Assembly (NCBI GenBank): GCA_015058295.1
Contig: SVCP01000010.1
Location: 1-46,550 of the forward strand
Length of the DNA: 46,550 bases
Reading direction: 5' to 3'
Origin: Anaerofustis stercorihominis
Lineage (GTDB): Bacteria; Bacillota; Clostridia; Eubacteriales; Anaerofustaceae
Of this stretch, positions 1 through 46,550 are shown piece by piece (the stretch's first letter is position 1; the number at the start of each line of letters is the position of its first letter). The notes beneath the pieces were generated by a model that was not told the origin of the DNA, did no database searches, and saw only the letters and a list, made by a program, of their open reading frames with translations. Made by a program: the position numbers and the translations under genes.

Positions 1-139
1 CGCATCTCTCAGAAGATTCAAAGATGACGTAAGGGAAGTTGCCGCAGGATATGAATGCGGTATCGGTATTGAAAAATACAACGACATCAAAGAAGGCGAC
101 ACGCTGGAATTCTATAAGATGGAGGAAATTCCGAGATAA
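1..139 (+). CDS. infB: Translation initiation factor IF-2, C-terminal end (partial)
   Basis: The first 139 bases read open in the frame starting at base 2 and end at TAA 137-139, giving 45 residues that include [20 protein letters not shown] and end in EEIPR. This is the typical end of the last beta-barrel domain of IF-2, the GTPase that delivers fMet-tRNA to the ribosome. The 5' part lies outside the window. The next gene, rbfA, starts two bases after the stop, the classical infB-rbfA order of Bacillota, which supports the call. The rbfA ribosome binding site (GGAGGA, 121-126) lies inside this gene. Confidence 0.9.
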
Positions 140-140
140 T

Positions 141-542
141 ATGTCAACATACAGAGTTGAACGAGTCAATCAGATAATAAAAGACGAATTATCATCTTTC
201 ATCAATTATGAAATGAACGATCCCCGTATCAAGGAGGCTGTAATCACCGTAACAGATGCAAAAGCAACTCCTGATATGAAATATGTCAAGGTGTTCGTAA
301 GCATCTACGGATGTGACGAAGAGAAGAAAAAAGAACTTCTCGGCGTACTTGACAAAGCGAAGGGATTTATGAGAAAGCATCTTTCGGGAGTACTCACAAC
401 GAGATTTACTCCGCAGATCGTTTTTGAGCTTGACACTTCACTTGATTATGCAATGCACATCGAGAAAGTGCTTTCAACGCTGGATATAAAGCCTGCAGAG
501 GAAGATGATGACGATTTTTGGGATGAATTTGATGAAGACTGA
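141..542 (+). CDS. rbfA: Ribosome-binding factor A
   Basis: A 133-residue protein beginning MSTYRVERVNQIIKDELSSF, the usual RbfA start, with the family core DPRIKEAVITVTDAKATPD and Y-K-VFVS. RbfA is a KH-type factor that binds the 30S subunit during late 16S rRNA maturation and cold adaptation. The ATG at 141 is chosen because the family starts there and GGAGGA lies upstream at 121-126, although the spacing (about 14 bases) is long; translational coupling to infB is likely. The reading frame is open further upstream to 39, but that part overlaps infB and is not family-like. The C-terminus is very acidic (EEDDDDFWDEFDED). The gene sits between infB and nrnA in one operon. Confidence 0.93.
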   Translation: MSTYRVERVNQIIKDELSSFINYEMNDPRIKEAVITVTDAKATPDMKYVKVFVSIYGCDEEKKKELLGVLDKAKGFMRKHLSGVLTTRFTPQIVFELDTSLDYAMHIEKVLSTLDIKPAEEDDDDFWDEFDED

Positions 543-1518
543 ATATGAAATTTCTTCGTATGAAATACTTTGCGAAGTTGCGGATAAGCTTAAACAATGC
601 GAAAAAATAGCAATATTTGCGCACACAAATCCTGATGGTGATGCTTATGCATCCGCCATCGGGATGGCTCTTGCGCTGAAGGGAATGGGAAAAGACGTAA
701 AGTACCTTCTCGGCAGTTCAAAGCAGGACTTTTCGTGCATCACAGGGGAAAGCGAAGCTTATGTACAAAGTGATTTCGTGCCGGATAAGAGCTATACGGC
801 CCTTTGTGTGGACTGTTCCACATATGAATATGCGGCTAACAGCGAAAGAATAGGTCTCTGCGGAGAAGTGATCGTTATTGATCATCACGAAACAAATACT
901 CTTTACGGAGATATAAATTACGTTGACAAAACCGCAGCGGCATGCGCGGAAATAGTATATTTTCTTATGAAGAAACTTGACTGTGAGATCACACCGCAGA
1001 TAGCAAATACACTCTATCTCGGAATCGTCACGGATACAGGCAGTTTTGCTTATTCAAACACAACAGAGAGAACTCACCGTGTAGCGGCAATGCTCAAAGA
1101 ATATGGAAATGATTTTCATAAGATACATGATTATCTGAAAGTTACCTCAATGAAGCAGTTTCTTGCTTTCAGGGAAGCCCTTTCGAACACTGATTTCTAC
1201 TTTGACGGCGCTCTTGGAATAATGTCGCTTACGAATGAAGACGAGGTGTTCTCTCAAGGGGATATTGACACAGACGGGTTTATTGATCCTGTGAGAGATG
1301 TGGAAGGTATCCGTCTTGCGGTCTTTACGAAAGAGATAGGGGAAAATATTCACAAAGTCTCTCTCAGAAGTATGGACGACAGGATGAGTGTAAGCGAATT
1401 TGCCGCAAGAAACGGCGGAGGAGGGCATCCGAAAGCCGCAGGATTTAATTTCAACGGAGAATTGGACGAACTGCTTGCGGTGATTACGGAGTATTACAGG
1501 GAAGAATGGACGGAGTAA
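532..1518 (+). CDS. nrnA: DHH-family oligoribonuclease / pAp phosphatase (NrnA-like)
   Basis: The protein (about 328 residues) has the DHH phosphoesterase layout: motif HTNPDGDA near residues 31-38, the metal-binding DHH motif in VIDHHETN near 117-119, and the C-terminal DHHA1 signature GGGGHPKAAG near 295. NrnA degrades 2-5 nt RNA remnants and dephosphorylates 3'-phosphoadenosine 5'-phosphate. The order rbfA-nrnA-truB is common in Bacillota. ATG 532 overlaps the end of rbfA by 11 bases and gives a normal N-terminus. In-frame ATGs at 505, 508 and 523 are also possible, and an AGAGGA stretch near 497-502 could serve 508. Function is inferred from family and context. Confidence 0.9.
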   Translation: MKTEYEISSYEILCEVADKLKQCEKIAIFAHTNPDGDAYASAIGMALALKGMGKDVKYLLGSSKQDFSCITGESEAYVQSDFVPDKSYTALCVDCSTYEYAANSERIGLCGEVIVIDHHETNTLYGDINYVDKTAAACAEIVYFLMKKLDCEITPQIANTLYLGIVTDTGSFAYSNTTERTHRVAAMLKEYGNDFHKIHDYLKVTSMKQFLAFREALSNTDFYFDGALGIMSLTNEDEVFSQGDIDTDGFIDPVRDVEGIRLAVFTKEIGENIHKVSLRSMDDRMSVSEFAARNGGGGHPKAAGFNFNGELDELLAVITEYYREEWTE

Positions 1519-2396
1519 TATTGGTAGACAAGCCTGCGGGAATGACAAGTTTTTCTCTTGCATCGAAAGTCAGAAGACTTACGGGGGCGAAGAAAAGCGG
1601 CCATGCAGGCACACTTGACCCGCTTGCAACAGGGGTCATGGCTATACTGCTGGGAAGCGCCACAAAGCTCAGCGAATATCTTTCGAGTGAAGACAAAAGA
1701 TATACCGCAACAGTAAAGTTCGGCATCTCCACCGACAGTATGGACAGTGACGGGGAGATTGTTTCTCAGAGGGAATGTAATTTTACAAAAGAAGATCTTT
1801 TGATTGCCATAGAGAAATTCAAAGGTGATATTACACAGATTCCTCCGAAATATTCCGCCATAAAGGTGAACGGAAGAAAGCTTTATTCCTATGCAAGAAA
1901 CGGAGAAGAAGTAGAGATACCTTCGAGAGAAGTGCATATATTCAGATTCGACCTTGTTTCGTTCGATGCGGAAAAATACGAAGCGGTGGTGGATGTGCTC
2001 TGCTCGAAGGGTACATATATCCGCTCCCTTGCCAATGACCTTGGGGAAGAACTCGGCTGCGGCGCACATCTTACGGCGCTCCGACGCACTCAGAGCGGGG
2101 ATTTTTCCATAGAGAACTGCGTTACGCTTGCGGAACTTGAAAGTGACCGTGACAAAGCTGCGGAGAAAGTGATTTCCTGCGAAGATGTGATATCATTTAT
2201 GAAGCGCATAGACATAAAAAACGAAGGTCTGAAATCTCTCAGAAACGGCAATCCCATTGATCTTTCTCTTGCCGAAGGGGAGCCTTCCGCAGAAGAAGAG
2301 CTCGTAAGGCTTTTCTGTGAAGATGAATTTTATGCTGTGGGAAAACGTACGGAAAATGTATACAAAATCGTTAAGATGATAAAGGCGGTATCCTGA
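1506..2396 (+). CDS. truB: tRNA pseudouridine(55) synthase
   Basis: A 296-residue protein beginning MDGVILVDKPAGMTSF. The catalytic motif GTLDPLATG places the nucleophilic Asp at residue 38. TruB makes pseudouridine 55 in the T-loop of nearly all tRNAs. The second motif (TRYTATVKFG-like; here KRYTATVKFGISTDSMD) and the thumb/PUA-like C-terminal part are present. The start at 1506 overlaps the nrnA stop by 13 bases and is preceded by AGGGAAGA, so the two are probably translationally coupled. The length is at the upper end of the bacterial range, owing to a short C-terminal RNA-binding extension. Confidence 0.95.
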   Translation: MDGVILVDKPAGMTSFSLASKVRRLTGAKKSGHAGTLDPLATGVMAILLGSATKLSEYLSSEDKRYTATVKFGISTDSMDSDGEIVSQRECNFTKEDLLIAIEKFKGDITQIPPKYSAIKVNGRKLYSYARNGEEVEIPSREVHIFRFDLVSFDAEKYEAVVDVLCSKGTYIRSLANDLGEELGCGAHLTALRRTQSGDFSIENCVTLAELESDRDKAAEKVISCEDVISFMKRIDIKNEGLKSLRNGNPIDLSLAEGEPSAEEELVRLFCEDEFYAVGKRTENVYKIVKMIKAVS

Positions 2397-3295
2397 TGGA
2401 AATAATTACGGATATAAATACGAATATCAATGCAGGCCCGATAAGTGCGGGAGTGGGTTTTTTTGACGGAGTCCACCGCGGACATATGGCTATAATCGAC
2501 AGGACAAAAGGAGAACTTCCGAGAGCAATAATCAGTTTTGTCAATCAGCCTGCGGCTTTTATCAGCGAAAACAAGCTTGCTCACAGACTCATGAGCAGTG
2601 AGGAAAAGGCAGATATCCTTGAAAAAGAAGGGATAGATTATCTTTTTCTGTTTACATTTGACGAAAAGATGAGAAATACCTCTGCGGAAGAATTCTTCGA
2701 GAAGGCAATAGTCGGCAACAACATAAAAAAACTCATCTGCGGATTTAATTTCCGTTTCGGAAAAGGTGGAGAAGGAGATGTAGAGCTTCTTCGCAGCCTC
2801 TGCGAAAAGGAAGGAATCACACTGGAAATTGTTGAAGCGGTAAAATGCGGCGATGAAGTGATTTCAAGCTCGCTTATAAAGAAATATCTTTACAAAGGTG
2901 ATGCAAAGAGAGCGGCAGAACTTCTTGGACGAAATTTCTACATAAAAGGCACCGTATCCAAAGGCAAGCAGCTGGGAAGAACACTTGGTTTTCCGACGGC
3001 GAATATATTTGTTGATGATGAGATAATCGTGCCGAAATGGGGAGTGTATCAGACGTTTACTACGGTTAAGGGAGTTCGTTATCCCAGCGTAACGAATATC
3101 GGAAACAATCCTACAGTCGGCGACAGCCTGAGGCTGGAAAGTCATATAATAGATTTCTCCGGAGATATCTATGGTGAAGAAGCCACAGTTGAGTTTGTTG
3201 ACTTTATCCGTCCGGAAATGCGTTTTTCCGGAATCGAAGAGCTGAAAGCACAGGTTCACAGGGATATTGATGAAGTCAGAAAACGCAATATGTAA
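2396..3295 (+). CDS. ribF: Bifunctional riboflavin kinase / FAD synthetase
   Basis: A 299-residue protein with an N-terminal nucleotidyltransferase domain (GFFDGVHRGH at residues 21-30, the HxGH-type adenylylation motif) and a C-terminal flavokinase domain (GRTLGFPTANI near 194-206, SVTNIGNNPT near 225). It converts riboflavin to FMN and then FAD in the cytoplasm. The ATG shares one base with the truB stop (TGATG), so it is the last gene of the infB-rbfA-nrnA-truB-ribF operon. The 173-base gap that follows holds a new promoter, and I see no clear terminator directly after the gene. Confidence 0.95.
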   Translation: MEIITDINTNINAGPISAGVGFFDGVHRGHMAIIDRTKGELPRAIISFVNQPAAFISENKLAHRLMSSEEKADILEKEGIDYLFLFTFDEKMRNTSAEEFFEKAIVGNNIKKLICGFNFRFGKGGEGDVELLRSLCEKEGITLEIVEAVKCGDEVISSSLIKKYLYKGDAKRAAELLGRNFYIKGTVSKGKQLGRTLGFPTANIFVDDEIIVPKWGVYQTFTTVKGVRYPSVTNIGNNPTVGDSLRLESHIIDFSGDIYGEEATVEFVDFIRPEMRFSGIEELKAQVHRDIDEVRKRNM

Positions 3296-3358
3296 TTTAT
3301 GAGTATATGTTGCAAATAATGAAATATGACGGGCTTTGAAGAAAAAAATGCGTTTTTA

Positions 3359-3386
3359 TTGAAAAATTTCTTCAAAGTTGTATAAT
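3359..3386 (+). promoter_or_regulatory. Sigma-A-type promoter for alaS
   Basis: TTGAAA (3359-3364), a 16-base spacer, and a perfect TATAAT (3381-3386). Transcription would begin near 3393, leaving a leader of about 77 bases. No T-box specifier stem or T-box sequence was recognised in that leader, although alanyl-tRNA synthetase genes of this group sometimes have one. Confidence 0.7.
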
Positions 3387-3469
3387 GAAAAAGATGTATG
3401 TTTAAATACAGATAATAAAAATCGAAAATATAAATACAAACGGTATAAATCGGGAAAGGTAAAGAAATA

Positions 3470-6112
3470 ATGAACAGAATGCATCCTTACGGATTGAATG
3501 AACTCAGAGAAATGTTCCTTAACTTCTTTGAAAGCAAAGGACATCTCAGACTGAACAGTTTTTCACTTATTCCGCACAATGACAAAAGCTTACTTTTGAT
3601 CAACTCAGGTATGGCACCTCTCAAGCCGTACTTTACAGGACAGGAAACTCCTCCGAGAAAGAGAGTTACAACTTGTCAGAAATGTATCCGTACGCCGGAT
3701 ATCGAAAACGTTGGTAAAACAGCAAGACACGGCACATTCTTCGAAATGCTCGGCAACTTCTCATTCGGAGATTATTTCAAACACGAATCAATCAGATGGG
3801 GCTGGGAATTTTTGACAGAAGTAGTAAAGATTCCTGTAGATCTTCTTTATGTAACAGTATACGAAGATGACGATGAAGCTTTTGCTATCTGGAGAGATGA
3901 GATCGGCGTTGAAGAAAGAAGAATCGTCAGAATGGGCAAAGAAGACAACTTCTGGGAAATCGGGACAGGTCCCTGCGGTCCGTGCTCAGAAATTTATGTT
4001 GACCGTGGCGAACAGTACGGCTGCGGCAAAGAAGGTTGCTATGTAGGATGTGATTGTGACCGTTACGTTGAAGTATGGAACCACGTATTCACACAGTTCG
4101 ACAAAGATGACAACGGCGTATACAATCGTCTTGCAAACCCGAACATCGACACAGGTATGGGTCTTGAAAGACTTGCTGTTGTTATGCAGGGCGTAGGAAG
4201 CCTCTTCGAAGTAGATACAGTAAGACACGTCCTGGATTATGTATGCGAACTCGCAGGCATCAAATATAAAGAAGACGAAAAGAACGATGTTTCTATCCGT
4301 GTTATCACAGACCACATCAGAAGTACTGTATTCATGCTTTCTGACGGTGTTATGCCTTCAAACGAAGGAAGAGGATACGTTCTCAGAAGACTTCTCAGAA
4401 GAGCTATCCGTCACGGAAAGATCCTCGGCATTAACGGAAAATTCATGCTTCCGCTTGCTGAAAAAGTAATCGAAACATCAAAACAGGCATACCCGAACAT
4501 GGTTGAAAACTACGATGCGATCATGAAGATCCTTGATGTTGAAGAAAACAAATTCAACGAAACCATCACATCAGGTATGAACCTTATAAAAGAACTCATC
4601 GACAGCCAGAAAGCAAAAGGCGAAAACACAATCTCAGGTGATGACGCATTCAAGCTTTATGACACATACGGATTCCCCCTCGAACTCACACTCGAGATCG
4701 CAGAAGAAGAAGGTATGAGCGTAGACACAGACAGATATGCTGTTGTAATGCAGGAACAGAAGCTCAGAGCAAAAGCCGCTCACGCAAAACAGGGCATCGA
4801 AGGATGGAAAGATGAACTTACAGAAATCGTAAGCGAATTCCCCGCAACAAAATTCGTTGGTTATGACAATCTCGTATATGAAGCAGAAGTTATCTGCATC
4901 GTAAACGGCGGAGCAAGAGTAAACGAAGTTGAAGAAGGTGCTGAATGCGTAATCTTCACAGCTGAAACACCGTTCTATGCACAGAGCGGCGGTCAGGTAG
5001 GTGACACAGGCGTTATCGTTTCAGATACATTCTCTGCACAGGTAACAGATACACAGAAAAGCGGCGACAAACACGCTCACTATGTAACAGTTATCGGTGG
5101 AACACTCAAAGAAGGCGACAAAGTAACACTTAAAGTTGATGCAAAACGTCGTACATCAATCGCGCGCAACCACACATCAACACACCTTCTCCATAAAGCA
5201 CTCAGAATCGTTCTCGGCAACCATGTAAACCAGGCGGGCAGCGAAGTTTCTCCTGACAGACTCCGTTTCGACTTCTCTCACTTCGAAAAGATGACTGCTG
5301 AAGAAATCAAGAAGGTTGAAGATCTTGTAAACGAAGCGATCCTCGACTGCATTCCGGTTGATATCATCAACACAACTATGTCAGAAGCAAAAGCTCTCGG
5401 CGCAACAGCACTCTTCGGCGAAAAATATGCTGATGATGTAAGAGTTGTAAAAGCCGGCGACTTCTCAATGGAACTCTGCGGTGGATGCCACCTTCAGAAC
5501 ACAGGTTTTGCAGGCCTCTTCAAAATCGTATCTGAAGCAGGCGTAGCAGCAGGCGTAAGAAGAATTGAAGCTGTAACAGGTATGAAAGCATATGAATATG
5601 CTCAGAACAACGATACACTTCTTAAAGAAGCTGCAGCAGTTGCGAAGACAAACATTGCAGGCGTAGCAGGCAGAATCAATGATCTCAACGCAACAGTTTC
5701 ATCTCTTAACAAACAGCTCAACGAAGTTAAAAAGGCACAGAGCGCAAACGTAGCTGATGATCTTCTCGCAAAAGTTGTTGAAGTAAACGGAACAAAGACA
5801 CTCGTTGAATACGTTGAAGGTCTTGACATGAACGAGCTTCGTGATCTTTGCGACAAACTCCGTGACAAGATGAATTCGGGTGTTGTAATGATCATCTCAG
5901 TAAAAGATGAAAAAGGCTCAATCATCGCGGCAGCTACAAAAGATGTTGTTGCAAACGGCTTCAACGCAGGCAAATTCGTTAAAGAAGTTGCTGTAAGTGT
6001 AGGTTCAGGCGGCGGCGGAAGAGCAGACATGGCTCAGGCAGGTCTCAAAGATATCACACTTGCAGGCAAGGCAGCAGAAAACGCTAAAGAAATTATCAAG
6101 AATATGCTGTAA
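3470..6112 (+). CDS. alaS: Alanine--tRNA ligase
   Basis: An 880-residue protein of normal length for AlaS. Visible landmarks: the class II catalytic domain at the N-terminus (MNRMHPYGLNELREMFLNFF, then GKTARHGTFFEMLGNFSFGDY); the editing domain with HTSTH near residue 566 and CGGCH near 668, which hold the zinc used to clear mischarged Ser/Gly-tRNA(Ala); and the C-Ala domain ending in the glycine-rich SVGSGGGGRADMAQAG. The ATG at 3470 follows GGGAAAGGTAAAG. Codon use is strongly biased to A-ending and AAC/GAC codons, as expected of a highly expressed gene. It is monocistronic, with its own promoter and terminator. Confidence 0.98.
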   Translation: MNRMHPYGLNELREMFLNFFESKGHLRLNSFSLIPHNDKSLLLINSGMAPLKPYFTGQETPPRKRVTTCQKCIRTPDIENVGKTARHGTFFEMLGNFSFGDYFKHESIRWGWEFLTEVVKIPVDLLYVTVYEDDDEAFAIWRDEIGVEERRIVRMGKEDNFWEIGTGPCGPCSEIYVDRGEQYGCGKEGCYVGCDCDRYVEVWNHVFTQFDKDDNGVYNRLANPNIDTGMGLERLAVVMQGVGSLFEVDTVRHVLDYVCELAGIKYKEDEKNDVSIRVITDHIRSTVFMLSDGVMPSNEGRGYVLRRLLRRAIRHGKILGINGKFMLPLAEKVIETSKQAYPNMVENYDAIMKILDVEENKFNETITSGMNLIKELIDSQKAKGENTISGDDAFKLYDTYGFPLELTLEIAEEEGMSVDTDRYAVVMQEQKLRAKAAHAKQGIEGWKDELTEIVSEFPATKFVGYDNLVYEAEVICIVNGGARVNEVEEGAECVIFTAETPFYAQSGGQVGDTGVIVSDTFSAQVTDTQKSGDKHAHYVTVIGGTLKEGDKVTLKVDAKRRTSIARNHTSTHLLHKALRIVLGNHVNQAGSEVSPDRLRFDFSHFEKMTAEEIKKVEDLVNEAILDCIPVDIINTTMSEAKALGATALFGEKYADDVRVVKAGDFSMELCGGCHLQNTGFAGLFKIVSEAGVAAGVRRIEAVTGMKAYEYAQNNDTLLKEAAAVAKTNIAGVAGRINDLNATVSSLNKQLNEVKKAQSANVADDLLAKVVEVNGTKTLVEYVEGLDMNELRDLCDKLRDKMNSGVVMIISVKDEKGSIIAAATKDVVANGFNAGKFVKEVAVSVGSGGGGRADMAQAGLKDITLAGKAAENAKEIIKNML

Positions 6113-6126
6113 TTAAATTTACACAA

Positions 6127-6155
6127 ACGGGGGCTTTCGGGTCCTCGTTTTTTTT
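6127..6155 (+). terminator. Rho-independent terminator of alaS
   Basis: ACGGGGGC (6127-6134) pairs with GTCCTCGT (6141-6148), with two G-U pairs, followed by an unbroken run of eight T (6148-6155). It lies 14 bases after the alaS stop. Confidence 0.85.
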
Positions 6156-6159
6156 GTGG

Positions 6160-6278
6160 CCCGCCGCAGGCGAAACCGGCGGTGCCGGTTTCTTGTGAAA
6201 AGCGGAGCTTTTCACGCTCATCGCTGTGCGATGAGCTGCCTGCGGCGGGTATGGGCGGGGAAAGGGCACGGAGTGGGG
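6160..6278. repeat. Cloverleaf hairpin repeat with G-rich tail (family C, copy 1)
   Basis: A 12-bp outer stem, CCCGCCGCAGGC (6160-6171) with GCCTGCGGCGGG (6238-6249), encloses three perfect hairpins, each with 9-bp arms and a 3-base loop: 6172-6192, 6195-6215 and 6216-6236. A G-rich tail follows (6253-6278: GGG, GGGG, GGG, GGGG runs) that matches a G-quadruplex pattern. Related modules with the same CCGCCGCAGGCGG start and G-rich end occur at 36754-36896 and 44996-45106. It is non-coding. Its GC content is far above that of its neighbours. Confidence 0.8.
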
Positions 6279-6330
6279 CGGAAAAGCAGACTTGATTTAA
6301 TAAATTAAGTCCAAAACTTGTCCGACTGCT

Positions 6331-6359
6331 TTGCGTATACACATTTATTATGTTATAAT
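6331..6359 (+). promoter_or_regulatory. Promoter for the small membrane peptide / acetyltransferase pair
   Basis: TTGCGT (6331-6336), a 17-base spacer and TATAAT (6354-6359). It lies 27 bases upstream of the ATG at 6386. Confidence 0.65.
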
Positions 6360-6385
6360 GTACAAAATCGTTTTCGGAGAAAAAA

Positions 6386-6550
6386 ATGGGTTTGTTGGCT
6401 GTTATTGTTGCAGGTTGTGTCATACTTTATGTATTAGTGGAAATGTGCGAAAAAAGCGGTATGAACAGAAAAGACGAATACTACGAAATTCCATCAAGGT
6501 ATAATGATGCAGAAAATTTTTTATCTGATGAAGCGGACAGAAGGAAGTAG
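6386..6550 (+). CDS. Small single-span membrane protein of unknown function
   Basis: A 54-residue protein. The N-terminus (MGLLAVIVAGCVILYVLVEM) is one hydrophobic helix, followed by a charged tail (CEKSGMNRKDEYYEIPS, ending DEADRRK). The start has GGAG 7 bases upstream and a good promoter just before it. The stop is 10 bases before the next gene, so the two are probably co-transcribed. I do not recognise a family. The tail is likely cytoplasmic, since the hydrophobic part has no preceding positive residues and Arg/Lys follow it; that topology is inference. Confidence 0.65.
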   Translation: MGLLAVIVAGCVILYVLVEMCEKSGMNRKDEYYEIPSRYNDAENFLSDEADRRK

Positions 6551-6559
6551 GCAGACGGG

Positions 6560-7081
6560 ATGCAGGAAAAACTTGTATGCAGATGGGCAGTATCGGGAGA
6601 TATTGACCGCATAAGAAAAATGTATTATGATGTGATCGATCATATGCCGCAGACTGTGTATTTTGACTGGGAAAAAGGCAGATGGCCTTCAGACGAATAT
6701 CTTGTAAGTTCCATTGACTGTAAAGAGCTGTATATAGGTGAATCCGGTGGAGAGATCGTATGCGCCGCAATACTCAACCACGAATATAACGAAGGTTATG
6801 ACGAAGCACCCTGGCAGATTGATGCAGATGAAAACGATACACTTATGGTACATACTCTCGCCGTATCTCCGTACTATCACGGAAAGGGGATTTCCGTACA
6901 GTTTGTCAGAAGCATAATCGAAGCCGCAAGAGAAAAAAATCTCAGGGCTGTGCGCCTTGATATTATCGTGGGAAATGTTGCCGCAGGGAAGCTTTACGAA
7001 AAGTGCGGATTTAAATTTATTCAGCATTTTGTATCGAGGGTAAAGATAGAGGAAGTATACTTTTTTGAGTATGTGTTGTGA
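6560..7081 (+). CDS. GNAT-family N-acetyltransferase
   Basis: A 173-residue protein with the GNAT fold signature. Motif A is HTLAVSPYYHGKGISVQF near residues 96-113; the acetyl-CoA pyrophosphate loop (usually Q/R-x-x-G-x-G/A) is seen as YYHGKGI, a slightly divergent form. Motif B (LRAVRLDIIVGNVAAGKLYEKCGF) follows. GNAT enzymes move an acetyl group from acetyl-CoA to an amine; the substrate here cannot be told. A weak GGAAG site lies upstream of the ATG, close behind the small membrane peptide gene. A hairpin at 7163-7188 may end the transcript. Confidence 0.85.
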   Translation: MQEKLVCRWAVSGDIDRIRKMYYDVIDHMPQTVYFDWEKGRWPSDEYLVSSIDCKELYIGESGGEIVCAAILNHEYNEGYDEAPWQIDADENDTLMVHTLAVSPYYHGKGISVQFVRSIIEAAREKNLRAVRLDIIVGNVAAGKLYEKCGFKFIQHFVSRVKIEEVYFFEYVL

Positions 7082-7162
7082 ATCCGGAGAGTGAATTGAG
7101 AAGTATTCACCTGAAAAATATGTCTTTCATCTGAACTTTATGCACAATCTATGGTTAAAGAA

Positions 7163-7188
7163 GGCCCGTCAAAACAATTTGACGGGCC
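7163..7188. terminator. Bidirectional hairpin between convergent genes
   Basis: GGCCCGTCAAA (7163-7173), loop ACAA, TTTGACGGGCC (7178-7188): a perfect 11-bp stem. It sits between the acetyltransferase (plus) and the pseudogene (minus). The T-rich tail is better on the minus strand (TTCTTTAA), so it probably serves the minus-strand unit mainly. Confidence 0.6.
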
Positions 7189-7227
7189 GTGCTCATTTAG
7201 TGGCAGTGTGTGCATAATCTATATAAC

Positions 7228-7855
7228 TCAGGGGTATGAATACTGTACGAGAGTCATATAATTTGTTGCATGAATTGCCGGAGTAATCAGGAATCCTGAG
7301 ATTTTACTGCCCTGATCATAGTTTTCCTGATATTTAAGAGAGATATTCCGGGCAGTAGATGTGCCACTGATGCGGATCATTGTACTCATATGCATACTCT
7401 ACCAACCCGTCACACCTGCATGTGCTAAGCTGGTTTGGCTGAACTTTACTGCCATTCATATTGGACGTATTGTATTTAATCTGCCAGCCCATATCGTAGG
7501 CAATATTGTACGCATCCAAGTCCAATGCAGTATCGACAACAGCATCTCTCTGTGCATCTGTCATCCCCGGCATCGGGCGGTATACTCCGACAAAATCATC
7601 CTGCGGATGCAACCCCATAAATGTTGATCATGATACAGCCGATACCGTAGTTCCGCTTGTTGCGCGAACTACTGAATTTCCGCTTGATGAAGATGCATAT
7701 CTCATCAACCCCGCATGAAGGTCCAGGTATGTATTTTTATACCTGTATACCTAAAATGCCTTGCAGTTGGTTGCTGCAGAAACACTTTGAACTATCATAA
7801 ACAGTATGCACAAAATGAGCAGTAAGATCGTTATTTTTTTAGAGAATCTTTTCAT
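7228..7855 (-). pseudogene. Decayed gene for a secreted protein, possibly an NlpC/P60-like hydrolase
   Basis: Reading down from ATG 7855 there is a very good site (GGAGGT, 7861-7866) and a clean signal peptide (MKRFSKKITILLLILCILFM, then IVQSVSAA). The same frame then hits TAG after ATNCKAF, continues as VYRYKNTYLDLHAG to TGA after TTVSAVS, and continues again as STFMGLHPQDDFVGVYRP through CRCDGLVEYAYEYND to TAA at 7334. Beyond this, another frame continues sensibly (KYQENYDQGSKISGFLITP) to TGA at 7228-7230; the shift falls in a CT repeat. The CDGLVEYAYE segment resembles the Cys-nucleophile motif of NlpC/P60-like hydrolases, but this is weak. Two different stops plus a shift suggest decay, unless the assembly is wrong here. 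Confidence 0.6.
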
Positions 7856-7858
7856 ACG

Positions 7859-9004
7859 TTACCTCCATACGGAAATATATTCATTTTCATCCGCTATTTT
7901 CGGATAATGACCATCAAATGTCTCCGGATATTGTATTGTCCATCCGGCAGAACGGTCTTTATCGAGTTTTTTCTGAAGTTCATCCACGATCTCTTTGTAA
8001 GGTATATATTTTGTCGTTGTGAGTAAAAGCTCAATATCTTCTGTTTTATCGCTGTTTTTGGCAAGTTCCAGTAATGAACGACAATTTTGTCTTATGACTT
8101 TACGACAAATATAAGCACTTGTCTCACTGTCAAGCCGGTTCACAGACAGGAAGCCTTCTTTCCCCAGAATATATTCTGCTGAAATTTTTGTTCCTGTTTC
8201 GGCAAGATTCAAGACCGCTACATGCACAGGGTTGTTCCATAATTCTTCTGAAATACGTCCGGCGTAATTTTCGTGAATATAGATGCACAGTTGTGCGAAC
8301 TTTTCTGTTTTGTCAAAGAGCTCATCATCACTTCTCAGGGCAGTATTTTCCTGTAACTCTGTTTTTTTAGCCATAAGCGATGCACAAAGCTGTTCCGGGC
8401 TGAAATTTTCATAATCCGCAAGAACCTTGTCTGCAATTTTTTCTGCTCCGGAAGAGTCATATATCCACAGATGTTTTAATGCATGATATGCCACTCTCTG
8501 ATTTTCGGTTGTGAAAAACAAAGATTCGAGCAGTGGATAAACCTGCGCATTTTCGTCGGGAAGTGCATAAATTGCTTTTATGCGCACATCTTCGTCTTCA
8601 TCTTCGTCGATGAGCATCTTTGCAAGAGAAGTAAAATCAGCCATATTTCCCATTTTCTCATCATAAAGGTCAAGCATCGTGCTGCGTACAAGCGGGTTGA
8701 GGGATGAATTCCCTGCCTGTTTCAGAAGAAATTCTCCGGAAATGCTGTCGAGGCGGAGTCCGAGCTCAAGAACATGGTATAAACCGTCGTTTTCTCCGGA
8801 TGATGACATAAGAACATTCATTTCGTCAATTATTTCTTCTACTGTCATATCCGTAAACTGCTGCATAAGCTCAGATTGTGTATCAGCCTCAGACATTCTG
8901 TTGATAATCCGTGCAAACTGCGGAATCACAAAGGCCGATGCACTGATTAAGAGTGCAAAGACCAAAACTGTAACCAATATTTTTTTGCGCTTATTGATTT
9001 TCAT
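7859..9004 (-). CDS. Membrane-anchored or secreted HEAT-like repeat protein
   Basis: A 381-residue protein. The N-terminus (MKINKRKKILVTVLVFALLI, then SASAFVIPQ) is a signal peptide or uncleaved anchor. The remainder is a string of alpha-helical units such as NPLVRSTMLDLYDEKMGNM and DEDEDVRIKAIYALPDENAQ, spaced roughly 35-40 residues apart in the manner of HEAT/armadillo-like repeats. Such proteins usually act as binding scaffolds. No catalytic motif is seen. AAAGGA lies 7 bases upstream of the ATG. Its stop (7859-7861) overlaps the binding site of the downstream pseudogene, so the two form one operon. The partner's decay may leave this gene without its original role. Confidence 0.7.
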   Translation of the reverse strand: MKINKRKKILVTVLVFALLISASAFVIPQFARIINRMSEADTQSELMQQFTDMTVEEIIDEMNVLMSSSGENDGLYHVLELGLRLDSISGEFLLKQAGNSSLNPLVRSTMLDLYDEKMGNMADFTSLAKMLIDEDEDEDVRIKAIYALPDENAQVYPLLESLFFTTENQRVAYHALKHLWIYDSSGAEKIADKVLADYENFSPEQLCASLMAKKTELQENTALRSDDELFDKTEKFAQLCIYIHENYAGRISEELWNNPVHVAVLNLAETGTKISAEYILGKEGFLSVNRLDSETSAYICRKVIRQNCRSLLELAKNSDKTEDIELLLTTTKYIPYKEIVDELQKKLDKDRSAGWTIQYPETFDGHYPKIADENEYISVWR

Positions 9005-9077
9005 ATCTATGTCCTTTCGTTATTTTTTATTGTTGACAGAAAATAACCTGCCCATCGGATTCACCTCATTTATCATA

Positions 9078-9114
9078 CAGAAAAGGATCTCCTTTTCTGA
9101 TTAATACAATTATA
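9078..9114 (-). promoter_or_regulatory. Promoter -10 and palindromic operator candidate for the HEAT-like gene
   Basis: On the minus strand TATAAT occupies 9114-9109; the -35 is weak (TGAAAA with a 17-base spacer). Just inside the expected transcript start lies a near-perfect palindrome, CAGAAAAGGA-TC-TCCTTTTCTG broken only at the centre (9078-9099, 10-bp arms). It could be a repressor site or an RNA hairpin in the leader. A micro-ORF of 11 codons (9055-9020, MGRLFSVNNKK) with a good GAGGTGA site follows in the leader; it may be a leader peptide or chance. Confidence 0.45.
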
Positions 9115-9272
9115 GCATGAGATGAACTTATTTTTCAGGTATATATAAAATATTTAATTGATTATTAAGATTTGTTTTAATTTATATATATTTGTTTAAT
9201 CTTAATCTGCCGCATTGACACATGATGCCGTATTTAATGAGGACAAACCGCACTAAAAATATTTAAAACACT
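9115..9272. other. AT-rich intergenic spacer with inverted repeat
   Basis: No gene is visible. The stretch is very AT-rich and contains an inverted repeat, TTAAGATT (9165-9172) and AATCTTAA (9198-9205), separated by an AT run. It separates the terminators of the UroD-family gene from the promoter of the HEAT-like gene. Confidence 0.4.
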
Positions 9273-9298
9273 AAAAAAAGTCCATTTTATGCGGACTT
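9273..9298 (-). terminator. Second terminator after the UroD-family gene
   Basis: On the minus strand AAGTCC (9298-9293), a 9-base loop, and GGACTT (9283-9278) are followed by a run of T (plus-strand A run 9273-9279). Confidence 0.65.
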
Positions 9299-9311
9299 AT
9301 GATAAACAAAA

Positions 9312-9333
9312 GGAGTGTACAGATGCACACTCC
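9312..9333 (-). terminator. First terminator after the UroD-family gene
   Basis: GGAGTGT (9312-9318) pairs with ACACTCC (9327-9333). On the minus strand it is followed by TTTTGTTT. It lies about 15 bases after the stop of the 9348-10352 gene, making a tandem terminator with 9273-9298. Confidence 0.6.
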
Positions 9334-9347
9334 CCTGAAATTATTGA

Positions 9348-10352
9348 TTATTTTTTAGCATAGAGTTCTTCGCCGTAGATGTTGATTTCTTCGCGTGTCA
9401 TAGCGGATTCTTCCCTGTTTACCATGATAGCGAGGGGGATAAATCCTCCGCCGGGGCCGTATGTATCGATTGCACGACGGACTTCCGCTCTGATAGCATC
9501 TCTGCTGATACCTTTGTGGTCGATTGCCGCTCCGTCAATACCGCCCTGGAATGCGATTTTTCCGCCGTAGAGCTTCTGCATTTTTACGATGTCGTTCTGC
9601 GGGATGCAGCCGTGCCATACGTTTACTCCGAGCTCGATCATATCTTCAACGATATCCTGGCATACGCAGTCAGCATGGTGCTGAATGATTACGCCCTGTT
9701 CACGCAGATAGCCGTAGATCTTTTCGTAACGTGGTTTGAGAATCTTTCTCCATGTTGTGGGGTTGAGGAAGAGGCTTTTTTTGTTGCCCCAGTCGTCGTG
9801 GAAGTGGATCATGTCGATGTTGCCATGTTCAACGAGGGCTTTTACATATTCGAGTTTATAATCTGTAAGTACATCAAGCAGTTCGCACATTGCTTCCGGC
9901 TCTTCAACGTAGTTGATAAGAGCATCTTCGAATCCCATAAGGTAGTGGCTCAGTTCGAACAGACCGCTGAAGCAGTGTCCGCAGAAGATGTAGTTTTCTC
10001 TGTCAAATTCTTTTGCGAATTTTTCATATTCCGTCCAGTCAAGGTCCATCTTTGAGGGCCAGGGGATATTTTTGAGATATTTATCCCACTGCGTAATGTC
10101 TTTGATAACCTTGTTTTCTTCTGTGATATGCGGGTTTGCCGCCGGTGCGCCGGGGATCCATCTCCATGTGATGCCCCAGTCGTCAACTGTATCCTGATTG
10201 GGTACTCTCTGGATACCTGCCGCTCTGATGGGATCGGTTACACGGGGACCTGTGTAGTAACTGTCTTCGCAGTAATACTCGGGAACTTCGCCACGGAGTG
10301 CCATCATAAAGTTCTCTCTCGGAGAGATTTTTCCTTCGAAATTAAATGCCAT
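9348..10352 (-). CDS. Uroporphyrinogen decarboxylase-family (MtaA/corrinoid-type) methyltransferase
   Basis: A 334-residue protein of the UroD fold. The C-terminal half has the pattern seen in corrinoid-dependent methyltransferases of this superfamily: HFHDDWG, QHHADCVCQDIVEDM (the His and Cys of a likely zinc site) and QGGIDG. True HemE proteins lack this His-x-Cys site and carry an N-terminal Arg motif not seen here. The expected role is methyl transfer between a corrinoid protein or O/N-methylated substrate and a second carrier; the substrate is unknown. AAGGAG precedes the ATG, and a minus-strand TATAAT lies at 10405-10400. No corrinoid protein is adjacent, but an RACo-like activator is encoded at 29604. 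Confidence 0.8.
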   Translation of the reverse strand: MAFNFEGKISPRENFMMALRGEVPEYYCEDSYYTGPRVTDPIRAAGIQRVPNQDTVDDWGITWRWIPGAPAANPHITEENKVIKDITQWDKYLKNIPWPSKMDLDWTEYEKFAKEFDRENYIFCGHCFSGLFELSHYLMGFEDALINYVEEPEAMCELLDVLTDYKLEYVKALVEHGNIDMIHFHDDWGNKKSLFLNPTTWRKILKPRYEKIYGYLREQGVIIQHHADCVCQDIVEDMIELGVNVWHGCIPQNDIVKMQKLYGGKIAFQGGIDGAAIDHKGISRDAIRAEVRRAIDTYGPGGGFIPLAIMVNREESAMTREEINIYGEELYAKK

Positions 10353-10531
10353 GTTTTTATTCTCCTTGTGTTTAAATCAAATAATTCTTTGCGTTAATAA
10401 TTATATCATTTATCATCTGAAAAATATATGTAAGAAGCATACAAATTAAATTATAGGATAATATACAGAATTGGTTTATAAATACTAATATTGAGGGGCT
10501 GTGCTTCATATAAATAAAAAAAGAGGTAAGA

Positions 10532-10894
10532 ATGGACAGGTACATAAAACAGTATAAAAGTGCGGTGATTTTTGCGGGAGTATATATCGTTTCCGTGTTT
10601 TTGTTCAGCGTAGCCGCATATCATATGGATCTGCGGGACGAAGCTCTCAGCATAGCATCATTTGTCATAATGAATGTATGTATTCTTCTGTGCAGTGTGT
10701 TCAGTGCAAAAAAAGCCGAGAAAAAAGGCTGGCTGACGGGAATTGTCAGTGCTGTGATATTTACAGCCATCATACTTTTCGTGAGTATTGTACTGGGCGG
10801 AGGAAGTATAGATATACATAAGCTTGCAGTAAGGCTTCCCCTTTATCTGTTTATCGCTCTTGTCGGGGGAATTGCGGGAATAAATCTAAAATAA
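10532..10894 (+). CDS. TIGR04086/YrzE-type membrane protein
   Basis: A 120-residue protein with four hydrophobic segments (near residues 10-30, 40-58, 68-90 and 98-118). The central Lys-rich loop (SAKKAEKKGWLTG) and glycine-rich segments (VLGGGSID, ALVGGIAGINLK) match the TIGR04086 family of small Clostridia membrane proteins. These are often encoded beside yajC and secDF, as here (secDF follows at 11071). Function is unknown; a link to protein export is only suggested by gene neighbourhood. AAGAGGTAAGA precedes the ATG. Confidence 0.75.
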   Translation: MDRYIKQYKSAVIFAGVYIVSVFLFSVAAYHMDLRDEALSIASFVIMNVCILLCSVFSAKKAEKKGWLTGIVSAVIFTAIILFVSIVLGGGSIDIHKLAVRLPLYLFIALVGGIAGINLK

Positions 10895-10896
10895 GT

Positions 10897-10925
10897 TTGC
10901 AATGGAAAATAATGTGTGGTATACT
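10897..10925 (+). promoter_or_regulatory. Promoter for secDF
   Basis: TTGCAA (10897-10902), a 17-base spacer and TATACT (10920-10925). It starts just after the stop of the upstream membrane protein gene and leaves a leader of about 140 bases before secDF. Confidence 0.65.
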
Positions 10926-11070
10926 GAAGTGTATATGCGGATGCCGTTGAGTGAGGAGAATTAAACGGTAATAAATGCCTATGAAGAAGCTCTTACAGCA
11001 TCCTTATCTCGGTCTTGAAGAGACTATACGCCTCAGGGCAGAAAGGGAATAATACAAGATACAGGTTATA

Positions 11071-13209
11071 ATGAAAAACAAATCACTTGTAAAACTCACA
11101 TCATTAATTATTGTAGCCGTTTTGCTCGGCACATTATTTTTCACAGGTCTTCCTGTAAGCAAACTGTTCGGTTATTATGATGTAGCCGCAGTAAATGATC
11201 TTATCAAATACGGTCTTGATTTCACGGGCGGTATTTATATCGTTCTTGAAGCAGATGAATCCGAGGGTGAAGTTTCGGATGATACTTTAGACAAGGCCAT
11301 AGCTACTATCCGCAGCCGAATCGACGGAATGGGTGTAAGTGAACCGACAATCACAAAACAGGGTTCAAACCAGATCAGAATTTCCATCGCTGACGTAACT
11401 GACCAGCAGGAAGCTCTCGAAATGGTCGGTAAGACAGCCCAGCTTGAGTTTATTGATCCGGACGGAAATGTTATCCTTACAGGGGAAGATGTCAAAGCAA
11501 GCACATATGACGAAGTAAAAGATGAATCAGGTCTTATGGTGGCTTATTCCGTAAAGCTTACATTCACTGATGACGGAAAAGAAATCTTCGCAACAGAAAC
11601 AGCGGAACATATCGGACAGCAGATTCAGATCGTCCTCGACGGTGAAGTTATCAGTGCTCCGCAGGTAAAAGAAACAATTACTGAAGGCGAAGCATGGATC
11701 ACAGGTATGGAAGATAAGGACGAGGCAGTAAACCTGGCAGTTCTCATCAGGGCTGGTGCACTTCCTGTAGCTTTCGAAGCAGTTCACGTCGAAACAATCG
11801 GTCCGACACTCGGCGCAGGTTCTCTTTCAAAGAGCCTTGTTGCAGGTCTTATCGGTGTAATTCTCGTAATGGCATTTATGGCGGTTGTATATAAACTTCC
11901 GGGTATTGCCGCAGATATTGCTCTCGGACTTTATATTATTATTTATCTGTATCTTATGGCGGCGATGAAAGTTACTCTCACACTTCCGGGTGTTGCGGGT
12001 ATCATTCTCTCCATAGGTATGGCAGTTGACTCGAATGTAATCATTTTCGAAAGAATAAAAGAAGAGATCCTCGTCGGCAAGAGTGTTCGTCCTGCGATCA
12101 ATGCAGGTTTCAAGAGTGCTATTGCGACGATCCTTGATGCGAACGTTACGACCATCATCGCAGGTGCGGCACTTTTCCTGTTCGGTTCAGGTACGGTTCA
12201 GGGCTTTGCTGTAACACTCATCATCGGTGTACTCGTGAGCCTTATCACAGCTGTATTCTTCACAAAGAGAATTCTTCTCTGGATCGTTGATATCGGAAAA
12301 GTTGATTCTCCGAAGGCATTCGGTGCGAAAGAATCAAAACAGTTCAGCCTTCCTGTTGTAAAACAGGGCAAGACATTTGTTGCAGTAGGTCTTGCGGCAA
12401 TGATCATCTTTGCGGCATTTACAGGTATTTCAGGCTTCAACCTCGGAATCGATTTCGCAGGCGGTTCTATCATCCAGGTAGATATGCACAGTGAATTTGA
12501 TGTTGAGGATGTGAAAGCTCTTATGGCAGAGTTTGACAGCGGATGCGATGTTACGACAGCAGGTGATGACGGAACATACGTTATGATCAGCTCAAGCAAA
12601 GATTATACAGACGAAGAAAAGAACGCTATCATGGATAAATTTGCCGAAGAGTATTCCCTTGAGTATGAAGATCTCCTTTCATTCAACAAGGTGGCTCCTT
12701 CAATCGGTAAAGATCTTCAGAAACAGGCTCTTACAGCAGCACTCGTTACGGTGGCATGTATTCTTATTTACATCACTATCCGTTTCGAATTCCTCTTCGG
12801 TGTTGCGGCTGTAATCGCTCTTGTCCATGACCTTCTCATAGTTGTTGGTATCTTCTCTGTACTGAAACTTCCGGTGAACTCATCATTCATTGCGGCGCTT
12901 CTTACTATCCTCGGTTACTCAATCAACAACACTATCGTTGTATTTGACAGAGTCCGTGAAAACCGCAAGCGCTACGGCAAGAATATCGGTGAGCTCGTTG
13001 ATGTCAGCGTAAATCAGACATGGACACGTTCACTCAATACCACAATCACAACCCTTATCGCAGTAGGTGCCCTTTACATCTTCGGTGTAAGTACTATCAG
13101 AGAATTTACTCTTCCGATGCTCCTCGGTTTCATCGCAGGGCTCTTCTCATCAGTCCTTCTTGCAGGAAATCTGTGGTATATGTTCAAAACAAAGAAAACA
13201 TCAAAATAA
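11071..13209 (+). CDS. secDF: Fused protein translocase subunit SecDF
   Basis: A 712-residue fusion of SecD and SecF, giving 12 predicted membrane spans. SecD part: first span at 8-28, YGLDFTGGI near 52, the large extracytoplasmic P1 domain, then the membrane block with SIGMAVDSNVIIFERIKEE near 312-330. SecF part: LGIDFAGGS near 457, its own periplasmic domain, and LGYSINNTIVVFDRVREN near 613-630. SecDF uses the proton gradient to pull secreted proteins through SecYEG. The fused form occurs in Bacillus and many Clostridia. Codon bias indicates high expression. The only site before the ATG is a weak CAGG. Confidence 0.95.
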   Translation: MKNKSLVKLTSLIIVAVLLGTLFFTGLPVSKLFGYYDVAAVNDLIKYGLDFTGGIYIVLEADESEGEVSDDTLDKAIATIRSRIDGMGVSEPTITKQGSNQIRISIADVTDQQEALEMVGKTAQLEFIDPDGNVILTGEDVKASTYDEVKDESGLMVAYSVKLTFTDDGKEIFATETAEHIGQQIQIVLDGEVISAPQVKETITEGEAWITGMEDKDEAVNLAVLIRAGALPVAFEAVHVETIGPTLGAGSLSKSLVAGLIGVILVMAFMAVVYKLPGIAADIALGLYIIIYLYLMAAMKVTLTLPGVAGIILSIGMAVDSNVIIFERIKEEILVGKSVRPAINAGFKSAIATILDANVTTIIAGAALFLFGSGTVQGFAVTLIIGVLVSLITAVFFTKRILLWIVDIGKVDSPKAFGAKESKQFSLPVVKQGKTFVAVGLAAMIIFAAFTGISGFNLGIDFAGGSIIQVDMHSEFDVEDVKALMAEFDSGCDVTTAGDDGTYVMISSSKDYTDEEKNAIMDKFAEEYSLEYEDLLSFNKVAPSIGKDLQKQALTAALVTVACILIYITIRFEFLFGVAAVIALVHDLLIVVGIFSVLKLPVNSSFIAALLTILGYSINNTIVVFDRVRENRKRYGKNIGELVDVSVNQTWTRSLNTTITTLIAVGALYIFGVSTIREFTLPMLLGFIAGLFSSVLLAGNLWYMFKTKKTSK

Positions 13210-13243
13210 GAGAACTGAATTTAAGTTTAAAACAAAAACACAG

Positions 13244-13278
13244 ACCGGTTTCCGTATGATGCGCAAGCCGGTTTTTTT
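13244..13278 (+). terminator. Terminator of secDF
   Basis: ACCGGTTT (13244-13251) pairs with AAGCCGGT (13265-13272), with one G-U pair, followed by seven T. Confidence 0.8.
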
Positions 13279-13383
13279 GTTGTCTGCAAAATACAGGGAC
13301 GGATGCGGTGCTTTTAACGTATCTTCAGAATCACATACAGGCCCGTACTGCATACTATAAAAGCGAAAAGGCAGGTGAGTGAT

Positions 13384-13695
13384 ATGGGAAGAAACGAAAA
13401 AGAGCTCAGGGAATTGCAAAACATGATTGAAAAGCTGAAAAATGACCCTGATAAAACGGAGCAGCTGAAAAAGGAAATAAAAGACAGGGATCTTATGGAT
13501 ACTGCAAAAGCTTTTGAGAAGCAATATGCAGGCAAGATCAATGATTTTATCGCATCGATGAATGAGCGGGGCGAGATGACAAATGAGGAAAAAGCAAAAA
13601 TGGTGCTTGAAATGAAAAACAAACTGCCGAAACGTTCTCAGGAGCAGTTTTCGCAGGTTCTGGGAGCCATGAAGGATTACTTAAAGAAAATGTGA
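13384..13695 (+). CDS. Small coiled-coil-like protein of unknown function
   Basis: A 103-residue, highly charged, all-helical protein (MGRNEKELRELQNMIEKLKN at the start, MKDYLKKM at the end). Heptad-like Leu/Ile/Met spacing in the first 35 residues suggests a coiled coil. There is no signal peptide or membrane span, so it is probably cytoplasmic. ATG 13384 is preferred because AGGTGAG (13373-13379) is well placed for it; a GTG at 13375 in the same frame is an alternative. The next gene's ribosome binding site overlaps the stop, so the two form an operon. I do not recognise the family. Confidence 0.65.
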   Translation: MGRNEKELRELQNMIEKLKNDPDKTEQLKKEIKDRDLMDTAKAFEKQYAGKINDFIASMNERGEMTNEEKAKMVLEMKNKLPKRSQEQFSQVLGAMKDYLKKM

Positions 13696-13705
13696 GGTGA
13701 AAATA

Positions 13706-13873
13706 TTGATTTTTAAAGATAAAGACAAACGAAGAAAAAAACGGCAGGAAAGGACAGAAAGAAACCGTGAAAGGCGTATGCAGAGAAGATTGAAAAGAGA
13801 CGAAAGACAAAGCAGGAGAAGAAACAGAAGAAACTGCAGTAATGATGCCTGCTGTAAATGTAAAGATGAATAA
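13706..13873 (+). CDS. Extremely basic 55-residue peptide with Cys-rich tail (TTG start)
   Basis: Starts at TTG 13706, five bases after a strong GAGGTGA site (13694-13700), and ends at TAA 13871-13873. The product has 17 Arg and 8 Lys in 55 residues (for example KRRKKRQERTERNRERRMQR) and ends in CSNDACCKCKDE, with four Cys in ten residues. The basic part would bind nucleic acid or membranes; the tail could bind metal. Both are inference. It overlaps no other plausible gene and sits 10 bases after the coiled-coil gene, with which it is probably co-translated. The minus strand also has an open frame here, but it has no ribosome binding site. Confidence 0.6.
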   Translation: MIFKDKDKRRKKRQERTERNRERRMQRRLKRDERQSRRRNRRNCSNDACCKCKDE

Positions 13874-13944
13874 TATATCTGTGTGATATTTGTATACTGT
13901 ACTCTGTGAACAGTGTTTGTATCATACTGTATGATGCCATAACA

Positions 13945-13973
13945 TTGTCGGCCCGCATAATATATGTTATAAT
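13945..13973 (+). promoter_or_regulatory. Promoter for the esterase-like gene
   Basis: TTGTCG (13945-13950), 17-base spacer, TATAAT (13968-13973); the ATG is 26 bases downstream. Confidence 0.65.
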
Positions 13974-13999
13974 CTGTTTACAGATAAAGGAGAAGTATC

Positions 14000-14698
14000 A
14001 TGCATGCAGAAGAAATAATCATATCATCGGTAAAATGCAGTATATACAAAAACGGCACAGGCGCAAGTATAATATATTATTTTACTTCTCATAATGAGGC
14101 GGAGGCAGTTGCTTCACGTCTCAGAAAGCTTACAGGTAAAATACCGTGGACTCTTGTCTGCATACATGTGCAGTCATGGAACGACACACTTTCGCCATGG
14201 AAAGCAAAAGGATCAGGGGACGAAACATTCGGTGGAATGGGGAACGGGACTCTTTCGTGGCTTTTGGGGAAATGTATTCCCGAAGTCGAGAAAGACTGCG
14301 CATATGAAAAACGGTTTATCGGAGGATATTCCCTCGCAGGGTTGTTTTCTTTGTGGGCGTTTATACAGAGCGGTATGTTTTGCGGGGTTGCAAGTGTGTC
14401 GGGATCTCTGTGGTTTGAGGGATGGGATGAATATATCAAAGATAAAAAATATCCGGCTGAAAGCATAGTGTATCTGAGTCTCGGGTTAAAAGAAGAAAAA
14501 ACGAAAAATCCTCTTATGGCACTTGTGGGGGAACGGACGAGAATACAGTATGAATATATTATGAGGTCCCCTGATGTGAAGGATCATATCCTTGAATGGA
14601 ACAACGGCGGACACTTTACGGAGCCTGATATACGGACTGCGAAGGCGTTTGCGTGGCTGATTAAAAATAACAGCTTGTCGGAAAAGTCCACATCGTAA
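14000..14698 (+). CDS. Alpha/beta-hydrolase, esterase-like
   Basis: A 232-residue protein. The nucleophile elbow GGYSLAG near residues 108-114 (G-x-S-x-[AG]) and a late His in NGGHFTEPD near 202 fit the Ser-His-Asp hydrolase fold, most like putative esterases of the EsD/Fes type that act on small acyl substrates. The acid residue is not certain. No signal peptide is present, so it is probably cytoplasmic. The ATG has AAAGGAGAAG 7 bases upstream and its own promoter, so it is a single-gene unit ended by the hairpin at 14792-14819. The substrate is unknown. Confidence 0.7.
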   Translation: MHAEEIIISSVKCSIYKNGTGASIIYYFTSHNEAEAVASRLRKLTGKIPWTLVCIHVQSWNDTLSPWKAKGSGDETFGGMGNGTLSWLLGKCIPEVEKDCAYEKRFIGGYSLAGLFSLWAFIQSGMFCGVASVSGSLWFEGWDEYIKDKKYPAESIVYLSLGLKEEKTKNPLMALVGERTRIQYEYIMRSPDVKDHILEWNNGGHFTEPDIRTAKAFAWLIKNNSLSEKSTS

Positions 14699-14763
14699 AA
14701 TCATTGGTGGTATTTCGCGATTGATTTTGCCTGTTGCGTTTTTTCGGGCAAGGTGAAAATAAA

Positions 14764-14790
14764 AAAACCGTCAAAACTTTTGACGGTTTT
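14764..14790 (-). terminator. Terminator of the Gx transporter gene (minus)
   Basis: AAAACCGTCAAAA (14764-14776), one-base centre, TTTTGACGGTTTT (14778-14790). On the minus strand it is followed by TTTTATTTT. It could act in both directions. Confidence 0.7.
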
Positions 14791-14791
14791 G

Positions 14792-14819
14792 AGCTGTCGT
14801 CTGACAGCTTTATTTTTTT
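14792..14819 (+). terminator. Terminator of the esterase-like gene (plus)
   Basis: AGCTGTC (14792-14798), loop GTCT, GACAGCT (14803-14809), then TTATTTTTTT. It overlaps the 3' end of the convergent Gx transporter gene. Confidence 0.7.
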
Positions 14820-15346
14820 GCTCTGATATTTTCGCTCATATCCCTGAGGACAGATACCCTGTCCATGAATACTTTCAGGATAACCGATGTTGCACTTCCT
14901 GCCATGACTCCCGATACGATAAGTACGGGCATATAATATACAATGAGGGAAGTCTGCGTTAAGAGTGATGCGACGATTATCTGTGCGACGTTGTGGGTTA
15001 CTGCACCTGCGATGCTGAGAATGAGATATGATGCCTTTTTTCTTGTGAGCGTCATAACTATTATCATAACGATGACAGAAGATACTCCTCCGCTGAAGCT
15101 GAGCATACCTGCTGTGACACCACGGGTGAGAAGCACGAAAAACGATTTGAATGCGCTCATCATAACGGCATATTTTGCACCGAGAAAGAAAAGGCAGTAC
15201 ATAGTCACGATATTTGAAAGCCCAAGTTTTACTCCCGGTGGCAGAAATGCTGATGTGGGTATAACTGCTTCTATATAATTCAGAACCATTGCCACAGCAA
15301 AGAACATTCCGAGAAATGCAATGGTGTTACTTTTCTTGTTTTTCAT
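14810..15346 (-). CDS. Gx transporter family membrane protein
   Basis: A 178-residue, very hydrophobic protein with five to six spans. The segment PPGVKLGLSNIVTMYCLFFL near residues 36-55 is diagnostic of the Gx transporter family (often annotated as heptaprenyl diphosphate synthase component I), which resembles ECF-type substrate-binding membrane subunits. It probably helps import a small molecule, but no substrate is established here. In many Clostridia the gene lies beside an NusG-domain-II protein; none is seen here. GGAGGAATAT precedes the ATG. It is convergent with the esterase-like gene. Confidence 0.85.
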   Translation of the reverse strand: MKNKKSNTIAFLGMFFAVAMVLNYIEAVIPTSAFLPPGVKLGLSNIVTMYCLFFLGAKYAVMMSAFKSFFVLLTRGVTAGMLSFSGGVSSVIVMIIVMTLTRKKASYLILSIAGAVTHNVAQIIVASLLTQTSLIVYYMPVLIVSGVMAGSATSVILKVFMDRVSVLRDMSENIRAKK

Positions 15347-15488
15347 ATATTCCTCCGATACAGATTATACACCACAATCTTTTTTTTGTACAGAGTGTTG
15401 TTACGGGAAATTTATGCGGATATTTACGAAAAGTTCTGAATTTATTGAAAAAATCCTTTGAATTAGCTTTACTTTATTATCAAAATAT

Positions 15489-15494
15489 TATAAT
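15489..15494 (+). promoter_or_regulatory. -10 element for the amino acid ABC transporter operon
   Basis: A perfect TATAAT within TATTATAATATG. No well-spaced -35 is seen; TTTACT lies 15 bases upstream at 15468-15473. The binding-protein ATG is 37 bases downstream. Confidence 0.5.
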
Positions 15495-15530
15495 ATGTAA
15501 TGGAAAAACGAGTTAGGAGAGGTTTTTTTT

Positions 15531-16370
15531 ATGAAAAAAGTTATAGCTTTGTTGACAGCATTTATGATGCTCTTTAGTTTGGTTGCCTGCGGCGGAAATG
15601 ATGATGACGGTGCAGACAATTCGTGGAAAAATATTGAAGAAGCGGGCAAGATCGTGCTCGGGCTCGACCCGTCATTCCCGCCGATGGGATATCTTGACAC
15701 ACAGACAGGTGAATATGTCGGTTATGATATCGACGTTGCTAAAGCTGTTGCTGAAAAACTTGATGTTGAACTTGTGTTACAGCCCATTGACTGGGGTATG
15801 AAACTCAATGAGATCAACAACGGAAACATTGATGTTATCTGGAATGGTTTTTCATGGACAGAACAGAGAGCTGCGGAACATTCTCTTTCTTTCCCGTATA
15901 TGAAAAACAATCAGGTAATACTTGTGAAGACAGACAGTCAGTACAACACACTTGAAGATCTTGTAGGTGCAATCATGGGAGTTCAGGAAGATTCATCCGC
16001 TCTTCACGCACTCGAAAATGATGCAAACAAGGCATTTGCAGATACACTTAAGGAAACAGTAATCATCGGAGACTATGCAAAGGCTGTTCTCGAACTTCAG
16101 AACGACACGATCAATGCCATTGCTATAGATGAAGTAGTTGCAAGATTCTATCTTGACAGCAACCCCGGTGCATACAGAATTCTCGAAACAGCTGACGGAG
16201 TGGTATCTCTTGCTGTGGAAGATTATGTAATCGGATTCCGTCTCGGAGATGAAGCTTTCGTTGAAAAAGTTGAAGAAGCTCTCATCGAACTTTCTGCAGA
16301 CGGCACACTCGCGAAAATTTCTCAGGAATGGTTCAGTGCTGATGTAAACACTGTTCCGACAACAAAGTAA
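15531..16370 (+). CDS. Polar amino acid ABC transporter, substrate-binding lipoprotein
   Basis: A 279-residue protein with a lipoprotein signal peptide (MKKVIALLTAFMMLFSLVAC; acylated Cys at residue 20) and an SBP family 3 domain: LGLDPSFPPMGYLD, GYDIDVAKAVAEKL, DVIWNGFSWTEQRA and GFRLGDEAFVEKVEEAL. This family captures cystine, glutamine, histidine, arginine or similar polar amino acids outside the membrane and hands them to the permease; the exact ligand is not clear. GTTAGGAGAGG precedes the ATG. A hairpin at 16414-16434 separates it from the permease and ATPase genes, which should make this gene the most expressed in the operon. Confidence 0.93.
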   Translation: MKKVIALLTAFMMLFSLVACGGNDDDGADNSWKNIEEAGKIVLGLDPSFPPMGYLDTQTGEYVGYDIDVAKAVAEKLDVELVLQPIDWGMKLNEINNGNIDVIWNGFSWTEQRAAEHSLSFPYMKNNQVILVKTDSQYNTLEDLVGAIMGVQEDSSALHALENDANKAFADTLKETVIIGDYAKAVLELQNDTINAIAIDEVVARFYLDSNPGAYRILETADGVVSLAVEDYVIGFRLGDEAFVEKVEEALIELSADGTLAKISQEWFSADVNTVPTTK

Positions 16371-16413
16371 ATTTTCGTACATAATAAAATATCAGGTTCT
16401 CACATTAAAACAC

Positions 16414-16445
16414 AGCGGTGAGTTTCTCACCGCTTGTTTGTTATT
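16414..16445 (+). terminator. Intra-operon hairpin terminator/attenuator
   Basis: AGCGGTGAG (16414-16422), loop TTT, CTCACCGCT (16426-16434), then TGTTTGTTATT. The interrupted T tract suggests partial termination, so the transporter's binding protein would be made in excess over permease and ATPase. Confidence 0.65.
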
Positions 16446-16484
16446 ATCAGGTATTATATATTACAATGAAAGCCGGTGAATAAA

Positions 16485-17141
16485 ATGGGCGGTAATGCTA
16501 TAAATTACGGGCTTCTGCTTCAGCAGATGCTCTCGGCAACATTTGTTTCTCTTGAATTATTCTTTTTTACGACAATTGCAGCAATCCCTCTCGGACTTCT
16601 CGTTACGGTAATGAGAATGTCACGGGTAAAGATAATAAATATTCCCACGAGGATATATATTCTGCTTATGAGGGGAACACCACTCATGCTTCAGCTTATG
16701 TTTATGTATTATGCGCTGAAACCTCTCTTCGGCATACAGCTTCCGAGAATGACTGCGGCGGTAGTGGCATATATACTGAACTATGCGGCGTATTTCTGCG
16801 AAATATTCCGAGGAGGAATTGAGGCTATCGACAACGGGCAGTATGAGGCGGCAAAAGTCCTCGGTTACACTCAGGTGGATACGTTTTTTAAAATAATTCT
16901 TCCGCAGGTAGTGAAGATAATACTGCCTTCTATGAGCAATGAATTTATCACCCTTGTAAAGGATACGGCCCTTGCGCAGATAATTGCCGTAAACGAACTG
17001 ATGAAGATAACGGAATACTGGGTTACGGGCTCGGTAAATATGACGCCGTTTGTCATTGCCGGAGTATTCTATCTCACGATGAATGCGGTGGTGACGAGAG
17101 TGTTTGATTTTATGGAAAAGAAACTCAGTTATTACAGATAG
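16485..17141 (+). CDS. Polar amino acid ABC transporter permease
   Basis: A 218-residue protein of the HisM/GlnP type with five spans. The cytoplasmic EAA loop is clear ([20 protein letters not shown], then LGYTQ near residues 106-130), which docks onto the ATPase. The family motif [16 protein letters not shown] is near 61-76. The ATG at 16485 is favoured because GGTGA (16475-16479) lies 5 bases upstream; a GTG at 16476 in the same frame is possible. It forms the membrane channel with the binding protein and the ATPase encoded on either side. Confidence 0.93.
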
Positions 17142-17148
17142 GTGTGTT

Positions 17149-17895
17149 ATGGACGTATTGAGAGCAGACAATATAAGAAAAACTTTCGGAGATACTGAAG
17201 TACTCCGCGGTATATCTCTCAGGGTGAAAAAGGGGGAGGTGCTTGCAGTCATCGGGCCGTCGGGCTCAGGAAAAAGCACACTTCTCAGATGCATAACCCA
17301 GCTTGAGAAGGTTGATGAAGGAAGTATAGAGATTTCAGGGATAAAGTTTGTGGAAAACGGTGTGTACGGCGACAGCAAAACATGCCGTGATGCGCTTCTT
17401 TGCAGCGGGCTTGTATTTCAGAACTTCAATCTGTTTCCGCATTTCAGTGTACTGGAAAATGTTATGCACCCACCGGTGAATGTACTGAAAAAGGACAAGG
17501 AGGAAACAAGACTCCTTGCCATGTCTCTTCTTGAGAAAATGGGGCTTGCGGATAAGGCCGATTCTTATCCGTTTCAGCTTTCCGGCGGGCAGAAACAGAG
17601 GGTATCCATTGCGAGGGCACTTGCGATGAAGCCGGATATTCTGATGTTTGATGAACCGACAAGCGCACTTGATCCGGAGCTGACAGGTGAAATACTCAAA
17701 GTAATGAGAGATCTTGCAAAAGACAATATGACGATGGTTGTGGTAACCCATGAAATGAAATTTGCAAGGGAAGTTGCGGATTATGTCATATTTATGGAAA
17801 ACGGTGTAATCATCGAGGAAGCAAAGGCGGACGAAATTTTCAACTCCGCAAATGAAAGAACGAGAGCTTTCCTTGAGGGTTATTCGGGACTGTAG
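17149..17895 (+). CDS. Polar amino acid ABC transporter ATP-binding protein
   Basis: A 248-residue ABC ATPase. Walker A GPSGSGKS near residues 37-44, Q-loop (FQNFNLFPH) near 90, signature LSGGQKQR near 144-151, Walker [15 protein letters not shown] near 164-177 and switch His in [10 protein letters not shown] near 202. It powers uptake by the permease encoded 7 bases upstream. The start is ATG 17149, after AGGTGTGTT; in-frame codons further upstream overlap the permease. The family is the HisP/GlnQ type, fitting the rest of the operon. Confidence 0.96.
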
Positions 17896-17912
17896 TATAT
17901 TTAACATTTATA

Positions 17913-17937
17913 AGGCAGGGAAACCTGTCTTTTTTTA
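17913..17937 (+). terminator. Terminator of the amino acid transporter operon
   Basis: AGGCAGG (17913-17919), loop GAAA, CCTGTCT (17924-17930), then a T run. The same stem sequence with a different loop recurs at 29330-29352. Confidence 0.8.
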
Positions 17938-18007
17938 TTTGCTTCGGATAAGTGAGGTTCTGGGTGGGGTAAAATATTCAGTAAGTGAATAAAAAACGGA
18001 GGAAATT

Positions 18008-18844
18008 ATGAAGGAAAAAACGATAACAGAAGAAAGAATGAATTTATTCCGGGAGTATCTTCTGCAGGAAGAGAAAAGTGAAGCTACGGTGGAGAAATAT
18101 ATGCGGGATATCAGATTTTTCGCGCATTTCGCAGGAGAGGAAGCTGTCACAAAGGATATAGTAAAGCGTTACAAGGAGCATCTTATAAATGCGGGATATG
18201 CGGTGAGTTCGGTGAATTCCATGCTTGCGGGGCTGAACAGCTTCCTGTCATTTTTCGGGTGGGGAGAATGTAAGGTGAAAAACATACGTCAGCAGAGGGA
18301 TGTGTACTGCAGGGAGGAGAAAAATCTGACGAAGGAGGAATATCTCAGGCTTATCGGGGCGTGCGGGAAAAACTCACAGCTGAAGCTGATAATTCAGAGC
18401 ATATGTTCTACGGGGATAAGGGTGTCTGAGCTGAAATATTTCACGGTGGAAGGACTGAGAGAGGGAGAAATCACTGTGAGGTGCAAGGGGAAGGTCAGGA
18501 GAATACTGATCCCGTCGAAGTTAAGGAAGATGCTCATGGGGTATGCCAAGAAATGCGGGATAGCTTCCGGGTGCGTTTTTGTGGGGCGGAGCGGGAAAGC
18601 GCTTCACAGGACGCAGATATGGAGAATGATGAAGTCATTGTGCAGGAAAGCGGGAGTGGAGGAGAGCAAGGTATTTCCGCACAATCTGAGGAAATTATTT
18701 GCGAAGACGTTTTACAGGATTGAGAAGGACATTGCGAAGCTTGCGGACATATTGGGGCACAGCAGTATAAACACTACGAGGATATATATTATGAGTACGG
18801 GGGTTGAGCATCTGAGGAAAATTGAGAAGCTGGGGCTGGTGTGA
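18008..18844 (+). CDS. Tyrosine recombinase (XerC/D-like; candidate DNA invertase)
   Basis: A 278-residue integrase with an N-terminal SAM-like core-binding domain (about 1-100) and a catalytic domain that is complete: Arg near 138 (STGIRVSEL), Lys near 163 (CKGKVRRI), HNLRK near 225-229 (His, Arg), LGHSS with His near 251, and the Tyr nucleophile near 260 (TTRIYIM). It cuts and rejoins DNA through a 3'-phosphotyrosine. GGAGGAAATT gives a strong start. It is not next to phage genes. The palindromic inverted repeats at 19010 and 19291 downstream are plausible targets, and the surface-protein operon lies beyond. C. difficile RecV is a known example of an orphan recombinase flipping surface-gene promoters; the parallel here is inference. 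Confidence 0.92.
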   Translation: MKEKTITEERMNLFREYLLQEEKSEATVEKYMRDIRFFAHFAGEEAVTKDIVKRYKEHLINAGYAVSSVNSMLAGLNSFLSFFGWGECKVKNIRQQRDVYCREEKNLTKEEYLRLIGACGKNSQLKLIIQSICSTGIRVSELKYFTVEGLREGEITVRCKGKVRRILIPSKLRKMLMGYAKKCGIASGCVFVGRSGKALHRTQIWRMMKSLCRKAGVEESKVFPHNLRKLFAKTFYRIEKDIAKLADILGHSSINTTRIYIMSTGVEHLRKIEKLGLV

Positions 18845-18887
18845 TGCTTGGCTGAATGAACGAATACTGAGGTTTTTTTCTATTTGT

Positions 18888-19000
18888 CAATCCCTCCCGA
18901 CACGGCAGAGCCGTGCCACCCTCCCTTACTAAGGGAGGGCTTGGACAATCCCCCCCTGCAAAATCGAAGATTTTGCTTTCTCCCTTTACATAAGGCGGCA
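18888..19000. repeat. TCCCTCC-type hairpin repeats (family A, two units)
   Basis: Unit 1 (18888-18940): CAATCCCTCCC, hairpin CACGGC-AGA-GCCGTG, then CCCTCCCTTACTAAGGGAGGG, itself a hairpin. Unit 2 (18945-19000): ACAATCCCCCC, hairpin GCAAAATC-GAA-GATTTTGC, then a degenerate CTCCCTTTACATAAGG. The same layout recurs at 19321-19375 and 44441-44496, with the same or other central hairpins. It is non-coding. The 18845-19009 gap holds nothing else I can name. Confidence 0.75.
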
Positions 19001-19009
19001 TAAAAAAAT

Positions 19010-19031
19010 AACATAATTCACATTATGTTAC
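19010..19031 (+). repeat. Left inverted repeat (recombination site candidate)
   Basis: Identical over 22 bp to the reverse complement of 19291-19312. It contains 8-bp palindrome arms around TCAC; here the arms extend to 9 bp. Confidence 0.85.
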
Positions 19032-19077
19032 ACTTTCTCGTTATAAGTACGCAGATGCACCTATGTCATCGATTACG

Positions 19078-19106
19078 AGTATACCACTGAAGGACAAAAA
19101 ATGCAA
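19078..19106 (-). promoter_or_regulatory. Promoter inside the invertible segment, facing left
   Basis: On the minus strand: TTGCAT (19106-19101), exactly 17 bases, TATACT (19083-19078). Start would be near 19071, about 40 bp inside the left repeat. If the segment flipped between its repeats, the -10 would sit at 19239-19244 on the plus strand and transcription would run through the right repeat into the operon starting at 19485. Confidence 0.65.
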
Positions 19107-19290
19107 GTACCAACAGTGAAAAAACGGATTTAAATTAATTGTAAAGTAAATTGATACAATTCATCTTACATATGACATCAAAACGACACCCTTAAATCAT
19201 TTATTTTTAACAATGATTATAAAGGGTGTACCTTTATATGCTCTTTGAATTGCAATTCATTTATTAGTCGTATTTTCACTGATGCACAAA

Positions 19291-19312
19291 GTAACATAAT
19301 GTGAATTATGTT
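19291..19312 (-). repeat. Right inverted repeat (recombination site candidate)
   Basis: Exact inverted copy of 19010-19031, with palindrome centre GTGA. The flank beyond it (GCGTGGGG) does not match the flank of the left copy. Confidence 0.85.
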
Positions 19313-19320
19313 GCGTGGGG

Positions 19321-19422
19321 ACAATCCCTCCCTGAACGGCGGAGCCGTTCTTTCTCTCCCTTACTAAGGGCGGGCCGACCCTCTCAGTCAGCTATGCTGA
19401 CAGCTCTCCCAGGGGGTGAGCC
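19321..19422. repeat. Hairpin repeats upstream of the surface operon (families A and B)
   Basis: 19321-19375 is a family A unit: ACAATCCCTCC, hairpin GAACGGC-GGA-GCCGTTC, then CTCCCTTACTAAGGGCGGG. 19376-19422 is a family B unit: CCCTCTCAG, hairpin GTCAGC-TAT-GCTGAC, AGCTCTCCC. A close copy of B is at 44616-44649. Transcripts from a flipped promoter would carry these hairpins in their leader. A weak plus-strand promoter (TTGTAT 19428-19433, 19-base spacer, TATAGA 19453-19458) follows and may give low basal expression. Confidence 0.65.
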
Positions 19423-19484
19423 TGTACTTGTATATGATGCCGTATGGCTACATATAGACAATCTTGAAGAAAGGAGAAAATAAT

Positions 19485-20195
19485 ATGAAGACAAGAAATA
19501 AGGCTTTGCTCACAGTACTTTGCGCTATTTTGCTGGTAGTTGTTTCTGTAATGGGAACACTCGCGTACCTTACAGATGATGATTCTGTAGTAAATACATT
19601 TACAGTGGGAAAAGTTGAGCTGATACTTGACGAAACAGATGTGAAAACTGACGGAACAAAGGATACAAATGAACGTGTGAAAGAAAACGAATATCATCTT
19701 ATTCCGGGACACACATACATCAAAGATCCGACAGTAACAGTAAAAGCTGACAGTGAAGATTGCTATGTAAGAATGTTTGTTGAAGTTAAAAACCTCAATC
19801 AGCTTACAGAAGTTCTCACAGCTGAAGAATACTACGGAGCATATGGAAACGGTAAGGTATTCCTTTTACAGACACTTTGTGTAGATGAAGAAGGTAATCT
19901 GACATGGGATGCTGATAAATGGGCATTTGCAGGTTACACAGAAGCAACAGCTGAAGGTGGTGCTGTTACAGGTACATATGAATTCCGTTATGTAGAAACT
20001 GCTGATGACAAAGTTGCAAAAGCTGATACAGACACAGTTCTTCCGGCATTGTTCACAGACATCACACTTCCGGGCGCACCGTTTGACAACGAAGAAATGG
20101 TAGGTCTTGAAACTGTAAAGATCAATGTATATGCACAGGCTATCCAGGCTGACGGATTCGACACAGCTGCAAAGGCATGGGCAGAATGGAACTAG
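19485..20195 (+). CDS. SipW-type (TasA/camelysin-like) surface protein 1
   Basis: A 236-residue protein. The N-terminus is a SipW-class signal peptide: basic start, hydrophobic core, then GTLAYLTDDD near residues 24-33 and NTFTVGKVEL near 37-46. Proteins with this signature are cut by the archaeal-like signal peptidase SipW and assemble as extracellular fibres (TasA) or related matrix proteins. The body is an acidic beta-rich domain with PTVTVKADSEDCYVRMFVEV, a motif shared with its neighbours. AAGGAG lies 8 bases upstream of ATG 19485; an in-frame TTG at 19464 is less likely. It is the first gene of a seven-gene operon running to 27631. Confidence 0.82.
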   Translation: MKTRNKALLTVLCAILLVVVSVMGTLAYLTDDDSVVNTFTVGKVELILDETDVKTDGTKDTNERVKENEYHLIPGHTYIKDPTVTVKADSEDCYVRMFVEVKNLNQLTEVLTAEEYYGAYGNGKVFLLQTLCVDEEGNLTWDADKWAFAGYTEATAEGGAVTGTYEFRYVETADDKVAKADTDTVLPALFTDITLPGAPFDNEEMVGLETVKINVYAQAIQADGFDTAAKAWAEWN

Positions 20196-20232
20196 TTTTT
20201 ATTGCATGAACTGATTAACGAAAGGAAGAGTT

Positions 20233-20991
20233 ATGAAAAAGCTTAAGAAAACATTACTGGCATTGATCCTTGTATCGCTTGCTGTATGCGTTGTGGGAAC
20301 AACACTTGCGTGGCTTACTGATGACACCGAAGACGTTGTAAACACATTTTCACCGAGCAACATTGACGTAAAACTCGAAGAAACACCGAATACGAATACT
20401 GACGGCGAAGACGGAAATGACGCATGGTTCGGAAAGATGGTTCCCGGCTGGAAGCTTGACAAAGACCCGAAAGCATGGGTTGAAGAAGGAAGCGAAGAAT
20501 GTTATCTGTTTGTGAAAATCGGAACAAACGAAGGTTACAGCATTGAAGCAAAAACTGATGCAAACGATAAAGTAACATACCATATCGGAAATGTTGCAAA
20601 TGGTGAATACATCGTTTACGCAGTAGATTCGCAGTGGGAAGCTGTTCCGAATACTGAAAATGTATTCTATATGGTTATCGACGAAGAATCCGAAATGGGT
20701 GAAGGCGAAAACAAATACAACATTCTCGGTGCCGGTACATACGTTGACCCGATGGGCGGAACTGTAGATGTAACGATCAGCTGGGATGACAACCAGGTGG
20801 CTACAAAACCGTCTGTAACAGAACAGATGATGGAAGAATTGGAGGATCCGGCAAAGTATCCGCAGCTCACATTCAAAGCTTACGCAGTACAGCTCTGGAA
20901 AACAAACAAGCCGGCTGCAGGTGCAACAGATGCTGAAATAGAAGCAGCACAGTTCACTCCGGCAGAAGCATGGGCACTTGCGCAGCAGTAA
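20233..20991 (+). CDS. SipW-type surface protein 2
   Basis: A 252-residue protein with the SipW-class signal VGTTLAWLTDDTEDVVNTFS near residues 21-40. The body carries the neighbour motif in the form DPKAWVEEGSEECYLFVKIG near 81-100. This matches the position and spacing seen in surface protein 1, so the two are diverged paralogues. A Pro/Thr/Asp-rich acidic segment (NTNTDGEDGND) follows the signal. AAAGGAAGAG gives the start, 37 bases after the previous stop. Expected to be a fibre subunit or accessory protein outside the cell; this is inferred from the signal type and operon. Confidence 0.8.
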   Translation: MKKLKKTLLALILVSLAVCVVGTTLAWLTDDTEDVVNTFSPSNIDVKLEETPNTNTDGEDGNDAWFGKMVPGWKLDKDPKAWVEEGSEECYLFVKIGTNEGYSIEAKTDANDKVTYHIGNVANGEYIVYAVDSQWEAVPNTENVFYMVIDEESEMGEGENKYNILGAGTYVDPMGGTVDVTISWDDNQVATKPSVTEQMMEELEDPAKYPQLTFKAYAVQLWKTNKPAAGATDAEIEAAQFTPAEAWALAQQ

Positions 20992-21073
20992 GGTGCTCCG
21001 TAACAATTAAGTTGTAAACGGCGATGATCAGGCCGTTTATATAAAAATTTATTTCGAAAGGAAACAAAAAGAC

Positions 21074-22000
21074 ATGAAAAAGAAAACAATGGCAATCGTT
21101 CTTGTTGTATGTCTTCTCGCTACAGCTCTTGTAAGCGGAACACTTGCATACTTCACAGATACAGATGAAGCCACAAACGTATTCACAATGGGTAACGTTC
21201 AGATCGTACAGAACGAACAGCAGCGTGTTCTTGGTGAAACAGAAGCAGATACAGATCATGAATGCACACAAATACAAGGAGATGGACTTGAAACATTCGA
21301 AGACAATAAGGTAGCATTCCCCGCTGTTCTTAACAAACTTCAGCCGAAGGAAGATATCACAGTTAACGGTTACGATTTCACAATCCGTAAACTCGAAGGT
21401 AACTACATTGACAAAATCGTTAACGTATACAACACAGGTTCAAAAGATGCTTACGTTCGTACAATCATCGCTATCCCGAATATGAACGGATATGATGATT
21501 CTCTGGATGCTTCTGAAAATCCGTTCCACTGGAACTATCTTGATGCTACAGACTTCGAAGATGGTGTAGGTTGGGACTGGAATGGTTCTGATGATGCAGA
21601 TGTTGCTCCTCAGTTAGATAAAGTTCCTGACGTAACAATCGGTGGTAAATCTTATGATATTTATGTAGCTACATACAATGAAGCTCTTGCGCCGGGAGCG
21701 TTCACATCTCCGTCAATGGTAGGTTTCTATCTCCATGACACAGTTAACTACGGTGAACATACTGAAGTTGTAAACGGTAAGGAAATTTACCATGAAGAAG
21801 GTTACTTCTTCATAAAGAAAGATGGTTCTGTAAAATCTCTTACAGACTGGATCAAAGCTGATGAAGATGGCATTGCTACACTTGATATTCTCGTAGCTAC
21901 ACAGGCTGTTCAGACAGAAGGCTTTGATGATGCTTGGGAAGCACTTGATGAAGCATTCAAAGACATCACAAAGACAAACCATCCGTGGATTGAAGAATAA
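21074..22000 (+). CDS. SipW-type surface protein 3
   Basis: A 308-residue protein with the signal SGTLAYFTDTDEATNVFTMG near residues 21-40, the closest of the set to the TasA/CalY consensus. The body has IVNVYNTGSKDAYVRTIIAI near 115-134, the family's shared 'variably phrased N-T-G-x-x-D-A-Y-V-R' motif, and a Trp-rich segment (DGVGWDWNGSDDAD). GAAAGGAAAC precedes the ATG. Codon use is strongly biased to the same preferred codons as alaS, suggesting that this is an abundant product, possibly the major fibre subunit. A structured spacer (22033-22097) follows before the next gene. Confidence 0.82.
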   Translation: MKKKTMAIVLVVCLLATALVSGTLAYFTDTDEATNVFTMGNVQIVQNEQQRVLGETEADTDHECTQIQGDGLETFEDNKVAFPAVLNKLQPKEDITVNGYDFTIRKLEGNYIDKIVNVYNTGSKDAYVRTIIAIPNMNGYDDSLDASENPFHWNYLDATDFEDGVGWDWNGSDDADVAPQLDKVPDVTIGGKSYDIYVATYNEALAPGAFTSPSMVGFYLHDTVNYGEHTEVVNGKEIYHEEGYFFIKKDGSVKSLTDWIKADEDGIATLDILVATQAVQTEGFDDAWEALDEAFKDITKTNHPWIEE

Positions 22001-22032
22001 TTTAATTTTAATTTAACTTAAAATTACATACC

Positions 22033-22097
22033 GCCCTCTCGATGAGAGGGCATATGAGAGTGGCCGGAGGGGATTTCCTTTCGGATATTCTCATATG
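22033..22097 (+). other. Tandem stem-loops in the surface operon
   Basis: A hairpin GCCCTCTC-GAT-GAGAGGGC (22033-22051) is followed by a long stem-loop with arms CATATGAGA (22051-22059) and TCTCATATG (22089-22097) closing inner CCGG/CCTTTCGG pairing. Neither has a T tract. They may set transcript stability or processing between protein 3 and the downstream genes, or attenuate. Confidence 0.55.
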
Positions 22098-22167
22098 AGA
22101 GAAAAGGTGTGAATTTACAACTATTTTTGTGCAACATTTTTATTTCAACAACGGAAAGGGGAAAAGT

Positions 22168-22731
22168 ATGAAGAAGAAAATACTTGTTTTATCTTTCGTC
22201 ATGCTATTGTTCGCTGTTGCGACAGGCAGTACACTCGCTTATTTCAATGCGGAGGATACGGCTCACAACGTCATCACATCCGGCGGCGTGGATATTGATC
22301 TGACAGAGTGGAGTGACGAAGATATGACGATTCCTTATCCGACGGAGAAGGTTCCGGTTATGCCGGGGACAACTGTGGATAAGGTGGTTGTTGTAGAGAA
22401 TCTTGAGGACGATGCATGGATTCGTGCATCATATGTCGTTACGGTTTTCGACAGCAAAGGCGAAGTGATGGATCTTGACAAAGACGAGCTTGACAGGATC
22501 ATACATATCGCAACAGGCGAAGACTGGACAGAAAAAGACGGCTGGTTCTACTACAACAAGTCAGTAAGCAGAGGCGAAGTAACAACTCCGCTGTTTTGTG
22601 AAGTGGTCTTTGACGGCCCTAACATGACGAACGAATATCAGGGCTGCGAATTCACTATCGACGTGGAAGCAGATGCAGTTCAGTCAGCAAACAACGGTGC
22701 AACAGCACTGGAAGCTGCAGGCTGGGAGTAA
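22168..22731 (+). CDS. SipW-type surface protein 4
   Basis: A 187-residue protein. Signal: GSTLAYFNAEDTAHNVITSG near residues 20-39. The body has VMPGTTVDKVVVVENLEDDA then WIRASYVVTV, the same fold core as the others (partner 26322-26900 has VVIKNTGDTDAFIRAAIVVT). These two smaller proteins are most alike and bracket the adhesin gene. AACGGAAAGGGG precedes ATG 22168. The stop is 11 bases before the adhesin gene, so they are tightly coupled. Likely an accessory subunit joining adhesin and fibre; that role is inference. Confidence 0.78.
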   Translation: MKKKILVLSFVMLLFAVATGSTLAYFNAEDTAHNVITSGGVDIDLTEWSDEDMTIPYPTEKVPVMPGTTVDKVVVVENLEDDAWIRASYVVTVFDSKGEVMDLDKDELDRIIHIATGEDWTEKDGWFYYNKSVSRGEVTTPLFCEVVFDGPNMTNEYQGCEFTIDVEADAVQSANNGATALEAAGWE

Positions 22732-22742
22732 GGAGGTAGAGT

Positions 22743-25700
22743 ATGAATAATTTCAAACGAATTTTAGCTGTACTTTTGTGCCTTCTTATGGTTGTTGCGG
22801 TGATGCCGGATATTTTTGCCGGAGAAGAAATTCCCGATGTACCTGAGTGCGATAAGGGCTGTGGTGAAGGTGTTATCTACTCACACAATAATGACTGTGC
22901 TGTAAAGGTATTTTACAGAAATCTGTATGACGAAAAAACAGCGGCAGAACTTTATGAGTTGTGGGATTCTCTCCATGAAGATGTTCAGAATTTCTATCTG
23001 AACGATTATTCGTGGAACAGCAAGATCAGCAGTCGTGAAAAACGAGCTGAACTGGTTTCTTATCTTGACGGCACGGCTACACCTCCGACAGGTGGGGATG
23101 AAGAAGATCCGGAAATTCCCGATGTGCCGGTGGATATCGAAGGTGAAAATATTGAGATCAGCGGGAAAATTCCTGCGGGATCGAAAGTTGTGATGGGAGA
23201 AACTTCCGAAAAAGTCGCAGAAATGCTTAAAGAAAAGCTTCCTCCTTGCGAAGATCATCACTACACAATCGAGTTCTTTAATATCAAGATACACGACAAA
23301 AACAATAAAGAGTGGCAGCCGAAAGAAGCTGTAACAGTTACTCTTACGCTTGAAGCATTCCTCGGGGATAACACAAACGTGGAAATTTTCCATATTCTCG
23401 ATAATGAAGATGCGATCAAAAAAGCGGAAGACAACGAAAGAACTGTTGAATCTTTCAAAGATGATGACGGAAATGATGTTTATTATACGATCATGTCTTC
23501 AGACAATGGGGAAGTAACCATCATTGATGAACACACAGTCTCCTTTGAAACGGATTCTTTCTCTGATTATGCAGCACGTGCAGGGGGGTATGCGCTCGAT
23601 GCATCTGCATACAAAAGTGACAGGGAGGTATTCTGGGACGTTGCGGAATCTAAGGGAAGCAGTTATGGTCAATATACAGGCAGTGCGACCAGAATAAAAT
23701 CCGTGTATTTTAATGGTAATCCAACTACGGGAAAGGTAGTTAAGGGAAATTCTGGCGGAAAACCTTCAGTAACTGATAAACGGTATGATTGGAGAGCATC
23801 CGGAGTTTCAGATTATGCGGAATCAGTAGGTACATATTATTCAAGCAATACTACTAGAGAACTTACGATTGTTCCCGGTGACGGATACTACGTTAAGAGA
23901 GTTATCATTGCATGTACTGCAAAGGAATTGATTCCGGGATATGGACCTTCAACAGTTATTAGTGATCCTTATGGCTGCGGAACATGGCTTGCAGGAAACC
24001 AATATGACCAGATACTCAATTTTGAGTATACAGGTGCGGTTACTATTGATGTTCCGAGGCTTGCGTTCTGCCATTTGAGTAATAACTCTCCTTCTTTTAC
24101 GAATGCTTATTTTATTCTTATTGAAGTAGGTGCATTGCCCAGTCCGTTGTATGTAGAGTATAACTATGGAGATATAGTAAAAAATCTTACAAGTGCTACA
24201 AATAAAAACGCATTTACCGGATCATCAAAATGGCTTGCTGAGTATAAAGATGCATCAGGTAATGTATTAAATGGCGGTAATTACGATCCGGATACACAGT
24301 TTACGCAGTTCAGATATAAGACTAGCGGAGATGATATTGATAAACAAGCGCAGCAGGCAGCACAATGGAAACATTATGCGAACGTAATCACTCCGGCGGC
24401 TATTGCTGCAGCAGAAGCTGAAGGCTATTTATTTAAAGGCTGGTATGCGGAGTATTATACAACATGTAATGCGTCTACACCGGGATCAAATAACAACAAT
24501 TATACATATACATTTGGCGGAGAGAGGATCTCTACAGCAGACTATCAACCGGGCGATCAGGTGCCGCTTTCACGTCATGTGAAATTAACTGCAAAATGGG
24601 AAAAAGCGGAGACGTATACGTTGACTGTAAATAAGGTTACGGTAAATGATACGGATACCAATGCTGAATTTACATTCAATGTAGAGATCGGAAATAAGAA
24701 AGAAAGCTTTACGCTGAAAAACGGTGAATCCAAAACGTATACGGCGATTAAAGGTACTTCTTATAAGGTCGAAGAAGTTACAAACAGCAATTACACAACC
24801 AAAGTCGATGGCGCACAGAGTGGTACTCTGAACAGCAATGTGACTGTAACATACACGAACACAAGAAAGGTTGCGGATGTTACGGTTGAGAAGAAAATCG
24901 TGAAGGAAGGTAATCCGGATCACGTAGGAAGTAACTTTACGTTCAGTGCGAAGCTCTGGGCAGACGGCAACAAAAACAGACAGATTCCGTTCCCGGAAAC
25001 GATCGGAACAGGAATCACACGAAGCTCTGACGGACTTACAGCAACATTTACGCTTGAGACGAACGGAAGCAAAGTGACATTCAAGAACCTGCCTGTAGGT
25101 GCGGTGCTGGAAGTTACGGAAACAAATGTCGAGAATGCTGACGAAACCACAAACGACTGCAGTCCGTCAAACAACGGAAAAACAGCTACATATGCTATAG
25201 AATCCACAACAGCAAAGACTATCACTTTCACAAACACATATGTGCAGAAGGTCGGTTCTGTAAAGGTTGTGAAGAATCTTGTGGACAATGCTTATAACAA
25301 AGACTTGATCAGAAAGTTTGAATTTACAGCAACGATGAAAGACGGTTCTGCATTTACTGACGGAAGCAAAGAAATCACGTTCAGTCTCGGAGACGGTGAA
25401 TCAAAACAGATCGATAACATTCCTATCAATTCGACGGTTGTGATCACAGAAACTGCAGTTGATGGTTATACAACAACAAATACTGCAGGAAACGGCAGCG
25501 TAGCGGAAGTTACTGTAACACAGACACTTCACACAGTTACTTTCACAAATACACGCATCACAAAGAGCCTGACCATCACGAAAAATGTTGTGAACACAGG
25601 CGAAGAACTTGAACTGATAAAAGATAGAGTTTATCCGATGGTTCTTGAGATAGACGGAAGTGTATATGCAGGTCCGGCGAAGAAGAACGGCAGTGCTGAA

Positions 25701-26309
25701 ACGGTTGCAGGCGGAAATCTTTCACTGAAGAACGGTGATACATACGTGATCGAAAATATTGCGGTCAACAGCAAGTATTCAGTAACAGAAAACATTCAGA
25801 GTGTAACAGCTCCGGACGGATTCGAATACAAGGCTCCGATGTATGCTGTCGGAGAAGGTGCTGCGACAGCGGCTCCGGTTGTTGACGCAAGCCTTACGGA
25901 TAATGCAACAGTAACCGTTACAAACGAAATCAAGGGCATCTACGGATATCTTGTGATCTCCAAAACGGGAATTGATGAGCTGGATCACAAAGCAGGTGAT
26001 GAATTCCAGAACACGATCTATCGTATTCAGTCACTTGATGCGAACGGAGATGTTGACGACAGACTCGATATGCAGGTAACTATTACATACAATGGATCAG
26101 TCCAGATAAACAAGATCCCTGTCGGAAAATATAAAGTTACGGAAATCACCGACTGGTCATGGAGATATGAACCGGAAGAAGATGTAGTTGATGTTACTGT
26201 AACAGGCGGAAAGACGGCTGAAGCTCCGTTTGAGAATGTACGAACAAACAAATATTGGCTCTCCGGTGACTGGTATGCAAGAAACTGGTGGGGCGAAGCT
26301 GCGGAATAA
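22743..26309 (+). CDS. Large isopeptide-type surface adhesin (1188 residues)
   Basis: Conventional signal peptide (cut near IFAG, residue 26), a Cys-containing N-terminal module (CDKGCGEGVIYSHNNDC), a linker, a domain ending SFETDSFSDYA near 265-275, a unique region to about 560, an InlB-like FKGWYAEYY...LTAKWE unit (about 560-620), then five tandem DUF5979/Cna-B-like domains starting near 622, 707, 836, 938 and 1062. Each has the Lys (VNKV, VEKK, VVKN, ITKN, ISKT), Glu (VEEV, VTET, ITET, VTEN, VTEI) and Asn (YTNT, FTNT, FTNT, VTNE, FENV) expected for internal Lys-Asn isopeptide bonds. It ends WYARNWWGEAAE with no sorting signal or membrane span, so it must be held by partners. GGAGG precedes the ATG. 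Expected role: tip or shaft adhesin. Confidence 0.82.
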   Translation: MNNFKRILAVLLCLLMVVAVMPDIFAGEEIPDVPECDKGCGEGVIYSHNNDCAVKVFYRNLYDEKTAAELYELWDSLHEDVQNFYLNDYSWNSKISSREKRAELVSYLDGTATPPTGGDEEDPEIPDVPVDIEGENIEISGKIPAGSKVVMGETSEKVAEMLKEKLPPCEDHHYTIEFFNIKIHDKNNKEWQPKEAVTVTLTLEAFLGDNTNVEIFHILDNEDAIKKAEDNERTVESFKDDDGNDVYYTIMSSDNGEVTIIDEHTVSFETDSFSDYAARAGGYALDASAYKSDREVFWDVAESKGSSYGQYTGSATRIKSVYFNGNPTTGKVVKGNSGGKPSVTDKRYDWRASGVSDYAESVGTYYSSNTTRELTIVPGDGYYVKRVIIACTAKELIPGYGPSTVISDPYGCGTWLAGNQYDQILNFEYTGAVTIDVPRLAFCHLSNNSPSFTNAYFILIEVGALPSPLYVEYNYGDIVKNLTSATNKNAFTGSSKWLAEYKDASGNVLNGGNYDPDTQFTQFRYKTSGDDIDKQAQQAAQWKHYANVITPAAIAAAEAEGYLFKGWYAEYYTTCNASTPGSNNNNYTYTFGGERISTADYQPGDQVPLSRHVKLTAKWEKAETYTLTVNKVTVNDTDTNAEFTFNVEIGNKKESFTLKNGESKTYTAIKGTSYKVEEVTNSNYTTKVDGAQSGTLNSNVTVTYTNTRKVADVTVEKKIVKEGNPDHVGSNFTFSAKLWADGNKNRQIPFPETIGTGITRSSDGLTATFTLETNGSKVTFKNLPVGAVLEVTETNVENADETTNDCSPSNNGKTATYAIESTTAKTITFTNTYVQKVGSVKVVKNLVDNAYNKDLIRKFEFTATMKDGSAFTDGSKEITFSLGDGESKQIDNIPINSTVVITETAVDGYTTTNTAGNGSVAEVTVTQTLHTVTFTNTRITKSLTITKNVVNTGEELELIKDRVYPMVLEIDGSVYAGPAKKNGSAETVAGGNLSLKNGDTYVIENIAVNSKYSVTENIQSVTAPDGFEYKAPMYAVGEGAATAAPVVDASLTDNATVTVTNEIKGIYGYLVISKTGIDELDHKAGDEFQNTIYRIQSLDANGDVDDRLDMQVTITYNGSVQINKIPVGKYKVTEITDWSWRYEPEEDVVDVTVTGGKTAEAPFENVRTNKYWLSGDWYARNWWGEAAE

Positions 26310-26321
26310 GGAGGCACAAAG

Positions 26322-26900
26322 ATGAAAAAGACGAAAATCAAAGCAATTTCGCTGATGATCTGCCTTCTTATGGTTGTCGGCGTTGTTGTCGGAGGAACGG
26401 TTGCTTATCTGAAAGCGGAAAGCGACGAGGTTGATAATACATTTACTCCGTCAGAAGTAACGACGGATGTTGTTGAAGATACAGAATCGTTTGAAAAAGA
26501 AGGAATCAAGAAAGATGTTGTAATCAAAAACACAGGCGACACGGACGCATTCATCAGAGCAGCGATAGTTGTGACATGGCAGGATAAACAGGGCAATGTT
26601 TACGGACAGAAGCCTGCGGAAGGTGATTATACCATTGATATGGGTGATGAAGGCTGGGTTAAAGGTTCAGACGGATTTTGGTACTATACAAGCGTTGTTC
26701 CTGCAAATGGAAGCACAAAAAATCTGATTGATACTGTCACATGCACAGGCACAGCGCCGGATACAAACTACAAACTTTGCGTTGAAATCCTCGGTTCAGG
26801 TGTTCAGGCAGGACCTGCAGCAGCGGTTGAAGCGTGGTCAGATGGCGTTGCGGAGCTTGATGAAGGCTGGCAGACGATTACAGTACAGGAGGTTGAATAA
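26322..26900 (+). CDS. SipW-type surface protein 5
   Basis: A 192-residue protein with signal VVGGTVAYLKAESDEVDNTF near residues 22-41, then KKDVVIKNTGDTDAFIRAAI near 64-83. This is the clearest example in the operon of the shared 'NTGDTDAFIRA' core. GGAGGCACAAAG lies upstream of the ATG, 12 bases after the adhesin stop. Its stop shares a base with the next ATG (TAATG), so the sortase-anchored protein is translationally coupled to it, hinting that the two products interact. Function in fibre assembly is inferred from the signal type and neighbours. Confidence 0.8.
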   Translation: MKKTKIKAISLMICLLMVVGVVVGGTVAYLKAESDEVDNTFTPSEVTTDVVEDTESFEKEGIKKDVVIKNTGDTDAFIRAAIVVTWQDKQGNVYGQKPAEGDYTIDMGDEGWVKGSDGFWYYTSVVPANGSTKNLIDTVTCTGTAPDTNYKLCVEILGSGVQAGPAAAVEAWSDGVAELDEGWQTITVQEVE

Positions 26901-27631
26901 TGAAAAAGCTTAGAAAGATCTCCTCAATTCTGATAGTTATGATGCTGATTCTCAGCATGGGAAGCGTATTTGCGGCAGATTCAACGATCACATACAACGG
27001 CAAGGGCTTCGAAGACAAATTCGGTTTTGCTCCGGGAAGCGAATATACGGATACAGACCTTTTCGACGGATTCAGGAACGTAATGCCCGGTGATCAGCTG
27101 GAAGAAGTGATCACTTTCACAAATGAAGCAAAGACATGCGACAAGATCAATGTGTATATGAAAGCTGTTGCACATGACGAAGAAGGCAATCCGCTTACAT
27201 ATGACGAAGCTTTCGAAGATGTTGACGGCAAAGATCAGGAACACATCGACGGACAGCGAGATGAAACTGTTGCGACGATGGCAGAATTCCTGCAGCAGCT
27301 CACGATGCGCATTTATAACGGCACAGAGCTTATCTTTGACGGCACACCTGACGAAGAAGGAGCACTTGCGGATTTCGTGAAGCTTGGTGAGCTTACAAAA
27401 GGCAAGAGCATTGTTCTGACAGTTGAGCTGGATGTGCCAATTGAGCTTGACAACAGATTTGCGCACAGAGTAGGCGAAGTTGACTGGGTATTTATGGTTG
27501 AAGAAATCATAGAAGAAGCACCTGATACAGGCGACAACGCAAACCTGCTGATTTACGGCGGAATATTCGCAGTATCTGTTGCAGTGCTGTTTGTAGTGGT
27601 TCTTAAAAAGAAAAAGAATGAAAATGTCTAA
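26900..27631 (+). CDS. Sortase-anchored surface protein (operon anchor)
   Basis: A 243-residue protein with an ordinary signal peptide (cut near VFA, residue 25). The C-terminus is a cell-wall sorting signal: APDTGD near 207-212, a hydrophobic span (LLIYGGIFAVSVAVLFVVVL) and KKKK. The motif is the variant xPxTG form used by many Clostridia sortases. The body carries DQLEEVITFTNEAKTCDKIN and VILTVELDVPI-type strands, with a fold like the SipW-type proteins although its signal is not of that class. It is the only gene in the operon with a wall anchor, so it may tie the whole fibre to peptidoglycan. No sortase gene is present in the window. Confidence 0.82.
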   Translation: MKKLRKISSILIVMMLILSMGSVFAADSTITYNGKGFEDKFGFAPGSEYTDTDLFDGFRNVMPGDQLEEVITFTNEAKTCDKINVYMKAVAHDEEGNPLTYDEAFEDVDGKDQEHIDGQRDETVATMAEFLQQLTMRIYNGTELIFDGTPDEEGALADFVKLGELTKGKSIVLTVELDVPIELDNRFAHRVGEVDWVFMVEEIIEEAPDTGDNANLLIYGGIFAVSVAVLFVVVLKKKKNENV

Positions 27632-27661
27632 ACAGCAGGCATTGCATTCATAATAACGGGG

Positions 27662-27690
27662 GCAGTGCTGATACTTCGGCACTGCTTCTT
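27662..27690 (+). terminator. Probable terminator of the surface operon
   Basis: GCAGTGC (27662-27668) pairs with GCACTGC (27679-27685), followed by TTCTTT. The T tract is imperfect. Confidence 0.55.
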
Positions 27691-27735
27691 TGGTATCCGG
27701 CTGTATAAGCCGGGAATGATGAAAGCGAGTAGCAT

Positions 27736-28695
27736 ATGCAAACAGGTGAAAGATTCGGAAGGTGGAGCGTTGTATCTGCCGAGGTTATAGATAAAAAGGT
27801 GTTGTGCCGTTGTGATTGTGGAACAGAGCGTTATGTCCTGGAAAGAAGCCTTAAGCATGGCGGTTCGCAAAGTTGTGGCTGTCTCAGAAGAGAAAGATCG
27901 GTGGAAGCTGTTTCTCATGATCTGACGGGGCAGACATTCGGAGAGCTTACTGTATTGAAAAGGCTTCCGGATACATCGAGAGGCGGAGTAAGGTGGCTTA
28001 CAAAATGCTCCTGCGGAAATGAGTATGAAGTTCTGGGAACTCTTCTTGTCAATGGCAGGAGAACTCACTGTGCGTCGGAAGTGCATAAACAATATCCGTT
28101 TTCCGACATAAGCGGTCGTACGTTCGGAAGGCTTACAGCGATCAGGGCGCTTGATGAGAGAGATAAAAACGGATATGTAATGTGGCACTGCGTGTGTTCC
28201 TGCGGTAATGAAATTGATGTATCATACAACAGTCTTTTGTATTCAAATATGCAAAGTTGCGGCTGTATGAAAAAGGAGCACAGTGAACATCTGAAGGATT
28301 ATCTTACTCATGTGGCAGGGACTTCTGTTGATATACTCAAGAGCAAGAAAGTACCTTCTGATAATACGACAGGTTATAAAGGTGTATATCTTATCCGCGG
28401 TAAATATGTTGCAAAGATAGTCTTTCAGAAAAAAGCCTATAATCTTGGCTCATTTGACTGTATTACCGATGCGGCTGAAGCAAGGAAGGAAGCAGAAGAA
28501 CTTCTTTTCGACGGTATGGCAAAGCATTATGAAATGTGGAAGGTCCGTGCGGAAAAAGATCCTCAGTGGGCAGAGGAGAACCCTGTGGAAGTAATCGTCA
28601 ATCAGAGACGTGACAAAAAGCTGTCCGTATCATTCCTGCCGGATATGAGTGAGATGATGTCGTTGGAAAAATATATGAAAAGTGCTGTTTCATAG
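27736..28695 (+). CDS. AP2-domain protein with three Cys-rich modules
   Basis: A 319-residue protein. Three similar N-terminal modules of about 55 residues each have a G-x-x-FGRLT/FGELT start, then a C-x-C-x-C-G cluster and a second Cys pair: LCRCDCGTERYV...SCGC (near 23-53), WLTKCSCGNEYEV (near 90-102; its second pair is reduced to HCAS) and WHCVCSCGNEIDV...SCGC (near 153-178). An AP2-like domain follows (TGYKGVYLIRGKYVAKIVFQ near 213-232, then LGSFD and a helix). Bacterial AP2 domains bind DNA, often in HNH homing endonucleases, but no HNH motif is seen. It may regulate or have invaded this site. There is no strong ribosome binding site before ATG 27736. Confidence 0.7.
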   Translation: MQTGERFGRWSVVSAEVIDKKVLCRCDCGTERYVLERSLKHGGSQSCGCLRRERSVEAVSHDLTGQTFGELTVLKRLPDTSRGGVRWLTKCSCGNEYEVLGTLLVNGRRTHCASEVHKQYPFSDISGRTFGRLTAIRALDERDKNGYVMWHCVCSCGNEIDVSYNSLLYSNMQSCGCMKKEHSEHLKDYLTHVAGTSVDILKSKKVPSDNTTGYKGVYLIRGKYVAKIVFQKKAYNLGSFDCITDAAEARKEAEELLFDGMAKHYEMWKVRAEKDPQWAEENPVEVIVNQRRDKKLSVSFLPDMSEMMSLEKYMKSAVS

Positions 28696-28702
28696 CAGTA
28701 TC

Positions 28703-28725
28703 AGCCCGTATATCGGGCTTTTTTT
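28703..28725 (+). terminator. Terminator of the AP2-domain gene
   Basis: AGCCCG (28703-28708), loop TATAT, CGGGCT (28714-28719), then a T run. Confidence 0.85.
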
Positions 28726-28796
28726 AATGAAAATATACAAAATTATATTGTTTTGGAATAAATAATGGTATAATAAAGAAAAAAGGAGAACACAGT

Positions 28797-29321
28797 ATGA
28801 ACGAAGTATTAAAATGCCTTATTGAAAGAAGAAGCGTCCGTGCATTTACAGACGAACCCCTTAAAGAAGAAGACATCAACCTTATCCTCGAAGCAGGTAA
28901 ATATGCCCCCACAGGAATGGGCAAGCAGGCACCGAGTTTTATCGTAACAACTGATCCCGAAAAGATCAAATATCTCAGCAAGCTCAATGCATCAATTATG
29001 GGAAAAGAAAATATTGACCCGTTTTATGGTGCTGTATGTGTAATCACGGTTCTTGCAGACTCAAACGTCGGCACATATGTATATGACGGTTCTCTCGCAA
29101 TGGGAAATATGCAGAATGCGGCATGGTCTCTCGGAATCGGCGGATGCTGGATCCACAGAGCAAAAGAAATGTTTGAAACAGAAGAAGGCAAAGCAATTAT
29201 GGCTGAGCTCGGCATCGGTGAACAGTTTGTCGGTATCGGTAACCTTATTCTTGGTTACAACGCAAAAGAAACACCGGAAACAAAACCGAGAAAAGAGGGT
29301 TCTGTATTTTATTTCAAATAA
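28797..29321 (+). CDS. Nitroreductase family protein
   Basis: A 174-residue flavoprotein of the nitroreductase fold. The FMN phosphate motif RRSVRAFTDEPLKEEDI is near residues 11-27, and GIGGCWIHRAKEMF near 113-126 and GIGNLILGY near 145-153 match the C-terminal family pattern. Such enzymes move electrons from NAD(P)H to nitro compounds, quinones or other acceptors; the natural substrate is unknown. AAAAGGAGAACACAGT gives a strong start, and TATAAT lies at 28769-28774 with no convincing -35. It is a single-gene unit closed by the terminator at 29330. Confidence 0.9.
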   Translation: MNEVLKCLIERRSVRAFTDEPLKEEDINLILEAGKYAPTGMGKQAPSFIVTTDPEKIKYLSKLNASIMGKENIDPFYGAVCVITVLADSNVGTYVYDGSLAMGNMQNAAWSLGIGGCWIHRAKEMFETEEGKAIMAELGIGEQFVGIGNLILGYNAKETPETKPRKEGSVFYFK

Positions 29322-29329
29322 GTTATATA

Positions 29330-29352
29330 AGGCAGGTTTACCTGTCTTTTTT
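29330..29352 (+). terminator. Terminator of the nitroreductase gene
   Basis: AGGCAGG, loop TTTA, CCTGTCT, then six T. The stem is identical to that at 17913. Confidence 0.8.
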
Positions 29353-29523
29353 ATTGTAGCAGGCTGCGATAAAAAGCAAGTCCGGAGTGCTGTGCCGAAG
29401 AGAGAGCCAAAATAGCAACTTTTCTGGAATGATTTATGGGACCAAGGACTTTCCGATGGCAGCGCAGAGTGCGAATTCTTGTATAAAAATAAGATATAAT
29501 TGAGGATAAAATAAAAAAAACGA

Positions 29524-29552
29524 TTTAATTATGCATTAGTCTGTGATATAAT
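29524..29552 (+). promoter_or_regulatory. Promoter for the RACo-like gene
   Basis: TTTAAT (29524-29529), 17-base spacer, TATAAT (29547-29552). The -35 is weak. The rest of the 29353-29523 gap shows no gene. Confidence 0.5.
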
Positions 29553-29603
29553 AATTGGAGAAAAAATAAATGGCATAAAGCTTATTTTAAGGAGGATATA
29601 CAT

Positions 29604-31397
29604 ATGGCAAAATATCGTGTTTTCTTCCTTCCGGATGAAGTGGAAATCTTCGTGGAAGAAGGAACAACTGTTCTCGAAGCAGAAATTCAGGCAGGTCTTA
29701 ATCCTGATGCTCCCTGCGGAGGAAAAGGCACATGCGGCAAATGCCTTGTAGAAATTATGGACGGTCCGGTTCAGGGTATCGTAAAAGCTTGCGACACACC
29801 GGTTACTGCAAACCTTACAGTTATGGTTCCGGATGCAGCAAGAGAACACTCAATCCTTATGGACGGTGCAAAGAGAAATATCGCGATTAAACCTATCATC
29901 AAAACATACGATGTGGTTGTTGAAAGATGCCCCTTCGGCGAAAGCTCTTCAGACTGGGAAAGAGTTAAAGCAGCTGTTTCAAAAGCTTGCGGCGTAGACG
30001 AAAAAGACATTCCGCTTTCTGTTGAAGTAGTTGAAAATCTTTATAAGGTACTTAACGAAAATGATTTCAAAGTAAACGTAGTAATGTGCGAAAACGAAAT
30101 CATTGACATCAGAGCAAACAACGATCCGTACTATGTAATGGCATTCGACATCGGTACAACAACGGTTGTAGGTTACCTTCTCGACGCTGCAACAGGCGAA
30201 CAGAAAGCTGTAAAGAGCATGGTAAACCCGCAGTCACAGTACGGTGCTGACGTTATTCAGAGAGCTGAATACGCTCTTGAAGATGGCCCGGCACAGCTTG
30301 CAAAAGTTATCAGAAATGCCCTTAACGAACTTATCAAAGATGCGTGTGAAGAAGCAGGTGTAGACAGAAAAGATCTGTATCTTGTTTCTATCGTAGGAAA
30401 TACATGTATGCATCACCTCTTTGCGGGAATCTCTCCGGGATCTCTCGTAAAAGCTCCTTACAACCCGGCTATCAGCGAACCGATGCTTGTTGATGCAAAA
30501 TATTATTCAATCAAGATCGGTCAGGGCGGTAAGGCTATGATCCTTCCGAATATTGCAGGTTTCGTAGGCGCTGACACAATCGGTGTACTCCTTGCAACAG
30601 AATTCGATATTCTCGAAGACACAACACTCGTAATCGATATCGGAACAAACGGTGAAATGGTTCTCGGCAACAAAGAAAGAATGGTTGCATGCTCAACAGC
30701 TGCAGGTCCGGCATTCGAAGGTGCTAAGATTCACTGCGGTATGCGTGGTGCGGAAGGTGCTATCGATCACTGCAAATTCGACGGAACAGAATTCGTATAC
30801 TCAACTATCGGAGGTGCTAAACCTATCGGTATCTGCGGAAGCGGTCTTATGGACATTATCGCAGCTCTTCTTGAAGCAGGTATCGTAGAAGACAGCGGCA
30901 GAATGATCACAGCTGACGAAGCTGACGGCGAAGCAGCAGAAGCAAACGCACACAGAATCATTGATTTCGGCGGCAAACCGGCATTTGTTCTTGCATTCGC
31001 AGAAGAAGCAGGTGATGGCGATGCTGTAATCATTACACAGCAGGACGTTCGTGAAGTTCAGCTTGCAAAGAGCGCTATGGCAGCAGGTATCATCCTTATG
31101 GCAGACACACTCGGTGTAAAAATCAAAGACATCAAGAAAGTTATGATCGCAGGTGCATTCGGTAACTACATGGATCCGCAGAGTGCGTGCCGTATCGGCC
31201 TTATCCCCATGGAACTTTCTGACAGAATCGAACCTATCGGAAACGCAGCAGGTGAAGGCAGTAAGATTGCAGCTCTCAATGCTCAGGAATTCTACAGAAG
31301 CGCTACTATCGGTGCTGTAGCTGAATTCGTTGAACTTGCTACACATCCGGATTTCAATGATACATATGTAGACGAAATGTTCTTCCCGGAAGAATAA
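29604..31397 (+). CDS. RACo-like reductive activator of corrinoid proteins (2Fe-2S, ASKHA/DUF4445)
   Basis: A 597-residue protein. The N-terminal ferredoxin domain binds 2Fe-2S: CGGKGTCGKC near residues 38-47 and a fourth Cys in VKACDTPV near 63. A linker follows, then a C-terminal ATPase domain of the ASKHA fold with two phosphate loops: AFDIGTTTVVGYLLD near 180 and VIDIGTNGEMVLGNK near 344. CGSGLMD and AGAFGNYMDP complete the DUF4445 pattern. RACo proteins use ATP to reduce inactive Co(II) corrinoid cofactors of methyltransferases. AAGGAGGATATACAT is a near-ideal binding site, and codon bias is strong, so expression should be high. The corrinoid partner is not in the window; the UroD-family protein at 9348 is a possible member of the same pathway. 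Confidence 0.9.
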   Translation: MAKYRVFFLPDEVEIFVEEGTTVLEAEIQAGLNPDAPCGGKGTCGKCLVEIMDGPVQGIVKACDTPVTANLTVMVPDAAREHSILMDGAKRNIAIKPIIKTYDVVVERCPFGESSSDWERVKAAVSKACGVDEKDIPLSVEVVENLYKVLNENDFKVNVVMCENEIIDIRANNDPYYVMAFDIGTTTVVGYLLDAATGEQKAVKSMVNPQSQYGADVIQRAEYALEDGPAQLAKVIRNALNELIKDACEEAGVDRKDLYLVSIVGNTCMHHLFAGISPGSLVKAPYNPAISEPMLVDAKYYSIKIGQGGKAMILPNIAGFVGADTIGVLLATEFDILEDTTLVIDIGTNGEMVLGNKERMVACSTAAGPAFEGAKIHCGMRGAEGAIDHCKFDGTEFVYSTIGGAKPIGICGSGLMDIIAALLEAGIVEDSGRMITADEADGEAAEANAHRIIDFGGKPAFVLAFAEEAGDGDAVIITQQDVREVQLAKSAMAAGIILMADTLGVKIKDIKKVMIAGAFGNYMDPQSACRIGLIPMELSDRIEPIGNAAGEGSKIAALNAQEFYRSATIGAVAEFVELATHPDFNDTYVDEMFFPEE

Positions 31398-31689
31398 TTT
31401 CTGCTCGTCTGAATCTGTGTATGCTTTGTTGGTTGCGTTGCCGCCGTCAGTTACGTACTGCTTGGGTACGCGCCTGCCGTCGTCTTGCAATCCGCATCGC
31501 CTACTAAAATTCATACTTCGCATAAATGTCAGTAAATTTGCATTGTGCGTTGGTAAACACGGGGCATATATAAATATGTTCCGACAATCAGTAAATAAAA
31601 GACCGTAACTTTTGCGGTTTGACTATGAGTGCCGAAAGGCACTCATAGTTTTAAGTAAAACATATAAACTTGTAATTTAAGGAGTAATC
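31398..31689 (+). other. Intergenic region with hairpins upstream of DUF2284 genes
   Basis: No gene is visible. 31430-31500 is GC-rich with partial inverted repeats (CGTAC-TGCTTGG-GTACG at 31454-31470) and looks like a dispersed palindromic element, but only one copy is in the window. A weak hairpin (ACCGTAA/TTGCGGT, 31602-31618) and a strong one (31622-31649) follow. AAGGAG before the GTG at 31690 is the next gene's binding site. Confidence 0.5.
31622..31653 (+). terminator. Strong hairpin terminator after the RACo-like gene
   Basis: ACTATGAGTGCC (31622-31633), tetraloop GAAA, GGCACTCATAGT (31638-31649), then TTTT. It lies only 40 bases upstream of the DUF2284 gene, so readthrough or a promoter within this short space must serve that gene; none is clear. 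Confidence 0.7.
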
Positions 31690-32232
31690 GTGACAATTAA
31701 TATTGAAGAGTTCCTCGCTCAGGCTGTTGAAGCGGGATTTGACCATGTGGGAGAGCTTGATGTAAAGACTATCGAGCTTTTGCCGGAAGTAAGAAACGCA
31801 TGTGAAACAGGCAGATGCCCTGCGTACAACAAGAACTGGTCTTGCCCTCCTGCGCTTGGAACACTTGAAGAATGTGACAAGATGATCAAAGCATATAAAA
31901 GAGGCGCTATCCTGCAGACGACAGGAGAGATCGAAGATGATTATGACTTTGAAGGTATGATGGACGTACAGGACAGACACCGTGAAAACTTCTATGCATT
32001 TGCAAAGAAGATGAAAGAGCTCTATCCCGATATGATGTTCATCGGTGACGGTCATTGCACGCTTTGCGAAGAATGTACATATCCCGAAGCCGAATGTCGT
32101 TTCCCGAATCTGAGAATCGCATCTATGGAAGCAATGGGTATGTATGTAAACAAAGTCTGCAAGGACAATAATATGCAGTACTATTACGGTCCGGGTACAT
32201 TTAAGTATATCGGATGCGTACTTATTGATTAA
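31690..32232 (+). CDS. DUF2284 predicted metal-binding protein, copy 1
   Basis: A 180-residue cytoplasmic protein starting at GTG 31690, 7 bases after AAGGAG. It is Cys-rich in the DUF2284 pattern: RNACETGRCPAYNKNWSCPP near residues 36-55 and CTLCEECTYPEAECRFP near 120-136, with C-x2-C-x2-C clusters suited to iron-sulfur or other metal binding. The C-terminus (MQYYYGPGTFKYIG) is conserved in its neighbour. Family function is not established; genes of this family often lie with corrinoid methyltransferase or activase genes, as here. The next gene is a paralogue starting 4 bases later. Confidence 0.85.
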   Translation: MTINIEEFLAQAVEAGFDHVGELDVKTIELLPEVRNACETGRCPAYNKNWSCPPALGTLEECDKMIKAYKRGAILQTTGEIEDDYDFEGMMDVQDRHRENFYAFAKKMKELYPDMMFIGDGHCTLCEECTYPEAECRFPNLRIASMEAMGMYVNKVCKDNNMQYYYGPGTFKYIGCVLID

Positions 32233-32236
32233 TGAT

Positions 32237-32773
32237 ATGGAAAAATTAAACGAACTGATTAAAATAGCTGAGGAAACCTTCTCTCACGTAGGAATGCTTG
32301 ATGTTGACACAATAGTCGTTCATCCTGAGCTGAGAGATTACTGTTCTACCGACAGATGTCAGCATTACGACAAAAAATGGACTTGTCCTCCCGGATGCGG
32401 GACTGTGGAAGAATGTGAAGTTCTTATGAGAAAGTATCACAGAGGACTTATTCTGCAGACGACGGGAGATTTCCCTGACAGCCTTGACTATGAACAGATG
32501 GGAGCTATCGCAAAGGCTCACAAAGAAAATATCGTGGAATTTGTGAAGATATTCCGTGATATGTATCCGGGCGGTCTTGTAGTTGCGGATCTTCCCTGCG
32601 AAAACTGCAAGGAATGTACATATCCCGACGCACCGTGCCGTTTCCCTGATAAGATCGCTTATTCCATGTCCGCAATGGGTATGGTTGTAAGTGATGTGTG
32701 CCGTGACAACAATATAAATTATTATTACGGCCCCGGAACTCTGACATATGTAAGTCTTGTGCTTACGGACTGA
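32237..32773 (+). CDS. DUF2284 predicted metal-binding protein, copy 2
   Basis: A 178-residue paralogue of the upstream gene: YCSTDRCQHYDKKWTCPPGC near residues 36-55, CENCKECTYPDAPCRFPDKI near 120-139 and NNINYYYGPGTLTY near the end. Every Cys of the first copy's clusters is kept. ATG 32237 is chosen; an in-frame TTG at 32225 would overlap copy 1 by 8 bases. No separate ribosome binding site is visible, so translation is probably coupled to copy 1. A tandem pair may mean a two-part complex with different partners. Confidence 0.83.
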   Translation: MEKLNELIKIAEETFSHVGMLDVDTIVVHPELRDYCSTDRCQHYDKKWTCPPGCGTVEECEVLMRKYHRGLILQTTGDFPDSLDYEQMGAIAKAHKENIVEFVKIFRDMYPGGLVVADLPCENCKECTYPDAPCRFPDKIAYSMSAMGMVVSDVCRDNNINYYYGPGTLTYVSLVLTD

Positions 32774-32828
32774 TAATAGATACAAACCGTTAAAATTATT
32801 TTGGCGGTGAGGTATTTTCTGAAAGATA

Positions 32829-32856
32829 AAAACGGCAGATATTCTGCCGTTTTTAT
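32829..32856 (+). terminator. Terminator of the DUF2284 pair
   Basis: AACGGCAGA (32831-32839), loop TAT, TCTGCCGTT (32843-32851), then TTTT. Confidence 0.8.
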
Positions 32857-32941
32857 ATATAAATAATACAGAAATTAACTGTTGCCGCAGATATGTACGG
32901 CGTCACAGGGATTTATTTTTTTCCTTAAATATACAAAAGTG

Positions 32942-32971
32942 TTGATTATTGCGGTATAATTGTGATAAAAT
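32942..32971 (+). promoter_or_regulatory. Promoter region for the hydantoinase-family gene
   Basis: TTGATT (32942-32947), 18-base spacer, TAAAAT (32966-32971). A perfect TATAAT also lies at 32955-32960, without a good -35 at normal spacing. Either could be used. Confidence 0.5.
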
Positions 32972-33008
32972 TAAATGTAATTTATCAGAAATTTAAAAGG
33001 GGACAGAG

Positions 33009-34994
33009 ATGACAGAAAAAAGACATATTGCTCTCGGTATTGATACAGGTGGTACATATACCGATGCGGTACTTTATAATTACGAAGACAGAGTTGTTCT
33101 TTCAAAAGCAAAATCAGTTACAACACACGAAGACCTCACGATCGGTATCTCAGCAGTACTTGACAAGATCGATAAGGATATATTAAATGAAGCCTGCCTC
33201 GTAAGCCTTTCAACCACACTGGCTACAAATGCATGTGTAGAAAACAAAGGCGGAAAGGTAAAACTCATTCTTATCGGTTGCTATCCGGAACTCTTTGAAA
33301 GAAACTGCTCAAAATACGGTATCTCTTCCACATCTGATTTCGAATTTATTGATGCGGAAATTACCATTGACGGCGTTATTAACAAAGCTCCCGACTGGGA
33401 AGCATTTGATGAAATAGTAAGAAAGAGCGAAAGACAGTACGACTCTTATGCAGTAGTAAGTCTCTGGGGCATGAAAAACCCGGAACTGGAACTTACTGCG
33501 AAAGAAAGAATCCAGGCCATCGCAGACAAGCCTGTAGTTTGCGGACACGAGCTTTCAACATCCCTTGACATTATCAAACGTGCCTGCAGTGCTATGCTCA
33601 ACGCAAGACTTCTCCCGGTTATCGCCGACTTCATCCGTGCGGTAAAACAGATCCTTGCTGAAAGAAATATTGATGTTCCTATCTTCATCGTAAGAAGTGA
33701 CGGAAGTATCATGACAGCGGAATTTGCCCTTGATAAGCCTGTAGAAACTCTTCTCTGCGGTCCTGCGGCAAGTGTTCTCGGCGGAATGTATCTTGCAGAT
33801 GTTGAAGACGGTCTTCTCATCGACATGGGCGGAACAACATCAGACATCGCTCTCATCAGACACGGAGCTCCGATACTCACACCGTCAGGTGCTGTTGTAG
33901 GGGACTTCAAGACAGCTGTAAACTCACTTCAGGTAAATACAGTAGGTCTCGGCGGTGATACACTTGTAACTGTAGACCGTTACGGCGGAGTACACCTTGG
34001 TGTAAGACGTGTACGCCCGATCTGTGACCTTGCCACACAGTTCCCTGAAGTTGTTACATCGCTCTGGTACACATCTTCAGACAACCGTTTCTATTACATA
34101 CTCAACGATAACTATGATACGGAACAGCTCAGCGAAAGAGCTGCAATCCTTTATGAAGCACTCAAGAAGGAAAGATGGCTCTCAGGCAACTCACTTGAAA
34201 AGTATGTAAGAGAATCATATATGGCAAATATTGCTATAGAAGAACTTGAAAACCTCGGCATCGTTCTGCGTTCAGGTCTCACACCGACAGATGTAATGAT
34301 GGTAAGAGGCGATTATGATCTGTGGGACAGCAGACCTGCAATGCTTATTCTCGAACATTATGCAAAACAGTTCGAGACGACTGTTGAAGCATACTGCGAT
34401 GAAATCTACGATCAGGTTAAGGAAAGAATGTTCTGTTCTCTCGCAAAGATGCTCTTCGAACAGGATGAAGACAAATACTTTGCACAGAAAGAAATCGATG
34501 CCCGTATCGAACAGTTCTTCCACAACTGCTACTACAAACAGACAATCGAATCTGACAGAGTTCTTGATTATTCTATCAAATGCAACGTTCCTATTATCGG
34601 CGTAGGTGCTCCGATTCACCTGTTCCTGCCGGATGTTGCGAAAGCACTCGGTTCAGAAGCTATCATGAACGAATATTCACCGGTTGCAAATGCTCTCGGC
34701 GCGGCAGTATGCAAGATCAGAGTTACTGAAACAGCAAACATCAAGATCGGCAAGAAATATCAGATCTTCACACGTCTGAGAAACTACGCTTCATCAAGAT
34801 ACGAAGATGCTGTGGAAATTGCAAAGAGAGAAGCATCTAAGATCGCTTATGACGAAGCTGTAAGCCGTGGTGCTGTAGATCCTGTTGTAAAAGTATCCGT
34901 ACTTGAAAAGAAAGCAGGCAAGAAAAAAGAAATGATCCACATTGAAACAGTTGTTTCAGCAACTGCCGAATGTGAAATGTATGCTACAATATAA
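33009..34994 (+). CDS. Hydantoinase/oxoprolinase family protein (HyuA-like)
   Basis: A 661-residue protein. The N-terminus (LGIDTGGTYTDAVLY near residues 9-23) is the hydantoinase A N-terminal signature, followed by LCGPAASVLGGMYLA near 248 and LLIDMGGTTSDIALI near 268, the ASKHA-type nucleotide-binding loops of HyuA. Family members open cyclic amides such as hydantoins or 5-oxoproline with ATP. Many Clostridia paralogues, including ones encoded near RACo and DUF2284 genes, have no proven substrate. The usual HyuB partner is absent. AAAAGGGGACAGAG precedes the ATG, and codon bias is strong. Confidence 0.85.
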   Translation: MTEKRHIALGIDTGGTYTDAVLYNYEDRVVLSKAKSVTTHEDLTIGISAVLDKIDKDILNEACLVSLSTTLATNACVENKGGKVKLILIGCYPELFERNCSKYGISSTSDFEFIDAEITIDGVINKAPDWEAFDEIVRKSERQYDSYAVVSLWGMKNPELELTAKERIQAIADKPVVCGHELSTSLDIIKRACSAMLNARLLPVIADFIRAVKQILAERNIDVPIFIVRSDGSIMTAEFALDKPVETLLCGPAASVLGGMYLADVEDGLLIDMGGTTSDIALIRHGAPILTPSGAVVGDFKTAVNSLQVNTVGLGGDTLVTVDRYGGVHLGVRRVRPICDLATQFPEVVTSLWYTSSDNRFYYILNDNYDTEQLSERAAILYEALKKERWLSGNSLEKYVRESYMANIAIEELENLGIVLRSGLTPTDVMMVRGDYDLWDSRPAMLILEHYAKQFETTVEAYCDEIYDQVKERMFCSLAKMLFEQDEDKYFAQKEIDARIEQFFHNCYYKQTIESDRVLDYSIKCNVPIIGVGAPIHLFLPDVAKALGSEAIMNEYSPVANALGAAVCKIRVTETANIKIGKKYQIFTRLRNYASSRYEDAVEIAKREASKIAYDEAVSRGAVDPVVKVSVLEKKAGKKKEMIHIETVVSATAECEMYATI

Positions 34995-35009
34995 TCAGAA
35001 TTATCATAA

Positions 35010-35035
35010 ATGAGGGATGCCCGGGCATCCCTCAT
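35010..35035. terminator. Perfect 26-bp palindrome after the hydantoinase gene
   Basis: Arms ATGAGGGATGCCC (35010-35022) and GGGCATCCCTCAT (35023-35035). No T tract follows, so it may act as a transcript-end stabiliser rather than a true terminator. Confidence 0.55.
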
Positions 35036-35067
35036 AATAATATGCGGCATTTTTATGAAGTCCGTTA

Positions 35068-35097
35068 TATTGCTGTCAAATACAGCAATAATATATT
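35068..35097 (+). promoter_or_regulatory. Promoter with overlapping operator palindrome for the choloylglycine hydrolase gene
   Basis: A perfect inverted repeat TATTGCTGT-CAAAT-ACAGCAATA would read through 35068-35090 (9-bp arms, 5-base centre). It contains the -35 TTGCTG (35070-35075); TATATT (35092-35097) is the -10 at 16-base spacing. A dimeric repressor bound here would block RNA polymerase. Confidence 0.55.
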
Positions 35098-35123
35098 TGT
35101 TATAAAAAATACAGAGGGAAATT

Positions 35124-36098
35124 ATGTGCACAGCAGCAACATACAAAACAAATGATTTTTATTTCGGAAGGACACTTGATAACGGTTTTTCTTATGGTGA
35201 AGAAGTAGTAATCACACCGAGGAATTATATGTTTGATTTCAGGCATTACGGTAAGATCGGCACTCATTACGCAATCATCGGAATGGCACATATCGCTGAA
35301 GGGTATCCGCTTTATTATGATGCAATAAATGAAAAGGGGCTTTGTATTGCCGGGCTAAATTTTGTGGGAAACGCACATTACAACACTCCGCAGGAAGGCA
35401 TGGATAATATCGCACAGTTCGAGTTTGTGCCCTGGATATTGTCATTGTACGAAACGGTGGCGCAGGTGAGAGATGCTCTTGAAAACACAAATATAACAGA
35501 TACTGCGTTCAGCGAAAAATTTCCGCCTTCACAGCTGCACTGGATAATTTCCGATAAAGATCAGAGCATTACAGTGGAATGTGTGAAAGAAGGCCTGAAA
35601 ATTTATGACAATCCTGCGGGAGTACTGGCAAATAATCCGTCATTTGACATGCAGATGTTCAATCTGAATAATTATATGAACCTTACAGCAAAGACACCGA
35701 TAAGCAGATTTGCGGAAGGTATTGATCTTTCGCGCTACAGTCTCGGAATGGGAGCAATAGGACTTCCGGGAGACCTGTCGTCTATGTCGAGGTTTGTAAG
35801 GGTGGCATTTACGAAGATGAATTCCGTTTCAGGAGACGGTGAAATGGAGAGTGTAAGTCAGTTTTTCCACATTCTCGGTTCGGTGGATCAGCAGAGAGGG
35901 TGCTGTGAACTTGAAGATCACGGATATGAGATCACTGTATATACTTCATGCTGTAATGCATCAAAGGGAATATATTATTATACAACATATGACAATCACC
36001 GCATCAACGGAATTTCTATGCACAGGGAAAATCTTGATGGCAGTAAACTTATAAGTTTCAGGCTGAACACAGCTGAAGATATAAATATGCAGAATTAG
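35124..36098 (+). CDS. Choloylglycine hydrolase family enzyme (bile salt hydrolase / penicillin acylase type)
   Basis: A 324-residue Ntn-hydrolase. Removal of Met1 leaves the catalytic Cys2 (MCTAATY), and the other active-site residues of the family are all in place: Arg16 and Asp19 (GRTLDN), Asn79 (AGLNF), Asn171 (LANNPSF) and Arg223 (GDLSSMSRFVR). Enzymes of this family hydrolyse amide bonds of conjugated bile salts, penicillin V or acyl-homoserine lactones; sequence alone does not fix which. There is no signal peptide, as usual for intracellular bile salt hydrolases. In a gut organism bile salt deconjugation is plausible. CAGAGGGAAATT precedes the ATG. A regulated-looking promoter lies upstream. 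Confidence 0.88.
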   Translation: MCTAATYKTNDFYFGRTLDNGFSYGEEVVITPRNYMFDFRHYGKIGTHYAIIGMAHIAEGYPLYYDAINEKGLCIAGLNFVGNAHYNTPQEGMDNIAQFEFVPWILSLYETVAQVRDALENTNITDTAFSEKFPPSQLHWIISDKDQSITVECVKEGLKIYDNPAGVLANNPSFDMQMFNLNNYMNLTAKTPISRFAEGIDLSRYSLGMGAIGLPGDLSSMSRFVRVAFTKMNSVSGDGEMESVSQFFHILGSVDQQRGCCELEDHGYEITVYTSCCNASKGIYYYTTYDNHRINGISMHRENLDGSKLISFRLNTAEDINMQN

Positions 36099-36111
36099 TT
36101 AAAACATAAAG

Positions 36112-36138
36112 ACTTCGTACATTGTACGGAGTTTTTTT
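36112..36138 (+). terminator. Terminator of the choloylglycine hydrolase gene
   Basis: ACTTCGTAC (36112-36120), loop ATT, GTACGGAGT (36124-36132), then seven T. Confidence 0.85.
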
Positions 36139-36200
36139 GTGTGATATATATTTTTTTTATTTTATATGGTAAAATAAATAAAAAAGGCAAGAATAATCCT

Positions 36201-36689
36201 ATGAAATACACACAAAGAGTTATGAAAAGACAAAAGCGCATAGCACTCATAGCCCACGACAATATGAAGGATAATCTTATTTCATGGTGCAGGGAAAATG
36301 CGGATAAACTGAGAAAACACACTTTATGCGGGACAGGTACGACCGCTACACTTCTGAACAGGCTTACGGATCTTTCCGTAAAGGCATACAACAGCGGCCC
36401 TCTGGGAGGTGATCAGCAGATCGGTTCCCGAATTACGGAAGGTGGGATAGATATTCTTATATTTTTCTCTGATCCGTTAAGCGCGCAGCCCCATGACCCT
36501 GATATAAGGGCACTTCTCAGAATAAGTCAGGTATACGATATACCTATTGCAACAAACAGAGCCACGGCGGATTTTCTGATCACATCGGAATATTTTGAAA
36601 CGGAATATGAAAATCACAGCATAAACAACGCACATTCTCTTGAGGAAAGAATTGAAGAACTTGAAGAGGATATGTCTGAAAGCGAGTGA
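36201..36689 (+). CDS. mgsA: Methylglyoxal synthase
   Basis: A 162-residue protein. Motifs: RIALIAHDNMKDNLISWC near the start, GTGTTATLL, NSGPLGGDQQIGSRI (with the catalytic Asp) and DPLSAQPHDPDIRALLRISQ (with the active-site His), then PIATNRATADFLI. It converts dihydroxyacetone phosphate to methylglyoxal and phosphate, a bypass of lower glycolysis used under phosphate limitation. ATG 36201 is preferred because the family begins there; an open frame further upstream is AT-rich non-coding sequence. The C-terminal acidic tail (RIEELEEDMSESE) is longer than in E. coli. A TAAAAT at 36170 may be its -10. Confidence 0.93.
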   Translation: MKYTQRVMKRQKRIALIAHDNMKDNLISWCRENADKLRKHTLCGTGTTATLLNRLTDLSVKAYNSGPLGGDQQIGSRITEGGIDILIFFSDPLSAQPHDPDIRALLRISQVYDIPIATNRATADFLITSEYFETEYENHSINNAHSLEERIEELEEDMSESE

Positions 36690-36710
36690 AGATTAGTTCC
36701 GGTAATTGAA

Positions 36711-36733
36711 GAACAGGGAGACCTGTTCTTTTT
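36711..36733 (+). terminator. Terminator of mgsA
   Basis: GAACAGG (36711-36717), loop GAGA, CCTGTTC (36722-36728), then TTTTT. Confidence 0.85.
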
Positions 36734-36753
36734 ATGATTAATTACTATTTTCG

Positions 36754-36896
36754 GGTCCGCCGCAGGCGGCTTCTGCAATGCATATGCATTGCAGTTTGCC
36801 GACAAGGCTTACGCAGCTTGTCTGCGGACCTGCCTGCGACAGCAGGCAGGCGTTGAAGGCACGAAGTGCATTCAACGAAAGGGCGGGAGGGTGGGG
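36754..36896. repeat. Hairpin repeat with G-quadruplex tail (family C, copy 2)
   Basis: Outer stem GGTCCGC (36754-36760) with GCGGACC (36824-36830) encloses the palindrome with arms CTGCAATGC and GCATTGCAG (36773-36794) and a GACAAG/CTTGTC stem. Two more hairpins follow: TGCCTGC-GACA-GCAGGCA (36831-36848) and CGTTGAA...TTCAACG (36851-36877). It ends in GGGCGGGAGGGTGGGG (36881-36896), a G-quadruplex motif with one-base loops. The following AAAATTTCATAAACACAGG also resembles the flank of copy 3. The rest of the 36690-37054 gap (36920-37018) shows no gene. Confidence 0.8.
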
Positions 36897-37018
36897 AAAA
36901 TTTCATAAACACAGGAATAAATTAACATTAAAAAACAATATAGTGAAAGTCACTTGCCCTGACACACAAACTATTGTGGGTGTACCGTAAGGGAAACACG
37001 GAACAAACTGCACCAGAC

Positions 37019-37051
37019 AAAAAGAGAAGGATAACACCTTCTCTTTTGTTT
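37019..37051. terminator. Bidirectional terminator, mainly for the minus-strand methyltransferase operon
   Basis: AAAGAGAAGG (37021-37030), loop ATAACA, CCTTCTCTTT (37037-37046). On the minus strand it is followed by TTTTTG. Confidence 0.75.
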
Positions 37052-37054
37052 AAT

Positions 37055-37789
37055 TTAATATCCTATAGTCTTATACATAAGTATTCCGCCTGCAACTGCT
37101 GCGTTGAGGGATTCGCAGTCGCCGAGGATGGGAATCTTCACGAGAACATCACATGCTTCTTCAGCTTCATCACTCATGCCGTTTCCTTCGCTGCCAACGA
37201 TAAGTACTGTTTTGGGGAAATCTATATTCTGAGCAGATCCTGCAAGGGAAGAGCCGATAACGGTAAATCCCGCATTTTTGAGCTCATTGAGAAGATCCGC
37301 TTCTCCTTTGAATACGCCGATTCTGAGAACCGCTCCTGCGCTTGAACGGACTGCTTTCTGTGAAAACGGATCTGCGCATTTGTTTGTAATGATCACACCT
37401 TCATATCCGCAGCAGACGGCACTTCTGATGAGAGCGCCTACATTCTCGCTTTGCTGTACTCCGTCGAGAAAAAGGATTTTCTTCATTTTATCATACGATG
37501 TATCATATTCCGGGATACGGAACACTCCGAGGATACCCTGCGGTGTCTTCGTGTCGGAGAGATGAGAAAATACGTCTTCCGTCACTACAGTGATATTCGG
37601 GTAGTCTTCATCTGAAAAATACACTTTTTCAGATAAAATAATATTTTCGCACACGAATCCGCTATGTATGGCATCGTCAACGAATTTTTTTCCTTCGAGA
37701 ATGAAAAGTCCGAGCTTGTTGCGGTTCTTTTTCAGTTCGAGGGATTTTATTTTCTTTATAAGATTATTACTTTTTGATGATATTATCAT
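37055..37789 (-). CDS. TrmH/SpoU-family RNA 2'-O-methyltransferase
   Basis: A 244-residue protein: N-terminal substrate-binding domain (NKLGLFILEGKKFVDDAI) and a C-terminal SPOUT knot with motif 1 QQSENVGALIRSAV near 113-126 (catalytic Arg and Asn), motif 2 IVGSEGNGMSDE near 197-208 and motif 3 IPILGDCESLNAAVAGGILM near 218-237. It would move a methyl group from SAM to a ribose 2'-OH of rRNA or tRNA. The target is unknown. The ATG shares one base with the upstream trkA stop, so the genes are co-translated. A second SPOUT enzyme, rlmB, is at 45651. Confidence 0.9.
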   Translation of the reverse strand: MIISSKSNNLIKKIKSLELKKNRNKLGLFILEGKKFVDDAIHSGFVCENIILSEKVYFSDEDYPNITVVTEDVFSHLSDTKTPQGILGVFRIPEYDTSYDKMKKILFLDGVQQSENVGALIRSAVCCGYEGVIITNKCADPFSQKAVRSSAGAVLRIGVFKGEADLLNELKNAGFTVIGSSLAGSAQNIDFPKTVLIVGSEGNGMSDEAEEACDVLVKIPILGDCESLNAAVAGGILMYKTIGY

Positions 37790-38448
37790 TATAGACTTAC
37801 TTTCTTCTGTGCTAATTTTGCAAGGCGAATCCTTTCGCCCATTGCGATTATTCTGTCATCGGGGAGGATGATTTCCTGGGCTGTCGGATTTACGATTGTT
37901 TCTGTTCCTCGTTTTATAGCAAGGACGTTGAGTTTATGTTCACTTCTGATGTTAAGCTCAATAAGTGAACGGTTGTGCCACGCTTTCGGGGCATCAATTT
38001 CAGAGATTGTGTGTATTGGGTCAAGCTGTAAAAGATCGAGCAGTGTCGAATCCGTAAGCGTGTGAGCAAGGGAAGTACCCATTTCCTGTTCAGGGAAAAT
38101 AACTTTTTCCACGCCTAATTTTCTGAGAACTCTTGCCTGAACTTCGTCTCTTGCTTTTGCGTATACGGTCTGAACACCGAGCTCCTGAAGGTTGATGGCT
38201 GTCATGAGTGATATGCTCAGATCTTTTGCGCTTGCGATGATGGCGCAATCCACTTCGTCAATACCTACAGAACGAAGTGCGTTTATATCTGCCATATCCA
38301 TAGCAACAGCATAAGTCACGTTATCGGCGATGGACTGCACCACATCTTCTCTTATGTCTATGGCGTATACATCATTTCCGAGTTCATAAAGTGTTTTTGC
38401 AAGGGAATATCCGAAGGTCCCCAGACCCAGAACTGCAAACTGTTTCAT
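37789..38448 (-). CDS. trkA: Potassium uptake regulatory subunit TrkA/KtrA
   Basis: A 219-residue cytoplasmic protein: N-terminal RCK domain with a Rossmann loop (AVLGLGTFGYSLAKTLYELG near 5-24) and acidic NAD-contact residues in VYAIDIREDVV, then an RCK-C domain (about 135-215). It gates the membrane subunit encoded directly upstream in response to nucleotides. AAGGAGAAAACA lies before the ATG, 22 bases after the trkH stop. The length is that of single-RCK KtrA rather than the double-length TrkA of E. coli. Confidence 0.93.
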   Translation of the reverse strand: MKQFAVLGLGTFGYSLAKTLYELGNDVYAIDIREDVVQSIADNVTYAVAMDMADINALRSVGIDEVDCAIIASAKDLSISLMTAINLQELGVQTVYAKARDEVQARVLRKLGVEKVIFPEQEMGTSLAHTLTDSTLLDLLQLDPIHTISEIDAPKAWHNRSLIELNIRSEHKLNVLAIKRGTETIVNPTAQEIILPDDRIIAMGERIRLAKLAQKKVSL

Positions 38449-38470
38449 TGTTTTCTCCTTAGTATTTCAA

Positions 38471-39823
38471 TTATAGCATAATATTGCCTTCCGGGAAACG
38501 GAAAGGCGAACTTTCTGTGTTTACATCTTCTCTTTTTTGTGTTACGGCATATGCGATAGTCATTATTCCTACTCTTCCGAAGAACATTGTTATGGTTATA
38601 AGTACTCTTCCGAAGTTGTTCAGAGAAGCAGTGATTCCCGTCGTCAGACCTACTGTAGCTATAGCAGACACAGTCTCAAATATAAGATCCGCAATTGCTA
38701 TGTTCTGTGTTGCACAAAGCAGGAATATGACGAATATAGTCCACAAAAGCGGCATGAATGACATTACGACAGCTTTTCTGAGCTGAGCCTCTGTGATCCT
38801 TCTTCCGAAAACGTTCATATCACCTTGCCCTTTTATTGTTCTGTACATTGCGACAGTCAGTATTGCAATACAGCTTGTTTTTATGCCGCCTGCAGTAGAG
38901 CCCGGAGAGCCGCCGATAAACATGAGGATTACGGTCATAAGGTATGTAACAGATGTTACTTCAGCATAGTTTATCGTGAAAAATCCCGCTGTTCTCGGTG
39001 TTACGCAAGCAAAGAGAGATGTGAGTATCTTTTCACCGAAAGACATATTTGCCATTGTTGCGGGATTGTTATATTCCGCGATGAAAATCACAACAAAGCC
39101 TGAGATAAGTAACACGGCTGTAGTTGTAAGGACGATCTTTGAGTTGAACTGCAGACGGGAGAGTTTTTTAGTATTCAGCACATCCATAGCTACAGTAAAA
39201 CCGATACCGCCGATAACGATAAGAAGGCATATAGTTATGTTAAGTATCGGAGACGCCGTATACCCCATAAATCCGACTCCGTTACCGATAAGGTCAAATC
39301 CTGCGTTACAGAATGCGGATATGGAGTGGAACACGGAAAAATAAATCGCTTTCAGAAGGGGATAGTCTTGTACAAATCTGCCAAACAGCAGCAATGCTCC
39401 GATACCTTCAACAATAAATGTAAACATTACAACACGTTTTACATACTTTATTATTCCTTCAGGCGTATCAAGGCTCAGAGAAGAAGAAATGAGCATCTTG
39501 TTTTTGATGGATATCTTCTTTCCGAGTGCAAGAAGGAGTATAGTTGTAAGGCTCATAAATCCGAGACCACCGATCTGAATGAGTACGATTATTACAATCT
39601 GCCCGAAAACAGACCAATATGTTCCCGTATCGAGCACTGTAAGTCCTGTTACACAGGTTGCACTCGTTGCGGTGAACAGGCAGGAGATAAAATCTGTAAA
39701 TTCCCCTGCTGCGCTTGATATGGGAAGCATAAGGAGCACTGTCCCGATGAGTATCACTGTCAGAAATCCCAGTGCAAGGATCTGGGAATGTGATATTTTT
39801 CTGATTTTCTGTCTGTTTATCAT
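38471..39823 (-). CDS. trkH: Potassium uptake membrane subunit TrkH/KtrB
   Basis: A 450-residue protein with four repeated M1-P-M2 units. The selectivity-filter loops are visible as TSATCVTGLTVLD, HSISAFCNAGFDL, VTPRTAGFFTI and ATVGLTTGI. Each keeps the central Gly. It carries K+ through the membrane and is gated by the RCK subunit encoded next. Its length fits KtrB. A minus-strand TATAAT lies at 39858-39853, about 30 bases upstream of the ATG. The gene pair and the methyltransferase form one operon. Confidence 0.95.
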   Translation of the reverse strand: MINRQKIRKISHSQILALGFLTVILIGTVLLMLPISSAAGEFTDFISCLFTATSATCVTGLTVLDTGTYWSVFGQIVIIVLIQIGGLGFMSLTTILLLALGKKISIKNKMLISSSLSLDTPEGIIKYVKRVVMFTFIVEGIGALLLFGRFVQDYPLLKAIYFSVFHSISAFCNAGFDLIGNGVGFMGYTASPILNITICLLIVIGGIGFTVAMDVLNTKKLSRLQFNSKIVLTTTAVLLISGFVVIFIAEYNNPATMANMSFGEKILTSLFACVTPRTAGFFTINYAEVTSVTYLMTVILMFIGGSPGSTAGGIKTSCIAILTVAMYRTIKGQGDMNVFGRRITEAQLRKAVVMSFMPLLWTIFVIFLLCATQNIAIADLIFETVSAIATVGLTTGITASLNNFGRVLITITMFFGRVGIMTIAYAVTQKREDVNTESSPFRFPEGNIML

Positions 39824-39858
39824 ATATTGCCTTCCGTTATGGTAATGATGCTATTATA

Positions 39859-40226
39859 TACCATATGTATCTTTATATATTCTTAAAGAGCTGATGCTGA
39901 CGTAATATTATTAATCAGCCTGCAGGTCTATTATACCATATAATGCCCTGTTTAAAAAAAACGGGAGGTAAAGTTTGTGTAAAATGCATAAATATTATGC
40001 AAAGGAACATTTATGTATGTTTCATCAAATGATTTGCAATACAGAAGGGGTTTTATATGCCATTATTAAAAACTGATTAAATTCGTTGACAAAGTACATA
40101 TTGTCAGGTTAGTATAAGTATGTAAGGATAAACGCTTTGAATTATGAGGTGATCGTCAGGGAGAAGTTGATTTAATATAAATGGAGTCGGCAACCGTTAT
40201 TTGTGATTAAAAAGGAGAGACTTAGT
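39859..40226. other. Intergenic region between trkH and the lipoprotein pair
   Basis: AT-rich spacer between divergent units. A perfect -35 TTGACA (40086-40091) is followed at 18 bases by TAGTAT (40110-40115), the likely promoter of the lipoprotein genes. TGACAA (40087-40092) and TTGTCA (40101-40106) form an inverted repeat over the spacer, a possible operator. A short open frame of 30 codons (from ATG 39983) has no well-spaced binding site and is probably chance. Confidence 0.5.
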
Positions 40227-40838
40227 ATGAAGAAACAAGAATTCCCGATAATATGTGTATGTCTTGCTGTTGTTATGCTTTTGTGCCTGTGGGCATGTGC
40301 CGGTGATGTTACCCCCGAAGCGGTTAAAGTTCCGGAAGAAATATTCGGAGGAATAAAAATCGGCACGACGAAAGCAGAGATCCTCAACAGAAAAGCTCTC
40401 GGTACGCAGGTAAATCCCGTAAGTTATGTGATGCAATCAACAGAAGTGCCCCTTGCTTATGAGGAAGAGACCGAGACGGAAAATATGTATATCACATACA
40501 TATATCACCTTGACGGCATAGAGGATGATTCAAAGGTGGTGGCGTTGTGGACGAGATACAGGATAAAGAATCCTGTACAGGAGTATGACGTCTGGGATAT
40601 TAATTCCGTAATCAATACCCATCTTGATGAATTACTGATCAAACTGGAAAGTGAATGTTCTGTGGGAGAGGATGATATTAAATCTGCAGAAAGGTCTGAT
40701 GATTCTCCATGGGTGCAGAATATATGGGAAAGTGATGAGTATATCCTCAAAGTAAGCGGAGGTTATTACGAATACGAAGATACCTGCTGCAGCGTATTTA
40801 TTACATACGTAGAAACTTTGGCGGTGAAAGAGATATAG
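40227..40838 (+). CDS. Lipoprotein of unknown function, paralogue A
   Basis: A 203-residue protein with a lipoprotein signal peptide (lipobox LWAC, Cys24). The mature part begins AGDVTPEAVKVPEEIFGGIK, then IGTTKAEIL. The segment VPEEIFGGIKIGTTKAEI matches VPEEDFFKGAYLGMSEEEF in the next gene, so the two are paralogues. The 'G-x-T/S-x-x-E' turn recalls small outer-surface modules of the SmpA/PepSY-like type, but I cannot assign a family. AAAAAGGAGAGACTTAGT precedes ATG 40227. Confidence 0.75.
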   Translation: MKKQEFPIICVCLAVVMLLCLWACAGDVTPEAVKVPEEIFGGIKIGTTKAEILNRKALGTQVNPVSYVMQSTEVPLAYEEETETENMYITYIYHLDGIEDDSKVVALWTRYRIKNPVQEYDVWDINSVINTHLDELLIKLESECSVGEDDIKSAERSDDSPWVQNIWESDEYILKVSGGYYEYEDTCCSVFITYVETLAVKEI

Positions 40839-40878
40839 CCTCACATAAATCAGAGATGAAAACATCGGAGGATATGAC

Positions 40879-41481
40879 ATGAAAAGAAAAATTAGCCTGT
40901 TACTTATAACATTAATGATATTGTCCCTGCTCTGTGCCTGCGGAAAAGACGAGCCTGCGGTACTCAGGCCGTTTGAGGTGCCGGAGGAAGATTTCTTCAA
41001 AGGTGCATATCTCGGAATGAGCGAGGAGGAATTTGCCTTACTTTACACCGGTGCAGTAAAAGAGAACGATGATATTTACGGAACTCATCAATATTTCCTT
41101 GAAAACATCAATGACAACAACTTCTACAACGGAATATTTTACGGCTTCTATGATGGGAAACTTGCGAAAATGAGCTGCGGACACCGCATAAAGATGCTTG
41201 ATGGGCAGTTTACCGATGAAGAAATAAACGAAAATTTCAGATCAAGCGCAGAAGCATTTTTAGAGACATTTAAGGAAATATACTCCCTTGGCGATGATTA
41301 TGAAGGTTCTGTATTTGAAAATGTACCTGACTGGGACATTACATGGGTTTGTGACGGATACGAAGCAGATTTCAGGGCATTCAGAGATCATACTCAATTC
41401 GGTGTGTGGTCGTTTGATATGTACAGCGAGGAATATCTTGATATGATGCCTGAGGAGTGGCACGACATAAGAGGCAGATAA
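40879..41481 (+). CDS. Lipoprotein of unknown function, paralogue B
   Basis: A 200-residue protein with lipobox LCAC (Cys21) and an acidic, aromatic-rich mature part (for example NFYNGIFYGFYDGKLAKMSC; near the end WSFDMYSEEYLDMMPEEW). It shares the VPEE...G...G-x-S/T-x-x-E core with the upstream gene. CGGAGGATATGAC gives a strong start, 40 bases after the previous stop. Both would sit on the outer face of the membrane. Function is unknown; a sensor or binding role for a regulated surface process would be a guess. Confidence 0.75.
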   Translation: MKRKISLLLITLMILSLLCACGKDEPAVLRPFEVPEEDFFKGAYLGMSEEEFALLYTGAVKENDDIYGTHQYFLENINDNNFYNGIFYGFYDGKLAKMSCGHRIKMLDGQFTDEEINENFRSSAEAFLETFKEIYSLGDDYEGSVFENVPDWDITWVCDGYEADFRAFRDHTQFGVWSFDMYSEEYLDMMPEEWHDIRGR

Positions 41482-41496
41482 TTACATAGATAAAAC

Positions 41497-41531
41497 AAAA
41501 ACAGGCATCGGGAGCGATGCCTGTTTTATAA
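41497..41531. terminator. Bidirectional terminator between the lipoprotein pair and pnp
   Basis: AAAACAGGCATCG (41498-41510), loop GGAG, CGATGCCTGTTTT (41515-41527). T-rich tails lie on both sides (TTTTATAATT on plus, TTTTTGTTTT on minus). Confidence 0.85.
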
Positions 41532-41538
41532 TTAAAGA

Positions 41539-43707
41539 TTATTCGTTATCTTTTTTATTGTTGTTTTTGTTATTGTTTCTGTTACGGTTATTGTTACGGT
41601 TGTTGTTTTTCTTTTCAGCTTCCATTCCTTCCGGTACGGGGAGGAGTGCTTTTCTTGAGAGGTCGTATTTACCCTGTTTGATTTCGATAACTTTAGCTGT
41701 TGTGATATCGCCTACCTTGAGGTAATCTTCAACAACTTCAACTCTTTCGTGAGCGATCTTGGAGATGTGGATAAGACCTTCTTTTCCGCCCGGAAGTTCC
41801 ATGAATGCGCCGATGGGGAGGATTCTTGTGATCTTTCCTGTGTAGATATCGCCTACTTCGATTTCACGGATAATGTCTTCGATGATAGCTTTTGCTTTTT
41901 CAGCGCCTGCCATATCAACTGACATAATATAAACCATACCGTCATCTGTAATGTCGATTTTGACGCCTGTGTCAGCGATGATCTGGTTGATAACTTTTCC
42001 GCCTGTACCGATAACTTCGCGGATTTTGTCAACGGGGATCTGCATTGAGATAACTCTCGGAGCGTACGGAGACATTTCTGTTCTCGGTTCCGGAAGTGTT
42101 TCGAGCATTTTGCCCATAATGAACATTCTGCCTTCTTTTGCCTGATGGAGAGCCTGTGTGAGGATCTGTTCATCAATGCCGTGGATCTTGATGTCCATCT
42201 GGATTGCTGTGATACCTCTTGAAGTACCTGCTACCTTGAAGTCCATATCGCCATAGAAGTCTTCGAGACCCTGAATGTCAGAGAGAACAACTACGCTGTC
42301 TTCTTCTTTGATAAGACCCATTGCAATACCTGCAACGGCAGCCTTGATGGGTACACCTGCGTCCATGAGAGAAAGTGTTGAACCGCATACGCTTGCCTGG
42401 CTTGTTGAACCGTTTGAAGAAAGAACTTCACTTACAACACGGATAGTGTACGGGAATTCTTCAGCTGACGGGATTACCGGAAGGAGAGCTCTTTCAGCAA
42501 GAGCACCGTGGCCGATTTCTCTTCTTCCCGGTGAACGCAGAGCGCCTGTTTCGCCTGTTGAGTACGGCGGGAAGTTGTAGTGATGGATATATCTCTTTGA
42601 TTCTTCTTCGCCTACGCCGTCGAGAATCTGTTCTTCACGGAGCTGACCGAGTGTTACAGCACTGAGAACCTGAGTTTGTCCACGTGTGAATACTGCAGAA
42701 CCGTGAGCACGTCTGAGTCTGCCTGCTTCACATGTGATCTTACGGATTTCTGTGATCTTTCTGCCGTCAGGACGTACGTTTTCGAATGTGATCATATTTC
42801 TGATGAGCTTTTTAAGAGCTTTTGTGAATACTTCATCGATATCCATTGCATTTTCCGGATATTCTTCGATAAACATTTCTTTTACTTCTGCTCTTGCAGC
42901 ATCGATAAGGTCGTTACGGAGAACTTTGTCGTCTGTTACGATAACTTCCTTGAGTTTGTCGTATGATACGGGGAATACCTTTTCTTCGATTTCAGCGAGG
43001 GGACGGTAATAAGGAATGTCAGCTTTTTCTTTGCCTACTGCAGCAACAACTTCTTTCTGCAGCTGAATAAGGGGCTGAAGTTCCTGCTGTGCGAAGAGGA
43101 TAGCCTTGATCATTGTTTCTTCGTCAACCTCGTTGGCACCTGCTTCTACCATGAGAACTGCATCTTCCGTACCTGCAACTGTGAGGTCAAGAGCGCTTAC
43201 TTCTCTCTGTGCGCTTGTGGGGTTAACAACAAACTGTCCGTCAACAAGGCCGATGTTTACTGCTGCAACAGGGCCGTCAAAGGGAATGTCTGAAATGCAT
43301 ACTGCGAGAGAGCATCCGAAAAGTGCTGCGATTTCAGGTGCGTTATCATGGTCAACACTCATTACTGTTGCGATTACCTGAACATCATTACGGCAGCCTT
43401 TGTCGAAGAGCGGACGAAGGGCACGGTCGATAAGTCTTGAATGAAGTGTAGCCTGTTCGCTTGCTTTACCTTCTCTTTTGAGGAATCCGCCCGGGATCTT
43501 ACCTACAGAGTAGAGCTTTTCTTCGTAGTTTACGCTGAGGGGGAAGAAGTCTGCGTTTGACTTCGGTTCTTTTGACATACAAGCTGTGATGAGGATCTGT
43601 GTGTCGCCATAGCTTACGAATGCGCTTCCGTTTGTCTGCTGTGCGAGAGTACCTGTTTCAACTGTTACTTCTCTGCCTGCGAGCATAGTTTTGAAAATCT
43701 GTGTCAT
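41539..43707 (-). CDS. pnp: Polynucleotide phosphorylase
   Basis: A 722-residue protein: two RNase PH domains (the second with FPPYSTGETGALRSPGRREI, GHGALAERAL and the phosphate-binding SNGSTSQAS near 437), then KH (PVDKIREVIGTGGKVINQI) and S1 (GDIYTGKITRILPIGAFMEL) RNA-binding domains. It degrades RNA 3' to 5' with phosphate and can add tails. The C-terminus is an Asn/Lys/Arg-only tail (KNNNRNNNRNRNNNKNNNKK), longer than in model species. CGGAGGTAAAA precedes the ATG. It follows rpsO, as in most Bacillota. Confidence 0.97.
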   Translation of the reverse strand: MTQIFKTMLAGREVTVETGTLAQQTNGSAFVSYGDTQILITACMSKEPKSNADFFPLSVNYEEKLYSVGKIPGGFLKREGKASEQATLHSRLIDRALRPLFDKGCRNDVQVIATVMSVDHDNAPEIAALFGCSLAVCISDIPFDGPVAAVNIGLVDGQFVVNPTSAQREVSALDLTVAGTEDAVLMVEAGANEVDEETMIKAILFAQQELQPLIQLQKEVVAAVGKEKADIPYYRPLAEIEEKVFPVSYDKLKEVIVTDDKVLRNDLIDAARAEVKEMFIEEYPENAMDIDEVFTKALKKLIRNMITFENVRPDGRKITEIRKITCEAGRLRRAHGSAVFTRGQTQVLSAVTLGQLREEQILDGVGEEESKRYIHHYNFPPYSTGETGALRSPGRREIGHGALAERALLPVIPSAEEFPYTIRVVSEVLSSNGSTSQASVCGSTLSLMDAGVPIKAAVAGIAMGLIKEEDSVVVLSDIQGLEDFYGDMDFKVAGTSRGITAIQMDIKIHGIDEQILTQALHQAKEGRMFIMGKMLETLPEPRTEMSPYAPRVISMQIPVDKIREVIGTGGKVINQIIADTGVKIDITDDGMVYIMSVDMAGAEKAKAIIEDIIREIEVGDIYTGKITRILPIGAFMELPGGKEGLIHISKIAHERVEVVEDYLKVGDITTAKVIEIKQGKYDLSRKALLPVPEGMEAEKKNNNRNNNRNRNNNKNNNKKDNE

Positions 43708-43851
43708 TTTTACCTCCGTTATTTTATGAGCACCGCATCATCCGTAAAGATTCATATTCCGTGACTGAATTGACTAACCACCGAATATAAACCCTCCGGA
43801 ATCTGAGGTGTCTTTAAATGAATTTAAACGTTGAGAAATATACTCAATATT

Positions 43852-43887
43852 AAAAAAGGCGGAAAACAAGGATATTGTGATCCGCCT
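43852..43887 (-). terminator. Hairpin terminator/attenuator between rpsO and pnp
   Basis: On the minus strand AGGCGGA (43887-43881) and TCCGCCT (43863-43857) form a stem with a long loop, followed by a T run (plus A run 43852-43857). It probably lets rpsO be transcribed in excess over pnp. Confidence 0.65.
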
Positions 43888-43894
43888 CGGTAGA

Positions 43895-44164
43895 CTACTT
43901 TCTGAGTCCGAGCTGAGCGATAAGTGCTCTGTATTTTTCGATGTCTTTTTCCATCAGATAGTCAAGAAGTCTTCTTCTTTTACCTACCATTTTAAGAAGG
44001 CCTCTTCTTGAGTGGTGGTCTTTTTTGTTAGCTTTAAGATGTTCGTTAAGGTGGTTGATTCTTTCTGTAAGAATAGCAACCTGTACTTCTGCAGAACCTG
44101 TATCTTTGTCATGGTGCTGATACGGCTGCATAACAGCGAGTTTTTCTTCTTTGTTAAGATGCAT
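43895..44164 (-). CDS. rpsO: 30S ribosomal protein S15
   Basis: An 89-residue protein, exactly the usual S15 length, starting [20 protein letters not shown]. The conserved [16 protein letters not shown] and [20 protein letters not shown] segments bind 16S rRNA. ATG 44164 is used, with GGAGGAAATACA upstream; the frame stays open further upstream but is not S15. It is the first gene of the rpsO-pnp unit, with a strong promoter at 44272-44244. Confidence 0.97.
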
Positions 44165-44243
44165 TGTATTTCCTCCGATATTTATTCCTCTGCCCCTGCC
44201 ATACGTCGGAAAACTCGTAAAGCAGAGTTCAGGGCACTCAAAT

Positions 44244-44272
44244 ATTATAACACCAAAAACAGCCTTTGTAAA
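44244..44272 (-). promoter_or_regulatory. Promoter of rpsO
   Basis: Minus strand: TTTACA (44272-44267), 17-base spacer, TATAAT (44249-44244). The leader is about 73 bases long. Confidence 0.75.
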
Positions 44273-44440
44273 CATTTTTTTATGAAAACAAGGGATTTTT
44301 TGCACTTTATAACACTGATGTGTGTATTATATCACATATATTTGCGGTTGTATACAGTAAGTTGTCTGATTCATGTATGGAAAGTAACCGGCTTTGATAC
44401 GGATCTTCCTGTTAATATTTCACAGATGTTTACTTCGTCG

Positions 44441-44523
44441 ATCCCTCCCTGCAAAATCGTGGATTTTGCTTCCCTCCCTTTTTCGCAAGGGAGGGCTTAA
44501 AAGGCCCCTTTGTGCAAAGGGGG
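44441..44523. repeat. TCCCTCC-type hairpin repeat (family A)
   Basis: ATCCCTCCCT, hairpin GCAAAATC-GTG-GATTTTGC (the same arms as in 18945-19000), CCTCCCTTTTTCGCAAGGGAGG, then a further hairpin GCCCCTTTGTGCAAAGGGGGC-like (44503-44523). Non-coding. Confidence 0.7.
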
Positions 44524-44615
44524 CAGAATAGCGACATGGTGCTGTTCGGGGGATTGTTTTATGTGTAATGGCTTATGGAAAAAATTATGTTGTTGTGATT
44601 CGTATTCGTATGCAA

Positions 44616-44775
44616 CCCCTCTCAGTCAGCTTGCGCTGACAGCTCTCCCGCATCGAAACATCTTTGATTTCTCTCGAAAGCACTTTACAGCACTTTCTCG
44701 TTCCATAAAGCCGTTTCTCCTTCATCGCGGAAATATGATTTCCGCGAGTTTGCCTGCTTTGCAGGCGATTTGCGT
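44616..44775. repeat. Hairpin array with a family B unit
   Basis: 44616-44649 is CCCTCTCA, hairpin GTCAGC-TTGC-GCTGAC, AGCTCTCCC, closely matching 19378-19411. Further hairpins follow: TCGCGGAAAT-ATG-ATTTCCGCGA and GCCTGC-TTT-GCAGGC. The whole 44300-45250 gap holds only repeats and hairpins, with no credible gene. Confidence 0.65.
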
Positions 44776-44945
44776 TTTCAGGACGAGGCAATTAATGTTT
44801 CACGCAAAGAACACATAAATTTAATGATTTTCTAATGATCTGTTAATGTTCTTCTCATAATTATGCTTTATTATATGACTGTAAACGTAAGTTGCGTTTA
44901 TATCCAATATGCGACTCCTAAATTCATACACTTTTTACAAAACGG

Positions 44946-44979
44946 AAAATACGGCTCAGTAGGGAGGGCCGTATTTTTC
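44946..44979 (+). terminator. Orphan plus-strand terminator
   Basis: AAAATACGGC (44946-44955) pairs with GCCGTATTTT (44968-44977), followed by more T. No plus-strand gene precedes it, so it may end a small RNA: a hairpin TAAACG-TAAGTTG-CGTTTA lies upstream at 44882-44900. Confidence 0.6.
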
Positions 44980-44995
44980 TGTTTATCATTAAAAT

Positions 44996-45106
44996 CGCCG
45001 CAGGCGGCGGTGCCGGCAAGGCGTATACGCAGCTTGTCTGCGTAACAGCCTGCGCAGCAGGCAGCGCGACGCGCAGCGTCGCAGGAAAAGGGCGGGAGGG
45101 TGGGGG
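44996..45106. repeat. Hairpin repeat with G-quadruplex tail (family C, copy 3)
   Basis: Hairpins CGCCGC-AG-GCGGCG (44996-45009), ACGCAG-CTTGT-CTGCGT (45027-45043), GCCTGC-GCA-GCAGGC (45048-45062) and GCGACGC-GCA-GCGTCGC (45066-45082), then GGGCGGGAGGGTGGGGG (45090-45106). The tail is the same 16 bases as in copy 2, and the next bases (TTTTC, TAAACACAAG) also match copy 2's flank. All three copies have the G strand on plus. Confidence 0.8.
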
Positions 45107-45251
45107 AGTTTTCTTAAACACAAGAAGAAGTAAAAATCAAAATACGGTATCAGTGATAGTTATTTTCTCAACTTGCGTAAACCGAAGACGGCATTTTATT
45201 CAGATAACAAGACATATGGCAGGCAGGTACATAAGCTTTCCGGCATAATAC

Positions 45252-45277
45252 AAAAGCTCACCTTGCGGTGAGCTTAT
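45252..45277 (-). terminator. Terminator of the rlmB-Smr operon
   Basis: AAGCTCACC (45254-45262), loop TTGC, GGTGAGCTT (45267-45275). The minus-strand tail is TTTTG, so it is moderate. Confidence 0.65.
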
Positions 45278-45279
45278 AT

Positions 45280-45651
45280 TTATTTCTTCTTTAACTGTAA
45301 TATGGTTATGCCCTGGTTGAGGGAATAAATTTTCTTTTTAAGACGCTTATGACGGAATTCGTGCTTGATGTAATTTTTGATGGCGTTTCCCGAATGATAC
45401 CCGTGAATGACGTGAACTTCGTCCACATCCTTACCCACAAAACTCAGAAAATTGTCAAGCTCGATTATGGCATCGTCATATGTATAGCCGTGAAGGTCCA
45501 GCTCTTCCACTTTTGCGATGGTGCCGTCATCATTCAGCGGCTGATTTATGCCCAGAAGTTCATCGATGCGTTTTGCGGTGGTAAATCCCGTATTCGGTGA
45601 GGGATTCTCCGGCGGAAGCATCTTCTTTGAGCCGTTGCGTGCCTTTTTCAT
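45280..45651 (-). CDS. Stand-alone Smr-domain protein
   Basis: A 123-residue protein. The Smr (small MutS-related) domain fills the C-terminal two thirds: LDLHGYTYDDAIIELDNFL near 52-70 and VIHGYHSGNAIKNYIKHEF near 81-99. Smr domains nick or cleave nucleic acid, in MutS2 at stalled or collided ribosomes. The first 45 residues are basic and probably disordered. The ATG overlaps the rlmB stop by one base (TAATG), so it is translationally coupled to rlmB, which suggests an RNA-related job. There is no separate ribosome binding site. Confidence 0.85.
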   Translation of the reverse strand: MKKARNGSKKMLPPENPSPNTGFTTAKRIDELLGINQPLNDDGTIAKVEELDLHGYTYDDAIIELDNFLSFVGKDVDEVHVIHGYHSGNAIKNYIKHEFRHKRLKKKIYSLNQGITILQLKKK

Positions 45652-46550
45652 TACTTTCTGTATTTTACGGCTTCGAACATAACTATTCCCGCCGCAACGG
45701 AAGCATTAAGACTGTCGATGTTGCCTTTGATGGGGATAGTTGCCACAAAGTCGCATTTTTCCTTTACAAGTCTGCCTACGCCTTCGCCTTCCGCTCCGAT
45801 GATGAGAAGAAGAGGCATGTCGTAGTCGATTTCTGTGTAGTTTGTTCCGTCCATATCACAGCATACGGCGAAGAGTCCTTCTTTTTTCAGAAGATCAATT
45901 GTCTGGTTGAGGTTTGCAACCTGTGCGATGGGAAGGTATTCAACGCTTCCTGCAGATGATTTGAATACGCCTTCTGAGATAAGTGCGCTGCGGCGTTTTG
46001 ATATTACCACACCGTGGGCACCTGCACAGTATGCACTTCTGATGATGGCACCTGCATTATGCGGGTCTGTGATGCCGTCAAGCATGATAATGAAGGGCTT
46101 TTCGTTTTTATCCCTTGCGGCATTGAGAATATCTTCAACGGAAACAAACTCAACAGGGGAACATACAGCCACAACACCCTGATGATTTCCGTTGTTTGTG
46201 AAATAATCAAGCTTTCTGCGGTCTGTATATGAAATATTGATGCCTCTGTCTTTCGCCATAGCGACGATAAGGGTGAGTGTGTGGTCTGTTTCGCCTTTTG
46301 CAATATAGAGCTTGTTGATGTTTCTTTCTGCCTTGAGAGCTTCTCTTACAGCGTTTCTGCCGAATACTTTGTTGTACTGTTCGTAGCTTTCGGAATTGAA
46401 TTTGTCGTACTCTTCGTAGCTTGCGAACTTCTGCGGTCTTTCCTGCGGTTTTCTTGCGGGGCGTTCATTTTTTCTTTCAGGTCTGTTGTCCTTTGCAAAA
46501 GAACGTTCCCTGCGGTCATTGTTTCTTCTTTCTCCGTCATTGCGGTCGTT
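45651..46550 (-). CDS. rlmB: 23S rRNA (guanosine-2'-O-)-methyltransferase RlmB (5' end outside window)
   Basis: The frame is open from the window end (46550) to TAA at 45653-45651, 299 residues. The conserved part starts VFGRNAVREALKAERNINKL, then the SPOUT domain: DGITDPHNAGAIIRSAYCAG, IIGAEGEGVGRLV and IPIKGNIDSLNASVAAGIVM. RlmB methylates G2251 (E. coli numbering) in the 23S peptidyl-transferase region. Ahead of the core is a low-complexity extension rich in Asn, Asp, Arg and Lys, with aromatic repeats SYEEYDKFNS and SYEQYNKVFG; it continues off the window. An internal ATG at 46259 would remove conserved sequence and is not the start. Confidence 0.92.
   Translation of the reverse strand, partial: NDRNDGERRNNDRRERSFAKDNRPERKNERPARKPQERPQKFASYEEYDKFNSESYEQYNKVFGRNAVREALKAERNINKLYIAKGETDHTLTLIVAMAKDRGINISYTDRRKLDYFTNNGNHQGVVAVCSPVEFVSVEDILNAARDKNEKPFIIMLDGITDPHNAGAIIRSAYCAGAHGVVISKRRSALISEGVFKSSAGSVEYLPIAQVANLNQTIDLLKKEGLFAVCCDMDGTNYTEIDYDMPLLLIIGAEGEGVGRLVKEKCDFVATIPIKGNIDSLNASVAAGIVMFEAVKYRK

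Follow-up and report, generated by a model that had tools for sequence, protein, structure and literature searches.

The 46,550-nt contig SVCP01000010.1 of Anaerofustis stercorihominis (assembly GCA_015058295.1, a draft genome of 1.83 Mb), here called the window, very probably carries a self-contained promoter switch, in which a tyrosine recombinase would turn an adjacent surface operon ON and OFF by inverting a short DNA segment. We infer from the sequence that the copy in the window itself flips. Comparison of related loci indicates that the same switch kit is reused across many gut Clostridia.

Organization of the proposed switch locus

The elements of the locus, in the order of their coordinates, are as follows.

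18008..18844, + strand: tyrosine recombinase of 278 aa (PF00589, PF02899), proposed invertase of the adjacent segment
19010..19031, + strand: left recombination site, 22/22 repeat with the family core (ACATAAT-TCAC-ATTATGT, 19011-19028; spacer 19018-19021)
19029..19293, no strand: proposed invertible segment, spanning the 265 bp from one 18-bp core to the other; its counterpart is inverted between the relatives L054 and L059
19078..19106, - strand: predicted promoter TTGCAT-17-TATACT with a TGn extended -10 (-35 at 19106-19101, -10 at 19083-19078), pointing at the recombinase
19186..19229, no strand: hairpin behind the promoter, the terminator-like element of the family (-15.1 and -17.7 kcal/mol; z -4.9 and -4.3)
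19291..19312, - strand: right recombination site, repeat with the family core (19294-19311; spacer 19301-19304, GTGA on the + strand)
19334..19350, + strand: terminator-like hairpin within a dispersed repeat, after the right site and ahead of the operon

The two sites had been predicted as exact 22-bp inverted repeats, and they match at 22/22 positions with 259 bp between them. Across the whole window, no other inverted repeat reaches 16 bp with its arms up to 1.5 kb apart, and by our own arithmetic the chance expectation for a 22-bp inverted pair at such range is about 4e-6. Each repeat also has the proposed structure of a palindrome with an asymmetric centre, AACATAAT-TCAC-ATTATGTT, the centre being reverse-complemented in the partner. 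The exact site core has no further occurrence in the draft genome.

The recombinase gene is intact, as the original prediction held, and all catalytic residues are present. These residues (R138, K162, H225, R228, H251 and Y260) are invariant across 46 homologues and identify the protein as a tyrosine recombinase. It is Xer-like, yet scores below the NCBIfam cut-offs for XerA (archaeal-type, NF040815; 145.5 against 220 bits), XerC (110 against 335 bits) and XerD (107 against 330 bits). Similarity to the FimB/FimE-type models NF007371 and NF007370 is low (E 2e-6 and 9e-6).

The left site lies about 170 bp (169) from the end of the recombinase gene, which is above the usual spacing of the family because of an inserted repeat. 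Copies of this GC-rich, palindromic dispersed repeat flank the switch at 18885-18990 and 19319-19376, and a further copy is located at 44433-44481. The genome contains 16 matches to this repeat, which also borders the SipW peptidase gene (contig C77) on either side. A second, imperfect inverted repeat (19111-19126/19269-19284; 16 nt, 88%) is found within the invertible segment and is a possible regulator site. Rfam returned no RNA element.

With dispersed repeats on both sides, one of them bearing a terminator-like hairpin before the operon, the window might hold a locked ancestral switch that has stopped flipping or has been uncoupled from its operon by the insertions. A decayed relative with degenerate arms is known (L081). 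Locked copies are expected to drift, whereas the sites here are perfect and the enzyme retains every catalytic residue, which makes a locked copy unlikely.

A family of paired sites across Clostridia

Full-length relatives of the recombinase (38-62% identity) are distributed patchily over many Clostridia families. Within the organism's own family, a strong relative is present in genome G007 only. Counting the window, 40 loci have two ACATAAT-NNNN-ATTATGT sites directly 3' of the recombinase gene, separated by 149-308 bp. Loci were counted when they had at least two copies of this pattern with at most one arm mismatch; under the criteria applied, a paired site is missing from 7 of the 48 loci examined, three of them explained by a contig end.

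Spacer pairing was scored on pairs chosen by their arms alone and more than 100 bp apart. The spacers within a locus are reverse-complementary in all 46 such pairs, with a chance of 1 in 256 per pair. Among loci the spacers vary (33 distinct in 40). Likeness between paired sites is lost about 5 bases beyond the arms, so that identity is confined to arms and spacer, the pattern that recombination would require. Three more loci, from records named Subdoligranulum and Monoglobus, follow the same paired-spacer rule. Among 198 relatives the exact core is present in 36 genomes, mostly recombinase carriers; single, often A/T-only matches in genomes without a close recombinase relative look like background.

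The core resembles the inner regions of published dif sites, e.g. ACATAATGTATATTATGG (PMC2731167), and the host XerC/XerD pair for chromosome resolution, rather than the adjacent enzyme, might therefore act on the sites. This is very unlikely, given that the sites adjoin a recombinase of this family in 40 loci and that both arms are the same here, whereas the arms of dif differ for the two enzymes. Moreover, the arms differ in loci with divergent recombinases (L084, L085). The adjacent recombinase is thus the preferred candidate for the enzyme that would recognize the sites.

Several loci show further features. A third site in direct orientation is found in eight loci, 32-34 bp (once 63 bp) from one end, usually the promoter end. 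A wider list of loci with such a site comprises L048, L050, L056, L061, L062, L066, L068, L071 and L256, with distances of 32-34, 55 or 63 bp that lie near whole helical turns. The doublet would fit inversion via the outer site, with the doublet carried along. The outer base of the left-site spacer is a pyrimidine in 36/40 loci (e.g. L048-L087), a bias that perhaps sets which strand is cut first. Genome G167 contains three near-duplicate modules (L077, L078 and L081) with similar, prophage-like downstream genes, and two of them share one spacer.

Inversion and helical phasing

Both orientations of the segment occur among relatives. L054 and L059 stem from genomes of different families and encode recombinases that are 88% identical. 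Relative to the end of the recombinase gene, the two loci align collinearly from -1048 to +44 with 85% identity. Beyond the gene, positions 22..273 of one match 273..22 of the other on the opposite strand, at 83% identity. By this alignment, the inversion is bounded exactly by the two sites. The reading of the segment in the window as an invertible promoter, put forward in the original prediction, thus gains support from its family: the unit recurs in 40 loci, promoters point in both directions and one close pair is inverted.

Genome G108 has a contig whose start coincides with the first base of a site, and the matching contig ends within the segment, as expected if the assembled reads contained both orientations; these contig ends are only suggestive. 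A search for a flipped partner of the G108 contig end recovered only the contig end itself. At the DNA level, a search of 198 relatives for the window segment or a flipped copy returned the window's own copy, the other matches being short and chance-like.

The distances between paired sites are periodic at 10.3-10.4 bp (periods of 6-20 scanned). None of 5000 jittered sets was as strongly periodic, with kinship among the loci partly controlled. The window, with a site-to-site distance of 283 bp, lies 1.3 bp off the common phase. A periodicity of about 10.4 bp fits a need for the two sites to face the same side of the helix when a short DNA loop brings them together.

The scatter of the family over distant Clostridia with differing cargo suggests horizontal spread, and distant relatives are also known from plasmid and phage records. 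The locus could on these grounds be a mobile element, either an integrase with its attachment sites or a miniature transposon. The latter had been named as the alternative, a 303-bp unit inserted elsewhere; the unit turned out to be single-copy in the genome and tied to the recombinase gene in relatives. The sites are moreover inverted rather than direct and fixed 3' of the gene, and inversion at them is evident in L054/L059, all of which makes a mobile element extremely unlikely. Viral contigs gave no recombinase relatives by the peptide patterns used; the core pattern by itself does occur in them, and none of the stretches among the matches listed has two exact cores.

Promoter, hairpins and state of the window

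In 41 segments of the family, the best sigma-A-type promoter is located near one end and often reads TTGACA-17-TATAAT. In 32 of the 41 it scores better than 95% of shuffles. The promoter points toward the cargo in 14 loci and toward the recombinase in 27. Its -10 is most commonly located 37 bp from the site core, with further groups near 26 and 48 bp. A stable hairpin is typically found on the side opposite the promoter (Fisher p 1.6e-5, an approximate value as the loci are related). These hairpins often resemble bidirectional terminators, e.g. AAAAAAGCCTTTCC...GGAAAGGCTTTTTT in L040.

Since a stable hairpin is usual in the segments, the element that matters could instead be a terminator, as in C. 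difficile cwpV, where a flipped hairpin controls the passage of transcription from outside (PMC2784873). Such a mechanism is improbable here: in most segments a near-consensus promoter keeps a fixed distance to one site, and the hairpins are largely symmetric, so that a flip would change termination little. Inversion of a promoter remains the preferred reading.

The promoter of the window was found at the position and in the direction originally described, away from the operon; taken alone it is of moderate quality, as its -35 matches 3/6 consensus bases and an equally good promoter turns up in 21% of shuffled window segments (p 0.21). Owing to this -35, a simple promoter scan omits it. The -10 and the site core are 49 bp apart, compared with 49 bp in L037 and 47 bp in both L048 and L040, the closest relatives. 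Inverted recombination sites thus flank a predicted promoter upstream of a gene, as in a promoter inverton. The hairpin at 19186-19229 has weak T tracts.

A minus-strand promoter at the left end with the hairpin behind it is the OFF layout of the family. The assembled state of the window is therefore most likely OFF, a call made on the fit of promoter position and direction to the family despite the moderate score. After inversion, the -35 is predicted at 19216-19221, the -10 at 19239-19244 and the transcription start near 19251. The start had been placed about 235 bases before the first gene; the computed distance to the gene start at 19485 is 234 bp. The hairpin at 19334-19350 could attenuate this ON transcript.

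Surface operon and cargo

The genes downstream of the switch are the following.

19485..20195, + strand: first gene under proposed control, SipW-dependent-type secreted protein (TIGR04088)
20233..20991, + strand: secreted-type protein, N-terminus similar; no model match
21074..22000, + strand: SipW-dependent / camelysin-like protein (PF12389, TIGR04088)
22168..22731, + strand: BsaA-family SipW-dependent protein (TIGR04090, TIGR04088)
22743..26309, + strand: secreted multi-domain protein of 1188 aa, adhesin-like (DUF7601, DUF5979 repeats)
26322..26900, + strand: BsaA-family SipW-dependent protein (TIGR04090, E 2.4e-15, 56.9 bits against a cut-off of 60)
26900..27631, + strand: LPXTG-anchored surface protein (TIGR01167)

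Of the surface-fibre operon proposed for this region, the surface part is borne out by four proteins with SipW-dependent or BsaA matches and one LPXTG anchor, and the products may form a fibre. A SipW-type peptidase gene is located on another contig of the genome. The same-genus genome G001 also encodes SipW-type relatives; it lacks the site core, and the operon stretch examined contains no inverted repeat. Its contigs C30, C78, C16, C28, C73, C62 and C47 have many loci for larger proteins akin to the SipW-type cargo.

Among relatives, the first cargo genes include S-layer homology proteins, BspA-type repeats, pilin-like and Cna_B proteins. Others encode an O-antigen ligase, a glycosyltransferase, a chain-length protein, a chemotaxis receptor, SPFH, Hsp70 and TetR regulators. 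N-terminal hydrophobic segments are encoded by 37/71 downstream genes and by 8/38 flanking genes (p 0.002). In L070 (genome G170), the gene that follows the module encodes a CAP12/Pycsar-type TIR domain together with a cupin and is possibly a phase-variable defence gene.

Proposed mechanism and implications

The recombinase would bind the two palindromic dif-like sites, each probably occupied by two copies of the same enzyme. The sites would be brought together, and strands would be cut and exchanged inside the central spacer, inverting the 265-bp segment. As exchange needs identical spacers, the pairing of TCAC with GTGA would force inversion and not deletion. With the segment turned ON, transcription from the promoter would run into the SipW-dependent/LPXTG surface operon that begins at 19485. 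As assembled, the promoter faces the recombinase, which would leave the operon without that promoter, and in this OFF orientation the hairpin may block read-through. Expression of the operon would accordingly be phase-variable, and for A. stercorihominis a SipW-dependent, LPXTG-linked surface layer is predicted in only part of the population.

More tentatively, with somewhat less than an even chance, the loci may form a modular family derived from dif, with one enzyme type, a fixed palindromic arm, a drifting 4-bp spacer that serves as address, and sites and promoter on one helix face. If the spacer is an address, a genome could accommodate several copies that do not recombine among themselves. 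The locus-specific spacer makes specificity between copies directly testable and could provide a set of small, possibly orthogonal inversion switches. If sites and promoter share a helix face, the bound recombinase may also touch transcription.

The loci follow a simple sequence rule: a recombinase, then an ACATAAT-NNNN-ATTATGT pair with complementary spacers, and a promoter about 37 or 48 bp from one site. Applied to uncultured gut Clostridia, this rule yields candidates for phase-variable surface operons and needs no reads; it also reveals the state captured by an assembly.

Comparison with known systems

Promoter inversion by an adjacent tyrosine recombinase is of an already known kind. The papers searched gave no description of the dif-like core, the paired 4-bp spacer, the built-in terminator or the helical phasing.

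XerC/XerD belong to the same recombinase family and act at dif, which shares the inner core ATAAT-NNNN-ATTAT with a variable centre (PMC2731167). dif is a single chromosomal site with two different arms that serves dimer resolution, whereas the sites here are palindromic inverted pairs 149-308 bp apart. From their sequence, the switch arms look like a palindromised dif core. No B. subtilis-type dif was found in the genome at up to 3 mismatches.

The RecV switches of C. difficile (cwpV, flagellar, cmr) are likewise found in Clostridia and combine a single Xer-type tyrosine recombinase with surface genes; they have imperfect repeats of about 21 bp and segments of 154-230 bp (PMC2784873, PMC5903667). 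The comparison with RecV made in the original prediction is apt for class and size and less so for the sites, which resemble palindromised dif cores and not demonstrated RecV sites. RecV is a master enzyme for several sites with mostly unrelated repeats, whereas here a single enzyme neighbours a single pair, whose core is shared. The cwpV promoter is located outside its segment, in contrast to the promoter inside the segment here.

The Xer-type recombinase XerC of Ureaplasma inverts DNA between short repeats at the mba locus and thereby varies surface proteins; it differs in its site sequence, in being unlinked and in the coding sequences within the inversion (PMC3599477).

The E. coli fim switch (FimB/FimE) is similar in its 314-bp invertible promoter element, the recombinase genes in the locus and its surface cargo. 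Unlike the window system, it uses two recombinases, short repeats and accessory proteins.

In a gut inverton survey from 2025, the passages on inverton group 139 (invertase group 35) assign 32 of 33 members to class Clostridia and place a tyrosine recombinase near nearly all of them (PMC11892184). For two members, the inverted repeats given are 13 and 25 bp long and the segments between them 228 and 206 bp, and reads for the group have orientations that shift with passage and surface attachment. These passages mention no terminator, spacer code or dif-like core, and the likeness to the window family is one of geometry. Judged by this geometry, group 139 probably already includes relatives of the switch described here.
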